A stretch of 64,000 nt of DNA from Reinekea marina (GTDB lineage: Bacteria; Pseudomonadota; Gammaproteobacteria; Pseudomonadales; Natronospirillaceae). The notes beneath the pieces are model-generated. The model saw only the letters and a program-made list of their open reading frames with translations, made no database searches and was not told the DNA's origin. Shown piece after piece: positions 1-64,000 of this stretch. Where the stretch lies: NCBI RefSeq assembly GCF_030409715.1, contig NZ_JAUFQI010000001.1, positions 2,344,501 to 2,408,500 on the forward strand, given 5' to 3'. Position 1 is the stretch's first letter. The number at the start of each line of letters is the position of its first letter. A program made the position numbers and the translations under genes.

Positions 1-650
1 CCTAAACGCTGTACATCATCTGGATTAACCCCCACGCCAACCCCATAGCCTGTCTTACTCACCCAAATATGACGCGCTTTTAGATAATTCGTTAAACTAA
101 AATTTTCTAAAATGGGATTATTCTTACTTAACATGCAACAAAAATTATCTGACCACACTGTCATTTGATGGAACGATTGCGGCAATGTATCAAAACGGTT
201 TATCACCATGTCGACCCGCCCTTGTTCTACATCTGAAAAGTTAACGTCACTGGGCGTCATAATATCTAACGCTACATTCGGCGCTTCGTCCGATAAGCGC
301 TTTAGTAACGCCGGCAACAGAGTAGATTCAGCATAATCACTGGCCATGATCCGAAAAACTCGATTACTTTCAGCGGCATCAAAATGATGTCGAGGCGTGA
401 CCACTTTCTCTAGGCTTTGCAATGCCATGCGCAGCATAGGCTCTAAATCTCTTGCACGCTCGGTCGGTGTCATGCCATCGCTGGTTCTGATCAGTAATGG
501 GTCTTCAAATAGGTCGCGCAAGCGACGCAAACCATTACTCATGGCCGGCTGACTAATACCTAGCTGATGCGCAGCTTTAGTAACGCTGCGCTCTTTTAAA
601 AGAACATCTAAGTACACCAATAAGTTCATATCAACCCGATTCAGATGCAT
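1..650 (-). CDS. LysR-family transcriptional regulator (3' end beyond window)
   Basis: Read on the minus strand from ATG at 650, this encodes a LysR-type DNA-binding protein whose C-terminus is cut off by the window edge. Residues about 8-65 form the winged helix-turn-helix, including RSVTKAAHQLGISQPAMSNG, followed by the linker helix and the start of the effector-binding domain. A second in-frame ATG lies seven codons in (629). It is divergent from the isocitrate lyase gene, which makes it a candidate regulator of that gene or of itself; the effector cannot be told. It is missing from simple ORF lists only because no stop codon lies in the window. Confidence 0.9.
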   Translation of the reverse strand, partial: MHLNRVDMNLLVYLDVLLKERSVTKAAHQLGISQPAMSNGLRRLRDLFEDPLLIRTSDGMTPTERARDLEPMLRMALQSLEKVVTPRHHFDAAESNRVFRIMASDYAESTLLPALLKRLSDEAPNVALDIMTPSDVNFSDVEQGRVDMVINRFDTLPQSFHQMTVWSDNFCCMLSKNNPILENFSLTNYLKARHIWVSKTGYGVGVGVNPDDVQRL

Positions 651-662
651 TTCAACCCTCCA

Positions 663-689
663 AGCGTAATTTATTATTTAGCGTAATTT
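663..689. promoter_or_regulatory. Direct repeat AGCGTAATTT x2, candidate operator
   Basis: The ten-base string AGCGTAATTT occurs at 663-672 and again at 680-689, offset 17 bases, just upstream of the LysR start. The second copy extends to GCGTAATTTCGC, a partial palindrome. Repeats of this kind beside a divergent LysR gene are often its binding sites, but this is inference from position only. Confidence 0.35.
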
Positions 690-863
690 CGCTAGAAAAC
701 AGGTATTTACCACCCTTTATAACTTCTGCGAATGTCAGGCATCATAGATATAAATTAGACGAATCACAAATAGATTCTTATCTTTGGGTCATCACCAGCG
801 GGAAACAACATTAATTTCCGCCGTTATTTTGGATGCCAACGACCAAGAAAAGAGGGTTTACAC

Positions 864-2459
864 ATGACTCAATACAGCAACGATATCAGTCAAATTTCTG
901 AACTAAAGGACAAAGCTGGCAGCAGCTGGTCAGCAATCAACCCGGAATATGCCGCTCGTATGCGCGCTCAAAACCGATTCCGTACAGGTCTTGATATTGC
1001 GAAATACACGGCAGACATTATGCGTAACGATATGGACGCATACGATATTGACCCAACTAAATACACTCAATCTCTAGGTTGCTGGCATGGTTTTATCGGC
1101 CAACAGAAAATGATTTCTATTAAGAAGCATTTTGAAGGTAAAACAGATCGTCGTTACTTATATCTTTCTGGTTGGATGGTTGCAGCGCTACGCTCTGAGT
1201 TCGGTCCACTGCCCGATCAATCAATGCATGAGAAAACTTCTGTTGCCGCTTTAATTAAAGAGCTTTACACCTTCTTGCGCCAAGCCGATGCGCGTGAGCT
1301 AGGCGGTTTATTCCGCGACTTAGACGCCGCTCGCGAAGCCGGCGACAGCGATAAAGCAGCCAGCATACAAGACCAAATCGATAACTACGTTACTCATGTT
1401 GTTCCTATTATTGCCGACATTGACGCTGGTTTTGGTAATGCTGAAGCCACTTACCTAATGGCTAAACAAATGATCGAAGCGGGTGCATGTTGTATCCAGA
1501 TCGAAAACCAAGTGTCTGATGAGAAGCAATGTGGTCACCAAGACGGTAAAGTTACTGTTCCACATGAAGACTTCTTAGCTAAAATCCGTGCGGTTCGTTA
1601 CGCTTTCTTAGAACTAGGTGTGGATAACGGCGTTATCGTTGCTCGTACAGACTCTTTAGGTGCTGGCCTTACTAAGCAGATCGCGGTATCACGTGAACCG
1701 GGTGATTTAGGAGATCAGTACAACTCTTTCTTAGATTGCGAAGAAGTTGGACCAGAAGCTCTACAAAACGGCGATGTTATCCTTAACCGTAACGGTAAGT
1801 TACTTCGTCCTAAACGTTTACCGTCTAACTTGTTCCAGTTCCGCCAAGGAACGGGTGAAGATCGTTGCGTACTGGATTCAATTACGTCTTTACAAAACGG
1901 TGCAGACTTATTGTGGATCGAAACTGAAAAGCCGCACATCGGCCAAATCGGTGGCATGGTTGACCGCATCCGTGAAGTAATCCCGAATGCGAAACTGGTC
2001 TACAACAACTCGCCTTCTTTCAACTGGACATTAAACTTCCGTCAGCAAGTATTCGATGCATGGGCTGAAGCGGGTAAAGATACATCAGCGTACAACCGCG
2101 ATAACCTAATGAGCGCAAACTACGATGAAAGTGACTTGGCTAAAGAAGCCGATGAGCGCATCCGTACGTTCCAAGCGGACTCTTCACGTCAAGCGGGCAT
2201 CTTCCACCACTTGATTACGCTTCCTACGTACCACACGGCTGCATTGTCTACTGACAACCTAGCTAAAGAGTACTTCGGTGATCAAGGCATGCTTGGCTAC
2301 GTAGCTAACGTTCAGCGTAAAGAGATTCGCCAGTCTATCGCTTGTGTGAAGCACCAAAACATGTCGGGTTCTGACATCGGTGATGATCACAAAGAGTACT
2401 TCTCTGGTGAAGCAGCCCTTAAAGCCGGCGGCAAAGACAATACGATGAACCAGTTCTAA
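864..2459 (+). CDS. aceA: Isocitrate lyase
   Basis: Cleaves isocitrate to glyoxylate and succinate, the first step of the glyoxylate shunt, needed for growth on acetate and fatty acids. The 531-residue length is that of the Pseudomonas/Acinetobacter type, longer than the roughly 434-residue E. coli enzyme. The catalytic signature is KQCGH at residues 221-225 (the E. coli type has KKCGH). The metal-binding region, DIDAGFGNAE, precedes it. ATG at 864 has an AGAGGG ribosome site 7 bases upstream. A rho-independent terminator follows directly, so it is probably a single-gene transcript. A LysR gene lies divergently upstream. Malate synthase is not in the window. Confidence 0.96.
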   Translation: MTQYSNDISQISELKDKAGSSWSAINPEYAARMRAQNRFRTGLDIAKYTADIMRNDMDAYDIDPTKYTQSLGCWHGFIGQQKMISIKKHFEGKTDRRYLYLSGWMVAALRSEFGPLPDQSMHEKTSVAALIKELYTFLRQADARELGGLFRDLDAAREAGDSDKAASIQDQIDNYVTHVVPIIADIDAGFGNAEATYLMAKQMIEAGACCIQIENQVSDEKQCGHQDGKVTVPHEDFLAKIRAVRYAFLELGVDNGVIVARTDSLGAGLTKQIAVSREPGDLGDQYNSFLDCEEVGPEALQNGDVILNRNGKLLRPKRLPSNLFQFRQGTGEDRCVLDSITSLQNGADLLWIETEKPHIGQIGGMVDRIREVIPNAKLVYNNSPSFNWTLNFRQQVFDAWAEAGKDTSAYNRDNLMSANYDESDLAKEADERIRTFQADSSRQAGIFHHLITLPTYHTAALSTDNLAKEYFGDQGMLGYVANVQRKEIRQSIACVKHQNMSGSDIGDDHKEYFSGEAALKAGGKDNTMNQF

Positions 2460-2477
2460 TCTACTGCTTCTAAAACC

Positions 2478-2512
2478 AACCTCCCCTGACTATGGTCTTG
2501 GGAGGTTTTTTT
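2478..2512 (+). terminator. Rho-independent terminator of aceA
   Basis: An eight-base perfect stem (AACCTCCC / GGGAGGTT) with a 14-base loop runs straight into seven Ts, 18 bases after the aceA stop codon. Confidence 0.9.
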
Positions 2513-2580
2513 GTAGTCATTTTAAAGTTCAGTGCCCTACCTGCTTTTGATTTAACCCGAAGCCCTAAACAGTGGCTATA

Positions 2581-2751
2581 ACCCGCTTTGGTGGTGGGAT
2601 TTGCTTTCGCGGGTCGCTGTTCGCGCATCCTGCGCCGCTAAACTTCGCCATCCATGGCTCAGATGCCCGCTACAGCAAACCCCACCACCAAAGCTATCTA
2701 CAACAACCACTCAATGAAGTAAGAGCGCTCGAAGCAAAGCGAAGACGCGAT
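2581..2751 (-). repeat. Isolated inverted copy of the 213-bp repeat family
   Basis: Reverse-complemented, this stretch matches the units at 5858-7849. The palindromic body has arms around GCTTTGGTGGTGGG and shares the core GCCATGGATGGCGAAGTTTA; the REP-like head (GAAGCAAAGCGAAGACGCGA) is at 2731-2750. It fills most of the aceA-NUDIX gap. An 83-codon ORF on the plus strand here is only the repeat read through. The copy has diverged more than the tandem units. Confidence 0.85.
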
Positions 2752-2793
2752 GGGGTTGATTTTCTTTTACCTAACTCTAGTACGAAGTTATTT

Positions 2794-3333
2794 TTAAAGC
2801 AGCGTTTTTCTGACCATTCTTAAAACACTTTCCTCTTGAGTGATCATTTCAATCTCGGCTCGGCTCATCCATTTAAGCTCGTTAGATTCTTCGCTTATTG
2901 TGAGCGTTTCGTTATCGGCTATAAACCAGTAACGAATATCTAAATGATTATGCTTCGGCTCACTCTTTCGCTCGGGAATAGCGTGAACATCAACATCGAA
3001 AATCTCAGTTTGTTTTAACGTAAGGTTTGCAAGCCCTGTTTCTTCTTGCGCTTCACGCAAGCTTGCTTGCGCTAAAGATTCATCACTGTCATCCACATGG
3101 CCGCCAGGCTGCACCCAAATATCTAATTTTTTGTGGTGCAGTAATACGGCTTTGGTTTGCTCTGCATTAGTGATCCACGCCGAAGCTGTTAAGTGCCCTA
3201 CTAAGGTATCTCTTGCCCAATAACGAGGCTGTTCGGCTACAAATTGAGTGATAAATTCGAGTGACTTGGCCTCTTCCTCGCAGCTCGGGGTTACTTTGCT
3301 AAGGTGCTGTAATACGGTTTCTTGGCTTTCCAT
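2794..3333 (-). CDS. NUDIX hydrolase
   Basis: Member of the NUDIX family, which cleaves nucleoside diphosphates linked to another group. The box lies at residues 77-100: PGGHVDD, then SLREAQEETGL, with the metal-binding REXXEE intact. The spacing between the GG and the first conserved Glu is one residue longer than in the common form. About 75 residues precede the box, and the substrate cannot be predicted. It is convergent with aceA and separated from it by the repeat element. ATG at 3333 is preceded by a weak ribosome site. Confidence 0.85.
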   Translation of the reverse strand: MESQETVLQHLSKVTPSCEEEAKSLEFITQFVAEQPRYWARDTLVGHLTASAWITNAEQTKAVLLHHKKLDIWVQPGGHVDDSDESLAQASLREAQEETGLANLTLKQTEIFDVDVHAIPERKSEPKHNHLDIRYWFIADNETLTISEESNELKWMSRAEIEMITQEESVLRMVRKTLL

Positions 3334-3517
3334 TATGCTCAGGTTCCATAAATTTTCGCGCAGTATAAACGATGGTCGGTAGGGTTTCGATTGCCTGTTT
3401 GTCTAAATTAACGGTTACTTACTGAATAGGCGTTGAGCGCTTCAGCTAAACTAATTAGAATGCCCTCTTTTATATGCCTGCTTTTATGGCGTTCACACCT
3501 TTTTTGGAGTTATTTGA

Positions 3518-4144
3518 TTGAGCCGTGCCGATTCCCTTGTTGTTCTAGATTTTGAAACCACGGGTCTTTCACCCGATATGGGTGATCGCGCTATTGAAAT
3601 TGGCGCTGTTAAAATTGAAGAAGGTGTCATTGTTGATCAGTTTCAAGCGCTCATGAACCCTGGCAGACGTGTAGACCCATTTATCGAACGTTATACAGGC
3701 ATTACCAATACCATGCTCACCAGCGCAGACTCTTGTGCTGACGTCATGGCAGATTTCGCTGAGTTTATCGGTGATAGCAATTTGCTCGCACACAATGCCT
3801 CATTTGATAAACGCTTTCTTGATGCGGAGTTTCAGCGAATAAAGCATCAATATCGCGGTGAATTTATCTGCTCGCTTTTAGTATCTCGCCGCATTTTTCA
3901 GAACGCACCCAACCATAAACTGGGTACTTTGGTGGGTTACTGTAATATAGAATCAAATGGTGCTTTTCACAGAGCCTTATACGATTCAGAGATGACGGCA
4001 AAGCTTTGGCTAGCCATTATTGATATTATATGCCAGCGCTCGAACTTAGAGACCCTACCCTTTAATGCCGCACAAAAACTTTGCAAAACCCCAAAAAAGT
4101 CTATCGATAAATATCTAGAATCACTAAAGCCCATAGTCGCCTAA
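3518..4144 (+). CDS. DEDDh 3'-5' exonuclease (DnaQ-like)
   Basis: A 208-residue exonuclease of the DnaQ/RNase T superfamily. All catalytic residues are visible: ExoI D11 and E13 in LDFETTG, ExoII D97 in LLAHNASFD, ExoIII H151 and D156 in HRALYD. It lacks the polymerase-binding tail expected of a replicative epsilon subunit, so a repair or RNA-processing role is as likely. The start is TTG at 3518, with GGAG eight bases upstream; no closer ATG fits. It stands alone, convergent with the methyltransferase downstream. Confidence 0.88.
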   Translation: MSRADSLVVLDFETTGLSPDMGDRAIEIGAVKIEEGVIVDQFQALMNPGRRVDPFIERYTGITNTMLTSADSCADVMADFAEFIGDSNLLAHNASFDKRFLDAEFQRIKHQYRGEFICSLLVSRRIFQNAPNHKLGTLVGYCNIESNGAFHRALYDSEMTAKLWLAIIDIICQRSNLETLPFNAAQKLCKTPKKSIDKYLESLKPIVA

Positions 4145-4158
4145 CGCCTTCAAAAAAT

Positions 4159-4932
4159 TTAGTGAGCTAGCTCTGCAAGCGTCACTTTATAAGAGACCGT
4201 TCCTTTTACGGTTTCATTAAAGCCATGCTTAATAAGCAATCTACGAAGCTTTGTATCGAATGCTTCAGCCTGCTCTGGCACCATTCGATCTAGGCTAAAC
4301 CCATTGCGAGCATGAAAAGAAGAAATATAGTGGTCGATGTTTTGCTCAACGAGACTAACGGGCATTTCAGTGGTTAAGGGTGCCTCGATGTAACCACCCT
4401 TAGTCAACATGGTTACCACGTTATAGGGTTTAAAGGTTTTTGTCGTTGAGAAGGCTTTCACTAGGGCAAGAATTTCATCTTGAAGCCCTTCAATTGCGAT
4501 ATCACCACCCGTGATTATTGCAAAACGAGCATTAGGCTTGGCAACGGCTCTTAACGCTGGAAAAGCGCGATCCCAATCGGTCCAGTGAATACTGTTTGCA
4601 GCAACAATTAAATCGAATGCTTGAGGCGATTCAAAGCTTTCGATGTAACTTTGCTTAAAATCTACATCCGCATTCTTCGCTGTTGCTGCTTTTATCATTT
4701 CAACAGACGGGTCAACGCCTGTTACGCAGTGCCCTAGCTGAGCTAATGGTATGGCTATTTCTCCTGTGCCTGTACCAACATCTAATACCGACATATTTTC
4801 AAGCTGGAGGCTATTCGATAGGAATTGAATAACATCAGGCGTATATTCTGGTCGATAGCCATAGTTTTCAACGACCGATTTATCTGAAAACTGATCACCT
4901 ATCGCTTTACTTAAATGCTCAGGCTTATTCAT
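4159..4932 (-). CDS. Class I SAM-dependent methyltransferase
   Basis: A 257-residue methyltransferase with motif I VLDVGTGTGE at residues 49-58 and an acidic ribose-binding residue in VTGVDPS. The N-terminal YGYRPEYTPDVIQFL resembles the UbiE/Methyltransf_11 group acting on small molecules. The substrate is unknown. It is a single gene, convergent with the exonuclease gene and followed on the same strand, upstream, by the zinc-ribbon protein. Confidence 0.8.
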   Translation of the reverse strand: MNKPEHLSKAIGDQFSDKSVVENYGYRPEYTPDVIQFLSNSLQLENMSVLDVGTGTGEIAIPLAQLGHCVTGVDPSVEMIKAATAKNADVDFKQSYIESFESPQAFDLIVAANSIHWTDWDRAFPALRAVAKPNARFAIITGGDIAIEGLQDEILALVKAFSTTKTFKPYNVVTMLTKGGYIEAPLTTEMPVSLVEQNIDHYISSFHARNGFSLDRMVPEQAEAFDTKLRRLLIKHGFNETVKGTVSYKVTLAELAH

Positions 4933-4981
4933 TTACACCCTTACTAACCTAAAATCGCTGATACTTACTATCGAAAAACAG

Positions 4982-5353
4982 CTAAGAATTTATAGCATAT
5001 AAAATTGCGATGAATGCGACTACAAAACCCATGCAGCTAATAACCCCAGGAAGATTATTGCGCGCCAGTTCAGAAAGGTTTGCCTTCATAAGCTGTTTTT
5101 CTTGATCACAAATTTCATCACCACACCCCCGACAAAAACGGTCATTAATGCAAATAAATTTTGCACAGTGCACACACCGATAGCGGTCTCTGGTATTCCA
5201 AGGGAGCGCACCGACTACTGAATTAGGCAATGCGCGCATAGCCTTAACTTGATCAATAGTAAAAGTAATACCGCAGCTACGACAATGATGGTCACCATCT
5301 GCGACCACACCTTTACAAGAAGGACAGTTATAAATGTCTTCTAATGTTTTAAT
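4982..5353 (-). CDS. Double zinc-ribbon protein with C-terminal membrane anchor
   Basis: Two zinc ribbons are followed by a C-terminal transmembrane helix (VISCMGFVVAFIAILYAI). The second ribbon is CVHC...CRGC. The first needs the pair CPSC, which lies upstream of the only standard in-frame start (GTG at 5308). Extending to ATT at 5353, which has AGGA eight bases upstream, gives NCPSCKG...HCRSCG, a complete ribbon. I therefore place the start at 5353 on an ATT codon; the fallback is GTG 5308 (108 residues). The reading frame is closed by a TAA further up. Function unknown; proteins of this shape are often membrane-tethered metal-binding adaptors. Confidence 0.6.
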   Translation of the reverse strand: MKTLEDIYNCPSCKGVVADGDHHCRSCGITFTIDQVKAMRALPNSVVGALPWNTRDRYRCVHCAKFICINDRFCRGCGDEICDQEKQLMKANLSELARNNLPGVISCMGFVVAFIAILYAINS

Positions 5354-5398
5354 GGTTAAAATCCTTTAACACTTCATTTTCAAGCTAACTTATACCGC

Positions 5399-5770
5399 TC
5401 AAACATGCTGATCAATTAATATTTTATTTCCATCAGGGTCAGTCACAGAGAAACTGCCAGGCCCACTATCACCTTCAATGCTCTCTTGGGTTACCTCTAA
5501 CCCCTCTGCTTTATATTTAACATGCAGCTCTCTTACATCTGAAAAAGCACCCACAGATTGCGCACTCTGGTCCCAACCTGGGTTGAATGTAAGAATATTG
5601 CTTTCAAACATTCCCTGAAAAAGACCAATATTGGTATCACCGTTCTTCATAATCAAATAGCCGTGTGACTCGTCACCACCGAAAGCACTGAAGCCTAGTT
5701 TTTCGTAGAAAACCTTCGACGCACTTAAATCTTTAACCGCCAAACTGACTGAAAAGCAACCTATCGACAT
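5399..5770 (-). CDS. VOC/glyoxalase-like family protein
   Basis: A 123-residue vicinal-oxygen-chelate fold protein: SVAVKDL-like first strand (CFSVSLAVKDLSASKVFYEKLGF) and C-terminal VTDPDGNKILIDQ. The family includes glyoxalases, dioxygenases and antibiotic-binding proteins. The metal ligands cannot be assigned with confidence, so no substrate is claimed. The ATG at 5770 has a GGAG site upstream (AAGGAGTGCTCC region). The tandem repeat array begins 88 bases upstream. Confidence 0.8.
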   Translation of the reverse strand: MSIGCFSVSLAVKDLSASKVFYEKLGFSAFGGDESHGYLIMKNGDTNIGLFQGMFESNILTFNPGWDQSAQSVGAFSDVRELHVKYKAEGLEVTQESIEGDSGPGSFSVTDPDGNKILIDQHV

Positions 5771-5857
5771 TGGAGCACTCCTTTTACTGTTCGTTGAGTA
5801 GGAAGTATAGCCTTGATTGAGTTGTAAGCCTTCATATGCTGACTACGAGTGGAATAT

Positions 5858-6070
5858 TCGCGTCTCCGCTTTGCTTCGATCACTCCTACAAAAGCTTTGA
5901 AATGGTGGAATAGTTAGCTTTGGCGGTGGGTTTCACTGCAGCGGGCATCTGAGCCATGGATGGCGAAGTTTAGCGGCGCAGGATGCGCGAACAGCGACCC
6001 GCGGAAGTGGAATCCGCCGCCAACGCAAATTCAGGCAGTGTAATTTCGACTAAAGACAAGCTCAAAATAA
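5858..6070 (+). repeat. 213-bp repeat, unit 1 of tandem array
   Basis: The head is REP-like: TCGCGTCTCCGCTTTGCTTC from 5858, then CGATCACTCCTAC. A linker follows (AAAGCTTTGAAATGGTGG), then a body of about 115 bases with inverted arms (GCTTTGGCGGTGGGTTTCA at 5918 onward, GAATCCGCCGCCAACGC near 6010-6027) around the core GCCATGGATGGCGAAGTTTA, and a tail ending at 6070. The next unit starts exactly 213 bases later. Confidence 0.9.
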
Positions 6071-6112
6071 TCGCGTCTCAGCTTTGCTTAAATCACTTAT
6101 ATGGACCCGTCC

Positions 6113-6380
6113 GTTGTTGCAAGCCACTTATTTTACATTAGATTGAGATTGCACGCTTATATTCGGCTTCTTATTTAGGACGGCCGTCGCCTTCTGTCCT
6201 GAGCCATTATGAGTTGTGCTCTTACTGTCCTGATCTCCTACGCGGCTTCTTTGAGCCAAAGCGCTCTCAAGGGTTCAGTAAGTCGATCTTATCTTTTGTG
6301 TCTTAAGGGTCTGCGCAACCTCTAGGTTAATCTGATTTATAACTTCTAACTTACCTTGCTGGTTCTTTTTCTCTTTTGAC
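6113..6380 (-). ncRNA. Candidate bridge RNA region of the IS
   Basis: The 268 non-coding bases between the transposase stop and the right-hand inverted repeat have no ORF. IS110-family recombinases are known to use an element-encoded bridge RNA; in the IS1111 group it is encoded downstream of the transposase, as here. On the minus strand the region contains GTAGGAG (plus-strand positions 6235-6241), identical to the insertion target GTAGG-AGTGATC, and two similar ATCAGGACAG / CTCAGGACAG loops 40 bases apart. The RNA's ends and fold were not computed. Confidence 0.45.
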
Positions 6381-7400
6381 TTAAGAGTGGTATACCGAAC
6401 CATTTTTCATCAGTGCCCAACTGATTCTGGCGAGCTTATTCGCGAGTGCCACGATGATGACATTGGGATGCTTGTTCCCTTCGTGCTTCATCACCCATTG
6501 CTTTAGAGCACTGTCTTTTTCCTGCCGCTGCAAGGATTTATAAGCCGACCTCGCGCCATGCACCAGCATCTTACGGATCTGTTTATTGCCTTGTTTACTA
6601 ATGCCAAGCAAGACATCTTTCCCTCCGCTGGAGTGCTGTCTGGGAACCAACCCCAGTGAAGCACTGACATGACGACCACTGGCAAACGATGCAGCCTTGC
6701 CAATGTGACTGTAGAGAAGCGTTGAGATGATTGGACCGATACCCGGTATGCTTTGAAGACGCTTACAGGTTTCATTTGAGTTGGCGATCTGCGCGATTTC
6801 TTTGGCGTATTGCTGCTCTTGCTGTTCGCGTTGCAACCACTGCTGCCTGAGGTCGGCTATCATTCGCCGACCTCGAACGCTGAGCTCATTCGTTCCATCC
6901 TCTAACACCAATAACACCTGCTCACGGATAGCTTTTGCACCCTTAGGAAGAATGACTCCATATTCAGCCAACAGACCTCGGAGCTCATTGCCTACGGCAA
7001 CACGCTCTTTCACTATACGCTCCCGAACACGATGCAACGCCTGAAGATCTTGTTGCTCAACATTTTTTACAGCAACGGTCGGCATGGTTGGTCGACTCGC
7101 TGCTTCAGCGATGCCAAGAGCATCCCTGGTGTCATTTTTGTTCACCTGAACGAAGGGTTTAACGTAACGAGGGTGTATAACTTTAACGGTGTGACCGAGC
7201 TTAGCCAACTGCCTAGCCCAGTAATGGGATCCGCTGCAAGCTTCCATAGCGACGACAGATGTTGGCTGCTTCGCAAGAAAAGGCAACACTTGAGCACGCT
7301 TGAGCTGCTTCTTTTTAATCTCATTGCCGCGATGATCTAACACAGACAATTGAAAAACAGACTTCGCCAAATCAAGACCGATAATGTTAGTATTTTGCAT
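6381..7400 (-). CDS. IS110-family transposase (DEDD recombinase)
   Basis: A 339-residue transposase from ATG 7400, which has a strong AGGAGG site seven bases upstream; the frame is open further up but lacks such a site. The N-terminal RuvC-like DEDD domain shows the first Asp in IIGLDLAKS, Glu in AMEACSGSHYW and two Asp in NKNDTRDALG. The C-terminal Tnp_20 domain has IPGIGPIISTLL and LVPRQHSSGGK, where the serine used in strand exchange is expected. It cuts and rejoins element and target under guidance from the bridge RNA. The frame is intact. Confidence 0.95.
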   Translation of the reverse strand: MQNTNIIGLDLAKSVFQLSVLDHRGNEIKKKQLKRAQVLPFLAKQPTSVVAMEACSGSHYWARQLAKLGHTVKVIHPRYVKPFVQVNKNDTRDALGIAEAASRPTMPTVAVKNVEQQDLQALHRVRERIVKERVAVGNELRGLLAEYGVILPKGAKAIREQVLLVLEDGTNELSVRGRRMIADLRQQWLQREQQEQQYAKEIAQIANSNETCKRLQSIPGIGPIISTLLYSHIGKAASFASGRHVSASLGLVPRQHSSGGKDVLLGISKQGNKQIRKMLVHGARSAYKSLQRQEKDSALKQWVMKHEGNKHPNVIIVALANKLARISWALMKNGSVYHS

Positions 7401-7669
7401 GATGGATCCTCCTGCTGGATGCCGTACCTGATTAGAGTTTTGCAACTTAATCATGGCACAAGTGGGACGGGTCCATCTCATTTCCTACAAAAGCTTTGAA
7501 ATGGTGGAATAGTTAGCTTTGGCGGTAGGTTTCAATGCAGCGGGCATCTGAGCCATGGATGGCGAAGTTTTGCGGCGCAGGATGCGCGAACAGCGACCCG
7601 CGGAAGTGGAAGCCGCCGCCAACGCGGGTTCAGGCAGTGTAATTTCGGCTTAAGACAAGTTCACAACAA

Positions 7670-7849
7670 TCGCGTCTCCGCTTTGCTTCGATCACTCCTA
7701 CAAAAGCTTTGAAATGGTGGAATAGTTAGCTTTGGCGGTAGGTTTCAATGCAGCGGGCATCTGAGCCATGGATGGCGAAGTTTAGCGGCGCAGGATGCGC
7801 GAACAGCGATCCACGGAAGTGAAACCCGCCGCCAAAGCGGGTTCAGGCA
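7670..7849 (+). repeat. 213-bp repeat, unit 3 (end of array)
   Basis: The head starts at 7670 and the body ends near 7840 with the cleanest palindromic arms in the array: GCTTTGGCGGTAGGTTTCA against TGAAACCCGCCGCCAAAGC. Similarity fades after GTTCAGGCA at about 7849, eight bases before the stop codon of the desaturase gene (minus strand), so the array sits in that gene's 3' region and could fold in its transcript. Confidence 0.88.
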
Positions 7850-7856
7850 ACGTGAG

Positions 7857-8924
7857 TTACGCCGCTACGCTCGAAGGGAATGCGTGTCTAAAGATACGGT
7901 ACCAAACTTGCCCAAATTGCTTTGAAAGCCTTCCCGTATTATAGGTTTGACCATAGCGCTCGCAGATTTCTCTTACTTTAGGCGCCAGTTCTGCATAGCG
8001 ATTTGCGGGGATTTCAGGAAATAAATGGTGTTCTATTTGATGGCTCAGGTTGCCACTTAAGATATGGAATAATTTACCACCTGAAATGTTACTCGAGCCT
8101 TGAATTTGGCGTAAATACCAATGACCATTGCGAGTATCTTTAACTGCACTTTCAGGAAAAACTTGGGCTTTATCGGTAAAATGACCACAAAAAATAATCG
8201 TAAAAGTCCATAAACTTCTAATGATGTTAGCGACCGCATTGCCTGCAAGCACTGTTAAGAATAATGGACCCGCCAGCAACGGAAAGACGACGTAGTCTTT
8301 TAAGACTTGCCATTTCATTTTTTTCCATTCTTCTTGGTTATTATCACGCAGTGATTGAAACAAAGTCTTGCCTGGTGTTTTCTCAAATTTCACATTTTGT
8401 AAGGCCACGCCCCATTCAAAAACAAACGCAAAGAAAAAGGTATAAATAGGTTGTAATAAAAACCAAGGGTTCCACTTTTGCTCCGCAAAGACCCGAATAA
8501 ACCCATAGCCAATATCTTCATCATGACCTTCAATGTTGGTATAGGTATGGTGCTTATAATTGTGAGTTTCACGCCAGTTATCACTGGTGCCAATAATATC
8601 CCATTCATATTTCTTGCCCTCAAAAGTAGGGTCGCCCATAAAATCGAACTGGCCATGAATAACGTTGTGACCTAACTCCATGTTATCGAGAATTTTTGAT
8701 AACGCTAAAAATGCGACACCAAAAAACCAAACATAAGGAATGAAACTTAAAAACAACAAACCACGTCCTAAGACGCCAGTATAACGGACGGCTCGATGAA
8801 TTTTTCGAATGTATCGAGCGTCTTTTTCGCCAATTTTTTTCTTAACATCAAGCTTCAGCGCATCAATTTCAGCACCAAAAGCTTCCGTTTCTGCATCAGA
8901 GAGCTTTTTATAATATTCAGACAT
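7857..8924 (-). CDS. desB: Membrane fatty-acid desaturase (DesB-like)
   Basis: A 355-residue di-iron desaturase that introduces double bonds into acyl chains using O2. The three histidine boxes are H86-N-V-I-H90, H121-N-Y-K-HH126 and H295-Q-I-E-HH300. Four hydrophobic segments surround them (about 53-82, 155-173, 210-233, 236-250). It is translationally coupled to the reductase gene (TAATG overlap at 8924-8926). The trio with the TetR gene matches the Pseudomonas DesT-DesC-DesB acyl-CoA delta-9 desaturation system; the symbol rests on that context plus the family. Confidence 0.85.
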   Translation of the reverse strand: MSEYYKKLSDAETEAFGAEIDALKLDVKKKIGEKDARYIRKIHRAVRYTGVLGRGLLFLSFIPYVWFFGVAFLALSKILDNMELGHNVIHGQFDFMGDPTFEGKKYEWDIIGTSDNWRETHNYKHHTYTNIEGHDEDIGYGFIRVFAEQKWNPWFLLQPIYTFFFAFVFEWGVALQNVKFEKTPGKTLFQSLRDNNQEEWKKMKWQVLKDYVVFPLLAGPLFLTVLAGNAVANIIRSLWTFTIIFCGHFTDKAQVFPESAVKDTRNGHWYLRQIQGSSNISGGKLFHILSGNLSHQIEHHLFPEIPANRYAELAPKVREICERYGQTYNTGRLSKQFGQVWYRIFRHAFPSSVAA

Positions 8925-10006
8925 TATAGTTCCAACGTGATATCACTGATTGCAGCGTGCATACAAGGTTTAAACATTGCGTCGTCTTCAGCGTGCACAC
9001 GTTTATCTTGTTGATCTTGAACCAATCCACTGACCTTTTTACAAGTGCAGGTATTACAAGTGCCCCGGCGGCATCCGCTAGCAATTGAAACGCCAGCTTG
9101 CTCTAAACCGTGCAAAATGTTCATACCACTGGGAATAGACACACTGCGGCGCTGCTTAGTTAAATTAACTTGAATAGGCGCACCTGCAGAAGCAGTAGCA
9201 AAGGCCGGTGTAAAGGATTCAAACGAAAAACTATTCACCCAAGGCTGAAAACGATCTCGCAATTGGTTTACAAAACCTTCATTACCACAAGCAAACGCCT
9301 CGACATTCGGCAAGCGTTTCTTTAAATCTTCAAACCACTGAGCCGATTCCGCAATTAACTTAGGCGTACCGTCTTCATTTCGTTCAATAAACTCTGTTTC
9401 AATAACGTGCAATCGGAACCAATCATTCTTTTTCGCAATTTTCTTTAAGCGTTTTATAAAAGCCAAATCTTTTTCAGACTTACCCCAATACATCAACTCA
9501 ACCGGGTGGTTACGCATGCTGGTAGACCACGCTTCTAGCATACTAATGATCGGGGTAATGCCGATGCCTCCTGCTAAAAACAAGGCTGGTTTCTCTTCAA
9601 AATGAGCCATAGAAACTTCGCCATAGACATCACCTAAAGTAATCACCAACCCTTTCTTAGCGTGATTATTCAAGTAATTACTCACTTTGCCTTGGCTGAC
9701 TTGCCGAGCGGTAATTCGAAATCGCCGCCCTTTCACGCGCGAAACCGAATAGCTTCGATTTAAGCGCCTGCCGTCGACTTCGACACCAATATTAATGTGC
9801 TGACCGGGTTGAATACCCTCGAAATTTGCGTTTGGCTTAAGCCATAAAGACACGGAGTCAGATGATTCTTGAACAACCTTGACGACTTTCGCCATGGCTT
9901 GATCTCGCCTTGAAATGAACCCAAACTCTTGACACCAAAAATCATAAACCTTTGCCGGCAAAACCATGTTTCTTGCCGCGCGTAACCAACTTACTGCAAT
10001 ACTCAT
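8924..10006 (-). CDS. desC: Ferredoxin reductase-like electron donor to the desaturase (DesC-like)
   Basis: A 360-residue flavin/iron-sulfur oxidoreductase. It has an FAD-binding RSYS motif at residues 84-87, an NAD(P)-binding GGIGITPIISML and a C-terminal plant-type 2Fe-2S domain with C312, C317, C320 (CRRGTCNTC) and C348. It passes electrons from NAD(P)H to the adjacent desaturase. It is the first gene of the pair, divergent from the TetR gene, with 130 bases between starts. Confidence 0.85.
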   Translation of the reverse strand: MSIAVSWLRAARNMVLPAKVYDFWCQEFGFISRRDQAMAKVVKVVQESSDSVSLWLKPNANFEGIQPGQHINIGVEVDGRRLNRSYSVSRVKGRRFRITARQVSQGKVSNYLNNHAKKGLVITLGDVYGEVSMAHFEEKPALFLAGGIGITPIISMLEAWSTSMRNHPVELMYWGKSEKDLAFIKRLKKIAKKNDWFRLHVIETEFIERNEDGTPKLIAESAQWFEDLKKRLPNVEAFACGNEGFVNQLRDRFQPWVNSFSFESFTPAFATASAGAPIQVNLTKQRRSVSIPSGMNILHGLEQAGVSIASGCRRGTCNTCTCKKVSGLVQDQQDKRVHAEDDAMFKPCMHAAISDITLEL

Positions 10007-10056
10007 ATATTTCTACTACCAATTTAACCATTCAGCCAGTATAGCCTTTTATATAC

Positions 10057-10085
10057 AGTTGTCTATTAATCTATTGAAGACAGCT
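10057..10085. promoter_or_regulatory. Candidate operator between desC and desT
   Basis: Inverted repeat AGTTGTCT ... AGACAGCT with a 13-base spacer and one mismatch, in the divergent intergenic region. TetR proteins bind such dyads and DesT is known to repress desCB from this position. I did not match it to a published DesT motif. Confidence 0.3.
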
Positions 10086-10136
10086 ATGACGATACAAGGT
10101 AGTATAGTAATCTCGTTTCGTCATCAAGGAATTTAC

Positions 10137-10790
10137 GTGAACATCGTTCAATCGCAAGAAAAGCGCACAGCGGGCCGAAAAGCAACCATCACTCGAGATG
10201 ATATCATTGCCGCAGCTATGCGATTGGTCGGCCCTAACCGCAGCGTTTCTTCGTTGAGTTTACGTGAAATAACCCGTGAAGCCGGTATAGCGCCTAATAG
10301 CTTTTATCGACACTTCGACAATACCGAAGCACTCGCCATTAGTGCGATTGAACTTGCCGGCTCAACATTAAGAACTTTAATCAAAGAAGCTCGCTTTAGA
10401 ACTTCAGAGATGAATAAAGGCATCGTCCGTATGTCGGTTGAAACCTTCATTCACCAATTATATTCCGACGGGCAATACCTGCCATTGCTACTAAGAGAAG
10501 GTATCGTTGGCTCAGATCGCTTCAAGAAAGCCGTTCGAAAACAATTAGCCTATTTCGAACAAGAATTGGCCGATGACCTGCAAGCCATTGCCTTAAAAAC
10601 AGGAAAAGTACCCCACCGCCCAGATTTAGTCGCAACAGCCATTACTCGCTTAGTGTTTTCCATGGGTGCAGATGCACTCGATACTTCCGTAGAACACCAT
10701 CAAACTTTAATCGATGACATGGTTACGACTATCAAAATAATAATCACAGGCGCGCATGTTATTGAACATAACAAAGAGCTACTAAAGTAA
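10137..10790 (+). CDS. desT: TetR-family regulator (DesT-like)
   Basis: A 217-residue regulator. GTG 10137 is chosen because AAGGA lies six bases upstream and the protein then begins just before the helix-turn-helix, as in relatives; the longer open frame to 9966 runs back into the desC region. The DNA-binding helices contain SLSLREITREAGIAPNSFYR. In Pseudomonas DesT senses the ratio of unsaturated to saturated acyl-CoA and controls desCB; gene order and sequence here support the same role. It is convergent with the TSUP permease, overlapping by nine bases. Confidence 0.83.
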   Translation: MNIVQSQEKRTAGRKATITRDDIIAAAMRLVGPNRSVSSLSLREITREAGIAPNSFYRHFDNTEALAISAIELAGSTLRTLIKEARFRTSEMNKGIVRMSVETFIHQLYSDGQYLPLLLREGIVGSDRFKKAVRKQLAYFEQELADDLQAIALKTGKVPHRPDLVATAITRLVFSMGADALDTSVEHHQTLIDDMVTTIKIIITGAHVIEHNKELLK

Positions 10791-11537
10791 ACTTACGATT
10801 TGCTTGATCGACATAGCCAAACACATAACGATGACTAAAGGGCGAATTAATTTCGCCCCGCCCCAATAGATACTGTGTGCTCCAACGAATGCACCCAGCA
10901 GTTGTCCTACCATCATAACAAACCCTAACGTCCACATGACTTGCCCGCCAAAGGCAAAAACCACCAGAGAAGCAATGTTGGAAGTGAAATTTAACGGCTT
11001 AGCCATGACGGTGGCATCGATGAGATTTTTACCCCGCAAGATCACACTACTGGCCGCAAAAAAGGACCCCGTTCCCGGTCCAAAGAAGCCATCATAAAAC
11101 CCAATAGCGGGAACAGCGGTGTTTTTCCATTTTTGGTGTGAAATTTTTGGTGTTTTCTCAACGGCCCCTAAATTCGGGCTCATTAAAAAATACATGGCGA
11201 CCAAAACCAGCAAAACAGGCACAGCCCAGTTGAGCCACTGAGTATCGATAAGTTGAATTAAAAGCGTTCCAAGCATGGCACCTAAGCCACTCATTAACAT
11301 TAATGGCCACAAACCCGCTGTACTCAGCTTTCGCTTACTTATTAATGTAATGGTTGCCGTGAACGTGCCAATAAATCCTTGGCATTTATTGGTAGCCAAG
11401 GCCGATACTGGTGATATACCTGTCATCATTAATGCTGGAAGCACTATAAGCCCTCCGCCTCCAGCTAAGGTGTCTACCCAACCAGCGACGGCTGCAACAG
11501 CAAACAACAAAACGATCAACTCAATGCTAATGTCCAA
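10782..11537 (-). CDS. TSUP/TauE-SafE family membrane permease
   Basis: A 251-residue inner-membrane protein with about seven to eight hydrophobic segments and the family signature near the N-terminus (VAGWVDTLAGGGGLIVLPALM) repeated in diverged form in the second half (FYDGFFGPGTGSFF). Members export sulfite, sulfoacetate or related anions; the substrate here is unknown. It overlaps the end of desT on the opposite strand. Confidence 0.85.
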   Translation of the reverse strand: MDISIELIVLLFAVAAVAGWVDTLAGGGGLIVLPALMMTGISPVSALATNKCQGFIGTFTATITLISKRKLSTAGLWPLMLMSGLGAMLGTLLIQLIDTQWLNWAVPVLLVLVAMYFLMSPNLGAVEKTPKISHQKWKNTAVPAIGFYDGFFGPGTGSFFAASSVILRGKNLIDATVMAKPLNFTSNIASLVVFAFGGQVMWTLGFVMMVGQLLGAFVGAHSIYWGGAKLIRPLVIVMCLAMSIKQIVSLL

Positions 11538-11601
11538 CGGCAGGCCTTACTAAAAAATAATAAAGGCGCCATAGTCTATAGTTTTCGCATTGGCGTCAAT
11601 T

Positions 11602-13398
11602 TTATTGTTCCGCTAAGGACGGCATAAGCCCAACGGCCGTTAGATGGGTCCAAACTTCAGTTTGCTGAGCTTTATTTTTTAAATTGGCTACTACAATACG
11701 ATAACGCGCATCGGCCATAGAATAATTTAAACTCAACGTCACTGGATTTTGATTAATGCGCTGAAAAGCTTCAAACCAAAGTACTTCAGGTGACCGTAAG
11801 CGAGAAAGTATTTGCAAATTAGATTCGGCTCGATCAACTTCAACGCTGAATTTATTTATCGGAGCACCTAGAACGAACTGATAAATATCCCCGTTCATAC
11901 GAGTTAAAACAGTCAGTGATTTTGCGGAAAAATTTTCCGAGGCAAACATGGCACGCCAATTATCTAGCTGCGCTTGATGATGGAAACCAGAAAAGTTCAA
12001 CCAAGCTTCTTGTCGTGTTTCATCCCACACCATTGATTTCATGGTGGGCAATTCCATCGTTTCATCACTGGCCAAGATTCGTTTAAAAAAGGTTTCATTA
12101 AGCAATGCAGTTAAAGCCGATTTTGTTAATGGTCCAACTTGAACATAACCTTCAATGGTTTCAGGCTTGGAATCCGTCGCTGGCAGCTGTTCTAAGATGG
12201 GCGAATTCATTTCAATTGTAGTGTTTGGCAGACTGTTCAACGCTTGTACATCGACTACCACTGGCTCGGCACTGTTTAACTGCTCAACATTGATATTTTC
12301 GATTCCTTCGCCGGTCGCCGGCAAAGAATTCATTCGCGCTATTTCCTCTGCCGTGTAAGTGACTTCGGGCTCTAATAAAGCTGGATCTAGAGCAATGGTG
12401 GGGTTTTCGACACGCTCACCGCTGTCACCGATCACTTTACGCAGCCTTGCACTTATGCCATTTTTTTTCAATTCATGACGCCAATAGCGCAGTTCTGGCA
12501 ACTCGTTAATTTCGCCTAGGAACAATGCCACCGAGCCATATTCATCAATTTGGGCTAAAAATACCGGTAACGGATTTTTTTGATAGGCACGCGAATTAAA
12601 GAACTGGCGTAAGCCACGATATTCCATGGCTCTTACGGCTTGCTCGATATGTTTAAATTCACCCAGTTGAAGCGTATAAGGACCTGCAGGATAACACTTG
12701 CAGAGCTCAGCAAATTCAATAATAGGCGGCAATGATTCGCTCATATTACCAGGCACATATTGAGGTACCCTAGTATCTATTGTTGTACTCGGATTCTCTA
12801 ACTCTTGAGCTTCTTTTTGATCTGCTTCAAAAGCTTGTTGTTGTTCCACCGCCTCTAAAGGCACAATATTATTGCCACCAAAATTGAGTCGCAATCCGTA
12901 GCGCCAACGCAACGAGCCTGGCATTTCACTTGAAGGCCAACCCTGATAACCTCCTTCAGCAAAAGCTCTAAAATGAGTAAAAACAGGGACGCTCATCCCA
13001 GCATCTAAACGGTAGCCCATCTCAAACTGATCTATAACTGCGCCTCCAGGCGCAGCCACATCGACACCTGAAAATAAAGCTCCCGCTAACATTTGAACGC
13101 GGAACCCTTTATCGCCCCATTGCTTTAAACCGGCCACTTCATATTGCAGAAAGTTATCTTGGTTCAGCTCGCCAAAACTCTCAGTTTCGTAGCTAATATC
13201 GCTAAAGTAGCGTGCACCTACGTCTACGCCTAAACCTTGATCGGAAATAATTTGTACGTGAGAACCTGCTCCCCAAGCATTCACCTGTGGCGAGCTAGAG
13301 AAGCTCCCGTCTAGGCCAAACTCGGCCGCCCCTACCGAAACGCTGAGTATCCCACCTAAAATTAATGTATTAATCGTACGCAACAATGATTGAGTCAT
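11602..13398 (-). CDS. Exported protein, beta-rich N-terminal part plus SPOR-like segment, function unknown
   Basis: A 598-residue protein not recognised as a named family. Residues 1-24 are a signal peptide (cleavage near VGAAEFG). Residues about 25-175 alternate in the manner of an outer-membrane beta-barrel and end in RWRYGLRLNFGG. Residues about 240-325 (YTLQLGEFKHIEQAVRAMEY ... FLGEINELPELRYWRHELKK) resemble a SPOR-like repeat, a fold that binds peptidoglycan. A further beta-rich region forms the C-terminus. Together this suggests an envelope protein bridging outer membrane and cell wall, which is inference. Monocistronic by spacing. Confidence 0.6.
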   Translation of the reverse strand: MTQSLLRTINTLILGGILSVSVGAAEFGLDGSFSSSPQVNAWGAGSHVQIISDQGLGVDVGARYFSDISYETESFGELNQDNFLQYEVAGLKQWGDKGFRVQMLAGALFSGVDVAAPGGAVIDQFEMGYRLDAGMSVPVFTHFRAFAEGGYQGWPSSEMPGSLRWRYGLRLNFGGNNIVPLEAVEQQQAFEADQKEAQELENPSTTIDTRVPQYVPGNMSESLPPIIEFAELCKCYPAGPYTLQLGEFKHIEQAVRAMEYRGLRQFFNSRAYQKNPLPVFLAQIDEYGSVALFLGEINELPELRYWRHELKKNGISARLRKVIGDSGERVENPTIALDPALLEPEVTYTAEEIARMNSLPATGEGIENINVEQLNSAEPVVVDVQALNSLPNTTIEMNSPILEQLPATDSKPETIEGYVQVGPLTKSALTALLNETFFKRILASDETMELPTMKSMVWDETRQEAWLNFSGFHHQAQLDNWRAMFASENFSAKSLTVLTRMNGDIYQFVLGAPINKFSVEVDRAESNLQILSRLRSPEVLWFEAFQRINQNPVTLSLNYSMADARYRIVVANLKNKAQQTEVWTHLTAVGLMPSLAEQ

Positions 13399-13550
13399 AA
13401 CAACCTATCCGATTCATCTCAATCAGGTTATCGCCCAAGCGAAGAAAACATTTAGTTATTTCGTTCATTGGTTTTAAAAAGATGGTTTCGAAAGGTAAAT
13501 CTAGAAAGGCAGCTCGAGTGGCTGCCCTACACTATTAACAGATCTGAAAC

Positions 13551-13721
13551 TTAGTTATCACTAAGTACAGCGATACCCTCAATAGACAGTTGTTCTCTTA
13601 CTTCCGGTATAGAAAGTTGTTTTAAGGCGTTTCGGTTTGATAAATTTCGAGACTTAGGCGCTTTCGCTACCACCTTAAAAAAAGCAGTAAAAGAGGGCCT
13701 GTCAGGGTCGGTTCGGCTCAT
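13551..13721 (-). CDS. Small hypothetical protein
   Basis: A 56-residue ORF. ATG 13721 is preferred because AAGGATC lies just upstream; an in-frame ATG at 13745 is also possible. The product is basic and begins MSRTDPDRPSFTAFFKVVAK. There is no signal peptide or membrane helix. Not recognised. It lies between the 598-residue gene and cheR on the same strand, with long non-coding sequence upstream. Confidence 0.45.
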   Translation of the reverse strand: MSRTDPDRPSFTAFFKVVAKAPKSRNLSNRNALKQLSIPEVREQLSIEGIAVLSDN

Positions 13722-14062
13722 TATGTGATCCTTTAAAATATTCAATGTTAAATGTCGACTCGATACGAATTAAAAAGCACCGAGTCATTTTTACTGTATG
13801 ACAGCCACACCCAAAAATCTGTACGTTTTTCATACAAACATTGTTGCCTTAAATTCACTTATAGGGTTATTGATAAACATTAAACCCGATGAAATTAAGA
13901 TATAGCGACCTTACAGCGACATCCATAATAAGGATTTAATTTAATAAAAACACCACACACTGCACACTTTTCGCCCAATTCTATAAATAGTTGTCAAAAA
14001 TGTGATATTGGTTTGATTTTTAGTCGCTTTTCAGTGAATCGCGAGTTGAAAAAGCGGTTTGA
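13722..14062. other. Non-coding AT-rich gap
   Basis: No convincing ORF, RNA gene or T-run terminator seen. A loose stem (TAGTCGCTTTT at 14021-14031 against AAAAGCGGTTTGACTA at 14050-14065) overlaps the cheR stop but is not followed by Ts on either strand. The gap probably holds the promoter of the small gene at 13721. Confidence 0.5.
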
Positions 14063-14887
14063 CTACTTCTTGCGGTAGATTATTCCTGGGCGGCAGTGAA
14101 CCATTTCATATAAATCGGACAGACCATTTACGGCTTCTGAAGCCCCTACCATTAAGTACCCACCCGGATTTAAAATGGCGTGAATTCGAGTAAGAATGTC
14201 TTTTTTGAAGTCTGCTGTGAAATAGATTAAAACATTCCGGCAAAAAATCGCATCAAACTTCCCTAGCATGGCATAGCTGTCTTGAAGATTAAGTAATTTA
14301 AAATCAATCATACTTGCAATCTTGGCGTCAATTTTAAACTGCCCGTTTTCAATTTCTTTGAAGTGTTTTTTCAGGCGCATCGGATCTAGCCCGCGGCCCA
14401 TCGCTAAACTGGCATATTCTCCAGCCTTGGCTTGTGCCAACGCGCTGGGTGAAATATCCGTAGCTATAATTTTCTCACCACCAGCCATCACACGATGCTT
14501 AGCTTTGTAATCATTAATGATCATCGAAATTGAATAAGGTTCTTGCCCGGTAGAGCAAGCGGCAGACCAAATACGAATAGGCTTTGCAGGTTTGCGCCCA
14601 TAAAACTCAGGCAGCAGTATTTCTTCCAATATGCGATAAGGATGGTTATCCCTAAACCATAAGGTCTCATTTGTCGTCATCGCGTCAATCACTTCGGTTC
14701 GAAGCTTTGCCTGACCAGGGCGATCTATGGTTTTTAAAAGTGCAAAGAGATTGGGTAATTCGTGCTCCGCCATCAATTTGCGTAGGCGGCTAGAAACCAA
14801 ATATTGCTTATTGGCTCCTAAATAAATTCCGCTGTATTTTTCTAAATAGGCACAAAATTCTTCATAGCCATCTGTCAAATCTGACAT
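14063..14887 (-). CDS. cheR: Chemotaxis protein methyltransferase
   Basis: A 274-residue CheR, which methylates glutamates on chemoreceptors using SAM. The N-terminal CheR_N helices are at residues about 8-60. The SAM-binding domain has ACSTGQEPYS (usual form GEEPYS), DISPSALAQA, and FCRNVLIYF followed by GGYLMVGASE. There is no TPR extension or beta-subdomain anomaly. It lies 49 bases downstream of cheV on the same strand, next to flgA: the standard cheV-cheR arrangement beside flagellar genes. Confidence 0.95.
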   Translation of the reverse strand: MSDLTDGYEEFCAYLEKYSGIYLGANKQYLVSSRLRKLMAEHELPNLFALLKTIDRPGQAKLRTEVIDAMTTNETLWFRDNHPYRILEEILLPEFYGRKPAKPIRIWSAACSTGQEPYSISMIINDYKAKHRVMAGGEKIIATDISPSALAQAKAGEYASLAMGRGLDPMRLKKHFKEIENGQFKIDAKIASMIDFKLLNLQDSYAMLGKFDAIFCRNVLIYFTADFKKDILTRIHAILNPGGYLMVGASEAVNGLSDLYEMVHCRPGIIYRKK

Positions 14888-14936
14888 CGGTGGTTTAACT
14901 CTCTTTAGTAATCAATAAGGCCTAACGATAATTAGA

Positions 14937-15902
14937 CTAACTCTTTAATGCTTCTTCAACATCGACAGGCATTTCGCTGCCTAAGTTTGTCATTCTTTCT
15001 ATCACCACCTGCGCAAGCATATCGGGCTGGAACTTCGCTAAGAAATCGTCGGCTCCAACTTTAGACACCATGGCTTTATTAAATACCCCACTCAACGATG
15101 TATGCAACACAATGTACATATCATTCAGTTGTGGGTTATTTCTTATCTCGGCCGTTAAGGTATAGCCGTCCATCTCTGGCATTTCAATATCTGAAATTAG
15201 CACAGGGTATTTTTCGGCGGGTCTTATACCCTGATCGGCCAACTCTTTCAAATGATCCCAGGCGGCTTTACCGTCGTTAAAGGCAACCACAGAAAAACCA
15301 ATTTTCTCCAGCGTTTTAGTGATTTGTTTTCGAGCGATCTTAGAATCATCGGCGATCATTATTTCTAAATTAGGGGCTTGCTTAGCCACTTCATCGGTAA
15401 TTAATTCTTCTGAAACCTCTTCATTCATCGGTGAGACTTCGGCCAGAATTTTTTCTACATCAATAATCTCAACCAATTGATCATTGTATTTTGTCACCGC
15501 GGTCAAATAATGTTCATGCCCAGTACCTTTTGGCGGCGGCTGAATATCTTCCCAGTTCATATTAATAATGCGCTCGACACCCGACACTAGGAATCCCTGA
15601 ATGCGCACATTGTATTCAGTAATGATCACAAAATGCTCTTCGATATTACTTAACGGCGGGTTTCCTGTTGCCAAGCTCAAATCTAGAATCGGAATGGTAC
15701 CACCACGTATATGAGCAACACCGCGCACAACAGAACTACTTTTTGGTAGGTGCGTCAGTTTTGGGCATTGCAGCACCTCTTTTACTTTAAATACGTTGAT
15801 ACCGTATATTTGCTCGCCTTCTAAACGAAACAGCAACAGCTCTAATCTGTTTTGACCAACCAGCTGTGTGCGCTGGTCAACACTTTCCATTACTCCGGCC
15901 AT
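14937..15902 (-). CDS. cheV: Chemotaxis coupling/receiver protein CheV
   Basis: 321 residues. A CheW-like domain (about 15-160; LLFRLEGEQIYGINVFKVKEV) is joined to a receiver domain (about 180-305) with the acceptor Asp in VLISDIEMPEMDG. It couples receptors to the CheA kinase and is tuned by phosphorylation. It is the first gene of cheV-cheR, divergent from flgA across 77 bases. Confidence 0.95.
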   Translation of the reverse strand: MAGVMESVDQRTQLVGQNRLELLLFRLEGEQIYGINVFKVKEVLQCPKLTHLPKSSSVVRGVAHIRGGTIPILDLSLATGNPPLSNIEEHFVIITEYNVRIQGFLVSGVERIINMNWEDIQPPPKGTGHEHYLTAVTKYNDQLVEIIDVEKILAEVSPMNEEVSEELITDEVAKQAPNLEIMIADDSKIARKQITKTLEKIGFSVVAFNDGKAAWDHLKELADQGIRPAEKYPVLISDIEMPEMDGYTLTAEIRNNPQLNDMYIVLHTSLSGVFNKAMVSKVGADDFLAKFQPDMLAQVVIERMTNLGSEMPVDVEEALKS

Positions 15903-15921
15903 AATTTACTCCGCTTCAAAC

Positions 15922-15937
15922 AGGCACAGCATTTGCA
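15922..15937 (+). promoter_or_regulatory. Sigma-54 promoter for flgA
   Basis: AGGCAC-agcat-TTGCA matches TGGCAC-N5-TTGCA with one mismatch, and the invariant GG and GC are exactly ten bases apart. It lies 42 bases before the flgA ATG, as expected for an RpoN-dependent middle-class flagellar gene. Confidence 0.75.
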
Positions 15938-15979
15938 CATAACCTAATAAATACTATTGCGCCAGAAAACTGACTTTAT

Positions 15980-16789
15980 ATGAACTGTAAGCATAGACGG
16001 CTATTTCAAGCTAACAACCGAAGATACCAATATTTTTTTGGGTTATCGGCGCAGCGTATCAAAACATTACCCTTTTTAGAGCGATTCATTCCTCAGGCCT
16101 TAATTGTTGCCTGTATTTGTCTTTCACCACAGATCGCCAACGGTGCATCAATAGTAGACCAAATTAACAATATTATAGAGCAACATGCACACCAAGCAGC
16201 TTCTCGGGCTCACCCGAATGTATTGGCTAAAAATATTCAAGTCTCACCCGCCCCGTTGCACCCAACGCTTACCGCTAAAACCTGTCAAGACCTGAGCTTC
16301 CAGCAACAAGGTCAGCGCGTTGTTGGACGCCTCACAGGGAAGTTGAGCTGCAATGAACCGAATTGGTCGGCCTATGTAACCTACGAGGTCGCTGTTTTTG
16401 ATGACATTGTCGTTACATCTGAAGCCATCAGCCGCGGTGCAACATTGCAATCCAGCCAATTAACCACTCGACGGGCGGATGTAGGATTGCTTAAAACAGG
16501 ATATTTTAAGAATATAAACGATGTAGTGGGTTTTACGGCTAGGCGAACCCTAAAACCAGGCCTAGTTGTCACCAACTACATTGCCGAACCACCCTATTTG
16601 GTTGAAAAAGGAGACTGGGTCACCATTGTTTCTGGCACAGGCGCGATAAAAGTTACCGCCACAGGTGAAGCGTTAAACTCTGGCCGGTACGGCGAACAAA
16701 TAACCATCAGAAACTTATCATCAAAAGAAAAAATTAAAGCATGGATTATTAAAAAAGGGACCGTTAGCACGCGAAAATCGGCAATTTAG
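15980..16789 (+). CDS. flgA: Flagellar P-ring assembly chaperone FlgA
   Basis: A 269-residue periplasmic chaperone for P-ring formation. A hydrophobic export signal lies at about 38-57 (PQALIVACICLSPQIANGA), late enough that the true start may be downstream of ATG 15980. The C-terminal SAF domain contains the paired segments ISRGATLQSSQLTTR and LKPGLVVTNYIAEPPYLVEKGD. It is driven by a sigma-54 promoter and followed by flgM, which has its own promoter. Confidence 0.93.
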   Translation: MNCKHRRLFQANNRRYQYFFGLSAQRIKTLPFLERFIPQALIVACICLSPQIANGASIVDQINNIIEQHAHQAASRAHPNVLAKNIQVSPAPLHPTLTAKTCQDLSFQQQGQRVVGRLTGKLSCNEPNWSAYVTYEVAVFDDIVVTSEAISRGATLQSSQLTTRRADVGLLKTGYFKNINDVVGFTARRTLKPGLVVTNYIAEPPYLVEKGDWVTIVSGTGAIKVTATGEALNSGRYGEQITIRNLSSKEKIKAWIIKKGTVSTRKSAI

Positions 16790-16820
16790 AAAAAAATTGA
16801 TGTTTATTTCACAAAAACAT

Positions 16821-16847
16821 TAAAGTTTCTGGCTTGCTGGCCGTTAA
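16821..16847 (+). promoter_or_regulatory. Sigma-28 (FliA) promoter for flgM
   Basis: TAAAGTTT at 16821-16828, an 11-base spacer and GCCGTTAA at 16840-16847 match the FliA consensus TAAAGTTT-N11-GCCGATAA with one mismatch. It lies 36 bases before the flgM ATG, so the anti-sigma factor is fed back by the sigma factor it inhibits. Confidence 0.85.
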
Positions 16848-16883
16848 CACCTACAGATAAGACTATTTAGAGAGGACAAAGCA

Positions 16884-17192
16884 ATGCCTATCAACATTAA
16901 TGGACCAACTTCAACTCAGGTTGATCCAAGTAAAACGCGTCAAAGCCAGTCGTCTAACGGCGTCACTCCTGAAAAAAGCGGCAATGGCACGGAATCTGCT
17001 TCTACTGAAGATGTGGTACAACTTTCCGATAAAGCCCGCGTCATGAAAGCAGTTGAATCAAGAATTCAAAATATGCCAGACGTTGACCAGGACAAAGTTG
17101 ACCGCATTCGCAATGCTTTAAGCAACGGCGAATATAAGATCGATTTTGACAAGCTCGCAGACGCATTCCGACGCTTCGAATCAGGGTTGTAA
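16884..17192 (+). CDS. flgM: Anti-sigma-28 factor FlgM
   Basis: 102 residues; binds and inhibits the flagellar sigma factor FliA until it is exported through the finished hook. The disordered N-terminus (rich in Ser, Thr, Gln) and the C-terminal helical sigma-binding half (EDVVQLSDKARVMKAVESRI ... IDFDKLADAFRRFE) are typical. AGAGAGGA upstream is the ribosome site. It is followed by flgN after 49 bases. Confidence 0.95.
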   Translation: MPININGPTSTQVDPSKTRQSQSSNGVTPEKSGNGTESASTEDVVQLSDKARVMKAVESRIQNMPDVDQDKVDRIRNALSNGEYKIDFDKLADAFRRFESGL

Positions 17193-17241
17193 TTCCTGAT
17201 CACTGCTAAGGGTTGCTTGCGAGCAGTCCATAACAAAGGCA

Positions 17242-17733
17242 GTGACTATGGAAACTCAACTTCTGACCCGTTTACAAGAGACGCTGGATGCCTCTGTAAC
17301 CTTGGCACAAGAATTTAATGAACTCTTAGAAAAAGAAAAGAAACAACTGACTTCGAGCGAGCTTGAATCGGTAACCGCCCTCCTACACGACAAAGAAAAG
17401 CTCACTGAAACGCTCATGCAGCATCAAAAATCCATATTAGGCATTTGCCAAAGCGTCGGAATAGACCCCAGCTATGGGGCTCTGCGGTCGTTTTTGTACC
17501 GAACAGGTATAGACCAGGCTGAGCATATATTGAAAGAATGGACTAAGCTCAAGAATGCACTCATTAAAAGCCAAGCCCTAAATAAAACCAATGAAGCGAT
17601 ACTGAGCGAACTGATGCGCCGAAATAAGATTAAACAACAACTGATCAACAACGTTGGGCGCTACGGCAACACCTACGGCCGAAATGGTGAAACACAATCA
17701 GGCCAAGCACTTGGCTGGGTTGAACAGGTTTAG
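17242..17733 (+). CDS. flgN: Flagellar export chaperone FlgN
   Basis: 163 residues, all-helical; chaperone for the hook-filament junction proteins FlgK and FlgL. Conserved features are the long N-terminal helix with EFNELLEKEKKQLTS and the C-terminal NGETQSGQALGWV. The next gene begins four bases after its stop, so translation is probably coupled. Confidence 0.93.
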   Translation: MTMETQLLTRLQETLDASVTLAQEFNELLEKEKKQLTSSELESVTALLHDKEKLTETLMQHQKSILGICQSVGIDPSYGALRSFLYRTGIDQAEHILKEWTKLKNALIKSQALNKTNEAILSELMRRNKIKQQLINNVGRYGNTYGRNGETQSGQALGWVEQV

Positions 17734-17736
17734 TAT

Positions 17737-19353
17737 ATGTACATAGAGCCACTGACACTCTTTATTCTCGGCGAATTCTTGGTGGTTTACATCATCATCA
17801 ATGTGTTTTTGTTTTATAAAAGCCGACTATATAACGTGCTTGTGGCAATACTTAAAGAGATGCGCTTTGAAAAGCATCGCCGACAGCAGCAAAAGAAAAA
17901 AGAAATAGAAGATCTAAGATCGACTAATAAGCAGTTATTAGAAAAGGTCGAAACAGTTGCCAGCAGTGCTAAAAGTGCCGGCAAAACCATTCCAGAACAA
18001 CTTGAAGACCGCATAGAAACACTCGCTCAAGCCAACCCGAGAGCACAGTCACTTGATAGCTCAATGGATTACGACGAGTCGACCCAGTGGCTACGGATGA
18101 GAATACTTGAACTCGAGAAAGAGCTACTCAGCGGCAATATTGACGAAGGAAAGTGGCAAGAAATGGCCACTGAGGCTATTAATCGGCTCACTGAAGCCAC
18201 TAATAGTTCAGAAGAGGAAACGGCCAATAAGAAACAAAACGCCGAAGAAGAACGCTACACCGGGCAACTGGAAAAAGACCTTGAAGTCAGCAATCGACAA
18301 CTTGAAGAAGCCAAAATACGCATCAATCACTTAGAATCAGAATTAGAAGAGCTAAAGGCAATTGACACTCCTTCAGAAAACCCGATGGAGGCTCCCGCAG
18401 CAGGCCGCTATGCCGACGAACTGTATCGTTTAAAGTGCGATAACTTTGACTTACACGAAGCTATAAACAAGTTAAAACTGCAGCTTGCGTCTGGGGAGGA
18501 TTTAACCACCGAAGATCTAAACGATCTAATGGAAAATCAGATGTCAAACATGGAGCAATACATTAAGAGCGCTGATATATCGATTGGTTTATATGAGAAA
18601 GAATTGCAGGCCGCACAGGCTGAGATTACAAAACTGCACGAACAGCTCACCAAGGCTATGAACCCACCTAAGCCGCTTCAAGAAAACAAACAAGCCCTAG
18701 AAAACTTATCGACTAATAACAGTGAGCAAAGCGACGCGCTAAATACGCTGAAGGCAACCATGTTAGAAATACAAAATGGCGCGAATGTAGAAACTCATAT
18801 TGAGGCATTAGAAGCTGAAATCCAGCGCTTGGAACGATTATTCAAAGAAAGCGAGCAATGCATTGTACTCATGGAGTCAGAACTAGAAACCAGCCATGAA
18901 GAAGTTGAAAGCCTTCAGTCTAAACTCGAAATACAAGCCGCTAAATTACTGCAGAGCAAAATGGGCGGCCTAAATGAAGCGCAGCAAGGCCAAAAAGAAG
19001 GCATTGGAAATATTAAGAATATTATGGATCAGCTGAGAGACGGTGGTGACGAGGCCGAATTAACCGCTCAGCACAGCTCTGAAGTAGAAAAACTGGAAGG
19101 CTTCCTAAAAGAATCAGAAACCATCATTCAGCAACTAGAAGCTGAGATAGACGAACTCACTGAAAAGGCAGACGCTGCAGAAGCTGAGCTTGCCAGTGAA
19201 GAGGAGGCTCGACAGTCTATCGACAGCAAAGAGAATTTACTTGAAATGGAAGAACTGTTGCAGCAATTTATTTCCGACACCCAAAGCCTACTGACAAATA
19301 TCAACCAGCTTGAAGATGAAAATATCAAGCTAAAACAACAAATTAAGCGCTAA
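17737..19353 (+). CDS. Membrane-anchored coiled-coil protein downstream of flgN, function unknown
   Basis: 538 residues. One N-terminal transmembrane helix (residues about 7-27, FILGEFLVVYIIINVFLFYK) is followed by more than 450 residues of nearly continuous heptad-rich, acidic coiled coil (many ELE, LEAEI and LES runs). No enzymatic motif is seen. It starts four bases after flgN, so it is very likely cotranscribed from the sigma-28 promoter. A scaffold or positioning role in the flagellar pole or motor is possible but inferred from context only. Confidence 0.75.
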   Translation: MYIEPLTLFILGEFLVVYIIINVFLFYKSRLYNVLVAILKEMRFEKHRRQQQKKKEIEDLRSTNKQLLEKVETVASSAKSAGKTIPEQLEDRIETLAQANPRAQSLDSSMDYDESTQWLRMRILELEKELLSGNIDEGKWQEMATEAINRLTEATNSSEEETANKKQNAEEERYTGQLEKDLEVSNRQLEEAKIRINHLESELEELKAIDTPSENPMEAPAAGRYADELYRLKCDNFDLHEAINKLKLQLASGEDLTTEDLNDLMENQMSNMEQYIKSADISIGLYEKELQAAQAEITKLHEQLTKAMNPPKPLQENKQALENLSTNNSEQSDALNTLKATMLEIQNGANVETHIEALEAEIQRLERLFKESEQCIVLMESELETSHEEVESLQSKLEIQAAKLLQSKMGGLNEAQQGQKEGIGNIKNIMDQLRDGGDEAELTAQHSSEVEKLEGFLKESETIIQQLEAEIDELTEKADAAEAELASEEEARQSIDSKENLLEMEELLQQFISDTQSLLTNINQLEDENIKLKQQIKR

Positions 19354-19480
19354 AGCGGGTTTAGCGCCACTCCCCTACTTTGGTGCTAGACTTCTTTGAA
19401 TATAGCCGCTATTTATCGATTTTTTAGCACTTTTCTGGTACAACTGACACACTCCTTCGTGATGAGACAACAAAAATAAC

Positions 19481-20134
19481 ATGACTAATGTATTCGCTCA
19501 GCAATTGAACGTATTAATCGCCGATGACCACCCTTTGTTCAGGCAAGCCCTAGCGGAAGCTCTGTCTCAAACCGACATGGCCATTAATATTGAGCAGGTT
19601 CAAACTTTAGCCGACACTTTTAAACGTGTAGATCAAGGCGATATTGATCTCCTTCTTCTAGATCTCAAAATGCCTGATTCCGTCGGTTTAATGGGCTTAA
19701 TTGATTTACGTGAAAAGCACCCAGAAACGTCTATTGCTGTAGTAACTGCCAACGAGTCACCGCAAACCTTACTAAAGGTGAAAGCCGCTGGTGCTATAGG
19801 CTATTTAATTAAGTCGATGGAGCTAGAATCACTCGTCAACGCTTTGAAGCAGTTGCTCAATGGTGAGTCTTATTACGCATTAGAAGGCGATATTGACGAA
19901 GATGAAATAAGTGAAGACATTGATGCGATGAAGAAGCTCAGTTCACTTACTCCAAAACAACAGCATGTTTTGAGTCTTATTTCGAAAGGCTTTCTTAACA
20001 AACAAATAGCCTTTGAGCTCAACATTAAAGAAACCACGGTTAAGACTCACGTTTCAGAAATTTTTCGTAAGCTTGGCATTTATAACCGAACTCAAGCGGC
20101 TATTTTCAACCAATACCTAAATGTAATCGATTAA
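19481..20134 (+). CDS. NarL/LuxR-family response regulator
   Basis: 217 residues. The receiver domain has the acidic pair D15-D16, acceptor D61 (LLLLDLKMPD) and the conserved Lys in GYLIKSMEL. The C-terminal LuxR helix-turn-helix is at about 150-210 (LTPKQQHVLSLISKGFLNKQIAFELNIKETTVKTHV). No histidine kinase gene is nearby, so it is an orphan here. It is followed by the CDF gene after 11 bases, suggesting an operon. Confidence 0.92.
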   Translation: MTNVFAQQLNVLIADDHPLFRQALAEALSQTDMAINIEQVQTLADTFKRVDQGDIDLLLLDLKMPDSVGLMGLIDLREKHPETSIAVVTANESPQTLLKVKAAGAIGYLIKSMELESLVNALKQLLNGESYYALEGDIDEDEISEDIDAMKKLSSLTPKQQHVLSLISKGFLNKQIAFELNIKETTVKTHVSEIFRKLGIYNRTQAAIFNQYLNVID

Positions 20135-20145
20135 AGCGCTCTTCT

Positions 20146-21273
20146 ATGACTGATCCTACGCTTTCAAGTAAGCAACGGTATGCGGTTATCGCCAAAGTTA
20201 ACTGGGTCTGCTCAGTTGTTGACGCGCTCTTGTCTACACTAAAGCTCACCATTGGCTTTATCACTCGTTCCCCGGCACTGATTGCCGATGGTGTTCACAG
20301 CCTTAGCGACTTAGCGACCGATATACTCGCGCTCATCTTAGGTAATATGGCGCAACATGGTCCTGATGAGGACCATCCTTATGGTCACGCTCGATACGAG
20401 ACCATAGGAACGGTCGCCTTAGGCGCTACTTTAGTCGCCGTAGCCATCGGGATTGCTTATGACAATGTGATGGCCGCATGGCAGGGCGAGTCGATCACAC
20501 CTCACTGGTTGTCCTTGCTCGCTGTGTTAGTGTCAATCATTAGCAAAGAGGCATTGTTTCACTATTCAATGAAACACGCCAAAGCCACCAACTCCAATTT
20601 ACTCGAGGCGAATGCATGGCATTCTAGGTCTGATAGCCTCTCTTCTGTGGTGGTATTTTTTGGTATTTTAGCCTCTATGGCTGGCTACCCTATTCTAGAA
20701 TATGTCGCCGCATTAGCTGTTGCCGTTCTAATAGGAAAAATGGGCGTGGGTTTAACCTGGAACGCAACGCAGGATTTAGTAGACCGAGGGGTACCACAAG
20801 ACAAGTTAGACGCATATAAAACAACGCTGCTGAGCTCTAACGCTATCGATGATGTGCATATGATACGCACTCGACTTATGGGCAATGACGTATTTATAGA
20901 CGCCCACATACAAGTAAGTCCATTTTTAACAGTCTCTGAGGCGCATCAATTGAATGACAATTCTGCAGCCAACCTCAAAAAAACACACGATGAAATAACA
21001 GACGTAACCTTACATATCGACTTTGAGCCCGATAACATTCAAGCCAAAACATTGCTCATGCCAAAACGCAGTGAGGTTGAATCAGCCCTTGCCAACTCTA
21101 ACTTAGCTCACTATCAACGCCTTTACTTACACTATAAAGGCGCAACGTTAAGCATCGAAATCTTATTCGATGAGAACGCAATTATTCCGGCCGATTATCA
21201 AATAACAACGATGGCATTACAAAAGCAATTTGATTGGATTAATCGAATAGAATTATACAAAAAGACTCAGTAA
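20146..21273 (+). CDS. Cation diffusion facilitator (metal efflux) transporter
   Basis: 375 residues, six predicted membrane helices and a cytoplasmic C-terminal domain. The metal-site residues are visible: HSLSD in ADGVHSLSD (helix 2), HPYGHARYET in the loop and HSRSDSLSS (helix 5). It is a proton-driven exporter of divalent cations such as Zn or Fe; the metal cannot be fixed from the sequence. The C-terminal part is longer than in FieF. Probably cotranscribed with the upstream response regulator. Confidence 0.9.
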   Translation: MTDPTLSSKQRYAVIAKVNWVCSVVDALLSTLKLTIGFITRSPALIADGVHSLSDLATDILALILGNMAQHGPDEDHPYGHARYETIGTVALGATLVAVAIGIAYDNVMAAWQGESITPHWLSLLAVLVSIISKEALFHYSMKHAKATNSNLLEANAWHSRSDSLSSVVVFFGILASMAGYPILEYVAALAVAVLIGKMGVGLTWNATQDLVDRGVPQDKLDAYKTTLLSSNAIDDVHMIRTRLMGNDVFIDAHIQVSPFLTVSEAHQLNDNSAANLKKTHDEITDVTLHIDFEPDNIQAKTLLMPKRSEVESALANSNLAHYQRLYLHYKGATLSIEILFDENAIIPADYQITTMALQKQFDWINRIELYKKTQ

Positions 21274-21593
21274 GCAGGCTTTCCAAAAAACCAAAGCACC
21301 CAAAAGCATTCGCTGAAAGCTCGGTTTAAGTACCATCATATTAAGATAGATCGCCTCTGCGTTAAAACCGTGTTACACATAACCGTGCTTTAAGGTCATC
21401 GGCCTTAATAAAAGATGTATCTAACTCAAAAAATTGGCTTTTAAACCCGTCCTTCTGCCAATTATTGCCCCAGCCCTAAATGCGTTCGATAGGCGTTTTC
21501 ATTGCAGAAACATACATGCCTGCACTTTAAGTTTTACTTTTTTTCAACATCAGTTTGAATCTATACGTTCATATCAATAGATTAGGTTCGAGC
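21274..21593. other. Non-coding gap between convergent genes
   Basis: No gene recognised in about 320 bases. The only local structure is a short stem AAGG-tcatcgg-CCTT near 21390-21410 with no T-run, which I do not call a terminator. Confidence 0.5.
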
Positions 21594-22001
21594 CTAACCC
21601 GATTGTCGATCAGCCGGGTGATTTACGCCGTCATTCGTCGGAATACTTTCGAGCTTCAATGGGTTTACGCCTTCCAAACAAGCCACATTAAATCCGTATT
21701 GATTCGGGTTGGAACGTCGTTGGTGATGAGTATAAATGCCGCAGGTATCACAAAAATAATGTTTCGCTGTCTTTGTATTGAATTGATAGAGCTTTAAGCG
21801 TTCTTTACCTTTTATGATTTGAATACCCGTTAACGAAACTGAAGCGGCTATAGCACCACGACGTCGGCACAACGAGCAATCACATCGCCTTAGCTCTTCA
21901 AGGCCATTCGGCAAGTCAAACCTTAATTCAACGGCCCCACAATGACAGCTAGCCTTATGTTTATCTTGAATGACAACCCCATCAACTTCCTTAATGCCCA
22001 T
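21594..22001 (-). CDS. GFA-family (CENP-V/glutathione-dependent formaldehyde-activating) zinc protein
   Basis: 135 residues from ATG 22001, which has GAAGGAG upstream; the frame is open further back without a ribosome site. Zinc ligands are in SCHCGAVELRF, CDCSLCRRRG and YFCDTCGIYTHH. The last includes the Mss4-like CxxCG. Family members bind glutathione adducts or have unknown roles. A second GFA gene lies at 59364. Confidence 0.85.
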   Translation of the reverse strand: MGIKEVDGVVIQDKHKASCHCGAVELRFDLPNGLEELRRCDCSLCRRRGAIAASVSLTGIQIIKGKERLKLYQFNTKTAKHYFCDTCGIYTHHQRRSNPNQYGFNVACLEGVNPLKLESIPTNDGVNHPADRQSG

Positions 22002-22130
22002 AAGAACTCCTTCACCACTGGTTTTTTCTAAAAATAAGTAAGTTAATCCGCTGGATTCGAAAAACAATGCCTCCTCGCCCTTTAAAGCAAACTTTAGAGA
22101 GTTTTAGGGGTTACCGATAATTGTCATCCA

Positions 22131-22162
22131 AAAAAAAGCCGCCCAATGTGAAACGGCGGCTT
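22131..22162 (-). terminator. Rho-independent terminator of the DUF2914 gene
   Basis: Minus-strand stem AAGCCGCC / GGGCGGCTT with a roughly ten-base loop runs into seven Ts, about 26 bases after the DUF2914 stop. Confidence 0.88.
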
Positions 22163-22188
22163 AGTAAACTCTATAGCGACGTTGAGTG

Positions 22189-22566
22189 TTATTCGATAAC
22201 AACGTTAATGGTATCAGACGCCACAGTATTACCCGCTTCATCTATAACTTCGACCATCCATTCGCCATCCCATTCAGGTAACAGCTGCTTAGAGCTGTAT
22301 ACGCGCCAGCGAGGGCCACCAACATTGAAAGTAACTTCAGCCATTTGATTGCCATTGAAAGACCAGCGGTGGGTCACCATTGTGCCTTCGAAGTTATTTA
22401 GTTCGGTGAAGTAAAACAACGGGTTCACATTCATCGCATCAGTTACGGCGTCTACGGGCTCGCGGTTTTCGATAGCGGTTGAAAACTGGTGACGAGAAAC
22501 TTGTGCATCGGCAGCGAACACAAGAGATGCGGTCATGGCCATTAAAGTTATCAGTAGTTTTTTCAT
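22189..22566 (-). CDS. DUF2914 secreted protein
   Basis: 125 residues with a clear signal peptide (MKKLLITLMAMTASLVFAADA). The mature part is a small beta domain with the family signature HRWSFNGNQMAEVTFNVGGP and WDGEWMVEVIDEAG. Function unknown; it is usually linked to lipid A or envelope proteins in other genomes, which is not shown here. It has a strong AGGAG site and its own terminator, so it is a single-gene unit. Confidence 0.85.
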   Translation of the reverse strand: MKKLLITLMAMTASLVFAADAQVSRHQFSTAIENREPVDAVTDAMNVNPLFYFTELNNFEGTMVTHRWSFNGNQMAEVTFNVGGPRWRVYSSKQLLPEWDGEWMVEVIDEAGNTVASDTINVVIE

Positions 22567-22652
22567 TGGGGCTCCTTTTCAATCAAAAATCAGTCAGTTT
22601 GTAGGCGACAACAGCTTATATAAACGCCATGCCTAACTGTAGGTGTTTTTAA

Positions 22653-22692
22653 CAAAAAAGAAAATGGCACAACAAAATAATTTGCTGTGCCA
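22653..22692 (-). terminator. Rho-independent terminator downstream of the three-helix membrane protein
   Basis: On the minus strand the seven-base perfect stem TGGCACA / TGTGCCA (22686-22692 and 22665-22671), extended by weaker pairs, is followed by TTTTCTTTTTT. It lies 18 bases after the stop codon at 22710. Confidence 0.85.
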
Positions 22693-22709
22693 GATAAGAG
22701 AGGAGTAAA

Positions 22710-23375
22710 TTAATTTGATGCGGCTAAATATTTACGGCCTTTACCGGTAATAAACCAACGCGTGCCTTTTTTACTGAGCACCTTGCCCCCTAGATCACGC
22801 GCTACGATGATTCCGAGCGTTTTAGACAGTGTATGCTCATCTAATGTTGTTTCAGCCTCTAACCCTGGTAATGAACGGAAAATATACCGACCATTGCCTA
22901 AGGCGGATAAAACATTTTGTGTCGTGACGTCCAGCTCTTCTTCGGGCGGTAAGGGTTTTACTTCACTGCCTTCGTCCGATTCGGTTTCCATTTCCAATAA
23001 AGGTTCAAGCTCACGTTGCAATAGTCGCAATTCAACTAACGTTTCTTCAGCTTTTGCTTTGGCAAGTTGTACGTCTTGTTTCATTCGCTGCGTTACGGTG
23101 GTCATAGCAAAGCGGCTTGACCAAGCGGCAATTAAACAATACCCTGCAAAAATTAGCAGCCCACTCGGATCACCGAGACTGGTTTCTACTAAATCGCTGC
23201 CGACGATGTAAAGAACGATAGGAACTAAGAAAGCTCCGGCTAGCCCGCCCATAATAGACCGAGGCATGCTTGCGTTTTCAGTATCTGCCTGTACTTGAAG
23301 GTAATAGTTTAAAAGACCACCAAATACCCCCGCCATTAAGATTATAATGACTAGAATAAACATATGATTCGCCAT
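22710..23375 (-). CDS. Membrane protein with C-terminal winged-helix-like domain, YEATS-associated type
   Basis: 221 residues. Three hydrophobic helices (about 5-25, 42-60, 70-88) are followed by a charged helix (residues 95-125, KAKAEETLVELRLLQRELEP) and a compact C-terminal domain (FITGKGRKYLAA) that looks like a winged helix. This layout resembles proteins named YEATS-associated helix-containing in databases; the identification is by resemblance and is tentative. No YEATS gene is in the window. Confidence 0.5.
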   Translation of the reverse strand: MANHMFILVIIILMAGVFGGLLNYYLQVQADTENASMPRSIMGGLAGAFLVPIVLYIVGSDLVETSLGDPSGLLIFAGYCLIAAWSSRFAMTTVTQRMKQDVQLAKAKAEETLVELRLLQRELEPLLEMETESDEGSEVKPLPPEEELDVTTQNVLSALGNGRYIFRSLPGLEAETTLDEHTLSKTLGIIVARDLGGKVLSKKGTRWFITGKGRKYLAASN

Positions 23376-23519
23376 AAGAGCTCCGCGTTTTTATTTATTG
23401 TGCCTGTCTAGCGTGAAATTGACGCCTGTTTACTTTTTAAGCAAAAGACTAGCCAGTTAGACCATTAATGTATAGTAAAGCATGAAGATTTTTTACAAAA
23501 GATTACTCTTTTGCCAAAA

Positions 23520-23906
23520 TTAAGGCTCTTGGGTCGCTTCTTCGCCCTGCTCCAACGCTGCTTCGTTTTGTTTTAAGGCTTTTATGCGCAGTACAATGGC
23601 CGTAGCCACTATGACAAATGTACCGGCCAAAATGGCCTTAGCCATTCCGGATAACATAGCAAAAGCCGATTGTGGCCCTAAATCTAAAAAGTCGAACGCA
23701 GCTACAATAATCATCGGCGCCACATAAGGTTCTGGCTCGGTTCCAAACCAAGGCGTGAGAACCACACATAGGTAAAGCCAAATCAACCACCAGCGCAAAG
23801 GGCGCCAAGGTAACTTGGTACCCAGCTTCCACATTACAATTAAGAAACCTATCACACCAATACCGTAAGCGAGTGCGGCATTCCAATATAAATCTTGATA
23901 AATCAT
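23520..23906 (-). CDS. Small integral membrane protein, unknown
   Basis: 128 residues from ATG 23906, which has AAAGGT upstream; the longer frame to 23954 overlaps ycgN and is unlikely. Four hydrophobic segments (about 7-27, 38-55, 60-75, 83-105) and an acidic tail (EQGEEATQEP). Not recognised. It starts 17 bases after ycgN, so it may be the last gene of the dnaX-to-ycgN strand run. Confidence 0.65.
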   Translation of the reverse strand: MIYQDLYWNAALAYGIGVIGFLIVMWKLGTKLPWRPLRWWLIWLYLCVVLTPWFGTEPEPYVAPMIIVAAFDFLDLGPQSAFAMLSGMAKAILAGTFVIVATAIVLRIKALKQNEAALEQGEEATQEP

Positions 23907-23923
23907 GAACCAACCTTTACTAA

Positions 23924-24364
23924 TTATTGAGGCGCAATGACATAATTTTGCCACTCTTCCTCTGTGACTTCGTTGTCTCGAACTAAGTTTAACGAAGTTA
24001 CAGAAACATTAACTGCATGAATTCGCTGTGGATCTCCACTTACCAATGGGTGCCAGTCTGGCAATGGTTTGCCTTCAGCAATTAACCGGTACGCACAGGT
24101 CGATGGCAACCAAAAAAATGAATCTACATCTTCCGGTTTTAGCCAAACACAATTGGGTACTAATTTTTGTCGATTTTGATACTCAGAACAACGGCAGTCA
24201 TCCGTCATATATTGGCAAACAACCGAGGTATAATAAACCGACTCATCCTCTTCATCTTCTAACTTCTGCAGGCAGCATTTACCACATCCATCGCACAGGG
24301 ATTCCCACTCACGACGACTCATTTCTTGTAGCGTTTTCGTTTGCCAAAAAACTTGATCTGCCAT
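23924..24364 (-). CDS. YcgN-family cysteine-cluster protein (UPF0260)
   Basis: 146 residues. The N-terminal cysteine cluster CDGCGKCC (C24, C27, C30, C31) and later Cys residues (VVCQYMTDDCRCSEY, NCVWL) match the family, presumed to bind metal. Function unknown. It lies two bases after ycgL; ycgL-ycgN next to rnd is a conserved gammaproteobacterial group. Confidence 0.9.
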   Translation of the reverse strand: MADQVFWQTKTLQEMSRREWESLCDGCGKCCLQKLEDEEDESVYYTSVVCQYMTDDCRCSEYQNRQKLVPNCVWLKPEDVDSFFWLPSTCAYRLIAEGKPLPDWHPLVSGDPQRIHAVNVSVTSLNLVRDNEVTEEEWQNYVIAPQ

Positions 24365-24366
24365 GT

Positions 24367-24642
24367 TTACTCGCTTGCTTTTTTCATTTCAGCCAACAAA
24401 TCTTCTTTTGGAGGCGGCAGCTGTAAGAAGAAGCCTTGCTCTGAAATACTCTCTAAAACTTTAACCGCCTCAACGCGAGCCAGTTTTTTATCCTCTGTCA
24501 GCAACATATCAAAAGCATGAATGGGTTTACCCACCAGCTCTTTTAATGCGTCGGGGATAGCCTTTATACCCTGCTTCTTTGCAACATACACATAGGTATC
24601 CGAGTTTTTGCTAGACCTATATACACTGACTATTTCACGCAT
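24367..24642 (-). CDS. YcgL-domain protein
   Basis: 91 residues. It begins MREIVSVYRSSKNSDTYVYV and contains the family pattern IPDALKELVGKPIHAFDMLL. Small alpha/beta protein of unknown function. Its start overlaps the end of rnd by eight bases, implying coupled translation. Confidence 0.9.
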   Translation of the reverse strand: MREIVSVYRSSKNSDTYVYVAKKQGIKAIPDALKELVGKPIHAFDMLLTEDKKLARVEAVKVLESISEQGFFLQLPPPKEDLLAEMKKASE

Positions 24643-25780
24643 GATCGACCTCTTGCCACTGCTTATTTAGGATGGTTGAAATGGGTTCTACTAAATAGGC
24701 TTTACGCCACCCCGTAAAAAATTCAGGAATGTTATAGTGACCTGTTCGGCAACCACTCCTGACCCAGGCTTCCAATAGTTTTCTGCGAGCTAAGGTATCC
24801 ACGGGAATATCATTCTGCTCGGCTATGTCATTAATTTTAGTTTTAATTTGTTGGTAAATATCGGCTTGATCCGCCGGAAGCGGCCCATCGATTAGTTCAG
24901 GCCATGCCTCTTTGCGAGCATTATTCGCTTGTTCGACAAAGCTAAGAATACTTGAACCGTAGAGCCGAATCGTTCTTGAGCCTAGCTTCACATCTTGCTG
25001 TAACTGAGCGGTTCGAGTAGGCATTTTTTCAGCAATGACCAACATCTCTTTGTCTTTTAAAATTCGACCTCGATTCACATCTTGACTGCGGGCCAGCTCT
25101 TCTCGCCATTGAGCCAATAACTGCAACGTCAGTAATCGCGCGCCCTTTAGTTTCCAGCCACCGCGCAATTTTTTATAATATTGCGTTGGATTCACGTTGC
25201 TGGTTACCGCCTGGCGTTGACTGTCTTCTTGAGCCCAATCGTATCGCCCTAGATTATCCAGCTTTTCTTTAAGATGGAAAAACGCCTTATACAGCCAATA
25301 AACATCCGCAGCCGCATACTGACATTGCACAGGATCCAGTGGTCGTTTCAACCAATCAGAGCGTGTCACTTCTTTAGCGATTTCTTGATCACAGAGTTCA
25401 CCGATCAATTTGGCGTAACTCATTTGCTGTGGGTAGCCTAGAAAACTTGCCGCCACCTGTGTATCTAAAACGTTGGCAATGTTACACCCGACTGTGCATT
25501 GCAAAACCTCAACGTCTTCCGATAATGCATGCAACACTTTAACCACTTGCTCATTCGTCAATAGGTCGGCAAATGGACGCCATTTAGTAATGGTAAGTGG
25601 GTCAATTAGCCATGTTTGCTGTTCAATACCAACTTGAATTAGCCCTAGCTGAGGATAAAAGGTTTCCGTACGAATAAACTCAGTGTCTAAGGCGAGTACT
25701 GGCGCCTTGGACCAAATTGCGACACATTGAGCGAGCTGCTCATCGCCAATAACCCACTGGTAATCATCAATCATGTTCAA
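24635..25780 (-). CDS. rnd: Ribonuclease D
   Basis: A 381-residue 3'-5' exoribonuclease that trims tRNA precursors. DEDD catalytic residues: D32 and E34 in LALDTEFIRTE, Asp in HALSEDVEVL, and YxxxD in QYAAADVYWL. An HRDC domain follows (about 205-290). It overlaps the end of recR by 14 bases and the start of ycgL by eight. Confidence 0.95.
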   Translation of the reverse strand: MNMIDDYQWVIGDEQLAQCVAIWSKAPVLALDTEFIRTETFYPQLGLIQVGIEQQTWLIDPLTITKWRPFADLLTNEQVVKVLHALSEDVEVLQCTVGCNIANVLDTQVAASFLGYPQQMSYAKLIGELCDQEIAKEVTRSDWLKRPLDPVQCQYAAADVYWLYKAFFHLKEKLDNLGRYDWAQEDSQRQAVTSNVNPTQYYKKLRGGWKLKGARLLTLQLLAQWREELARSQDVNRGRILKDKEMLVIAEKMPTRTAQLQQDVKLGSRTIRLYGSSILSFVEQANNARKEAWPELIDGPLPADQADIYQQIKTKINDIAEQNDIPVDTLARRKLLEAWVRSGCRTGHYNIPEFFTGWRKAYLVEPISTILNKQWQEVDHA

Positions 25781-26384
25781 AACCTAACGATTGTTTGTTT
25801 GCAAAGGCATCAGCAATGATTCGGCTGTCGGCTTTATCGAGTGTGCCGCTTTTAAATTGAGAAAAGCGCACGCGCGCGCATTCAATCTTTAATTTTTTTA
25901 GCTGCTCATTTATAAAGTAAGCGGTGGCATCCGATTCCATCTGATCGTCAAGTGCTAACAACACCTCAGTTACTGAATTATCAGCGGCCGTCAGTTTATC
26001 GACCAACTGCCAAATTCCTAATTGCTCAGGGCCAATACCATCTATCGGCGAAAGCACACCATGCAGCACAAAATATCGACCGTTAAAATGCCCCGAAAGC
26101 TCTAACCCTTCTTTGTCGGCATCACTGATGACCACACATAATACCGTGCTGTCTCGGGCTTCATCGGTGCAAATTTCACACAAAGGCGATTCCGTTAAGG
26201 TTCGGCAACTTGGGCATTTTTTGACTTTAGATAAGGCGTCAGACAACGCATGGTTAAGTGACTTTGCATCGTCTGGTGCGCGCTCTAACAAATGTAACGC
26301 AAGGCGTTGCGCTGATCGCACCCCAATGCCGGGTAATATTTGCAAAGCTTTAATTAAGCTTTCTGTCGATGGCGTGTAAGACAT
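25767..26384 (-). CDS. recR: Recombination mediator RecR
   Basis: 205 residues. The helix-hairpin-helix LQILPGIGVRSAQRLALHLL is at about 15-35, the zinc finger CPSCRTLTESPLCEIC at about 57-72, and a Toprim domain follows. With RecF and RecO it loads RecA at gaps. It belongs to the dnaX-ybaB-recR block, eight bases after ybaB. Confidence 0.96.
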   Translation of the reverse strand: MSYTPSTESLIKALQILPGIGVRSAQRLALHLLERAPDDAKSLNHALSDALSKVKKCPSCRTLTESPLCEICTDEARDSTVLCVVISDADKEGLELSGHFNGRYFVLHGVLSPIDGIGPEQLGIWQLVDKLTAADNSVTEVLLALDDQMESDATAYFINEQLKKLKIECARVRFSQFKSGTLDKADSRIIADAFANKQSLGFEHD

Positions 26385-26392
26385 AACGACCC

Positions 26393-26719
26393 TTAGAAAG
26401 GAAGGTTCATTCCCGGTGGCAAGTTTAGCCCTCCGGCCACAGAAGACATTTTTTCTTTGCTAACCGTTTCAACTTTACGAACGGCATCGTTAACAGCCGC
26501 CGCCAGTAAATCTTCTAATAAATCTTTATCTTCTGACATTAAAGAATCATCTAACGAAACCGATTTAACATCGTGTCGGCCCGTCATGATTATTTTCACT
26601 AAGCCAGCACCAGATTCGCCTGTAACTTCTGTGTTTGCCACTTCTTCTTGCATGGCCTGCATTTTTTCTTGCATTTGCTGGGCTTGTTTCATTAAGCCGC
26701 CCATTCCACCTTTCATCAT
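26393..26719 (-). CDS. ybaB: YbaB/EbfC nucleoid-associated protein
   Basis: 108 residues, helix-strand-helix DNA-binding dimer. Recognised from [20 protein letters not shown], the [20 protein letters not shown] strand region and the C-terminal [13 protein letters not shown]. It starts two bases after dnaX and is cotranscribed with dnaX and recR. Confidence 0.95.
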
Positions 26720-26721
26720 AA

Positions 26722-28788
26722 TTAGGCTCCTGTAGGTATTGGACTAAGATTTGGATTAATAGACATCTCATCAAGCTCTGCTTGATAATCAGACATCAAT
26801 TGTTGAATAAAAGAGTCTTGCAGCAACTCAGTTTTTGCTGCGTGCTTAGCACGATGAACGATATCGTCCGCCCATCGTTGCGGAGTGCTTTCTACGGCAC
26901 CAAACTCATAATTTATATGCTTACACTCTGGCAACCATTGCTTTACGGATTGCAGCAATCTTTCGCAATGGCTGTCGTTCATGATTTTTTTATAATTAGG
27001 TGAGATCTGGATATTTAAAGTACCATCATCGAAACTTTTCCACTGACTGTTAGCAAACACGGTCTTGGTCATACCCGTAAGCCCCATTCGGTGCAGTGAC
27101 ACTTGCCACCAAAATACCGGGTCCGATTCCTTATCAGTCTCCGGCCAAGTGGCTGGTTGGCTTTGAGTCGGAAGCAATAGCTCTTCAGCACTGGTTTGCG
27201 CTGGTAACGGTGACTGTGGTGTATCTGAACTTTCGGGTAACGCATCGGCGGGTTGTTCGCCTTCTTTCACCAGAGATTGACTAATCTCGAGCTCACCCAC
27301 CGCGTCTAATCGGGCTTGTTCTGCTTTTGGTTCTGGCTCGTGACTTTCAGGCACAGGCACAGGCGCAATTTCATTAACCCGCGTCTGGTTGGGAGCGTCT
27401 TCAACAGTCGCCTCCCAAGGTGGAGTGCCGTTTTCGGTCGCCACTTCACGGGTCTTTGTACCAATTTGCTCAGCAGTTCCCGGCCGATTTGAATCTGACA
27501 CCTGTTCAGTAACGTCATAAGGACTGTCTGAAGATTCGGCTGAACTTAATTGTTGTAAGGATTGAGTATTCTCAGGCTCAACGCTAGGCTCTTGCGAGCG
27601 CTCAAGCTTTGGGATCTGGTCCTGGCCTGCCTCTTGCACTTGAGCGGCCGTGCCTTTAGCTTCAGCGGCGACCAGTGTTGGTAACTCTCCAATCGCAACC
27701 GCAGGTGTTTGACTGAATGCAAGCATCCTCAACAAGGCCATTTCGAAACCGGCTCGCTCGCTCGGGGCTAAAGCCATTTCGGGCTTGGCTTTTATCGCTA
27801 TTTGATAATATAGGTGAACGTCTTCTGGGCTGGTATTTTTAGCTATATGCAATATCGCATCTTGATCGCCCTTTTGGTTATCAATGGCTGACGGAGCAGC
27901 TTGGGCTATAGCAAGGCGATGCAACGTAGACATTAACTCGGCCATTAACGCCTGATAGTCTGGAGCGTGATCATCTACTTCTTGAATGAGCGCCATCAGG
28001 CCGTCTATGTTCTTTTCAAACAATAACTGAGCAAGCTTTAATACGCGTTTGAGATCGACTGTACCCAACATGGAAGCCACTTCATTTTCTCGCAACTGCC
28101 CTTCGCCAAATGCGATGGCTTGATCGGTTAAACTGAGTGCATCACGCATACTGCCTTGAGCCGATTCAGCAATGGCCCACAGCGATGCATCGTCAAAGCC
28201 AACCTTTTCTTCGGATAAAATATGCGACAAGTGTTGAACAATGTGCTCTCGCGACATGTTTTTTAAGTTAAATTGCAAGCAACGAGACAACACGGTCACC
28301 GGCAGTTTTTGAGGGTCCGTCGTCGCCAGCAAAAACTTAACATGCTCGGGCGGTTCTTCGAGCGTTTTAAGTAAGGCATTGAAACTGCTGGTAGACAGCA
28401 TATGGACTTCATCGATCAAGTAAACTTTATAACGGCCACGGGTCGGCGCATATTGCACGTTTTCAAGCAACTCACGAGTGTCTTCAACTTTAGTTCGGCT
28501 TGCGGCATCAACTTCAATGAGGTCTACGAAACGCCCTTCGGCTATCTCTGTGCAAGCTGAACAGGTTCCGCAAGGTGTAGAACTCACCCCTACCTCGCAA
28601 TTTAAGCTTTTGGCGACCAGACGGGCGATAGTGGTTTTACCCACTCCTCGCGTGCCGGTAAACAAATAGGCATGGTGCAATCGCTGTTGATCGAGAGCAT
28701 TCATCAAGGCGCGCAACACGTGAACTTGACCCACCATTTCTTTGAAGGTGGATGGGCGCCATTTCCTAGCTAAAACCTGATAAGACAT
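26722..28788 (-). CDS. dnaX: DNA polymerase III subunits gamma/tau
   Basis: 688 residues. The clamp-loader ATPase has Walker A GTRGVGKT at 45-52, zinc ligands C64, C73, C76, C79 and Walker B LIDEVHML near 124. A long disordered acidic linker (about 375-545) leads to the tau C-terminal domain that binds the polymerase core and helicase. I saw no A-AAA-AAG slippery heptamer in the linker, so a gamma form by the E. coli frameshift is not supported. First gene of dnaX-ybaB-recR. Confidence 0.96.
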
Positions 28789-28914
28789 AGGGAGTAATCG
28801 TCAATTTATCTAAAGTTGCCTATCCTAACTTTGATTGGCATTGGCCGCCACCATTGATACAGATAAAATAGCAAAATGTTAGTAAAAACAGAGAGTTACG
28901 AAGAGAAGAGATTG

Positions 28915-29027
<113 letters not shown>

Positions 29028-29041
29028 ATAACGAGCGCGGC

Positions 29042-29069
29042 ATTATCCATATTTTGTAAAAAATGGCAA
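29042..29069 (-). promoter_or_regulatory. Sigma-70 promoter for ffs
   Basis: On the minus strand TTGCCA (29064-29069) and GATAAT (29042-29047) are 16 bases apart and end about 15 bases before the mature 5' end of the SRP RNA. Confidence 0.6.
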
Positions 29070-29201
29070 CAGGCATCGCGATAATTCCTTGATTTAGTTA
29101 GATTTTATCGACTCTGTCTAATAACCTATCTTTAGATGATCTATTTGAGCTTATTTGCCGTATATTAAAATACAAAACGACCAGAAAAGAGCTTAATTGA
29201 A

Positions 29202-29627
29202 ATGCAAACCATCATAGAGCGATTACAACGCACCTATAACTGTTTAAACAAAGAAAACATCGACAGCGACTTACTTGATCAGCTGTATACCGACGACATT
29301 TTGTTTCAAGACCCACTCCACCAGTTTCAGTCCCTTAGCAAGCTGCGCGATTATTTTAAGCGCTTGTATAAAAATGTTGATCACATCAGTTTTAACTACC
29401 AAGATGTCGAGGCAAATGATCGCGAAGCTTTTGTAACTTGGTCGATGACTTTTCTGAATAGAAACTTTAACAAAGGCAACCCTGTTACGGTCGAAGGCAT
29501 TTCGCACCTTAAGTTTCGTGATGGGAAAATCAGCTCACATCGGGATTACTTCGACAGCACACATATGATTTTTGATCACATCCCGCTTATGGGTCGCATC
29601 ATTCGAATGATAAAAAACAAACTCTAA
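29202..29627 (+). CDS. SnoaL/NTF2-like protein
   Basis: 141 residues, cone-shaped NTF2 fold: N-terminal helix with YTDDILFQDPLHQFQ, C-terminal VEGISHLKFRDGKISSHRDYFD. Such proteins isomerise or hydrate small molecules or serve as binding partners. First gene of a four-gene lipid operon with FAD oxidoreductase, DUF1365 and cyclopropane synthase; the gap to the next gene is nine bases. The same set occurs in other proteobacteria. Confidence 0.82.
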   Translation: MQTIIERLQRTYNCLNKENIDSDLLDQLYTDDILFQDPLHQFQSLSKLRDYFKRLYKNVDHISFNYQDVEANDREAFVTWSMTFLNRNFNKGNPVTVEGISHLKFRDGKISSHRDYFDSTHMIFDHIPLMGRIIRMIKNKL

Positions 29628-29636
29628 GGATTCATC

Positions 29637-30938
29637 ATGTCTCGGAAAAAAATCGCTATCATCGGTTCAGGGATTTCAGGATTAACCGCAGCAGCGAAAT
29701 TACACCCTAATCATGACATACATGTTTTTGAAGCCAACGACATCATCGGCGGCCACACCCACACTGAACAAGTCGAAATAGAGGGAAAGACCTACGGCAT
29801 CAACACGGGTTTTATTGTTTACAATGATTGGGTTTATAAAAATTTTAACGAACTGATGGCTCCGCTTAATTTAAAACGCGTGCCAACTGAGATGAGTTTC
29901 TCGATTAAAGACGACATTACTGGGCTTGAGTATAATGGTCACAATCTAGATACCTTGTTTGCCCAGCGTAGGAACTTGTTTTCGCCAAAGTTCTACAAAA
30001 TGATCAAGGACATATTAAAATTCAACCGAGAAAGCATTGCCGACTACAACGCTAATGCCATTGATGAATCTTTAACCCTAGCGGAATATTTTAATCAGAA
30101 AAACCTAGGAAAAATGTTTATCAATAAATACATAATTCCGATGGGCGCAGCTATTTGGTCTAGCGGAGAAGCCGACATGATGAACTTCCCTGCTCTGTTC
30201 TTTATTCGCTTTTTTAAAAATCATGGCCTATTGTCAATTAAAGACCGACCACAATGGTACACGCTAGAAGGTGGCTCTGCGGCTTATTTAGAGCCACTTT
30301 CGCGTCCATTTAAAGATAAAATTACCACCTCAGCTCGCATCAAAACAGTGATACGAAAGGCTGACTCAGTAGAATTGGTCATGGAAAACAATAATAAAAT
30401 CACATTTGATGAAGTAGTTTTTGCTTGCCACAGCGATCAAGCACTCGCCTTACTTGATCAACCATCCCAAGCTGAAACTGAAATTTTAGGCGCTATTCCT
30501 TATACTCCTAATGAAGTGATCTTGCATACCGATGAATCCCTACTGCCTAAACGGCGAAAGGCTTGGGCCGCTTGGAATTACCACTTAGGTATAGACAACA
30601 AAGCCCCTGCTAGCCTTACTTATAATATGAATATGTTGCAAAGCATTGAAGATGCCCCCGTAACATTTTGTGTCACCCTGAACAGAACTCAATTGATAGA
30701 TCCGAGTAAGATCATTGGCCGCTACCAGTATGATCACCCTGTTTTCGGTCCAAAAACGGAAGGCGCTCAAGCTAGATACCACGAAATAGGTAATCAACAG
30801 CGTACCCACTTTTGTGGTGCTTACTGGTTTAATGGGTTTCACGAAGATGGTGTTAACTCTGCATTGCGTGTGGTACAAGATATAGAAAGCCAACAGTCAT
30901 CTGCGGGTACAGCTTCAACACAAGGCGCTCACGTTTGA
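29637..30938 (+). CDS. FAD-dependent oxidoreductase (amine-oxidase/desaturase fold) of the cfa operon
   Basis: 433 residues. FAD-binding GxGxxG is at residues about 9-14 (IIGSGISGLTAAAKL), followed by the acidic residue in HVFEANDIIGGHT. The C-terminal FAD contact contains CGAYWFNGFHEDGVNSALR. The group is related to phytoene desaturase and amine oxidases. It is thought to modify unsaturated or cyclopropanated acyl chains, although the reaction is unproven. Its stop overlaps the DUF1365 start. Confidence 0.85.
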   Translation: MSRKKIAIIGSGISGLTAAAKLHPNHDIHVFEANDIIGGHTHTEQVEIEGKTYGINTGFIVYNDWVYKNFNELMAPLNLKRVPTEMSFSIKDDITGLEYNGHNLDTLFAQRRNLFSPKFYKMIKDILKFNRESIADYNANAIDESLTLAEYFNQKNLGKMFINKYIIPMGAAIWSSGEADMMNFPALFFIRFFKNHGLLSIKDRPQWYTLEGGSAAYLEPLSRPFKDKITTSARIKTVIRKADSVELVMENNNKITFDEVVFACHSDQALALLDQPSQAETEILGAIPYTPNEVILHTDESLLPKRRKAWAAWNYHLGIDNKAPASLTYNMNMLQSIEDAPVTFCVTLNRTQLIDPSKIIGRYQYDHPVFGPKTEGAQARYHEIGNQQRTHFCGAYWFNGFHEDGVNSALRVVQDIESQQSSAGTASTQGAHV

Positions 30939-31729
30939 AGACATTGAATAGCCGAATATATACTGGGTGGGTTCGTCACCGACGCTTTTCACCCAGCGAA
31001 CACCAGTTTAAATACAAGGTATTTATGCTTTACCTTGATTTGGACGAAATTAATTCCGTTTTTTCAATCTCAAAGTTATGGTCGATTAATCGTTTCAATT
31101 GGCAAAGCTTTTATCGAGCCGATTTTTTTAAAGGTAAACACTCAGATTTAAAGCAATCGGTATTAACCTATATTTCAGAAAACAGCGACATTAAAGCAGA
31201 ACAAATTGCTCGCGTGTGCATGTTAACTAACTTACGAACGCTCGGTTTCTCTATGAACCCGGTGACCTTTTATTATGCCTACGATGAGTCCGGTGAATTG
31301 CTGGTAATAATGCCCGAGATTACCAATACGCCCTGGGGTGAGCGCGACCAATACCTACTTTCTACCAATGAAAACCCTATCCATGGTTTAGAACCGGCCG
31401 TGGAAACCACTGCGCGATCATTTCGATATAAGCTAGCAAAAAAATTCCATGTATCGCCTTTTAACCCAATGGATATGGAATATGACTGGCGGTTCTCAAC
31501 CCCTACGGACACAACAAATACGATCCACTTGGCAAATTATAAAGAACAAAAAAAAGTGTTTGATGCCACCATGGTTTTAGAGCCTGTAGAGATAACCGCG
31601 AAAAATATTCGCCATACACTGATCCAGTTTCCATTAATAACCGTAAAAGTTGCATCAGGTATTTATATAAACGCCTTACGGCTTTGGTTAAAGAAAGTAC
31701 CATTTTATCGTCACCCAAATAAAATATAA
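30935..31729 (+). CDS. DUF1365 protein
   Basis: 264 residues. The start is TTG 30935, overlapping the previous stop (GTTTGA). Family signatures: IYTGWVRHRRFSPSEHQFKY, NPVTFYYAYDESG and HVSPFNPMDMEYDWRF. Function unknown, consistently found beside cyclopropane synthases. There is a gap of 17 bases to cfa. Confidence 0.88.
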   Translation: MKTLNSRIYTGWVRHRRFSPSEHQFKYKVFMLYLDLDEINSVFSISKLWSINRFNWQSFYRADFFKGKHSDLKQSVLTYISENSDIKAEQIARVCMLTNLRTLGFSMNPVTFYYAYDESGELLVIMPEITNTPWGERDQYLLSTNENPIHGLEPAVETTARSFRYKLAKKFHVSPFNPMDMEYDWRFSTPTDTTNTIHLANYKEQKKVFDATMVLEPVEITAKNIRHTLIQFPLITVKVASGIYINALRLWLKKVPFYRHPNKI

Positions 31730-31746
31730 TAAAAGGAATAAAATCC

Positions 31747-32988
31747 ATGACTGTGGCACAGCTGTCGGAACAAGAATCACTTGGACTTGCCTTTAAATTA
31801 TGCAAAAAACTTTTGAGCAAGCTCAGCTTTGGATCGCTAGAACTTAATTACTTAGACCATCAATTCGTTTTTGGAAACCCTCAAGACTCAGGACCACATG
31901 CTAAGGTCACTGTCCACGATAAGCAGGTTTTCGCGCGCTTTCTTACTGGCGGCACAGTCGCCGCTGGTGAGTCCTACATGGATGGGCAATGGGACAGTGA
32001 AAACTTAACCACCTTAACCCAACTATTTTCAGCCAACATAGTGAAAGCGAAAGGTCGTTCTTCTTGGTATGAGAAGCCCATGCAATTAGCGCTTAGATTA
32101 GCAAACACATTACGGCAAAATAGCATCAGCGGTTCAAAAAAGAACATCAAAGCGCACTATGACCTAGGCAATGACCTCTTTGAAGCCTTTTTAGACCCTA
32201 GCATGATGTACTCAAGTGCCATCTATCCAAATGAAGACGCTACTTTAGCAGAAGCACAGCAGTATAAATTGAAGCGAATTTGCGAAAAACTGGACCTTAA
32301 ACCCACCGACCATTTACTTGAAATTGGCACTGGTTGGGGAGCGATGGCAATATATGCGGCCCAGCATTATGGTTGTAAAGTTACCACCACAACCTTATCG
32401 GATGAGCAATATTCGTTAACCCAAGAACGCATCAAGTCGTTAAATTTAGAATCGCAAATTACACTTTTAAAAACAGATTACCGCGAGCTCACAGGCCAAT
32501 TCGACAAACTTGTTTCAATTGAAATGATCGAAGCCGTAGGCCACAGCTATATGCCAGGTTATTTCAAACAAATTGACCACTTACTCAACGACAAAGGCAT
32601 CGCGCTTTTACAATGCATCACCATTGCGGATCAGCGTTATAAGCAGTATCGCAACTCGGTCGACTTTATACGTAAATACATATTCCCAGGGGGCCACTTA
32701 CCTTCTGTCTCGATGATTCATAACCTCATCGCCGAACAAACTTCAATGATAGCTACTCACTTTGAAGACATTTCGATGCATTATGCCCGTACACTGAGAG
32801 ACTGGGACGAAGCCTTTGTAAAAAACTACCCATTTCTGCCTTCAGATCGTTACGATGAGCGTTTTTATCGTATGTGGCGATATTACTTAACTTATTGCGA
32901 GGGCGGTTTTAAAGAACAGGCCATTGGCACTCACCAAATCGTGTTTACGAAACCCCAATTCCATAAAAATTGGCTTGTTGAGAAATAA
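31747..32988 (+). CDS. cfa: Cyclopropane-fatty-acyl-phospholipid synthase
   Basis: 413 residues; transfers a methylene from SAM to the double bond of phospholipid acyl chains at the membrane. Hallmarks: AHYDLGNDLFEAFLDPSMMY at 136-155, SAM motif LEIGTGWGAM at 191-200, and IEMIEAVGHSYMPGYF. Last gene of the operon; a strong hairpin follows. As in other operons of this type, the enzyme is longer at the N-terminus than the catalytic core alone. Confidence 0.93.
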   Translation: MTVAQLSEQESLGLAFKLCKKLLSKLSFGSLELNYLDHQFVFGNPQDSGPHAKVTVHDKQVFARFLTGGTVAAGESYMDGQWDSENLTTLTQLFSANIVKAKGRSSWYEKPMQLALRLANTLRQNSISGSKKNIKAHYDLGNDLFEAFLDPSMMYSSAIYPNEDATLAEAQQYKLKRICEKLDLKPTDHLLEIGTGWGAMAIYAAQHYGCKVTTTTLSDEQYSLTQERIKSLNLESQITLLKTDYRELTGQFDKLVSIEMIEAVGHSYMPGYFKQIDHLLNDKGIALLQCITIADQRYKQYRNSVDFIRKYIFPGGHLPSVSMIHNLIAEQTSMIATHFEDISMHYARTLRDWDEAFVKNYPFLPSDRYDERFYRMWRYYLTYCEGGFKEQAIGTHQIVFTKPQFHKNWLVEK

Positions 32989-33022
32989 CCCCCTCGAAAT
33001 GGCGCCTTTATTGATTTACAGG

Positions 33023-33054
33023 TCGAAAGTTGGGTGGCGAGCCTCAACTTTCGA
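33023..33054. terminator. Perfect 10-bp hairpin after cfa
   Basis: TCGAAAGTTG at 33023-33032 and its exact complement at 33045-33054, with two more G-C pairs inside. No T-run follows on the plus strand, so it may be an atypical terminator or an mRNA-stabilising 3' hairpin. It lies 35 bases after the cfa stop. Confidence 0.5.
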
Positions 33055-33177
33055 TGCTTTACTTAAGATCTGAGCCATTTTAGAGATGTAACCACTATTA
33101 AATCCTTTTACAAGAACGCACATAAATTTAGATCAATATTTAGTCAAAACCTTATTTGGAGGCTCACCCTCACCTGC

Positions 33178-35580
33178 TTGTTAACTACTCTGACCATCAG
33201 TGTTTACTTTGCGGTCAGTGAGACTCAAAAGGAGATTGAAGAGAAGAAAATTGAAGTAGCGCGAGAGCTCGACCGAGTGTTTTCTTCACTTCAAAACCCG
33301 ATAAAAATAGCCATTTTAAGTTTTGATGAAGCGCTGGCCGATGAAATTTTATCAGGGTTATTGCTGACAGATTTCATTAAAAAAGCCACCATCATCGACG
33401 ATTATGGCAACGTACTTTCTGAAAAATCTAAAGCTTACGGCACCGAAGATAGCAGTAAACTGCTAACCTTTATTCTTGGCGAAACCATCCGAGAAAAAAG
33501 ACAAAATATCAGCTTTTCAGTTGGCGATACCAGTTCGGTCGGTGAATTCATCTTAGTTTACGACTACCACCAGCCGTTTTTGGCCTTGTTTGACTCATTG
33601 TACAAACGAATCATCATCACTATTACCGAGTTATTTCTTATTGTCCTCGTTTATTTGGGCATTTTTTACTATTTAGTCATGCGTCCGCTCAGCCAGTTAA
33701 AAACTCAGGTAAAAGGTTTAAATATACAAGGCTCTGAGGACCTTATTTTAAATAGCATTGAAACCCATGAGAAAGATGAAATTGGTGAGCTAATCGATGT
33801 ATTCAATAAGCAATTTGCCTACATACACACCTTGTTTGAAGAAAATGAAAAAGCACTGAGAAACACTGAAGCCTCTTTCGATACGTTACAGTCACTGATA
33901 GAAACGTTGCCGCATTTAATTATTGTGCACGCATTAGATAAAACAATCCTTTTCGTTAACAAAGCCTTCACCAAAGAATTTGGATTTTCAGCCGAGGAGC
34001 TGCTCGGTAAAAGCTTGAATGATGCCATCTACGCCAATAACGACAGCACTAAAAAAGTGATGGATGATGCCAACGAAGAAGTGGTAAAAACACAACAACC
34101 GGTTTTAATTCCCGAAGTGACCTGGCAAGTGAAAAACGGCAACTATATTACTATAGAAATGCGCAAATTGGTGATTCAGTTCCGTGGGTCCCCTGCCATT
34201 CTTACCGTTGGCGTAGATGTCACTGAACGTAAAGAACATCAAGCCCGAATACAACACATGGCCTATCATGATTCATTGACGAGCTTACCTAATCGACACC
34301 TATTTATAGACAGGCTCGAGCAAGCCTTGCTTCGCGCTCAACGCAGCGAGCGATATGGCGCGTTAATTTTTGTCGACTTAGACAACTTCAAAGAAATAAA
34401 TGACTCTAAAGGCCACTTTGCAGGGGATACTTTATTAACTGGTATTTCTAAGCGACTAAAAGAAATATTCAGAGATGAAGATACGGTTGCCCGGCTCGGA
34501 GGCGATGAGTTTGTTGTCTGCATGACAGACTTAGGTAAATCAAAACCTGAAGCGAAAGTTGTTGTAGAAGACAGAGCCGAACGACTGTTAAAATCACTGG
34601 AAAAGCCCTTTATTATCGAAAATGCGTCAGTGCAAATTGGCGCAAGCTTAGGCATTGCCTTTTTCCATAATCATGATGCAAGCGCGTCAGAGTTGCTTGG
34701 CTATGCTGACATGGCTATGTATAAAGCCAAAGAAGCGGGCAAGAATCAGATCATGTTCTTTGAAAAGTCGATGGCTGAATCGATTGCTCGAACGACAGAA
34801 TTAAAAGACGACAGTCGACGCGCCATTGATGAAGACGAATTTTACTTGGTGTACCAACCTCAAGTACACGCGGTAACCAATAAGATTATCGGTGCGGAGT
34901 CACTGCTTCGGTGGAACCACCCAACACGTGGTTTAATTTCGCCGGCCGAATTCATTCCTTTGCTCGAAGACATAGAATTAATGCCGGAAGTCGGCACCTT
35001 TGTCCTTAAAACAGCTCTCAAGCAAACAAAAGAATGGCTATTGGCCGATCGCATTGATGATAGCTTTAAGATTTCAATTAATGTGAGTCCGCAGCAGTTT
35101 CGTATGTCTAATTTCCCAGTTATTGTGAACGACATTATTGAACGGTATGAAGTGCCTCCATTTATGGTCGATTTAGAAATTACGGAATCTATGATCATCG
35201 ACAACATCGATTATACGGTCGCCGCCATGAAAGAGCTGCGCTCTACGGGCGTTCATTTTTCCATTGATGATTTCGGTACCGGCTATTCGAACCTAAACTA
35301 TTTGAAGAAGCTGCCATTAGATGTGCTCAAAGTTGATCAATCCTTCGTGCGAGACATCCTCAGCGATCCAAACGATACGGCCATCGTGCGCACCATATTA
35401 GCCATGGCCAACCAACTAAATTTAAGAACCATCGCTGAAGGTGTTGAAACGCCTGAGCAACTGGCCTCTATTAAAGAAATGGGGTGTCATGTGTACCAAG
35501 GTTATTTATACTCCCCGCCCGTCACCTCAGCAGACTTTGAACATCTGTTAAACGAAAATTACGAAGAAATGAACACTTAA
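33178..35580 (+). CDS. Membrane sensor with HAMP, PAS, GGDEF and EAL domains
   Basis: 800 residues from TTG 33178, but the frame stays open to 33067 and reads LIWRLTLTCLLTTLTISVYF across that TTG, a whole membrane helix. The true start is probably upstream, on a rare codon (ATT 33097 or CTG 33070). Layout: TM1, extracytoplasmic region, TM2 (about 143-165), HAMP, PAS (about 235-350), GGDEF (RLGGDEF intact) and EAL. The EAL motif is ESL (GAESLLRW), but DDFGTGYS, ITES and EGVE catalytic segments are intact. It likely makes and degrades cyclic di-GMP. It overlaps queE by one base. Confidence 0.88.
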   Translation: MLTTLTISVYFAVSETQKEIEEKKIEVARELDRVFSSLQNPIKIAILSFDEALADEILSGLLLTDFIKKATIIDDYGNVLSEKSKAYGTEDSSKLLTFILGETIREKRQNISFSVGDTSSVGEFILVYDYHQPFLALFDSLYKRIIITITELFLIVLVYLGIFYYLVMRPLSQLKTQVKGLNIQGSEDLILNSIETHEKDEIGELIDVFNKQFAYIHTLFEENEKALRNTEASFDTLQSLIETLPHLIIVHALDKTILFVNKAFTKEFGFSAEELLGKSLNDAIYANNDSTKKVMDDANEEVVKTQQPVLIPEVTWQVKNGNYITIEMRKLVIQFRGSPAILTVGVDVTERKEHQARIQHMAYHDSLTSLPNRHLFIDRLEQALLRAQRSERYGALIFVDLDNFKEINDSKGHFAGDTLLTGISKRLKEIFRDEDTVARLGGDEFVVCMTDLGKSKPEAKVVVEDRAERLLKSLEKPFIIENASVQIGASLGIAFFHNHDASASELLGYADMAMYKAKEAGKNQIMFFEKSMAESIARTTELKDDSRRAIDEDEFYLVYQPQVHAVTNKIIGAESLLRWNHPTRGLISPAEFIPLLEDIELMPEVGTFVLKTALKQTKEWLLADRIDDSFKISINVSPQQFRMSNFPVIVNDIIERYEVPPFMVDLEITESMIIDNIDYTVAAMKELRSTGVHFSIDDFGTGYSNLNYLKKLPLDVLKVDQSFVRDILSDPNDTAIVRTILAMANQLNLRTIAEGVETPEQLASIKEMGCHVYQGYLYSPPVTSADFEHLLNENYEEMNT

Positions 35581-36230
35581 TGACCTACTCTGTTAAAGAA
35601 ATGTTTTACACCCTTCAGGGCGAGGGGTTTCATAGTGGCCGTCCTGCGGTTTTTTGTCGCTTCACGGGGTGCAACCTGTGGAGTGGTCGTGAACAAGATA
35701 GAGCGAAAGCTGTTTGCAGTTTTTGTGATACTGACTTTGTCGGCACCGATGGCCAGAATGGAGGCAAATTTAAAACCGCTGAAGATCTGGCCACCCGAAT
35801 CCGTTCATTTTGGCCAAACGATAGCTTAGGCTTTGTTGTTTTTACTGGCGGTGAACCGGGGCTACAACTAGACGACGCACTCATTAAGGCCATGCACAAA
35901 CTGAACATTGAATGCGCTGTTGAATCAAACGGTACTGTTGCGCTTCCCGATAATTTGGATTGGGTGTGTATTAGCCCTAAAGGACGTTCAGAGGTTATTA
36001 TTGAGCGCTGTGATGAACTAAAACTTGTCTACCCACAAGCCGAAGCCCCTCCAGAACGGTTTGATCACATTAAAAGCAAGTATCGCTTTCTCAGCCCCAT
36101 AAACGATTGGACTGAACAGTCACTCTACCCCGCAAAACAAGTCTCCACCCGGCAGTGCATTGACTATTGTTTAGCCAATCCGAAATGGTCTTTAAGCTTA
36201 CAGACTCACAAAATTATCAATATAGACTGA
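35580..36230 (+). CDS. queE: 7-carboxy-7-deazaguanine synthase
   Basis: 216 residues; radical SAM enzyme of queuosine and 7-deazaguanine biosynthesis. The cluster cysteines are C31, C46 and C49 in the CX14CX2C spacing typical of QueE, not the usual CX3CX2C. FTGGEPGLQLD is the SAM-binding GGE motif. ATG shares one base with the previous stop codon (TAATG), so the two genes are translated together. Other queuosine genes are not in the window. Confidence 0.94.
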   Translation: MTYSVKEMFYTLQGEGFHSGRPAVFCRFTGCNLWSGREQDRAKAVCSFCDTDFVGTDGQNGGKFKTAEDLATRIRSFWPNDSLGFVVFTGGEPGLQLDDALIKAMHKLNIECAVESNGTVALPDNLDWVCISPKGRSEVIIERCDELKLVYPQAEAPPERFDHIKSKYRFLSPINDWTEQSLYPAKQVSTRQCIDYCLANPKWSLSLQTHKIINID

Positions 36231-36352
36231 TGATTTAATCGGATGATAGAATTCACACCCTGTATTCACTAAATGAATGACAACTATCGACCCCATACAC
36301 TTAACTTTTTGTCACTGAACTACTACACTTCAGCAGCATTAAAACCAGCTAC

Positions 36353-36391
36353 ATTCATAAGTCGTCCAATAGTTACAACTTACTTATGAAT
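36353..36391. promoter_or_regulatory. Perfect 10-bp inverted repeat in the acnB leader
   Basis: ATTCATAAGT (36353-36362) and ACTTATGAAT (36382-36391) are exact complements with a 19-base spacer, ending 20 bases before the acnB start. It could fold in the mRNA close to the ribosome site or serve as an operator. Confidence 0.55.
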
Positions 36392-36411
36392 CTCACTATG
36401 GAGAGACAACC

Positions 36412-38997
36412 GTGCTAGAAGCTTACCGTAAACACGAACAAGAACGCGCCGATCTCGGCATTCCTGCTAAGCCACTCAACGCTGAGCAAGTAACTGCGTT
36501 GGTGGAATTACTTAAAAACCCTCCGGCTGGTGAAGAAGCCACCCTTAAAGAATTAATTGTAAATCGAGTACCACCAGGCGTAGATGAAGCCGCTTATGTA
36601 AAAGCAGGCTTTTTAAGTGCCATTGCTAAAGGCGAAGCGACCAGCCCTTTGATCGATAAAAAAGAAGCGGTTGAGTTGTTAGGCACCATGCAAGGCGGCT
36701 ACAACATTGAAACGCTCGTTGCTTTATTAGACGATGCTGAACTTGCTGAGACAGCGGCTAAAGAATTAAAGCGCACTTTGCTTGTATTTGATGCCTTCCA
36801 CGATGTTGATGAAAAAGCGAAAGCAGGCAATGCCGCGGCTAAATCGGTCATGCAATCTTGGGCTGATGCTGAATGGTTTACAAGCAAGCCTGAAATCCCT
36901 GAAAAAATCACTTTAACGGTTTTCAAGGTTACTGGTGAAACAAACACCGATGATCTATCACCGGCGCAAGACGCTTGGTCTCGTCCAGACATTCCGCTAC
37001 ACGCATTAGCGATGTACAAAATGGAACGTGACGGTTTAAACCCAGATAAGCCTGGCGAAATCGGCCCTATCGCACAGCTAAACGCTTTAAAAGAAAAAGG
37101 CCACCCAATTGCTCTAGTGGGCGATGTAGTAGGTACCGGCTCTTCTCGTAAGTCTGCGACTAACTCTGTACTTTGGTACACGGGCCAAGACATACCAAAC
37201 GTACCAAACAAACGTTTTGGTGGTTTCTGTCTAGGCAACAAAATTGCTCCGATTTTCTTCAACACCATGGAAGATGCCGGTGCACTACCGATTGAACTAG
37301 ACGTTGATAAAATGAACATGGGCGATGTGATCGATCTTTACCCACATGCGGGTAAAGTTGAAATCGACGGCCAAGTTGTTTCAGAATTTGAATTAAAAAC
37401 CAATGTATTACTCGATGAAGTACGTGCCGGCGGCCGTATTCCATTGATCATTGGTCGTGGCTTAACAGACCGCGCTCGTGAAGCCCTAGGCTTAGAGCCT
37501 TCTACTGTTTTCCAACGCCCAGTGGCAGTCGAAGCCAGCAATAAAGGGTTCACCTTGGCTCAGAAAATGGTTGGTAAAGCTTGTGGTGTTGAAGGCGTTC
37601 GCCCTGGTCAATACTGTGAGCCTAAGATGACCACCGTTGGTTCTCAAGATACCACAGGTCCTATGACGCGTGATGAATTGAAAGACTTAGCTTGCCTAGG
37701 TTTCTCTACCGATTTAGTGATGCAGTCTTTCTGTCATACTGCGGCTTACCCTAAGCCTGTCGATGTAGACACTCAGCACACACTTCCTGATTTCATCATG
37801 AACCGTGGTGGTGTTTCTTTACGCCCTGGCGACGGCATTATCCACTCTTGGTTAAACCGTATGCTACTACCTGATACCGTAGGTACTGGTGGTGATTCTC
37901 ATACACGTTTCCCAATGGGTATTTCATTCCCAGCGGGTTCTGGCTTAGTCGCCTTTGCTGCGGCAACGGGTGTTATGCCATTAGATATGCCTGAATCTGT
38001 ATTGGTTCGCTTTAAAGGTACTCGCCAGCCAGGTATCACATTACGTGACCTTGTCCACGCCATTCCTTACCAAGCAATACAAGACGGACACTTGACGGTT
38101 GAGAAGAAAGGGAAGAAAAACATCTTTTCTGGTCGAGTTTTAGAAATTGAAGGGTTAGATGACCTAACTGTTGAGCAAGCGTTTGAATTATCAGATGCAT
38201 CAGCTGAACGTTCAGCTGCGGGTTGTACTATTACCCTATCTGAAGACTCGGTGACGGAGTACTTAAAGTCAAACATTGTGATGCTTCGTTGGATGATTTC
38301 AAATGGCTACGGCGATGCACGTACGCTTGAACGTCGCGCTAAAGCGATGGAAGAATGGTTAGCCAACCCATCATTGATGCGTGCTGACGCGGATGCTGAA
38401 TATGCGACCGTTATTGAAATCGACCTTGATCAAATCAAAGAGCCCGTACTTTGTGCACCAAACGATCCAGACGATGCTCGTTTATTATCTGAAGTGCAAG
38501 GCGAGAAAATCGATGAAGTGTTCATTGGTTCTTGTATGACCAACATTGGTCACTTCCGTGCCGCAGGTAAGTTGCTAGAAGCTCACAACCAGTCAATTGC
38601 GACGCGTTTGTGGATTTCACCGCCAACGAAGATGGACGAAGCCCAGCTCATGCAAGAGGGCTACTACAACATCTTTGGTAAGGCCGGTGCACGTACCGAG
38701 ATGCCGGGTTGTTCTTTGTGTATGGGTAACCAAGCACGTGTTGCGGCTAAATCGACCGTTGTTTCTACCTCTACTCGTAACTTCCCTAACCGTTTAGGTG
38801 ATGGCGCGAACGTATTCTTAGCGTCAGCTGAATTAGCCGCGGTTTCTGCGTTACTGGGTAAGCTACCTACCCCAGAAGAATACGCGGAATATGCGACTAA
38901 AATCGACAGCATGGCGGGCGATATTTACCGCTACTTGAACTTCGACCAAATGGAAGAGTTCAGTGCAGCAGCGAGCTCAGTTATTGCGCAAGGTTAA
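36412..38997 (+). CDS. acnB: Aconitate hydratase B
   Basis: 861 residues; citrate to isocitrate in the TCA cycle, also feeding isocitrate lyase. The B-type domain order is visible: N-terminal HEAT-like domain, swivel domain before the catalytic domains, and the 4Fe-4S cysteines in [18 protein letters not shown] and GCSLCMGNQ. The start is GTG 36412 with GGAGAG upstream. B-type aconitases lose their cluster under iron or oxidative stress and then bind mRNA. A terminator follows at once. Confidence 0.97.
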
Positions 38998-39011
38998 TAT
39001 TTTTCACCATT

Positions 39012-39039
39012 AAAAAAGCAGGCTTCGGCCTGCTTTTTT
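39012..39039 (+). terminator. Rho-independent terminator of acnB
   Basis: AAAAAAGCAGGC-ttcg-GCCTGCTTTTTT, a 12-base stem with a UUCG tetraloop. The A and T runs make it usable in both directions, so it may also serve cmoM on the minus strand. Confidence 0.92.
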
Positions 39040-39074
39040 CGTTTTAGGGGACTTATTTTTATTTAACGAGCTCA

Positions 39075-39842
39075 TTAATCTGGTCGTTTGGCAATAAATA
39101 AAATGTATCTCGCTAAATCGCAATAGGGTCGTTGCTCACAAAGTTCTAGCTCAGCTTCAAACACTTCATCTTCTTGGTACCAATCAATCACTGTTTTTTC
39201 AGCCAAATCTGAAAACGAGCGAATTCCAGCCTGCGTTATAATTTCAAACCCCGATGCGATCAATCTAGACTCTACTTCTTGAGGGTTTAAAGCCGAAATT
39301 GGCGTCAGCCCGCCTTTTGCTCCTCGGATATCACCAGACATTGCTTTGGCCATCGTGCCGCGCATTAAATGCCTTAACATCAACATGTGCTTGTTATAAA
39401 CCATTAAACCAAGGTACCCGCCAGGTTTGACCCAATGAACTATGTTATCGAGCACTGAATATGGGTCTTCTAACCACTCCAGCACAGCATGAACATTGAC
39501 AAAATCAGCCGGGCTATTGGGTTGATAATTTACAATCGACGCGACTTCAGCGTTTATTCTATTCTGCGCAATCGGCTCTAAAAATTGATCACAAACGCGT
39601 TGAACCATCTCTTTTGATACATCAAAATAATCAATGTGCTGCGCACCTTGCGCATGAAACCACATGGTCATCTGCCCTAGCCCGCCTGCGGCATCAATCA
39701 CGCTCGACCCTGTTACTTTGTTTTCGGGTAAATACTGTTGATACAGAGCGTCGATCAGGCGCATACGCAGTCGCCCTTTTCGGGTACCGTAAATATTGTC
39801 AGAAAAACGATCAACTAGAGAATCAAAACTTACAAATGCCAT
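39075..39842 (-). CDS. cmoM: tRNA 5-carboxymethoxyuridine methyltransferase
   Basis: 255 residues from ATG 39842 (MAFVSFDSLVDRFSDNIYGT); the frame extends to a GTG at 39860. The start region matches CmoM relatives (FSxNIYGTxKG). SAM motif: VIDAAGGLGQMT. The typical HAVLEWLEDP follows, and the C-terminus has YCDLARYILFIAKRP. It methylates cmo5U34 in tRNA. It is convergent with acnB. Confidence 0.88.
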   Translation of the reverse strand: MAFVSFDSLVDRFSDNIYGTRKGRLRMRLIDALYQQYLPENKVTGSSVIDAAGGLGQMTMWFHAQGAQHIDYFDVSKEMVQRVCDQFLEPIAQNRINAEVASIVNYQPNSPADFVNVHAVLEWLEDPYSVLDNIVHWVKPGGYLGLMVYNKHMLMLRHLMRGTMAKAMSGDIRGAKGGLTPISALNPQEVESRLIASGFEIITQAGIRSFSDLAEKTVIDWYQEDEVFEAELELCEQRPYCDLARYILFIAKRPD

Positions 39843-39914
39843 AAAGAAATGCACAACCACAATTGCGGAAGTGCATTCTAATTTATTAGACGGTTGGGTG
39901 CGAGCCTCGTGTGT

Positions 39915-41234
39915 TTACGAGTCTGCGTATATGCGCGCATCTTTTATGCGCGGAATATCAATGGCCAAATCGGTATAGCCGCTGCCTAAGCGTATTCGTA
40001 ACTGTACTTGATTGTTTCGAACAGCGGAAATAGTTCCAATAAATTTTTGCCCATCATTACGTTCAATTAAGGCTTTCCGGTTTATGTGCGATGAAAGATT
40101 AACAGGAGGGACTTTAATCAGCCGGTCTACCTTCACCACATTAGCGGCCGAGGACGTTGTCTTATTATCAGAAGCCAACGAAACATTGTGCGCGAGCCTC
40201 ACCGCTTTCAAATTCAAATTATCGAAAGCGTCCTTATTAAAGTCTAACCCAGTTAGATCGAGCGCCTCGTTATTCACATTAAACTGCAAATTCGACAAAC
40301 TGATAAGATCAGGCACACCATAATAGGCTAACTGAGATAATTCAAAATCAGGCAGTGGGCGCAATGAAACCTCTAACTCGATTCCTGGTTGCATAATCTT
40401 GGCATAGGTTTCTTTTAGTTCAAAAGCCGACGAAAGCTCAATTTGATTCAGCGCTGTGACGACCATGTTAGTATGCAATTCTCGCCACTCATCATTGGTG
40501 AGCTTGGCTTTTTTAGCACAATACTCAACTAATTTATTGTTGTAGCCAAAATCGCGCATACTCAATCGCGTATTTTGAGTAGTTATATTTCCGACATCTA
40601 AGAACATGGCCGATTGATAATTATTCATTACATCTAACAAACCCAATATCGTTTGTTCAGATTCAATAGCACCCATGCCATCAATAGACATTGACGTTGT
40701 GGTCACAAATTCATCTAACGCCATTTCGTAAACGTAACCGACTTCGATATCTAGGACGAGGCTGTTCAAGCCTAGGTCATACAGTTGCATTGGACCAATA
40801 GATTGAATTTGTCCACAGCCTAGCGCCGCCATTTGGCTGAGGGTATTGCTCGGCATTACGGCATCTAACTGTGAAAATGCCGCCCGTGGGATGTCAAAGT
40901 CTAAGCCTTTTATATCTACTTTAAGGGTATGAGGGAGCTTGCCAGATTTAAAGGTGTCTTCTAAACGAATGGTTTCTAGCAGCCCGGAGGTTGCCAACCC
41001 TATGCTTTGAATGCGCACACTGGTGGCCGTATTCGCTTCGTAAAAATTTAATTTATTAATACTGATGCGACCGTCGAGACCCACTTTAACGTTGTCGTAG
41101 TCGGCATCTATAAATGGGCTCAACTGGTTCATGAGGTTTGATACGGCTTTATCTACTTTCCATTGCAGACCAAAATAACTTGCACCTGTCGCAAGCAGTA
41201 AACCAACAATAAGAACAATAAATACCTTTTTCAT
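39915..41234 (-). CDS. Membrane-anchored envelope protein, function unknown
   Basis: 439 residues. An N-terminal hydrophobic segment (residues 3-24, VFIVLIVGLLLATGASYFGLQW) acts as uncleaved signal or anchor. The rest is beta-rich with long amphipathic strands (VKVGLDGRISINKLNFYEAN), resembling AsmA- or DUF945-type periplasmic proteins, but I cannot assign either. It appears single, with no operon partner. Confidence 0.6.
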   Translation of the reverse strand: MKKVFIVLIVGLLLATGASYFGLQWKVDKAVSNLMNQLSPFIDADYDNVKVGLDGRISINKLNFYEANTATSVRIQSIGLATSGLLETIRLEDTFKSGKLPHTLKVDIKGLDFDIPRAAFSQLDAVMPSNTLSQMAALGCGQIQSIGPMQLYDLGLNSLVLDIEVGYVYEMALDEFVTTTSMSIDGMGAIESEQTILGLLDVMNNYQSAMFLDVGNITTQNTRLSMRDFGYNNKLVEYCAKKAKLTNDEWRELHTNMVVTALNQIELSSAFELKETYAKIMQPGIELEVSLRPLPDFELSQLAYYGVPDLISLSNLQFNVNNEALDLTGLDFNKDAFDNLNLKAVRLAHNVSLASDNKTTSSAANVVKVDRLIKVPPVNLSSHINRKALIERNDGQKFIGTISAVRNNQVQLRIRLGSGYTDLAIDIPRIKDARIYADS

Positions 41235-41310
41235 GTAACCCTAAAGCCTCGAGATAATGTATACCTATGCACCTTACCACGAGTTTTAGGGTTTATGAAC
41301 GACTAATAAC

Positions 41311-43380
<2,070 letters not shown>

Positions 43381-43452
43381 TTAATTATTGACCAGATTAA
43401 TCAAAAGGCCATACTTCAACAATACCCTTAATTAACAATAGAGTACCTTTAA

Positions 43453-44481
43453 GTGACAATTTCTTTGGGCGACATTTCGGTTCGTTACGTGCAGCTTCTT
43501 CTAAAAACCGCAAGAGATAACGGTATAAAAACCCATTCTATAGAGCAGCAGTTTTTGCTTTCTAAAGAAAAGCTAACCTCGCCTTATAGCCGCATCAGTA
43601 TTCCAAGATTTATGCGGCTCGGAGAACGATTAATCCACTTAGGCGATTGCCATGATTTAGGCTTAAAATGCGGCGCAAATATTCGGTTAAGTGATTTAGG
43701 CATCACAGGCTACTTAGCCGCGAATGCCCAAAACTTGCATCAATCGTTAAATTGTATCGCCAGCTATGAAAAGCTTAGCAGCCAAAACCTTCGCGGCCAC
43801 TCCAACGTGCGACAAGACAACAACAAAGTCATCTTTTGTTTTTACAGCATCAGTCCTTACAACCAGTATAACTATTTTGTGGTCGACCTAGCTTTGCGTG
43901 CTACGGTTAATTTTGTTAATGAACTGAGCGGCCAAAATTTAGAGCCTGAGCGCATAGAGTTTGAGTTCCCTGCCCCACATTATGCGTCACTTTACAGCCA
44001 ATACTTCTCAGCGCCGGTGTATTTTAACCAACCGCGTAATGCTGTCGTATATCGAAAAGAAAAGCTCATGATCGCCCCTAAAAACGCTAACGAGATAACC
44101 TACTTAGAATTAAAAACTGAGTGCGATCATTTACTAAGCCGTGTGAGCCAAAATGATAGCTTTGTTGAGCAAGTGATGAATGAGATAGGCCCTTTATTAA
44201 CGTCAAAAGCCCCAACGATGGAGCAAGTGGCACATAATTTAGGTATGCCACCTTGGACACTCAGGCGGCGCTTAAAGGAAGAGCAAGTACGCTTTAAAGA
44301 TTTGATTGATGAAACACGACAAACGTTAGCGGGTATTTATACCAAAGACCCGCAATATTCTTTAGAGGAAGTCAGCTTTTTACTCGGGTTTGCTAACCCT
44401 ACAGCGTTTCACCGTGCGTTTAAACGTTGGTTTGATTGCACGGCAAGCCAGTTTAGAGCAAACAAAACGTTGACAGATTAG
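43453..44481 (+). CDS. AraC-family regulator (Arabinose_bd-type ligand domain)
   Basis: 342 residues, start GTG 43453. The N-terminal ligand domain is of the PF12625 type (about 20-200), with LGITGYLAANAQNLHQSL. The C-terminal double helix-turn-helix (about 245-340) has VAHNLGMPPWTLRRRLKEE and EEVSFLLGFANPTAFHRAFKRW. It is divergent from fadH, with 114 bases between starts, so control of fatty-acid degradation is a fair guess. It overlaps the dbpA end by four bases. Confidence 0.88.
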   Translation: MTISLGDISVRYVQLLLKTARDNGIKTHSIEQQFLLSKEKLTSPYSRISIPRFMRLGERLIHLGDCHDLGLKCGANIRLSDLGITGYLAANAQNLHQSLNCIASYEKLSSQNLRGHSNVRQDNNKVIFCFYSISPYNQYNYFVVDLALRATVNFVNELSGQNLEPERIEFEFPAPHYASLYSQYFSAPVYFNQPRNAVVYRKEKLMIAPKNANEITYLELKTECDHLLSRVSQNDSFVEQVMNEIGPLLTSKAPTMEQVAHNLGMPPWTLRRRLKEEQVRFKDLIDETRQTLAGIYTKDPQYSLEEVSFLLGFANPTAFHRAFKRWFDCTASQFRANKTLTD

Positions 44482-45866
44482 CCCCGTATTAGCCGCACTC
44501 GGAAGGATCGACCTTTTAACTTACCTTCCGATAATTTCTTAAGCGCTTGTTTCGCCACGCTCTTTTTAACGGCAACATAAGCGGTATTATCAAAAAGCTG
44601 GATTTTACCAATGGTATCGCCTGGAATCCCTTGCGCTCCCGTTAAGGCACCCACGATATCACCTGGACGCACCTTTTGCTTTTTGCCGCCATCAATTTGC
44701 AGCGTCGCCATGCTCGGTTTCACGGCAGGTTCTTCTAAATATTTACTGTCGGGAAGGTCAATTGGATCGCCCAGAGGATCATGATCTAGTGGCATTTGCG
44801 CAACACGGTGACCTTCTTTTTCTTCAAAAAAAGAAATAGCAATGCCTTTGTTGCCAGCACGCCCGGTTCGACCAATTCGATGCACATGAACTTCAGGGTC
44901 ACGAGATAACTGGAAATTCACAACCGCATCGAGCGATTCTATGTCAAGTCCGCGAGCGGCAACATCGGTCGCTACCAGCACCGAAGCACTTTTATTAGCA
45001 AAGCGCACCAAAACTTGGTCTCGCTGTTTTTGTTCTAAATCACCGTGCAGCGCCAATGCCGAAAACCCTTCAGAGGCTAAATAATCCGCTACATCATCGA
45101 CGTCACGTTTCATATTACAAAAAACCACGGTTGTCTCTGGCGCAAAGCGTTTTAACACTAAGTTTAGGGCTTCGAGGCGATGCTCATAATTTTCAACTTT
45201 GTAGAACTTCTGTTCAATTGACGCGTGGCTGTGAGTACTTTCAACTTTTATCATGGCTGGATCAACCATAACTCGTGCCGCAATTTTTTGAATTTGATCC
45301 GGAAAAGTGGCACTGAACAGCAACGTTTGCCGAGCATCTGGTACGTAACCTAAAATGTTATCGAGCGCCTCTTGAAACCCCATATCCAACATTCTATCGG
45401 CTTCATCCAGCACCAAGGTTTCAACGTTATCTAGTTTAAGCGTACCTTTACGTACATGTTCTTCAACGCGACCTGGAGTACCCACAATAATGTGTGCACC
45501 ATGCTCTAAAGACCCGATTTGTGGCCCAAAAGGCATACCACCACACAATGTTAACACTTTAATGTTATGCGTAGTTCGAGCCAATCGGCGAATCTCTTTT
45601 GCCACCTGATCGGCTAATTCGCGCGTTGGGCACAACACCAAAGACTGAATGCGAAATCGCTTTACATTAAGCTTTTGCAGCAGCCCTAATCCAAAAGCCA
45701 CCGTTTTACCACTGCCTGTTTGCCCCTGCGCAATGACATCGCGACCCTTTAATACATGCGGCAAGCTTTCTTGCTGAATTGGAGTCATCGAGGCAAAGCC
45801 TAATGAGGATAAATTTTCGATAAGCTCGGGCTTTAGCGAAAGAGAAGAAAATGAAGAAGTAGTCAA
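44478..45866 (-). CDS. dbpA: DEAD-box RNA helicase DbpA
   Basis: 462 residues. Q motif (MTPIQQESLP), motif I GQTGSGKT, DEAD in LVLDEADRMLD, SAT (FSATFPDQ), and HRIGRTGRAG. The C-terminal domain (about 385-460; KKQKVRPGDIVGALTGAQGI ... GKIQLFDNTAYVAV) is the DbpA RNA-binding domain specific for 23S rRNA hairpin 92, which distinguishes it from RhlE or SrmB. Acts in 50S assembly. Confidence 0.93.
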   Translation of the reverse strand: MTTSSFSSLSLKPELIENLSSLGFASMTPIQQESLPHVLKGRDVIAQGQTGSGKTVAFGLGLLQKLNVKRFRIQSLVLCPTRELADQVAKEIRRLARTTHNIKVLTLCGGMPFGPQIGSLEHGAHIIVGTPGRVEEHVRKGTLKLDNVETLVLDEADRMLDMGFQEALDNILGYVPDARQTLLFSATFPDQIQKIAARVMVDPAMIKVESTHSHASIEQKFYKVENYEHRLEALNLVLKRFAPETTVVFCNMKRDVDDVADYLASEGFSALALHGDLEQKQRDQVLVRFANKSASVLVATDVAARGLDIESLDAVVNFQLSRDPEVHVHRIGRTGRAGNKGIAISFFEEKEGHRVAQMPLDHDPLGDPIDLPDSKYLEEPAVKPSMATLQIDGGKKQKVRPGDIVGALTGAQGIPGDTIGKIQLFDNTAYVAVKKSVAKQALKKLSEGKLKGRSFRVRLIRG

Positions 45867-46026
45867 AGAAATGCCTGCAAGAAGTGGTGGTTTTAAAAAA
45901 CCGTATTTTAGCAGAGAACCTAATAAGCTGCGAGCAAGGAGTTCACAGCGCTCTGAAGAGAATGCAACTAGAACACTATTCAGCTTTTTAAAGCTAAAGC
46001 ATCGTATTCAATGTAAGCGCTTAAAT

Positions 46027-47103
46027 TTAATTGTTTGGTTCGAATAATATGATGTGATCTAAATCAAGCTTGATGCCAATTCGCTCGCCTAGCGCGTGAT
46101 TATGGTGACTCGATGCTAAACAAAGAAGCTTTTGGCCGTTGGTAAGTTCTACTTGGTACTGAAAATAGGTGCCGCGAAACTGCTTGCTTATGATTAACCC
46201 AAAAAAGTTGCTGTCGTCATCGTGCAGCACATCATCTGGTCGCACTAAAACATCAACTTTGGCATTTATCGGAAAATTATGAGACTCGGTGATGTCTAAA
46301 ATGCCGAGTTCTGTATTTATTTGCTGGTCATTTAAGATCTCGGCCGATAAAAAGTCGCCTTGGCCGATAAAGTCTGCTACAAACCGTGTTTCAGGCAAAT
46401 GGTATAACTCAAATGGAGCGCTGTATTGCTCCAAGCAGCCTTCATTCATTACGGCGACTTTATCGGCTATCGCAAAGGCTTCCAATTGATCATGGGTCAC
46501 AACAATTGCCGTAATGTTTTCTTTAACTAAAATTCGACGAATATCGGGCACCAACGTTTCTTTAAGCGTTGCGTCTAAACCTGAAAAGGGCTCATCCATT
46601 AACAGCAAAGAAGGTTTCGGTGCCAGTGCTCGAGCGAGTGCAATTCGTTGTTGCTGCCCGCCCGATAATGAGCTCGGATATCGATCCGAGGTATGCTCTA
46701 AGCCCACCAGCTGCAACAGTTCTTTAACTCGCTCCAATCGACGCTCGGAACCAAGTGATTGAATACCAAAGGCAATATTCTCGGCGACGGTTAAATGTGG
46801 AAACAAAGCAATGTCTTGAAAAACCATGCCAATATTACGAAGTTCTGGTGGTACTTGCTTGCTTTGAGAAGAGACTGTTTTCCCGTGCAGGGCAATGGTG
46901 CCATTTGTTACCGATTCAAAGCCAGCAATGGCGCGCAACAAAGTCGATTTTCCACATCCACTTGGCCCTAATAAACAACCCACCTGGCCGTTTTCTAAAT
47001 GCAACGACACTTGCTTTACTACTCGGTGATCACCATAACTTACATCGACAGAATCGAGCGTGAGTACAGGCGGTGTTTGTTTATTCATATTCATAAAAAC
47101 CAC
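46027..47103 (-). CDS. fbpC: Ferric iron ABC transporter, ATP-binding protein
   Basis: 358 residues. Walker A GPSGCGKST, signature LSGGQQQRIALARAL, Walker B LLLMDEP and a C-terminal TOBE-like domain (DVLVRPDDVLHDDD). GTG 47103 overlaps the fbpB stop (TAGTG); ATG 47094 or 47088 are alternatives. Energises uptake through FbpB of iron delivered by FbpA. Last gene of fbpABC. Confidence 0.93.
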   Translation of the reverse strand: MVFMNMNKQTPPVLTLDSVDVSYGDHRVVKQVSLHLENGQVGCLLGPSGCGKSTLLRAIAGFESVTNGTIALHGKTVSSQSKQVPPELRNIGMVFQDIALFPHLTVAENIAFGIQSLGSERRLERVKELLQLVGLEHTSDRYPSSLSGGQQQRIALARALAPKPSLLLMDEPFSGLDATLKETLVPDIRRILVKENITAIVVTHDQLEAFAIADKVAVMNEGCLEQYSAPFELYHLPETRFVADFIGQGDFLSAEILNDQQINTELGILDITESHNFPINAKVDVLVRPDDVLHDDDSNFFGLIISKQFRGTYFQYQVELTNGQKLLCLASSHHNHALGERIGIKLDLDHIILFEPNN

Positions 47104-48719
47104 TAATTCTTGATGATGGACCGATTCAATAAAATAACCGGAATTAAACCCACTAACACAATGGTTAAGCTTGCTGGCCCAACATCGATTAAACGTTCAT
47201 CGGAAGCAAATTCATAGGCTCGAACAGCCAAGGTATTAAAATTAAACGGTCGTAAAATTAACGTTGCAGGTAACTCTTTTAATACATCGACAAACACAAT
47301 GAGAAACGCCGTTAAAACACTGCCTTTTAGCAATGGCACATGCACTTTGCGAATAATTTTTGCCGGAGTCAGCCCTAATAATTGTGCACTTTGATCGATA
47401 CTGGGCTTGATACTTTGCAAACCACTTTGAATAGAGCCCAATGATACCGCCAAAAAGCGAACCGTATAGGCAAAAATAACGGCAACTAATGTACCCGACA
47501 AAAAAAGCTCAAATTCGGAATCCGTATACCGCTCTATAAAAGTCAGTAATTGATCATCAAAACCATTGAACGCAATGACGACACCAATTGCAACAATAGT
47601 ACCTGGCATGGCGTAACCAAGCGAGGTGACTTGAACCGCACCGCTCACCCATTTACTGTTCGATTTTCTAGCGGCATAGGCTAATAGCAACGCTAAAGTA
47701 ACCGCCACAAAGGCCGCAATAAACGCTAAGCTAAAGCTATTCCAAATGAGCACAAAAAATTCTGGCGTTAATAAAACAGTACTTTTAACAGACCAATAGG
47801 CTAACACCAGAGCGGGGATAATAAACCCAACTGACGCAGGCACTAAACACCACGCTAAAACAATCCACTTCAAAGCGCCTTTCAGCTGAACTCGTTTGGG
47901 CTTGATTTTGTTTTCGGTATGGCTGAAATATCGAATTTTTCGGCGAGAAAACTTTTCCAACATCACCAACAGCAATACAAACGCCAACAAACTGGTGGCC
48001 AATTGTGCCGCTCCTGCAATGCTGCCGAGCCCATAATAGGTTCGGAAAATACCGGTCGTAAAAGTACTGACGCCAAAATATTCTACGGTGCCATAGTCGG
48101 CAAGGGTTTCCATGAGCACCAGACTTAAACCCGCTATGATCGCTGGCCGAGCCATTGGTAAGGTAACTTTAAAGAAGCTTTTAACAGGGCTTACACCTAA
48201 CGAGCGGCTTACATCTACTAAATTACGCGACTGAGATAAAAATGCGGCTCGGCTCATCAAATAAACATAGGGATACAGCACAAAAGACAGCATTAACATA
48301 GCGCCCGTCAGTGAGCGAATTTCAAAAAACCAGTAATCACCGTAAGACCAATCGAATGTCGCTCGAATAAAACTTTGCACTGGTCCAGCAAAATCTAAAA
48401 GACCTGTGTAGGTGTATGCAATGATATAAGCAGGCATTGCCATAGGTAATAGCAACATTAAAGACACTATTTTTCGGCCAGGAAACTCAAAGCTGCTGGT
48501 CCACCAAGCACTCGATACACCCAGAACAATAACGCCCACGCCCACGCCAAACATTAACAGTAAGGTATTGATAATGTAGTCAGACAACACACTGCTATAA
48601 AGGTGCTGCCAAACAGACATGTCTTGAGAGAAAATTTTAAAGACTATAACGACAATCGGCAGCGTTAAAAACGCTGCCGTAATAAGTGTTATAAAAGAAA
48701 GTTTTTCGAATCTTTGCAA
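47103..48719 (-). CDS. fbpB: Ferric iron ABC transporter, permease
   Basis: 538 residues, a fused two-lobe permease of about twelve helices. Each lobe has an EAA-type loop (DVSRSLGVSPVKSFFKVTLP and QSAQLLGLTPAKIIRKVHVP). Inner-membrane pore of the iron importer. It starts two bases after the fbpA stop and overlaps fbpC by one base. Confidence 0.94.
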   Translation of the reverse strand: MQRFEKLSFITLITAAFLTLPIVVIVFKIFSQDMSVWQHLYSSVLSDYIINTLLLMFGVGVGVIVLGVSSAWWTSSFEFPGRKIVSLMLLLPMAMPAYIIAYTYTGLLDFAGPVQSFIRATFDWSYGDYWFFEIRSLTGAMLMLSFVLYPYVYLMSRAAFLSQSRNLVDVSRSLGVSPVKSFFKVTLPMARPAIIAGLSLVLMETLADYGTVEYFGVSTFTTGIFRTYYGLGSIAGAAQLATSLLAFVLLLVMLEKFSRRKIRYFSHTENKIKPKRVQLKGALKWIVLAWCLVPASVGFIIPALVLAYWSVKSTVLLTPEFFVLIWNSFSLAFIAAFVAVTLALLLAYAARKSNSKWVSGAVQVTSLGYAMPGTIVAIGVVIAFNGFDDQLLTFIERYTDSEFELFLSGTLVAVIFAYTVRFLAVSLGSIQSGLQSIKPSIDQSAQLLGLTPAKIIRKVHVPLLKGSVLTAFLIVFVDVLKELPATLILRPFNFNTLAVRAYEFASDERLIDVGPASLTIVLVGLIPVILLNRSIIKN

Positions 48720-48721
48720 GA

Positions 48722-49738
48722 TTACTTCCAGCCAGCGCGATCCATCAATTTAACCGCGGCTTCGTTGTTTTCGCCTAATACAGTTAGGTTAACAGCATCG
48801 GCTTTAAACTCACCTAAATCTGCCAAAGCTTTAGCAGCTTCAACGCCTGCAACAACTGGATACTCGTTGTTCACTTCAGAATACCACTTTTGCGCTTCAG
48901 TGCTTAGCATAAATTCAATTAACTGCTTAGATTCTTCTACATTTTTAGACGCCTTGGTAATGGCTACACCACTGACGTTAACGTGTGTTCCACGATCATC
49001 TTGGTTTGGCCAAAAAACACCCAGCTTAGCCGCTACTTCATTATCTGAAGCTTTATCGCTGTTCACTAAACGACCGTAGTAATAAGTGTTTGCAATCGCA
49101 ATGTCACACAGGCCTGCCGCCGCGGCTTTTAATTGGTCGGTATCACCGCCAGAAGGTGGACGAGCAAAGTTATCTACCAAGCCTTTTGCGAAGGTTTCAG
49201 CCGCTTCAACTCCATTAGCGTCAACCATCGAGGCGATTAAAGACTGGTTATAAATGTTGCTAGAAGAACGTATGCATATACGCCCTTTCCACTGAGCATC
49301 TGTTAAGGCTTCGTAGGTAGAAAGCTCGCTTTCTGAAACCTGGCCTTTAACGTAAAAAATAGGACGGGCGCGCATGGTTAATCCTGTCCAGTAATCATCG
49401 CTGTCTCGCAAACTCGCCGGCACTTTGGCATTGACGACATCGCTGTTTAAAGGCTGAAGAACATCGGCCGTTTTTGCTCGATACAAGCGACCAGCGTCAG
49501 CGGTGATTAGAATGTCTGCAGGCGAACGCTTGCCTTCTGTGGTTAATCGAGTGATCAACGCATCGTCTTTGCCCGATACAAGATTCACTTCAATACCCGT
49601 TTGTTCACTGAACTGATCAAGAAGTGGCTTAATCAACGCTTCTTGACGCGAAGAATATACGTTGATTTCAGCTAATGCTGAGGTTGCAGTAAGAGCAACG
49701 ATGCCAGCGGTGATGAGCTTTTTAGTAACTTGTTTCAT
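48722..49738 (-). CDS. fbpA: Ferric iron-binding periplasmic protein
   Basis: 338 residues with a signal peptide (residues 1-23, ending ATSALA). Mature start EINVYSSRQEALIKPLL is typical. The iron-ligand tyrosine pair is in IANTYYYGRLV. Periplasmic receptor that hands Fe3+ to FbpB. First gene of the operon, with a Fur-like box 58 bases upstream. Confidence 0.95.
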   Translation of the reverse strand: MKQVTKKLITAGIVALTATSALAEINVYSSRQEALIKPLLDQFSEQTGIEVNLVSGKDDALITRLTTEGKRSPADILITADAGRLYRAKTADVLQPLNSDVVNAKVPASLRDSDDYWTGLTMRARPIFYVKGQVSESELSTYEALTDAQWKGRICIRSSSNIYNQSLIASMVDANGVEAAETFAKGLVDNFARPPSGGDTDQLKAAAAGLCDIAIANTYYYGRLVNSDKASDNEVAAKLGVFWPNQDDRGTHVNVSGVAITKASKNVEESKQLIEFMLSTEAQKWYSEVNNEYPVVAGVEAAKALADLGEFKADAVNLTVLGENNEAAVKLMDRAGWK

Positions 49739-49795
49739 GATGTCTCCAATGCATTACATAATTTTCGCAAACAATAACGATAATGAAGATTAAAT

Positions 49796-49814
49796 GCAAA
49801 TGATTCTCATTGAA
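49796..49814 (-). promoter_or_regulatory. Fur-like box upstream of fbpA
   Basis: GCAAATGATTCTCATTGAA agrees with the 19-base Fur consensus GATAATGATAATCATTATC at 12 positions by eye. The adjacent sequence from 49779 (GATAATGAAGATTAAATGC) contains further hexamer-like repeats, suggesting an extended site. It would shut the operon off when iron is plentiful. Confidence 0.65.
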
Positions 49815-49818
49815 TTTT

Positions 49819-50421
49819 TTAAGTAATTTGATATCGGCCCGGTTTATGGTTCAAAGCAATGACGATATTGAGAGCAAATGCACCAAGAACCGACGTAATT
49901 AACAAAGGCAAAGGCACTAAAAAATACCCCACACAAACAATGCAAATATCGATCACCATCTGAAACTTGCCCGCTGAAAGCTTAAAACGCTCCTGCACAA
50001 ATAAAGACAAAACCCCTAACCCACCCAAACTGGAGACATGGCGAAACATAATCAGAATACCCATACCGATGCATAACCCCCCTACCACGGCAGCAAAAAT
50101 TGGGTTCACGTAGTCGAAGGTGATAAACACTCTGAAATAATCTGACATAAAAGACACCAGAGTCACGGAGACAAAGGTATTTAACGTAAATCGAGAGCCA
50201 ATGCGCGTATAAGCTAAATAATAGAAAGGCAGATTTACAACAAAGAATATTTGACCAAAGCTAAACGGGAACACATGGGTTAACAAAACAGCGATGCCTG
50301 CGGTTCCACCTGTCAGCAGCCCACAGACATTAAAAAGGTAGATTCCGAGAGAAACGAAGGCCGAAGCCATAATGACCGCCAAAACGTCTTCGGCGATGGA
50401 GTGGTGTTTTTTAGGTTTCAA
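49819..50421 (-). CDS. YitT-family membrane protein
   Basis: 200 residues, five to six hydrophobic helices, with GLLTGGTAGIAVLL near residue 35 and VSSLGGLGVLSLF near 130. Function unknown; the family is sometimes tied to amino acid or sugar export. It lacks the C-terminal DUF2179 domain of longer members. It lies upstream of the fbpA Fur box and probably has its own promoter. Confidence 0.85.
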   Translation of the reverse strand: MKPKKHHSIAEDVLAVIMASAFVSLGIYLFNVCGLLTGGTAGIAVLLTHVFPFSFGQIFFVVNLPFYYLAYTRIGSRFTLNTFVSVTLVSFMSDYFRVFITFDYVNPIFAAVVGGLCIGMGILIMFRHVSSLGGLGVLSLFVQERFKLSAGKFQMVIDICIVCVGYFLVPLPLLITSVLGAFALNIVIALNHKPGRYQIT

Positions 50422-50567
50422 AGGCTACCTTTTGTGCAGTCGTTAAAAATGAGACTGCATCCTACTGATAAATTAAGCCCAGTATAGACTCGATCCCTCA
50501 ATAGGATGGTAGATGAACACGCCCTTATGTACAGATTTCTATACAAAAACTACAAAACACTGTTTGG

Positions 50568-51008
50568 TTAATCCGCTGGAGTGCTTCTATTTGCATAGGC
50601 CGAAAAATCGGGGGCATCGGCGGTATAGTCATTATGCAACAACGGCGACATAATCATAAAATCGGCGCTCGCTTTATTACAGGCCACCGGCACGTTGTAC
50701 AGTGCAGCAATGCGCAGTAAAGCTTTAATATCAGGGTCGTGTGGTTGTGGTTCGAGTGGGTCCCAGAAAAATATCAACAGATCGATCGCGCCTTCGGCAA
50801 TTTTTGCGCCTATTTGCTGATCGCCCCCTAATGGGCCACTGAGCAAACGTGTCACCGGTCGATTCAAACCCTCTTCTATTAATCGCCCTGTTGTCCCCGT
50901 TCCCCAAATCGTTAAGGGTGCAAGATGGTCTTTATGCTTTTGCGCCCACGCAACTAGTTCTTTCTTTTTATTATCGTGCGCTACTAACGCAACATTTTTA
51001 CTGGCCAT
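50568..51008 (-). CDS. mgsA: Methylglyoxal synthase
   Basis: 146 residues; converts dihydroxyacetone phosphate to methylglyoxal and phosphate. Phosphate-binding and catalytic stretches: ALVAHDNKKKELV, GTGTTGRLIEE, LSGPLGGDQQIGA and FFWDPLEPQPHDPD. It starts two bases after the VanZ gene, likely cotranscribed. Two VOC-fold (glyoxalase-like) genes are elsewhere in the window. Confidence 0.95.
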   Translation of the reverse strand: MASKNVALVAHDNKKKELVAWAQKHKDHLAPLTIWGTGTTGRLIEEGLNRPVTRLLSGPLGGDQQIGAKIAEGAIDLLIFFWDPLEPQPHDPDIKALLRIAALYNVPVACNKASADFMIMSPLLHNDYTADAPDFSAYANRSTPAD

Positions 51009-51010
51009 CT

Positions 51011-51379
51011 CTAATCCTTATATAATCGACTGTTTTTTAAAAAAGTAATATAACAAAGAGCGAATATTCCGGTACCGATAGCCAAACCAAGTGAATTGGC
51101 CACAACATCGGCCGCGCTGGCAAATCGGTACTCCGTTAACCCTTGTAAAAATTCTATTAAAATACCATAGCAAAAAAGCCCAACAATAGTGGCAACTTGC
51201 TGCTTAAAAGCAACCAAACCCACCAAACTGAGTGCTCCATATGCGATAAAATGGTTAACCTTATCGTTGGGTGAAAAATCTGGCTGTGAGACTGGCGCTA
51301 GAGATAACACCATGACTAAAAGCAACATTAGCACGAACGCTATTTTGGCCAACATAAAAAAGCCAATACGAATACTCAT
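51011..51379 (-). CDS. VanZ-family membrane protein
   Basis: 122 residues with three to four hydrophobic helices and the family pattern DKVNHFIAYGALSLVGL followed by EFLQGLTEYRFASAADVVANSLG. Function unclear. ATG 51379 has GAGGAAAG upstream. Divergent from the CHASE2 cyclase gene. Confidence 0.85.
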   Translation of the reverse strand: MSIRIGFFMLAKIAFVLMLLLVMVLSLAPVSQPDFSPNDKVNHFIAYGALSLVGLVAFKQQVATIVGLFCYGILIEFLQGLTEYRFASAADVVANSLGLAIGTGIFALCYITFLKNSRLYKD

Positions 51380-51444
51380 ACTTTCCTCAATAAAATCGAC
51401 TAAACTTAAGTTTATCAGTGTACAACGCTTTCAAATAGGAAATC

Positions 51445-53685
51445 ATGCCCTTAATTCAACTCATTAAAGAAAACGGTATTCGCTGGGGCGTCGTCTGTCT
51501 GAGCTTAGTGTTTACACTGTCGTTAACCTTATACCAAATCGTTAGTGCACCATACGACACCAGTTCATTTATTAAGCGGCTCGATTACCTGTTTTATGAT
51601 TGGCGCTATAACCTCCTTTTAGATGAAAACCGTTTCGAGCGAGCCGAGGCCAACATTGTTATCGTCGATATCGATGAAGAGAGCTTAAAGGTTGAAGGCC
51701 GATGGCCGTGGTCGAGGGAAAAACTGGCAACCATGGTAGATCGTTTGGCTGAAGCGGGCGCCGTTGTCATTGGTTTTGATGTATTAATGGCTGAACCGCA
51801 AATAAACCCGACGGAAGAATTGCAACGCAAAGCACGCGCCATTGGGCGCCCTGATGTTGCTGAAGCGCTGAATACGTTTAAAGATGAAACCGCATACGAT
51901 GAAATTTTAGCCCGCAGCTTTGAAAACGTCGATGTACTACTGCCCTTTTTATTCCACGATACAGACACCATTGCGGTTGGCCAATTGCCTAACCCGGTGG
52001 CCAGCATTGACCCCAGCGATGCTCAAAATATTTTAACCGTCGATGCCTATGGCTACACAGCCAGCGTACCACTTTTACAAGAGGCTTCCGTAGGCGGCGG
52101 TTTCATTGTACCGACCATAGATGGCGATGGCGTATTAAGAAGAGCGCCCTTAGTGCAACGCTATGGCAATGACCTTTATCCGGCGTTGTCTTTAGCTATG
52201 GGGCTGTCTTACTACCTACTCGACTCTATAGAATTGGAGCTCGAAGTTTTCAGAAAAAACCTACTGGCCGTAAAGGGCTTCCAGTTTGCCGATAAAAACA
52301 TCATCACCGACTTTAGAGGCGGCGTGCTCGTGCCCTATTTAGGTGGCGAACGGCAATACCCTTATATTCCTGCAACCGATGTATTGAACAACAACGTTGA
52401 ACCCGGCACCTTTAAAAATGCCTTAGTTTTGGTGGGAACCTCATCCGTTGGATTAGCCGATTTACGAAGCACTCCCGTCGGTACTCAATACCCTGGCGTA
52501 GAGGTACACGCAAACTTACTGAATAGTTTATTGGTGGGCGAATTTCCCTATGATTGGGAGTACGCTAACGAATTTACCGCACTGGTACTGTTTATTTTAG
52601 GTTTGTTATTCACTCTGTTTTCGAATCGTTTTGGTCCGTTTGCATTATTGCTGGCAACGCTAACCCTTCTAGCCAGCTTATTAACTTTTAATCTTTATTT
52701 TTGGCTAGAGCAAAATGCGTCGCTGCCATTGGCCAGCAGTATTTTACTAACATTGGGTTTAGGTGCTATTCATCTACTAGAGGGCTTTTTGTCGGAGCGC
52801 ATGGCCAAACAACATGTGACCAGTGTCTTTGGGCAGTATGTGCCAAGCGAACATATTTCTCATATGCTTGAAGCGCCCGACAAATATGGTTTTGAAGGTG
52901 AAACACGAGACATGACTGTGCTGTTTTCAGACATTCGCTCGTTTACCACCATCTCAGAAAATCTTTCCGCAACCGAGCTAAAAGATTTACTCAATCGTTA
53001 TTTCACGCCCATAACCGAATCTATTTTTAATCATCAAGGGACTATTGATAAGTACGTCGGCGATATGGTTATGGCGTTTTGGGGTGCACCACTTGATGAT
53101 GAAGATCATGCCGAACATGCTCTAGCCGCCGCCGTAGATATGTTAGAGGTTTTAAAAAAACTGAATCCAGAATTAGCCGCATTAGGGTACCCAGAAATAA
53201 AAGTGGGTATTGGCTTAAATTCCGGCCAAATGAATGTCGGTGACATGGGTTCCAATTTTCGAAAAGCATATACCGTACTAGGCGATGCCGTAAACTTAGG
53301 CTCTCGCCTTGAAAGCTTAACGAAATATTATTTCGCCGACATTTTAGTTGGCCCGGAAACTAAAGCACAATGCCACTCTTGGGCATTTCGTTTAGTTGAT
53401 AAAATACAGGTTAAAGGAAAATTAAATGCGGTTGATGTTTACGAACCAATAGTGCCTATTGACCAACTCACCGAATCTTGGACGAGCGAATTGCAAAAAC
53501 ACGATCACGCATGGCAAGCTTACCTTGCAAAAGATTGGCATAAGGCCAACACGCTGTTTTCTGAGCTCGCTCAAAGCTCTCAACGGCCCCATTTATATAA
53601 AGTTCTGTTAGAGCGGATAACTGGGTTAGCCAGCCAGACCTTACCTGATAATTGGGAAGGAACCTTTATACATGAAAATAAATAA
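51445..53685 (+). CDS. CHASE2-domain class III adenylate/guanylate cyclase
   Basis: 746 residues. Helix at about 11-30, extracytoplasmic CHASE2 sensor (about 35-360) and three helices (about 370-445). The cyclase domain follows (about 475-655) with metal Asp in VLFSDIRSFTT, YVGDMVMAFWGAP and GDAVNLGSRLE. The product is most likely cAMP, but the nucleotide was not established. Single gene with a 40-residue tail. Confidence 0.92.
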   Translation: MPLIQLIKENGIRWGVVCLSLVFTLSLTLYQIVSAPYDTSSFIKRLDYLFYDWRYNLLLDENRFERAEANIVIVDIDEESLKVEGRWPWSREKLATMVDRLAEAGAVVIGFDVLMAEPQINPTEELQRKARAIGRPDVAEALNTFKDETAYDEILARSFENVDVLLPFLFHDTDTIAVGQLPNPVASIDPSDAQNILTVDAYGYTASVPLLQEASVGGGFIVPTIDGDGVLRRAPLVQRYGNDLYPALSLAMGLSYYLLDSIELELEVFRKNLLAVKGFQFADKNIITDFRGGVLVPYLGGERQYPYIPATDVLNNNVEPGTFKNALVLVGTSSVGLADLRSTPVGTQYPGVEVHANLLNSLLVGEFPYDWEYANEFTALVLFILGLLFTLFSNRFGPFALLLATLTLLASLLTFNLYFWLEQNASLPLASSILLTLGLGAIHLLEGFLSERMAKQHVTSVFGQYVPSEHISHMLEAPDKYGFEGETRDMTVLFSDIRSFTTISENLSATELKDLLNRYFTPITESIFNHQGTIDKYVGDMVMAFWGAPLDDEDHAEHALAAAVDMLEVLKKLNPELAALGYPEIKVGIGLNSGQMNVGDMGSNFRKAYTVLGDAVNLGSRLESLTKYYFADILVGPETKAQCHSWAFRLVDKIQVKGKLNAVDVYEPIVPIDQLTESWTSELQKHDHAWQAYLAKDWHKANTLFSELAQSSQRPHLYKVLLERITGLASQTLPDNWEGTFIHENK

Positions 53686-53688
53686 ACG

Positions 53689-54087
53689 TTACGGCTTACA
53701 CTCTACCAGCTCTAACGGCAGCCCATCTGGATCTTGAAAAAAGGTAAATCGATTTCCAGTCAGCTCGTCAACCCGCACAGGCTCAACTAAAATATTGTTG
53801 CTGACTAAATAGTCTATCGCTTCATCTAATATTGAAACTTTAAACGCTAAGTGCCTGAGCCCTTGTGCCTCTGGCTTGGAGGGTCGGCTGGGTGGGTTAG
53901 GAAAACTAAATAGCTCAACTTCAAATCCATCGAAAGCCACATCTAGTTTGTAGCTGCTGCGTGCTTCGCGAAGTGTTTCCGCAATCACTTTGCCACCTAA
54001 TACTTCGGTATAAAAATGTTTTGATACTTCATAATTAGAGCAAATAATCGCAATATGGTGAACGCCACCTAAGCCAGGTACGGCCAT
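53689..54087 (-). CDS. VOC-family protein (YaeR/GloA2-like)
   Basis: 132 residues. The N-terminal GGVHHIAIICSNYEVSKHFYTEVLG and C-terminal FTFFQDPDGLPLELVE match the small glyoxalase-like group. Metal ligands His13-region and Glu near the C-terminus fit. The substrate is unproven. ATG overlaps the acyltransferase stop (TAATG), so the pair is coupled. Convergent with the cyclase gene, four bases apart. Confidence 0.85.
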   Translation of the reverse strand: MAVPGLGGVHHIAIICSNYEVSKHFYTEVLGGKVIAETLREARSSYKLDVAFDGFEVELFSFPNPPSRPSKPEAQGLRHLAFKVSILDEAIDYLVSNNILVEPVRVDELTGNRFTFFQDPDGLPLELVECKP

Positions 54088-55232
54088 TATAATGGACCTT
54101 CATTTTTCTTCATGCGCATTCCGTTGGCATACTGTTTTAATAAAAAGGGTTTTATTTTATCGTTTAACTTATCAGTACGTGCCTGCAATTGCGAAACAGC
54201 TTCCGTTGTAGCGCTAAACGATTCACCATTAAGCATGGCTTGCGCCCATTCGTTGGTTTCAAATGGTCGGTATAATTTATAAATTTGTTCATCAATGGCC
54301 AGAGCAACATCGGCGTCTTTTTCAAATGACCCTTGGAGTACATTGCCAAACTCTAAGTGCACACGACCTTTCCAACCGGTCATGCCTTTAGCAATAGAAT
54401 TCATATCTTCGTTTTTACGTTTTTTATAATTACCTTCTTCGGCCATGGCATGCAATTCACGCGCTTTAGCAATATCGGTTGGGTCTAACTCATAACTGAT
54501 GGCTACTGGCACAATATTTAGTTCATTAATGTAATCGGCATAGTTTACAGTTTTGGGTTTGCTTAAACTGAACATGCCAATGACAGCACTGTTGGTCTTA
54601 TCATAGCCCGCTTTGGCACGGCCTTCTGCTTGAGCTATCCATATATTGGCTTTTTCCTCCAATATTGAATAGTGAATATATTTAGACAGCTTCTGAGCGG
54701 CTCGTAAACGTTCTTTCATGCCCTTTAGGCCGCGCTTAACAATGAAGCTTTTATTCAATCTCATTAAATTCGAGGAAAACGGTTTTGATAACAAGTTATC
54801 CCCTATGGCAATTCGCACGGTGTTGAAACCATTATTATACAAAGCCCAGTTCACCATGGCTGGATCCATCACAATATCGCGGTGATTAGAAACGAACAAA
54901 TACGCCTTAGTTGGATCAAGGTTCTCTAAACCATGCACACTGTATTCTTGTATCGATTTTCGCACTAAAAACCCAGCAAACGGTGCTAACTTACGCTGAA
55001 ATTGCTCAATGCTAGACACACCCAATAAATAGGCTTTGAAGACCAGTCGAATAAAACCCTGAACCAGTTTAGGAACTTTTTTATTGAGCCCAGGCGCTAA
55101 CCAAGCGGCCATGGTTTTGGAAAACTCAGGGTCATTCAGCGTTTCTTTCAAAACGCTTTTTACTTCATCATCGTGAAAGGGGCGAATATCGTCAAATTGG
55201 CTGTCGTTCATAAACTTCACAGTATCATTCAA
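54087..55232 (-). CDS. Glycerolipid acyltransferase (PlsC-like)
   Basis: 381 residues. The acyltransferase block I is SNHRDIVMDP around H117, with D119 and D123; the spacing is not the plain HX4D of PlsC. Further conserved blocks are FIVKRGLKG and IWIAQAEGRAK. It probably transfers acyl groups to glycerophospholipid, at the inner membrane. The N-terminal 90 residues are specific to this subfamily. The VOC gene follows, overlapping by one base. Confidence 0.82.
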   Translation of the reverse strand: MNDTVKFMNDSQFDDIRPFHDDEVKSVLKETLNDPEFSKTMAAWLAPGLNKKVPKLVQGFIRLVFKAYLLGVSSIEQFQRKLAPFAGFLVRKSIQEYSVHGLENLDPTKAYLFVSNHRDIVMDPAMVNWALYNNGFNTVRIAIGDNLLSKPFSSNLMRLNKSFIVKRGLKGMKERLRAAQKLSKYIHYSILEEKANIWIAQAEGRAKAGYDKTNSAVIGMFSLSKPKTVNYADYINELNIVPVAISYELDPTDIAKARELHAMAEEGNYKKRKNEDMNSIAKGMTGWKGRVHLEFGNVLQGSFEKDADVALAIDEQIYKLYRPFETNEWAQAMLNGESFSATTEAVSQLQARTDKLNDKIKPFLLKQYANGMRMKKNEGPL

Positions 55233-55327
55233 GAGTGAGCATATTAACGAGTTTTCAAAGGAGTTTCAGTATTTTTAGCCGCTTTATGATTGCTTTCACG
55301 ACAGTTATTCTTTTATGCCGAAAATAA

Positions 55328-55645
55328 CTAACCCGTAATTCGCCAATACATTTTGCAACCGTTTATATCAATATGAAACTGACTATTTTGAGACAATGCA
55401 TATTGCGCGCCCGTAAAAAGTGAAAACAACACATCATTTTCTTGCAAATAAAACGGGGTTATCTCGGTATCATTTAAAAACTCACAAACACTGTCAGGGT
55501 TTTTAGATCGATACATTTGCCAGACTTTGGTGAATGTACTCAATAATTGCTCAGGTAAATTAAATTCTATCCACCCGTGTTGCGCGAGCCAACGGTATTG
55601 CACCGTTGGTTGGACAAGAATTTTATCAATCGGGACTTGCTGCAT
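55328..55645 (-). CDS. Hypothetical protein, last gene of the znuA operon
   Basis: 105 residues; begins MQQVPIDKILVQPTVQYRWL. No recognised family, no signal or membrane helix. Its ATG overlaps the thioesterase stop (TAATG), so it is translationally coupled to it and may be its partner. Confidence 0.65.
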   Translation of the reverse strand: MQQVPIDKILVQPTVQYRWLAQHGWIEFNLPEQLLSTFTKVWQMYRSKNPDSVCEFLNDTEITPFYLQENDVLFSLFTGAQYALSQNSQFHIDINGCKMYWRITG

Positions 55646-56043
55646 TATTGTAAGATTCGATAATCCGCGAGGAAAGTGCAGACTACCTCACCGGTTTCGT
55701 CACGAGCGATAATATCGACTATCGCCTTTAAATGCCCGCTAGGCCGTTTTACAGGGGCTTCTTTAAAGTGAGCTGTGACAGTAATGTTGCTCAAGGCTGC
55801 CTTAGGGTAACTGACCTCTCCGCTTTTAATGGCAACCTTCTCACCAAAGCCATGTTCAGAGGCCCAATGCGAACATAAATACCAGCCCGTTAAAACAACC
55901 GTAGAGTATTGGCTACCCGCAAAGAAGGTGCCTTTATCATTTCTATTCCCTTCTATAGGCATCGTAAATACCGCCTCGTGAGAATCGCACGATACTTTTT
56001 TAACACCTAGCGGTTTGATCGGTTCTATTGCTTCTAAATTCAT
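55645..56043 (-). CDS. Hotdog-fold thioesterase, YiiD C-terminal type
   Basis: 132 residues. The hotdog signature is NRNDKGTFFAGSQYSTVVLTGW, followed by GEVSYPKAALSNITVTAHF. Probably hydrolyses acyl-CoA. It lies 13 bases after the HAD gene. Confidence 0.8.
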   Translation of the reverse strand: MNLEAIEPIKPLGVKKVSCDSHEAVFTMPIEGNRNDKGTFFAGSQYSTVVLTGWYLCSHWASEHGFGEKVAIKSGEVSYPKAALSNITVTAHFKEAPVKRPSGHLKAIVDIIARDETGEVVCTFLADYRILQ

Positions 56044-56056
56044 CTCTTAGGCTCCG

Positions 56057-56713
56057 TTACACTTTTGTTAGCCAATTGGGCAAATGCTCTAATGATTCAA
56101 TAGACCCGGCTAACATGGGGTGCCACTCTGGTTTTGTGGGGATTAAATCTGGCACATGAAGCACTTGGCAACCTGCGCTAGCTCCCGATTTCACACCATT
56201 CTCACTGTCTTCAATGACTAAAGTGCCGTTGGCCGGCATTCCTAAATGCTCAACGCCTTTTAAATAGGGTTCTGGGTTTGGTTTTCCTTGACGAACTTGA
56301 TCGCCACCGATCACATGTTTAAAAAACGGCAGCAACTCAAATTGAGTCAGTTTACTGAGGGCCGATTGAGTTTTCGTGCTGGTGACCACCATTTGTGGAA
56401 TATCGAGCGAATCAACAAACGTTAGTGCTTCACAAACTCCCGGTTTAAGTGTCAGTTCGGTTTTCGCCATGCTGACATAAACTTCATTAACGGCCGAATA
56501 CAGTGATTCAGCCTCGGCCTGGCTTTCAACAAACTGCAGATACCAATTGACCGTGCTAGCACGATTAAATCCAATAGTCTCTAAGTAGCGCTGCGCGGGG
56601 CGCTCCATTAAGTTCAAGGAGTTAGACACTTCAACAAAAGCTTTCTGAACCAAGCGCTCTGAATCAATTAATACGCCATCCATATCCCACAATACGGCTT
56701 GAATTCGGTTCAT
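56057..56713 (-). CDS. HAD-family phosphatase (beta-phosphoglucomutase-like)
   Basis: 218 residues. Motif I is WDMDGVLID with D10 and D12; motif II VVTSTKT; motif III includes Lys in GKPNPEPYLKG; motif IV IEDSENGVKSGASAG. Sugar-phosphate phosphatase or mutase; substrate unknown. It starts four bases after znuA. Confidence 0.9.
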   Translation of the reverse strand: MNRIQAVLWDMDGVLIDSERLVQKAFVEVSNSLNLMERPAQRYLETIGFNRASTVNWYLQFVESQAEAESLYSAVNEVYVSMAKTELTLKPGVCEALTFVDSLDIPQMVVTSTKTQSALSKLTQFELLPFFKHVIGGDQVRQGKPNPEPYLKGVEHLGMPANGTLVIEDSENGVKSGASAGCQVLHVPDLIPTKPEWHPMLAGSIESLEHLPNWLTKV

Positions 56714-56717
56714 GCGC

Positions 56718-57695
56718 TTACTCCAAACACTCAGACATACTGGCCGACAACTGTGTTAATAATTCAAAGTATAAGGTCGGTCCTGGTTCAAGTTTGCTGC
56801 CTAGTGTGTCAATTACCCCAATCTTTGCAAACGGCAACTTAGATTGAATAACATTCAGGTAGCGAGCATCATATTGCGGCTCTGAAAATAAACAGGTAAC
56901 CGAGTAGTTTTTGGCCGCATCAATTAATAAACTCAGCGTTTTCGGTCCTGGCGGTTGCTCAGGGTTTAACACGACTGCGCCAATGCCGTTTAGTTGATAG
57001 GTGGCTTCAAAATATTGAAAGCCATCATGAAACACTATAAATGGCTTAGTCTTTAATCCGGCGGTCTCAACATGAATGTTCCGATTCAGAATATTCAAAT
57101 CGATGATCAATTGCTTCAGGTTGGCTTCGTAATTATCTTTATGGCTAGGATCTAACTGTATAAGCTGCTCGGCCACTGCTTTGCTGAACGCAATTGCATT
57201 AAGCGGATCTAGCCAAAAATGTGGGTCAAGCTGACCATGGTCGTGACCGTGCTCATGAGCATCATGCTCGTCATGACTATCATGGTCATCGTGTAGGCCT
57301 TCTTGCTGCGGAAATAAGCTTGGCCGATTCTCTAGCAACTTCAAGCCATGCTCATACCCGGTAAGTCCATTTTCATCAAACAGTTGCACAATAGTGCTCT
57401 TAAGCGCTCGTTGCTCTATTAATCGCCCTAAACTTTGCTCTAGGTCTTCGCCGACCCATATAAGTACATCGGCATCGACAACCTGTTGAAGCTGGCTAGG
57501 CTTTAACGCAGACGAATGCGGCGATTGATCGGTTGAATAGATAAGTGATGGCTCAAAAACGTCCTTACCTAAATGAGACACCAAACTGTGCAGCGGCGAT
57601 ATACTGACGGCTACTTTTAGCGATTCAGCATGTACATTCCAAGCGTTTAACAACAGCACAGTAAATAGTAGGCGAAATGGAAGGGTTTTGAACAC
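56718..57695 (-). CDS. znuA: Zinc ABC transporter, periplasmic zinc-binding protein
   Basis: 325 residues. Signal peptide residues 1-23. Zinc-ligand regions: SPLHSLVSHLG, the histidine/aspartate-rich loop (about 130-155, HDDHDSHDEHDAHEHGHDHG), HFWLDPLNAI and VFHDGFQYF. Captures Zn2+ for ZnuB/ZnuC. It is divergent from znuCB and leads a four-gene operon with HAD, thioesterase and a small protein. Confidence 0.94.
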   Translation of the reverse strand: MFKTLPFRLLFTVLLLNAWNVHAESLKVAVSISPLHSLVSHLGKDVFEPSLIYSTDQSPHSSALKPSQLQQVVDADVLIWVGEDLEQSLGRLIEQRALKSTIVQLFDENGLTGYEHGLKLLENRPSLFPQQEGLHDDHDSHDEHDAHEHGHDHGQLDPHFWLDPLNAIAFSKAVAEQLIQLDPSHKDNYEANLKQLIIDLNILNRNIHVETAGLKTKPFIVFHDGFQYFEATYQLNGIGAVVLNPEQPPGPKTLSLLIDAAKNYSVTCLFSEPQYDARYLNVIQSKLPFAKIGVIDTLGSKLEPGPTLYFELLTQLSASMSECLE

Positions 57696-57815
57696 GAGAC
57701 AGACTCCTAAGCTTGAGAATGCGAAGGCTACCGATAGAAGGCGCTAATGTCCATGCAGGCCTTGATTTTTTACCAATCGCCGTCATCATGGCAGCACTAG
57801 CCTAGGAGCAGTTTC

Positions 57816-58577
57816 GTGCCGTCAACGTCTACACACTCAGTTTTATTACACGCCAAAGATATTGGCTTAACCATTAATGGTCAATCAATCTTAGAACAGG
57901 TGAATTTAACCATCAGCGCCGGCGAGATTGTCACCATTGTCGGCCCTAATGGGGCCGGTAAATCCTCTTTAATAAAAACACTGATTGGCATACAAAAGCC
58001 TACCCAAGGTCGAATACATCGCAAGCCATCGCTGACCATTGGCTATATGCCTCAAAAGTTATCCATTGATGATTCGCTACCCTTAGACGTATACCGGCTT
58101 ATGACGCTGACACGAACGGCGAGTTTAGATGATGCCGTGCAAGCGCTGGCTCGAACTGGTGTAGAACACCTTATTCATCGAAGTGTCCAGAATTTAAGCG
58201 GTGGCGAGTTTCAACGCGTGATGTTAGCGCGTGCATTGTTGGCCAAGCCCGACATTCTCGTGCTTGATGAACCCGCTCAAGGGGTAGACTTTAACGGCGA
58301 GGTAGAGCTCTACGAGCTTATTCAAAAATTAAGAACGGAACTTGGCTGCGCCATTGTGATGGTCTCTCATGATCTGCACATCGTCATGGCCGCAACTGAT
58401 CAAGTAATCTGTCTAAACAAGCACATCTGTTGCTCTGGCCACCCTGAATCGGTTTCACAACACCCAGAGTTTACTCAGCTGTTTGGCAAAGAGTTTGCAC
58501 CAGCCCTAGCGGTTTATACCCACGAACATGATCACACTCACGATTTAGGCGACTGCGGAGGCCACCACCATGATTGA
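57816..58577 (+). CDS. znuC: Zinc ABC transporter, ATP-binding protein
   Basis: 253 residues from GTG 57816, which has TAGGAGCAG upstream. Walker A GPNGAGKSS, signature LSGGEFQRVMLARAL, Walker B ILVLDEP. The C-terminal tail is histidine-rich (YTHEHDHTHDLGDCGGHHHD), unusual for the ATPase but seen in zinc systems. It overlaps znuB by eight bases. Confidence 0.95.
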   Translation: MPSTSTHSVLLHAKDIGLTINGQSILEQVNLTISAGEIVTIVGPNGAGKSSLIKTLIGIQKPTQGRIHRKPSLTIGYMPQKLSIDDSLPLDVYRLMTLTRTASLDDAVQALARTGVEHLIHRSVQNLSGGEFQRVMLARALLAKPDILVLDEPAQGVDFNGEVELYELIQKLRTELGCAIVMVSHDLHIVMAATDQVICLNKHICCSGHPESVSQHPEFTQLFGKEFAPALAVYTHEHDHTHDLGDCGGHHHD

Positions 58578-59367
58578 TTTACTTTGGCCCGCCCTAGTTG
58601 CAGGAAGCCTCATCTCGTTACTAGCGGGTCCGCTCGGTAGTTTTTTAGTCTGGCGAAAAATGGCCTATTTTGGCGAAACGATGGCGCACTCGGGTTTACT
58701 GGGAATAACCCTAGCCGTGCTACTCAACTGGAATATTACTGTAGGTATTGCATTAATAACGTCTATGTTGGCGCTGTTGTTATTTGCATTGCAGCATCAA
58801 CATAGAATTCCCGCTGATACGCTTTTAGGCATTATGTCTCATGGATCTCTTGCTTTAGGCATGCTGGTGTTAGCTTTTTCTACTCAAATACGAACCGACT
58901 TAACAGGCCTACTGTTTGGTGATTTACTTTCAGTAGGATCAAGTGATTTATGGTTAGTCGCCATCATTATTACCATCGGTTTGCCGCTGCTCATTACCAT
59001 TTGGAAGCCGCTACTGGCCATTACCGTGAATGAAGATTTAGCCAAAGCAGAGGGCATTAACACGAGCTTAATTAAGGTGGTGTTTTTACTATTGGTGGCC
59101 TTAACCATTGCGACCGCCATGAAAATTGTGGGGGTGTTACTGATTACCGCCTTGATGATTATTCCGCCCGCCGCGGCACGCTTTATTGCAAAAACACCCG
59201 AACAAATGGGCGTTATTGCAACCATTATTGCGGTGTTATCGGTGTGGTTGGGCATTTCTGGCTCTTGGCAGTTTGATGCACCAACCGGCCCAGCCATCGT
59301 TGCGATGGCTGTTGTGTTTTTCGTCGCCTCTGTGGCCGTAACCAACTTAAAGCAAAAAGTGAATTAA
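58570..59367 (+). CDS. znuB: Zinc ABC transporter, permease
   Basis: 265 residues, eight to nine helices of the ABC-3 family. Recognised by GPLGSFLVWRKMAYFGETMAHSGLLG and the C-terminal GVLLITALMIIPPAAARF. Pore of the zinc importer. Start overlaps znuC; end overlaps the convergent GFA gene by four bases. Confidence 0.95.
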   Translation: MIDLLWPALVAGSLISLLAGPLGSFLVWRKMAYFGETMAHSGLLGITLAVLLNWNITVGIALITSMLALLLFALQHQHRIPADTLLGIMSHGSLALGMLVLAFSTQIRTDLTGLLFGDLLSVGSSDLWLVAIIITIGLPLLITIWKPLLAITVNEDLAKAEGINTSLIKVVFLLLVALTIATAMKIVGVLLITALMIIPPAAARFIAKTPEQMGVIATIIAVLSVWLGISGSWQFDAPTGPAIVAMAVVFFVASVAVTNLKQKVN

Positions 59368-59792
59368 GCCTTTGGTTTTCGGGGCGGCATAGCATCGTGC
59401 ATTGGCAAGTCATCATTGTGGCGGTGCCAAGGTGCGTTTTCTTGCATGAAATTATGCTGCGAAGGCTTCAATTGCGGATCTTCATTTAAAGAACCGGCTG
59501 GAACGATGCGACGGTCTAGCCCTTTGGGTTGCCATGGCAAAGCAGACCCGCAGGTTTTGCAAAAACAAGTTCCAAAATACTTTGCCTCAGGCAAATGAAA
59601 TTCTGAAATATTATCTTCACCCTGAGTCCATTTAAACTGATCGCCTTCTACAAACATGTTAGAAGCAAATGCACTGCCGGTCACTTTTTGGCACCGCGTA
59701 CAATGACAATATTGAAACAAGTTTAAGTGCCCTGTTATTTCAAAAGCCACATCGCCACAAAGGCAACTGCCCGTTACTTTATAATCGCTCAT
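59364..59792 (-). CDS. GFA-family zinc protein
   Basis: 142 residues from ATG 59792, which has GGGGAG upstream. Zinc ligands: GSCLCGDVAFE, YCHCTRCQKVTG and CFCKTCGSALPW. Paralogous in fold, not closely similar, to the protein at 21594. Its start is one base after the stop of the hydrolase gene, so the two form an operon. Confidence 0.88.
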   Translation of the reverse strand: MSDYKVTGSCLCGDVAFEITGHLNLFQYCHCTRCQKVTGSAFASNMFVEGDQFKWTQGEDNISEFHLPEAKYFGTCFCKTCGSALPWQPKGLDRRIVPAGSLNEDPQLKPSQHNFMQENAPWHRHNDDLPMHDAMPPRKPKA

Positions 59793-59793
59793 G

Positions 59794-61008
59794 TTACTCC
59801 CCTTTATCACTGACTGATGATGCAATGGCCCTAAACGCGGCCACGGCCTTCAAGTTGGCTTCTCCATTATTTTCCATAAAATTAATATCGGCACTGTTCT
59901 TTACGATCACCACATCGAGTGCGCGATTAATATAAATAAACTGCCCGTATATGCCAATAGCCATAAATTCTTGGTCGGCGTTTTCAGGAACCCACCATTG
60001 ATACCCATAACCAAAGGTTGTGCTCGATGTACTTCGTTTACCTGGCATGAGGTGTGGCGCATCTGGGGTAATACTGCTTTGAATCCATTGCTCCGGGATA
60101 ACTTGCTCACCATTGACTCGACCAAAATCTCGATACAACTTACCAAAACGCGCGTAATCTCTTGATATTAAATTTAACCCGCCCAATACCATCGGCTCAC
60201 CCTGGCTGTCGGTAATATAAATGGCATCGCGCTCTGTCCCTAATTTTGACCAAAGCCTATCGTTGAAGTAATCGACAATAGATTCGCCCGTTGCAGCACG
60301 CAATACCATGCCAATAACATGCGTATCGATACTCACGTAATGCATGTAGATACCCTGCTCACGATTACTCGAGAAAGAGCTGGCGAAATCATCAAAGCTG
60401 CCACCCAACGCCATAATTCGACCAAAGCGATTGATGTCACTGTTAAAATCGCCATAGTCTTCATTAAAGTGAATACCGCTCGACATTTGCAAAACATTTT
60501 TAATGCTCACGCCTTCATAACCGGTGCCTTTTAATCGAGGTACGTACTCGGTTACGGGTGCATTTAAATCTGCAATGGCGCCTTCGTTTACGGCGATACC
60601 AAACAATGCACTTAAGAAAGACTTAGCCACAGACCAAGAAATGCGCTGGTCATATTCTTCTGTTCCTAAACGATACTGTTCATGCACAATATCGTTTCCT
60701 CTTACTACCACCAACGCTGTTGTACTGGTATTTTGTAGCCAATTTTCAACATCGAAAACATTTTTATTAAACGTGAACGATTCAGGCAACGGCAAAGGCT
60801 TACGACCAAAGTGTTGAACAGGTGGCGTTCTTTTTATGGTCACTGTTGGTGCCATTGTTTGCATATTTGAAAAATTATGAACAATAACATTAGGGTTAAA
60901 CAGCTTAATCGTGTGGTTTAATTGCTTTAATTCACTTTTGAAAAAAAATGCGACCAGCACCACTAAAACGGCTAAGACAATCAAAATTTTTACTGCAATG
61001 CTTTTCAC
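59794..61008 (-). CDS. Serine beta-lactamase-fold hydrolase (class C type)
   Basis: 404 residues with an N-terminal membrane helix (about 5-23). Catalytic SxxK is S126-V-A-K129 and the Tyr of YxS lies in MHYVSIDTHV. The group includes esterases, D-aminopeptidases and 6-aminohexanoate-type hydrolases, not usually resistance enzymes. Substrate unknown. Cotranscribed with the GFA gene downstream. Confidence 0.88.
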   Translation of the reverse strand: MKSIAVKILIVLAVLVVLVAFFFKSELKQLNHTIKLFNPNVIVHNFSNMQTMAPTVTIKRTPPVQHFGRKPLPLPESFTFNKNVFDVENWLQNTSTTALVVVRGNDIVHEQYRLGTEEYDQRISWSVAKSFLSALFGIAVNEGAIADLNAPVTEYVPRLKGTGYEGVSIKNVLQMSSGIHFNEDYGDFNSDINRFGRIMALGGSFDDFASSFSSNREQGIYMHYVSIDTHVIGMVLRAATGESIVDYFNDRLWSKLGTERDAIYITDSQGEPMVLGGLNLISRDYARFGKLYRDFGRVNGEQVIPEQWIQSSITPDAPHLMPGKRSTSSTTFGYGYQWWVPENADQEFMAIGIYGQFIYINRALDVVIVKNSADINFMENNGEANLKAVAAFRAIASSVSDKGE

Positions 61009-61154
61009 TAAACTTGAACCTCTATTTTTATTTTTTTAATGTAAATGTGCCTTTGCGTTGGCTTACCGTTGCAATGACCACGAGCAAATAGCAACCCGCT
61101 AAGAACTAAGCTACACTCGCGCCCTTCAGCATATCATTCACTTAGGAGCCCGTC

Positions 61155-62465
61155 ATGCATAACTACTTGCAACACCTCAACACCCTTCAACAACGTTATG
61201 ACGCTCTTTGTAAGCAATACCAACTAGACGGCATTTTAATCAGCAGTGGCGCATTAACTTATTACGCGGGTGACGACATGAGCCACCCTTATAAACCGGC
61301 ACCTTTCGCACAACAATGGCTGCCCTATAATGTGGATCCTCTCACTTGGATCTTGATTACGCCAGGCCAAAAGCCTGTTTTATACTGGCCGGCCCAACAA
61401 GACTTTTGGCACGTTATTCCAAATGCGCCTGAAGGCCCTTGGACGGAACATTGGCAAATAGAAGCGGCCGCCACAAACGACTGGATGAGCCAACTGCCAT
61501 CAAATATTGCTATTTTAGTGAATGATCCTGAGAATTTACCTCCTGCTTTGAGTGGAGAAATAAACCCAAACACCGTTGTAAATGCCTTGGCGTACCAGCG
61601 AGCTTATAAAACCGACTGGGAAGTTGACCAACTCACACAAGCTAATATCAACGCCGTCAAAGGGCATTTAGCAGCCGAAAAAGCCTTTTATGATGGTGCT
61701 AGTGAAGTTAGCATTCACCAAGCCTTTTTAAACGCCAGTGAACAAATGCAAGCCGAAGAACCCTACAGTGCCATCGTCGGGCTAAACGAATCGGCGGCAG
61801 TGCTGCATTACGAGCGTAAAAACCGCTTGCCGCCGGCTGAGCATCGCACCTTAATTATCGATGCGGGCGCAAAAATCAATGGCTACGCCAGCGACATTAC
61901 CCGGACAGTAACCAACGACACCGGCTTATTTAAAACCTTACTCGACAAAATGGATACCTTAGAGCAAGAGCTTTGCGCTGCCTGTACAGCAGGCACTGAC
62001 TATTTAGCGGTGCATCAACAAACGTTGGTTGGCATTGCCACTATTTTGAAAGAAACAGGCATTTGCTCACACAGTGTTGATGTGCAACTTGAAAAGCGCA
62101 TTCCTCAAGTATTTTTCCCACACGGTATTGGGCACCTACTCGGCTTACAAGTCCACGATATTGCGGGCAAGCAAATAAACTCAGAAGGAGACATTAAACC
62201 CTCTCCCGAAGAAGCACCTTTTTTACGACTAACGCGCCGACTCGAAGATGGCATGGTCATCACCATTGAGCCTGGTTTGTATTTTATTCCGATGCTCATT
62301 AATAACATGGTAGAAAACATCAGTGACCATGGTTGTAACTTAGATTTAATTGAACAACTAAAACCATTTGGCGGCATTCGCATTGAAGACAACGTATTGG
62401 TTAAAGGCGATACGCCGGTTAACTTAACGCGTAACGCCTACCAGCAACTGGCTAATGCCGATTAA
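61155..62465 (+). CDS. pepQ: Xaa-Pro dipeptidase (M24 family)
   Basis: 436 residues; E. coli PepQ has 443. Dinuclear metal ligands D236, D247, H327, E372 and E411 are all present (DAGAKINGYASD, HGIGH, IEPG, RIED), with H323 in the same loop. Splits dipeptides with C-terminal proline; relatives also hydrolyse organophosphates. ATG 61155 has AGGAG upstream. It overlaps the convergent gene by 14 bases. Confidence 0.92.
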   Translation: MHNYLQHLNTLQQRYDALCKQYQLDGILISSGALTYYAGDDMSHPYKPAPFAQQWLPYNVDPLTWILITPGQKPVLYWPAQQDFWHVIPNAPEGPWTEHWQIEAAATNDWMSQLPSNIAILVNDPENLPPALSGEINPNTVVNALAYQRAYKTDWEVDQLTQANINAVKGHLAAEKAFYDGASEVSIHQAFLNASEQMQAEEPYSAIVGLNESAAVLHYERKNRLPPAEHRTLIIDAGAKINGYASDITRTVTNDTGLFKTLLDKMDTLEQELCAACTAGTDYLAVHQQTLVGIATILKETGICSHSVDVQLEKRIPQVFFPHGIGHLLGLQVHDIAGKQINSEGDIKPSPEEAPFLRLTRRLEDGMVITIEPGLYFIPMLINNMVENISDHGCNLDLIEQLKPFGGIRIEDNVLVKGDTPVNLTRNAYQQLANAD

Positions 62466-63117
62466 TGACCGGGTAACGCACATCGCCCCAATCTTCTTCG
62501 CCAGCACTGAGCATAATTTCTATAAATAAGGGCACTAAGGTGCCCAATAAGCCTGCACCATCTCGCACCTGTTCTCGGTTAACACGTCCTTCAAAGGTGG
62601 CGCCGCCATGCACAATTTGATTGCGCAATACAAATAAACGGTCTAGCACTATCGAGCACAATTCGGGTACGCGTTTACGGCTAAGTGCGTTTAATGCCTT
62701 AATGGAGGATTGATCAAACTCGGCTTGCCAATAGTTTGTTCCATTACGTTGGGCGTGCCAAAACGGCAAAAAAACAAAAGGATTTTTAACGAGAGATTTA
62801 ACATGCCCGGAATATTCCTCCCACAAGCAACTGTATATCTTTTGCTCTTCATCGTGATTCACAATCAGTTCAATAAACTGCTGAAACGACTCCAGTGTCT
62901 CTAAAGGCTCATCTCCTACTTCGTCAACACAAAAACAAGCGCTGAACGAGATCCATAAAGAAATAAACTCTATATCTAAACTTTGCGCTTGCTCTGCACT
63001 TTTTAACCAACTAATTGCACGGTGCAATCGAATCGCATGGTTCGCCGACAACACGTCTTCGCGTTGCGCTAGGGCTTCTTTAAGTGAATCGGAAGTAGAC
63101 AGGGTAAATGCAGTCAT
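62452..63117 (-). CDS. HEPN-like protein, function unknown
   Basis: 221 residues, all-helical. Near the C-terminus LRNQIVHGGAT carries R165-x4-H170, the RNase-type motif of HEPN domains (Apea-like group). No antitoxin or nucleotidyltransferase gene is adjacent: neighbours are pepQ (convergent) and a class V aminotransferase gene. The call is by motif and helical content only. Confidence 0.6.
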   Translation of the reverse strand: MTAFTLSTSDSLKEALAQREDVLSANHAIRLHRAISWLKSAEQAQSLDIEFISLWISFSACFCVDEVGDEPLETLESFQQFIELIVNHDEEQKIYSCLWEEYSGHVKSLVKNPFVFLPFWHAQRNGTNYWQAEFDQSSIKALNALSRKRVPELCSIVLDRLFVLRNQIVHGGATFEGRVNREQVRDGAGLLGTLVPLFIEIMLSAGEEDWGDVRYPVINRH

Positions 63118-63165
63118 AATGCCATCTCAAATACAGTTAGCCTTAGCTTACTGTTAAACAGGTTA

Positions 63166-64000
63166 TTAACTCAACAAGCTTTGCCAAAGATTAGGCGCTT
63201 TGTTTAATTTTATTGGCGACTCGTTAAAGGTTTGGTTATTAGCAATGGCTGCTATGGCATCGGCTACCTTATGAACTTCGGCTAATGACATCGCCGGATG
63301 AAAACTCACCCTGACCCAACCGGGCTTCACTGTTTGATGATCATCGCTTAATGCTTGGGTAATTTTGTTAGACGTGCAATGATCAATATTAAGCAAATGA
63401 TGCCCGTATGTGCCAGCGCAGGCGCAGCCGCCACGTGTTTCAATACCATATTGCTCACTCAAAAGCGTTACAGCCTCATGGTAATCTAGGTTTTCAAAAA
63501 TAATAGAGAAAATACTGAGCCTGTCTTTATGGTGCCCCGATAAAATTTTAACGTGACTGATAGCTTGCAACCGCGAGAAAAACACCTCATTGATTTGCCG
63601 CTCTTTTGTCATGATGGCTTCTACACCCATCTCTTCTTTAAGTTGAATCGCCAGAGCTGTTCTGATGGTTTGCAATATACCTGGCGTACCACCGGATTCA
63701 CGCTGCTCTATATCGCTGACAAATTTATGTTCACCCCACGGGTTCGTCCATACCACGGTACCACCACCAGGAAGCTCAGGTACTTGGTTGCTGTACAGCT
63801 TGCCATTAAAAATAAGCACACCATTAGAGCCTGGTCCGCCTAAAAATTTATGAGGCGAAAAGTAAATGGCATCGAGCGATTCCAATTCGCTGGGGTGCAT
63901 ATCTATTTCAACGTAGGGTGCTGATGCGGCGAAATCGACAAAACATAAGCCACTGTGCTGGTGCATCAGCTTGGCGATTTCATGATAAGGAGTCACAATG
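63166..64000 (-). CDS. Class V PLP-dependent aminotransferase (cysteine desulfurase-like), 5' end beyond window
   Basis: The frame runs off the window at 64000; the first in-frame GTG (63996) is unlikely to be the real start because the N-terminal half of the fold is missing. The PLP Lys is in YFSPHKFLGG, the 50th codon from that GTG. GGCACAGTYGHHLL contains cysteines where desulfurases carry the catalytic loop. It resembles SufS/Csd relatives of unknown substrate. Confidence 0.85.
   Translation of the reverse strand, partial: IVTPYHEIAKLMHQHSGLCFVDFAASAPYVEIDMHPSELESLDAIYFSPHKFLGGPGSNGVLIFNGKLYSNQVPELPGGGTVVWTNPWGEHKFVSDIEQRESGGTPGILQTIRTALAIQLKEEMGVEAIMTKERQINEVFFSRLQAISHVKILSGHHKDRLSIFSIIFENLDYHEAVTLLSEQYGIETRGGCACAGTYGHHLLNIDHCTSNKITQALSDDHQTVKPGWVRVSFHPAMSLAEVHKVADAIAAIANNQTFNESPIKLNKAPNLWQSLLS

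Follow-up and report, generated by a model that had tools for sequence, protein, structure and literature searches.

A predicted bridge RNA of an IS1111-type element in Reinekea marina, with guides that match the head of a REP-like repeat and the ends of the element

The guide RNAs of IS1111 elements and the order of their guides have been published, and the mechanism has been in print since 2024 (PMC11187229). According to that report, the subterminal inverted repeats (sTIRs) of IS1111 elements carry a 7-bp left and a 3-bp right extension, circle-junction promoters occur in these families, and a natural change of target through replacement of the guides is described for ISEc11 and ISXne4 (PMC11187229). 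A 96-nt seekRNA of ISPa11, an IS1111 element of Pseudomonas aeruginosa, was co-purified with the transposase, and the element targets REP (PMC11187229). ISPa11 inserts between REP bases 6 and 7, and several elements of the IS110 family were described in 2006 as targeting REP (PMC1525189). IS621, from the IS110 group, inserts into the REP sequence ATCAGGCCTAC in E. coli (PMC11208160).

The window analyzed here is a stretch of 64,000 nucleotides of the Reinekea marina genome. Positions 6098-7483 very probably form a complete IS1111-type element of the IS110 superfamily, denoted IS-A, whose downstream tail encodes a bispecific guide RNA for a repeat head and for the element's own ends. A search of the literature by family and mechanism, the element being nameless, found no paper on an element of this genome. 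The borders, transposase gene and flanks of IS-A are as follows.

6098..7483, minus strand: IS-A, IS1111-type insertion sequence of 1386 bp read as complete, with borders common to four copies
6381..7400, minus strand: DEDD transposase/recombinase of IS-A, 339 aa from the ATG at 7400 (PF01548, PF02371)
7465..7476, minus strand: left subterminal inverted repeat ATGGACCCGTCC, from the sTIR-anchored border search
6101..6112, minus strand: right subterminal inverted repeat GGACGGGTCCAT, from the same search
7484..7488, minus strand: left target flank GTAGG, from the comparison of copies
6091..6097, minus strand: right target flank AGTGATT, from the comparison of copies

The transposase was matched by PF01548 (5.7e-20) and PF02371 (9.9e-21) in the domain search, and its translated stretch has GLVPRQHSSG at residue 251, which is the G--P----SG motif of the DEDD-type transposases of IS1111. 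By sequence, its C-terminal part matches ISCro4 and IS621 chains in the PDB. The frame is also open from a start further upstream at 7481, which would however fall inside the left extension. Outside the sTIR, whose length in IS1111 elements is usually 11-13 bp, IS-A has the 7-bp left extension AAATGAG and the 3-bp right extension ATA, and there is no target duplication. The non-coding sequence comprises 283 bases downstream of the transposase gene versus 83 upstream of the ATG at 7400, which is the IS1111 arrangement. Among the best 120 of 7997 matches listed, the nearest other proteins are 65-66% identical and are found on short jgi/lgn contigs, and a relative in Marinobacterium mangrovicola (locus L021) is 63% identical. 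A search of viral contigs for relatives of IS-A found none, and a search of genome contigs found one. The genome holds four copies of IS-A (the window copy, L002, L003 and L004), all with identical borders; their transposases are 99.4-100% identical and their frames are without stops.

An earlier note on this DNA had placed a bridge RNA in the non-coding tail of the element and had proposed a covariance search as a check. The tail (6098-6380) does lie downstream of an IS110/IS1111-type transposase gene, and 6138-6292 on the minus strand was matched at 79.5 bits (E 5.9e-22) by a covariance model built from 17 relatives, from which IS-A and its nearest relative L021 were excluded. The sole other match of the model within the window has an E value of 0.7. 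The following parts of the RNA were assigned.

6138..6292, minus strand: bridge RNA (seekRNA) region of IS-A, given as the extent of the covariance-model match
6276..6282, minus strand: 5' arm of the target-loop stem, CTTACTG, in covarying helices 1-2 of the relatives
6221..6227, minus strand: 3' arm of the target-loop stem, CAGTAAG, from the covariance match and pair counts
6244..6257, minus strand: hairpin GGCT...AGCC between both target guides, helix 4, with 100% of cells paired in 17 relatives
6225..6234, minus strand: ATCAGGACAG, not a guide but a conserved linker that runs into the 3' arm of the target stem; 14 of 19 elements read ATNAGG here and all 19 have the AG
6165..6205, minus strand: donor hairpin, GGCT (6205-6202) with AGCC (6168-6165), helix 5 in the relatives

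The consensus fold of the relatives' tails comprises a target stem, two guide stretches separated by a hairpin, and a donor part that contains a hairpin of its own. In the 17 relatives, 93% of 440 cells are paired, versus 29-48% after sliding by 1-3 columns, and double-change cells number 91 in the training alignment versus 28.4 after shuffling. This covariation supports the bridge RNA fold, and IS-A has the conserved fold of a bridge RNA or seekRNA. Across the genome, the model matched the four copies of IS-A, five copies of a second element (IS-B, described below) and one weak extra site at 30.2 bits. That weak match (L071:2418-2545, minus strand) retains the donor part, has a shortened target part and has no transposase frame of at least 70 aa alongside; it is likely an IS1111 remnant in an Rhs-like region. 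No Rfam family was matched by the tail of IS-A at the gathering score, and the only gathering-score match in the window is a bacterial small SRP RNA (RF00169) at 28923-29019 on the minus strand.

Four guides were assigned in the two loops (left and right target guides, LTG and RTG; left and right donor guides, LDG and RDG). A vertical bar marks the insertion point.

6235..6241, minus strand: LTG GTAGGAG, with the letters of the target top strand GTAGG|AG; it would pair with the bottom strand
6260..6266, minus strand: RTG GAGCGCT, complement of the target top strand AGCGCTC
6209..6213, minus strand: RDG CTCAT, complementary to ATGAG within the left end AAATGAG
6156..6162, minus strand: LDG ATATAAG, the right-end ATATA and the core AG

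The target specified by the LTG and RTG of IS-A is GTAGG|AGCGCTC. The RTG stands 5' of the hairpin and the LTG follows it, which is the published IS1111 order, and the two guides match both strands of the target. The second loop (CTCAT, ATATAAG) matches the element's own ends, as in a bridge RNA. The earlier note had rightly recognized GTAGGAG at 6241-6235 as the seven bases that span the insertion point, and these bases are the LTG. It had also likened the ATCA that follows to GATC in the target. These letters are not a guide; they belong to the linker, which keeps its form in elements with different targets and whose AGG pairs with CCU in the consensus fold; the likeness to GATC is best taken as a coincidence. 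For CTCAT at 6213-6209, the complementarity to ATGAG of the left end stands and makes it the donor guide, but the gap from GTAGGAG is 21 bases (28 from start to start) and not about 40. The sequences ATCAGGACAG and CTCAGGACAG, once put forward as target and donor loops, fall in the linker with the beginning of the stem's 3' arm and in the donor hairpin region, respectively. The RTG and the LDG had been missed.

The anatomy, the fold and the correspondence of the guides with target and donor are all read from the letters of the element and its relatives. In the proposed mechanism, the target loop (RTG GAGCGCT, hairpin, LTG GTAGGAG) would specify the head of the REP-like repeat, GTAGG|AGCGCTC, and the donor loop (RDG CTCAT, hairpin, LDG ATATAAG) would specify the left and right ends of IS-A. 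If IS-A behaves like IS621, ISEc11 and ISPa11, its DEDD recombinase would bind this RNA and excise the element as a circle, which would insert into repeat heads in one orientation. We infer that the RNA is transcribed and bound by the recombinase, that circles form and that IS-A is presently active.

The copies of IS-A were aligned, a comparison that the earlier note had also suggested, and the fit of the guides was counted at each site. L004 (GTAGG|AGCGCTC) fits at 14 of 14 positions, L002 (GTAAG|AGCGCTC) and L003 (GTAGG|AGCGATC) each at 13, and the window copy (GTAGG|AGTGATT) at 11. The fit is poorest in the window copy, with 7/7 for the LTG and 4/7 for the RTG. Read from the letters, its RTG would form standard pairs at four positions and rG:dT wobbles at two, with a mismatch at the remaining one; the four junction-adjacent positions would all pair with one wobble allowed. 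For IS621, RTG pairing is described as starting from 4 bp, and target position 4 accepts an rG:dT pair (PMC11208160). In the tail of IS-A, shuffled targets were as good as the window copy's in 104 of 2000 cases and as good as those of the other three copies in 0 of 2000 each. When the targets of the other elements were swapped in and scanned freely, three of 18 reached the score of the window copy. Taken alone, the match of the window copy is weak; the strong evidence is comparative. A search for the RTG from the window copy's own flank, AATCACT, gave a best match of only 5/7, and the guide became clear from L002-L004 alone.

The poor RTG pairing at the window site might indicate that the RNA gene is real but that IS-A is immobile and the guide match a relic. 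This explanation is unlikely given four near-identical, stop-free copies that occupy sites with different letters.

All four copies of IS-A lie in one REP-like head, the GTAGGAG heads being part of a REP-like repeat. The earlier note's idea of an element programmed for a repeat with many copies holds. Intact sites within one mismatch of the 12 specified bases, GTAGGAGCGCTC, number 38 in the genome, two of them exact; the reversed control gave 10. In the genome of L021, the REP pattern gave one match versus five for the reversed control, but the pattern had one N too many for L021's own site and the result is uninformative. A repeat of about 213 bases is present on both sides of IS-A (window 5885-6097 and 7484-7849), in tandem on the right side. 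This larger repeat has 55 matches in its own genome, and three of 27 other genomes have matches to it (16, 1 and 1). An inverted pair of GTAGGAG heads (L073:1230-1320) forms a long, REPIN-like hairpin of -47.9 kcal/mol, and the lone head next to the window copy gives a weak fold of -8.6 kcal/mol, both with RNA parameters. The label REP fits in shape, by the GTAG head and the hairpin of the inverted pair, but no RAYT-type Y1 transposase (PF01797) was found in this one genome by a search that was positive in five of 14 control genomes, including E. coli.

With so many copies, the repeats could recombine, and a single insertion of IS-A might have been spread in this way without guided insertion. 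The junction letters differ among the copies of IS-A, the flanks differ beyond the repeat's own letters, and the flank letters of L002 are identical to those in the repeats next to it (GTAAGAGCGCTC, at 76933 and 77181), all of which make spread by recombination very improbable. With four sites occupied and a further 38 free ones at no more than one mismatch from the specified 12 bases, this one genome is a natural experiment on the mismatch tolerance of the guides. If the guide reading is true, insertion is expected into GTAGGAGCGCTC and less into GTAGGAGTGATT.

The second IS1111 element of the genome, IS-B, has five copies and a protein 46% identical to that of IS-A.

IS-B copies L012-L016: genome C1, near 1225500, 2755700, 2538000, 987800 and 239000, respectively

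The fold is common to IS-A and IS-B; IS-B was matched at 116.4 bits, but it belongs to the training set of the model. The guides of IS-B (LTG ATGGATG, RTG ACGCGCA) are unlike those of IS-A. In four of the five copies, the site is ATGGA|TGCGCG or ATGGA|TGCACG, in the inner palindrome of the target repeat of IS-A and not in its head; L016 lies outside the repeat and has a poor RTG match. Shuffled targets were as good in 2, 25, 2, 2 and 1052 of 2000 cases for the five copies, the last value being that of L016. The larger repeat contains the target sites of both elements. The guides of IS-A fit the repeat head and those of IS-B its inner palindrome, and therefore two IS1111 elements appear to be programmed for two sites of one repeat.

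Relatives of IS-A were obtained from 57 genomes searched (12 matched) and a further 369 (8 matched), the own genome being counted in each, and from L021. The border search gave anchored sTIRs in 31 of 38 loci, which collapse to 19 distinct elements including IS-A; L027, L031, L032, L033, L038, L055 and L057 were dropped for lack of anchored sTIRs. Second fetches of IS-A and IS-B copies (L009-L011, L022, L034, L040, L043-L048) were left out. The transposases of the other 18 elements are 36-63% identical to that of IS-A.

In the main test, the whole non-coding regions of the 19 elements were aligned without their targets and the guides were read at the guide columns of IS-A. For the LTGs, matches to the element's own target add up to 116 of 133 positions, whereas permutations gave a mean of 53.7 and a maximum of 79. 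For the RTGs the sum is 101 of 133 (mean 64.5, maximum 85), taken as the best of four registers, granted equally to own and swapped targets. The RDGs match their own left ends at 82 of 95 positions (mean 69.2, maximum 80); the margin over the best permutation is small, and all five bases are matched in just 10 of 19 elements. For each of these three guides, 0 of 20,000 permutations were as good. The LDG equals the last five right-end bases in all 19 elements, three of which have bases other than ATATA there. The first copy represents each element in the fixed-column tests, and the poorly fitting window copy therefore stood for IS-A.

An earlier fixed-column test, on a first alignment, gave LTG and RTG sums identical to those of the main test. 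Its stretches had been cut around the best-matching LTG, with L054 cut where its relatives suggest; the cut stretches also fed the alignment behind a covariance model (alignment A2, model R1). Because whole non-coding regions were aligned, the bias from LTG-centred cutting is removed in the main test. In the earlier test, the own target came out alone at the top in 11 of 19 elements, one other was as good in seven, and four others were as good in L035. For IS-A, one other target scored 13 against 11 for its own; by our reckoning this is the target of L021, which has the identical GTAGGAG. In the free-scan test, the own target was ahead of all 18 others in nine of 19 elements, with clear failures in L025 and L039, where 16 and 17, respectively, of the 18 other targets did equally well. 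A poor guide fit in one or the other of these two tests was found for L025, L035, L039 and L056. Shuffling covered IS-A, IS-B and L021, and shuffled targets were as good for L021 in 29 of 2000 cases.

That the GTAGGAG match is due to chance, with the protein or the hairpin shape of the repeat picking the target, is hardly credible: a 7-base match within a 283-base tail is not very rare, the shuffling result for the window copy is weak, and both IS1111 elements of the genome sit in repeats with palindromic parts, but this explanation is contradicted by the fixed-column guides, which track the targets of 19 elements, and by IS-B, whose different guide fits its different site in the same genome. 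The comparison of the 19 elements gives a reading rule: RTG of 7 nt, 2-3 nt, hairpin, 2 nt, LTG of 7 nt and linker, and then RDG, hairpin and LDG. This rule lets the targets of related IS1111 elements be read from sequence.

The two core letters were compared among the same elements. They are identical in the LTG and LDG in 18 of 19 elements, L021 being the exception, and the two core letters of the target equal those of the LTG in 14. The first core base of the LDG equals the first base of the left end in all 19. At the second core base, the donor left end differs from the target in 11 elements; in nine of these the donor letter is A, the target letter is G, and both guides carry G. A donor A and a target G with a guide G in both loops suggest a wobble reading of the donor core, in which a single RNA letter would form G:C with the target but G:T with the donor and so distinguish the two, and the point of exchange would lie just behind the first core base. 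In this genome, two distant IS1111 elements carry guides for separate sites of one repeat family, which suggests that REP-like repeats may serve as shared landing pads. The two ideas together, a wobble core in this IS1111 group and shared landing pads for two distant elements, are put forward tentatively and with some doubt. A pairing of the RDG with the two donor core bases was considered and rejected, as the two letters after the RDG do not track the core across elements.

A candidate promoter element was found at the right end of IS-A.

6117..6122, minus strand: TTGCAA, candidate -35 box of a promoter that would be completed across the circle junction; weak alone

When the ends were joined, a sigma-70-like pair whose -35 box lies 24-26 bases ahead of the circle junction scored best in 19 of 19 elements, the scan covering only 70 bases around each junction. 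For the candidate of IS-A alone, 27 of 300 shuffles were as good, and the range across the elements is 0 to 129.

IS-A is a new but ordinary member of the RNA-guided IS1111 elements, to which it adds a clean, fully annotated guide RNA. Its sTIR has the 7-bp left extension described for ISEc11 and ISXne4, and its top-strand guide precedes the bottom-strand guide as it does in those elements (PMC11187229). Like ISPa11, IS-A has a downstream non-coding region and a REP target; it differs as another element in another host, the comparison being one of published descriptions (PMC11187229). IS-A shares with IS621 a bispecific bridge RNA with target and donor loops (PMC11208160), and the recombinases match by sequence. 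In contrast to IS-A, the IS110 group to which IS621 belongs has its RNA upstream of the gene and the guides in the reversed order (PMC11187229, PMC11208160).
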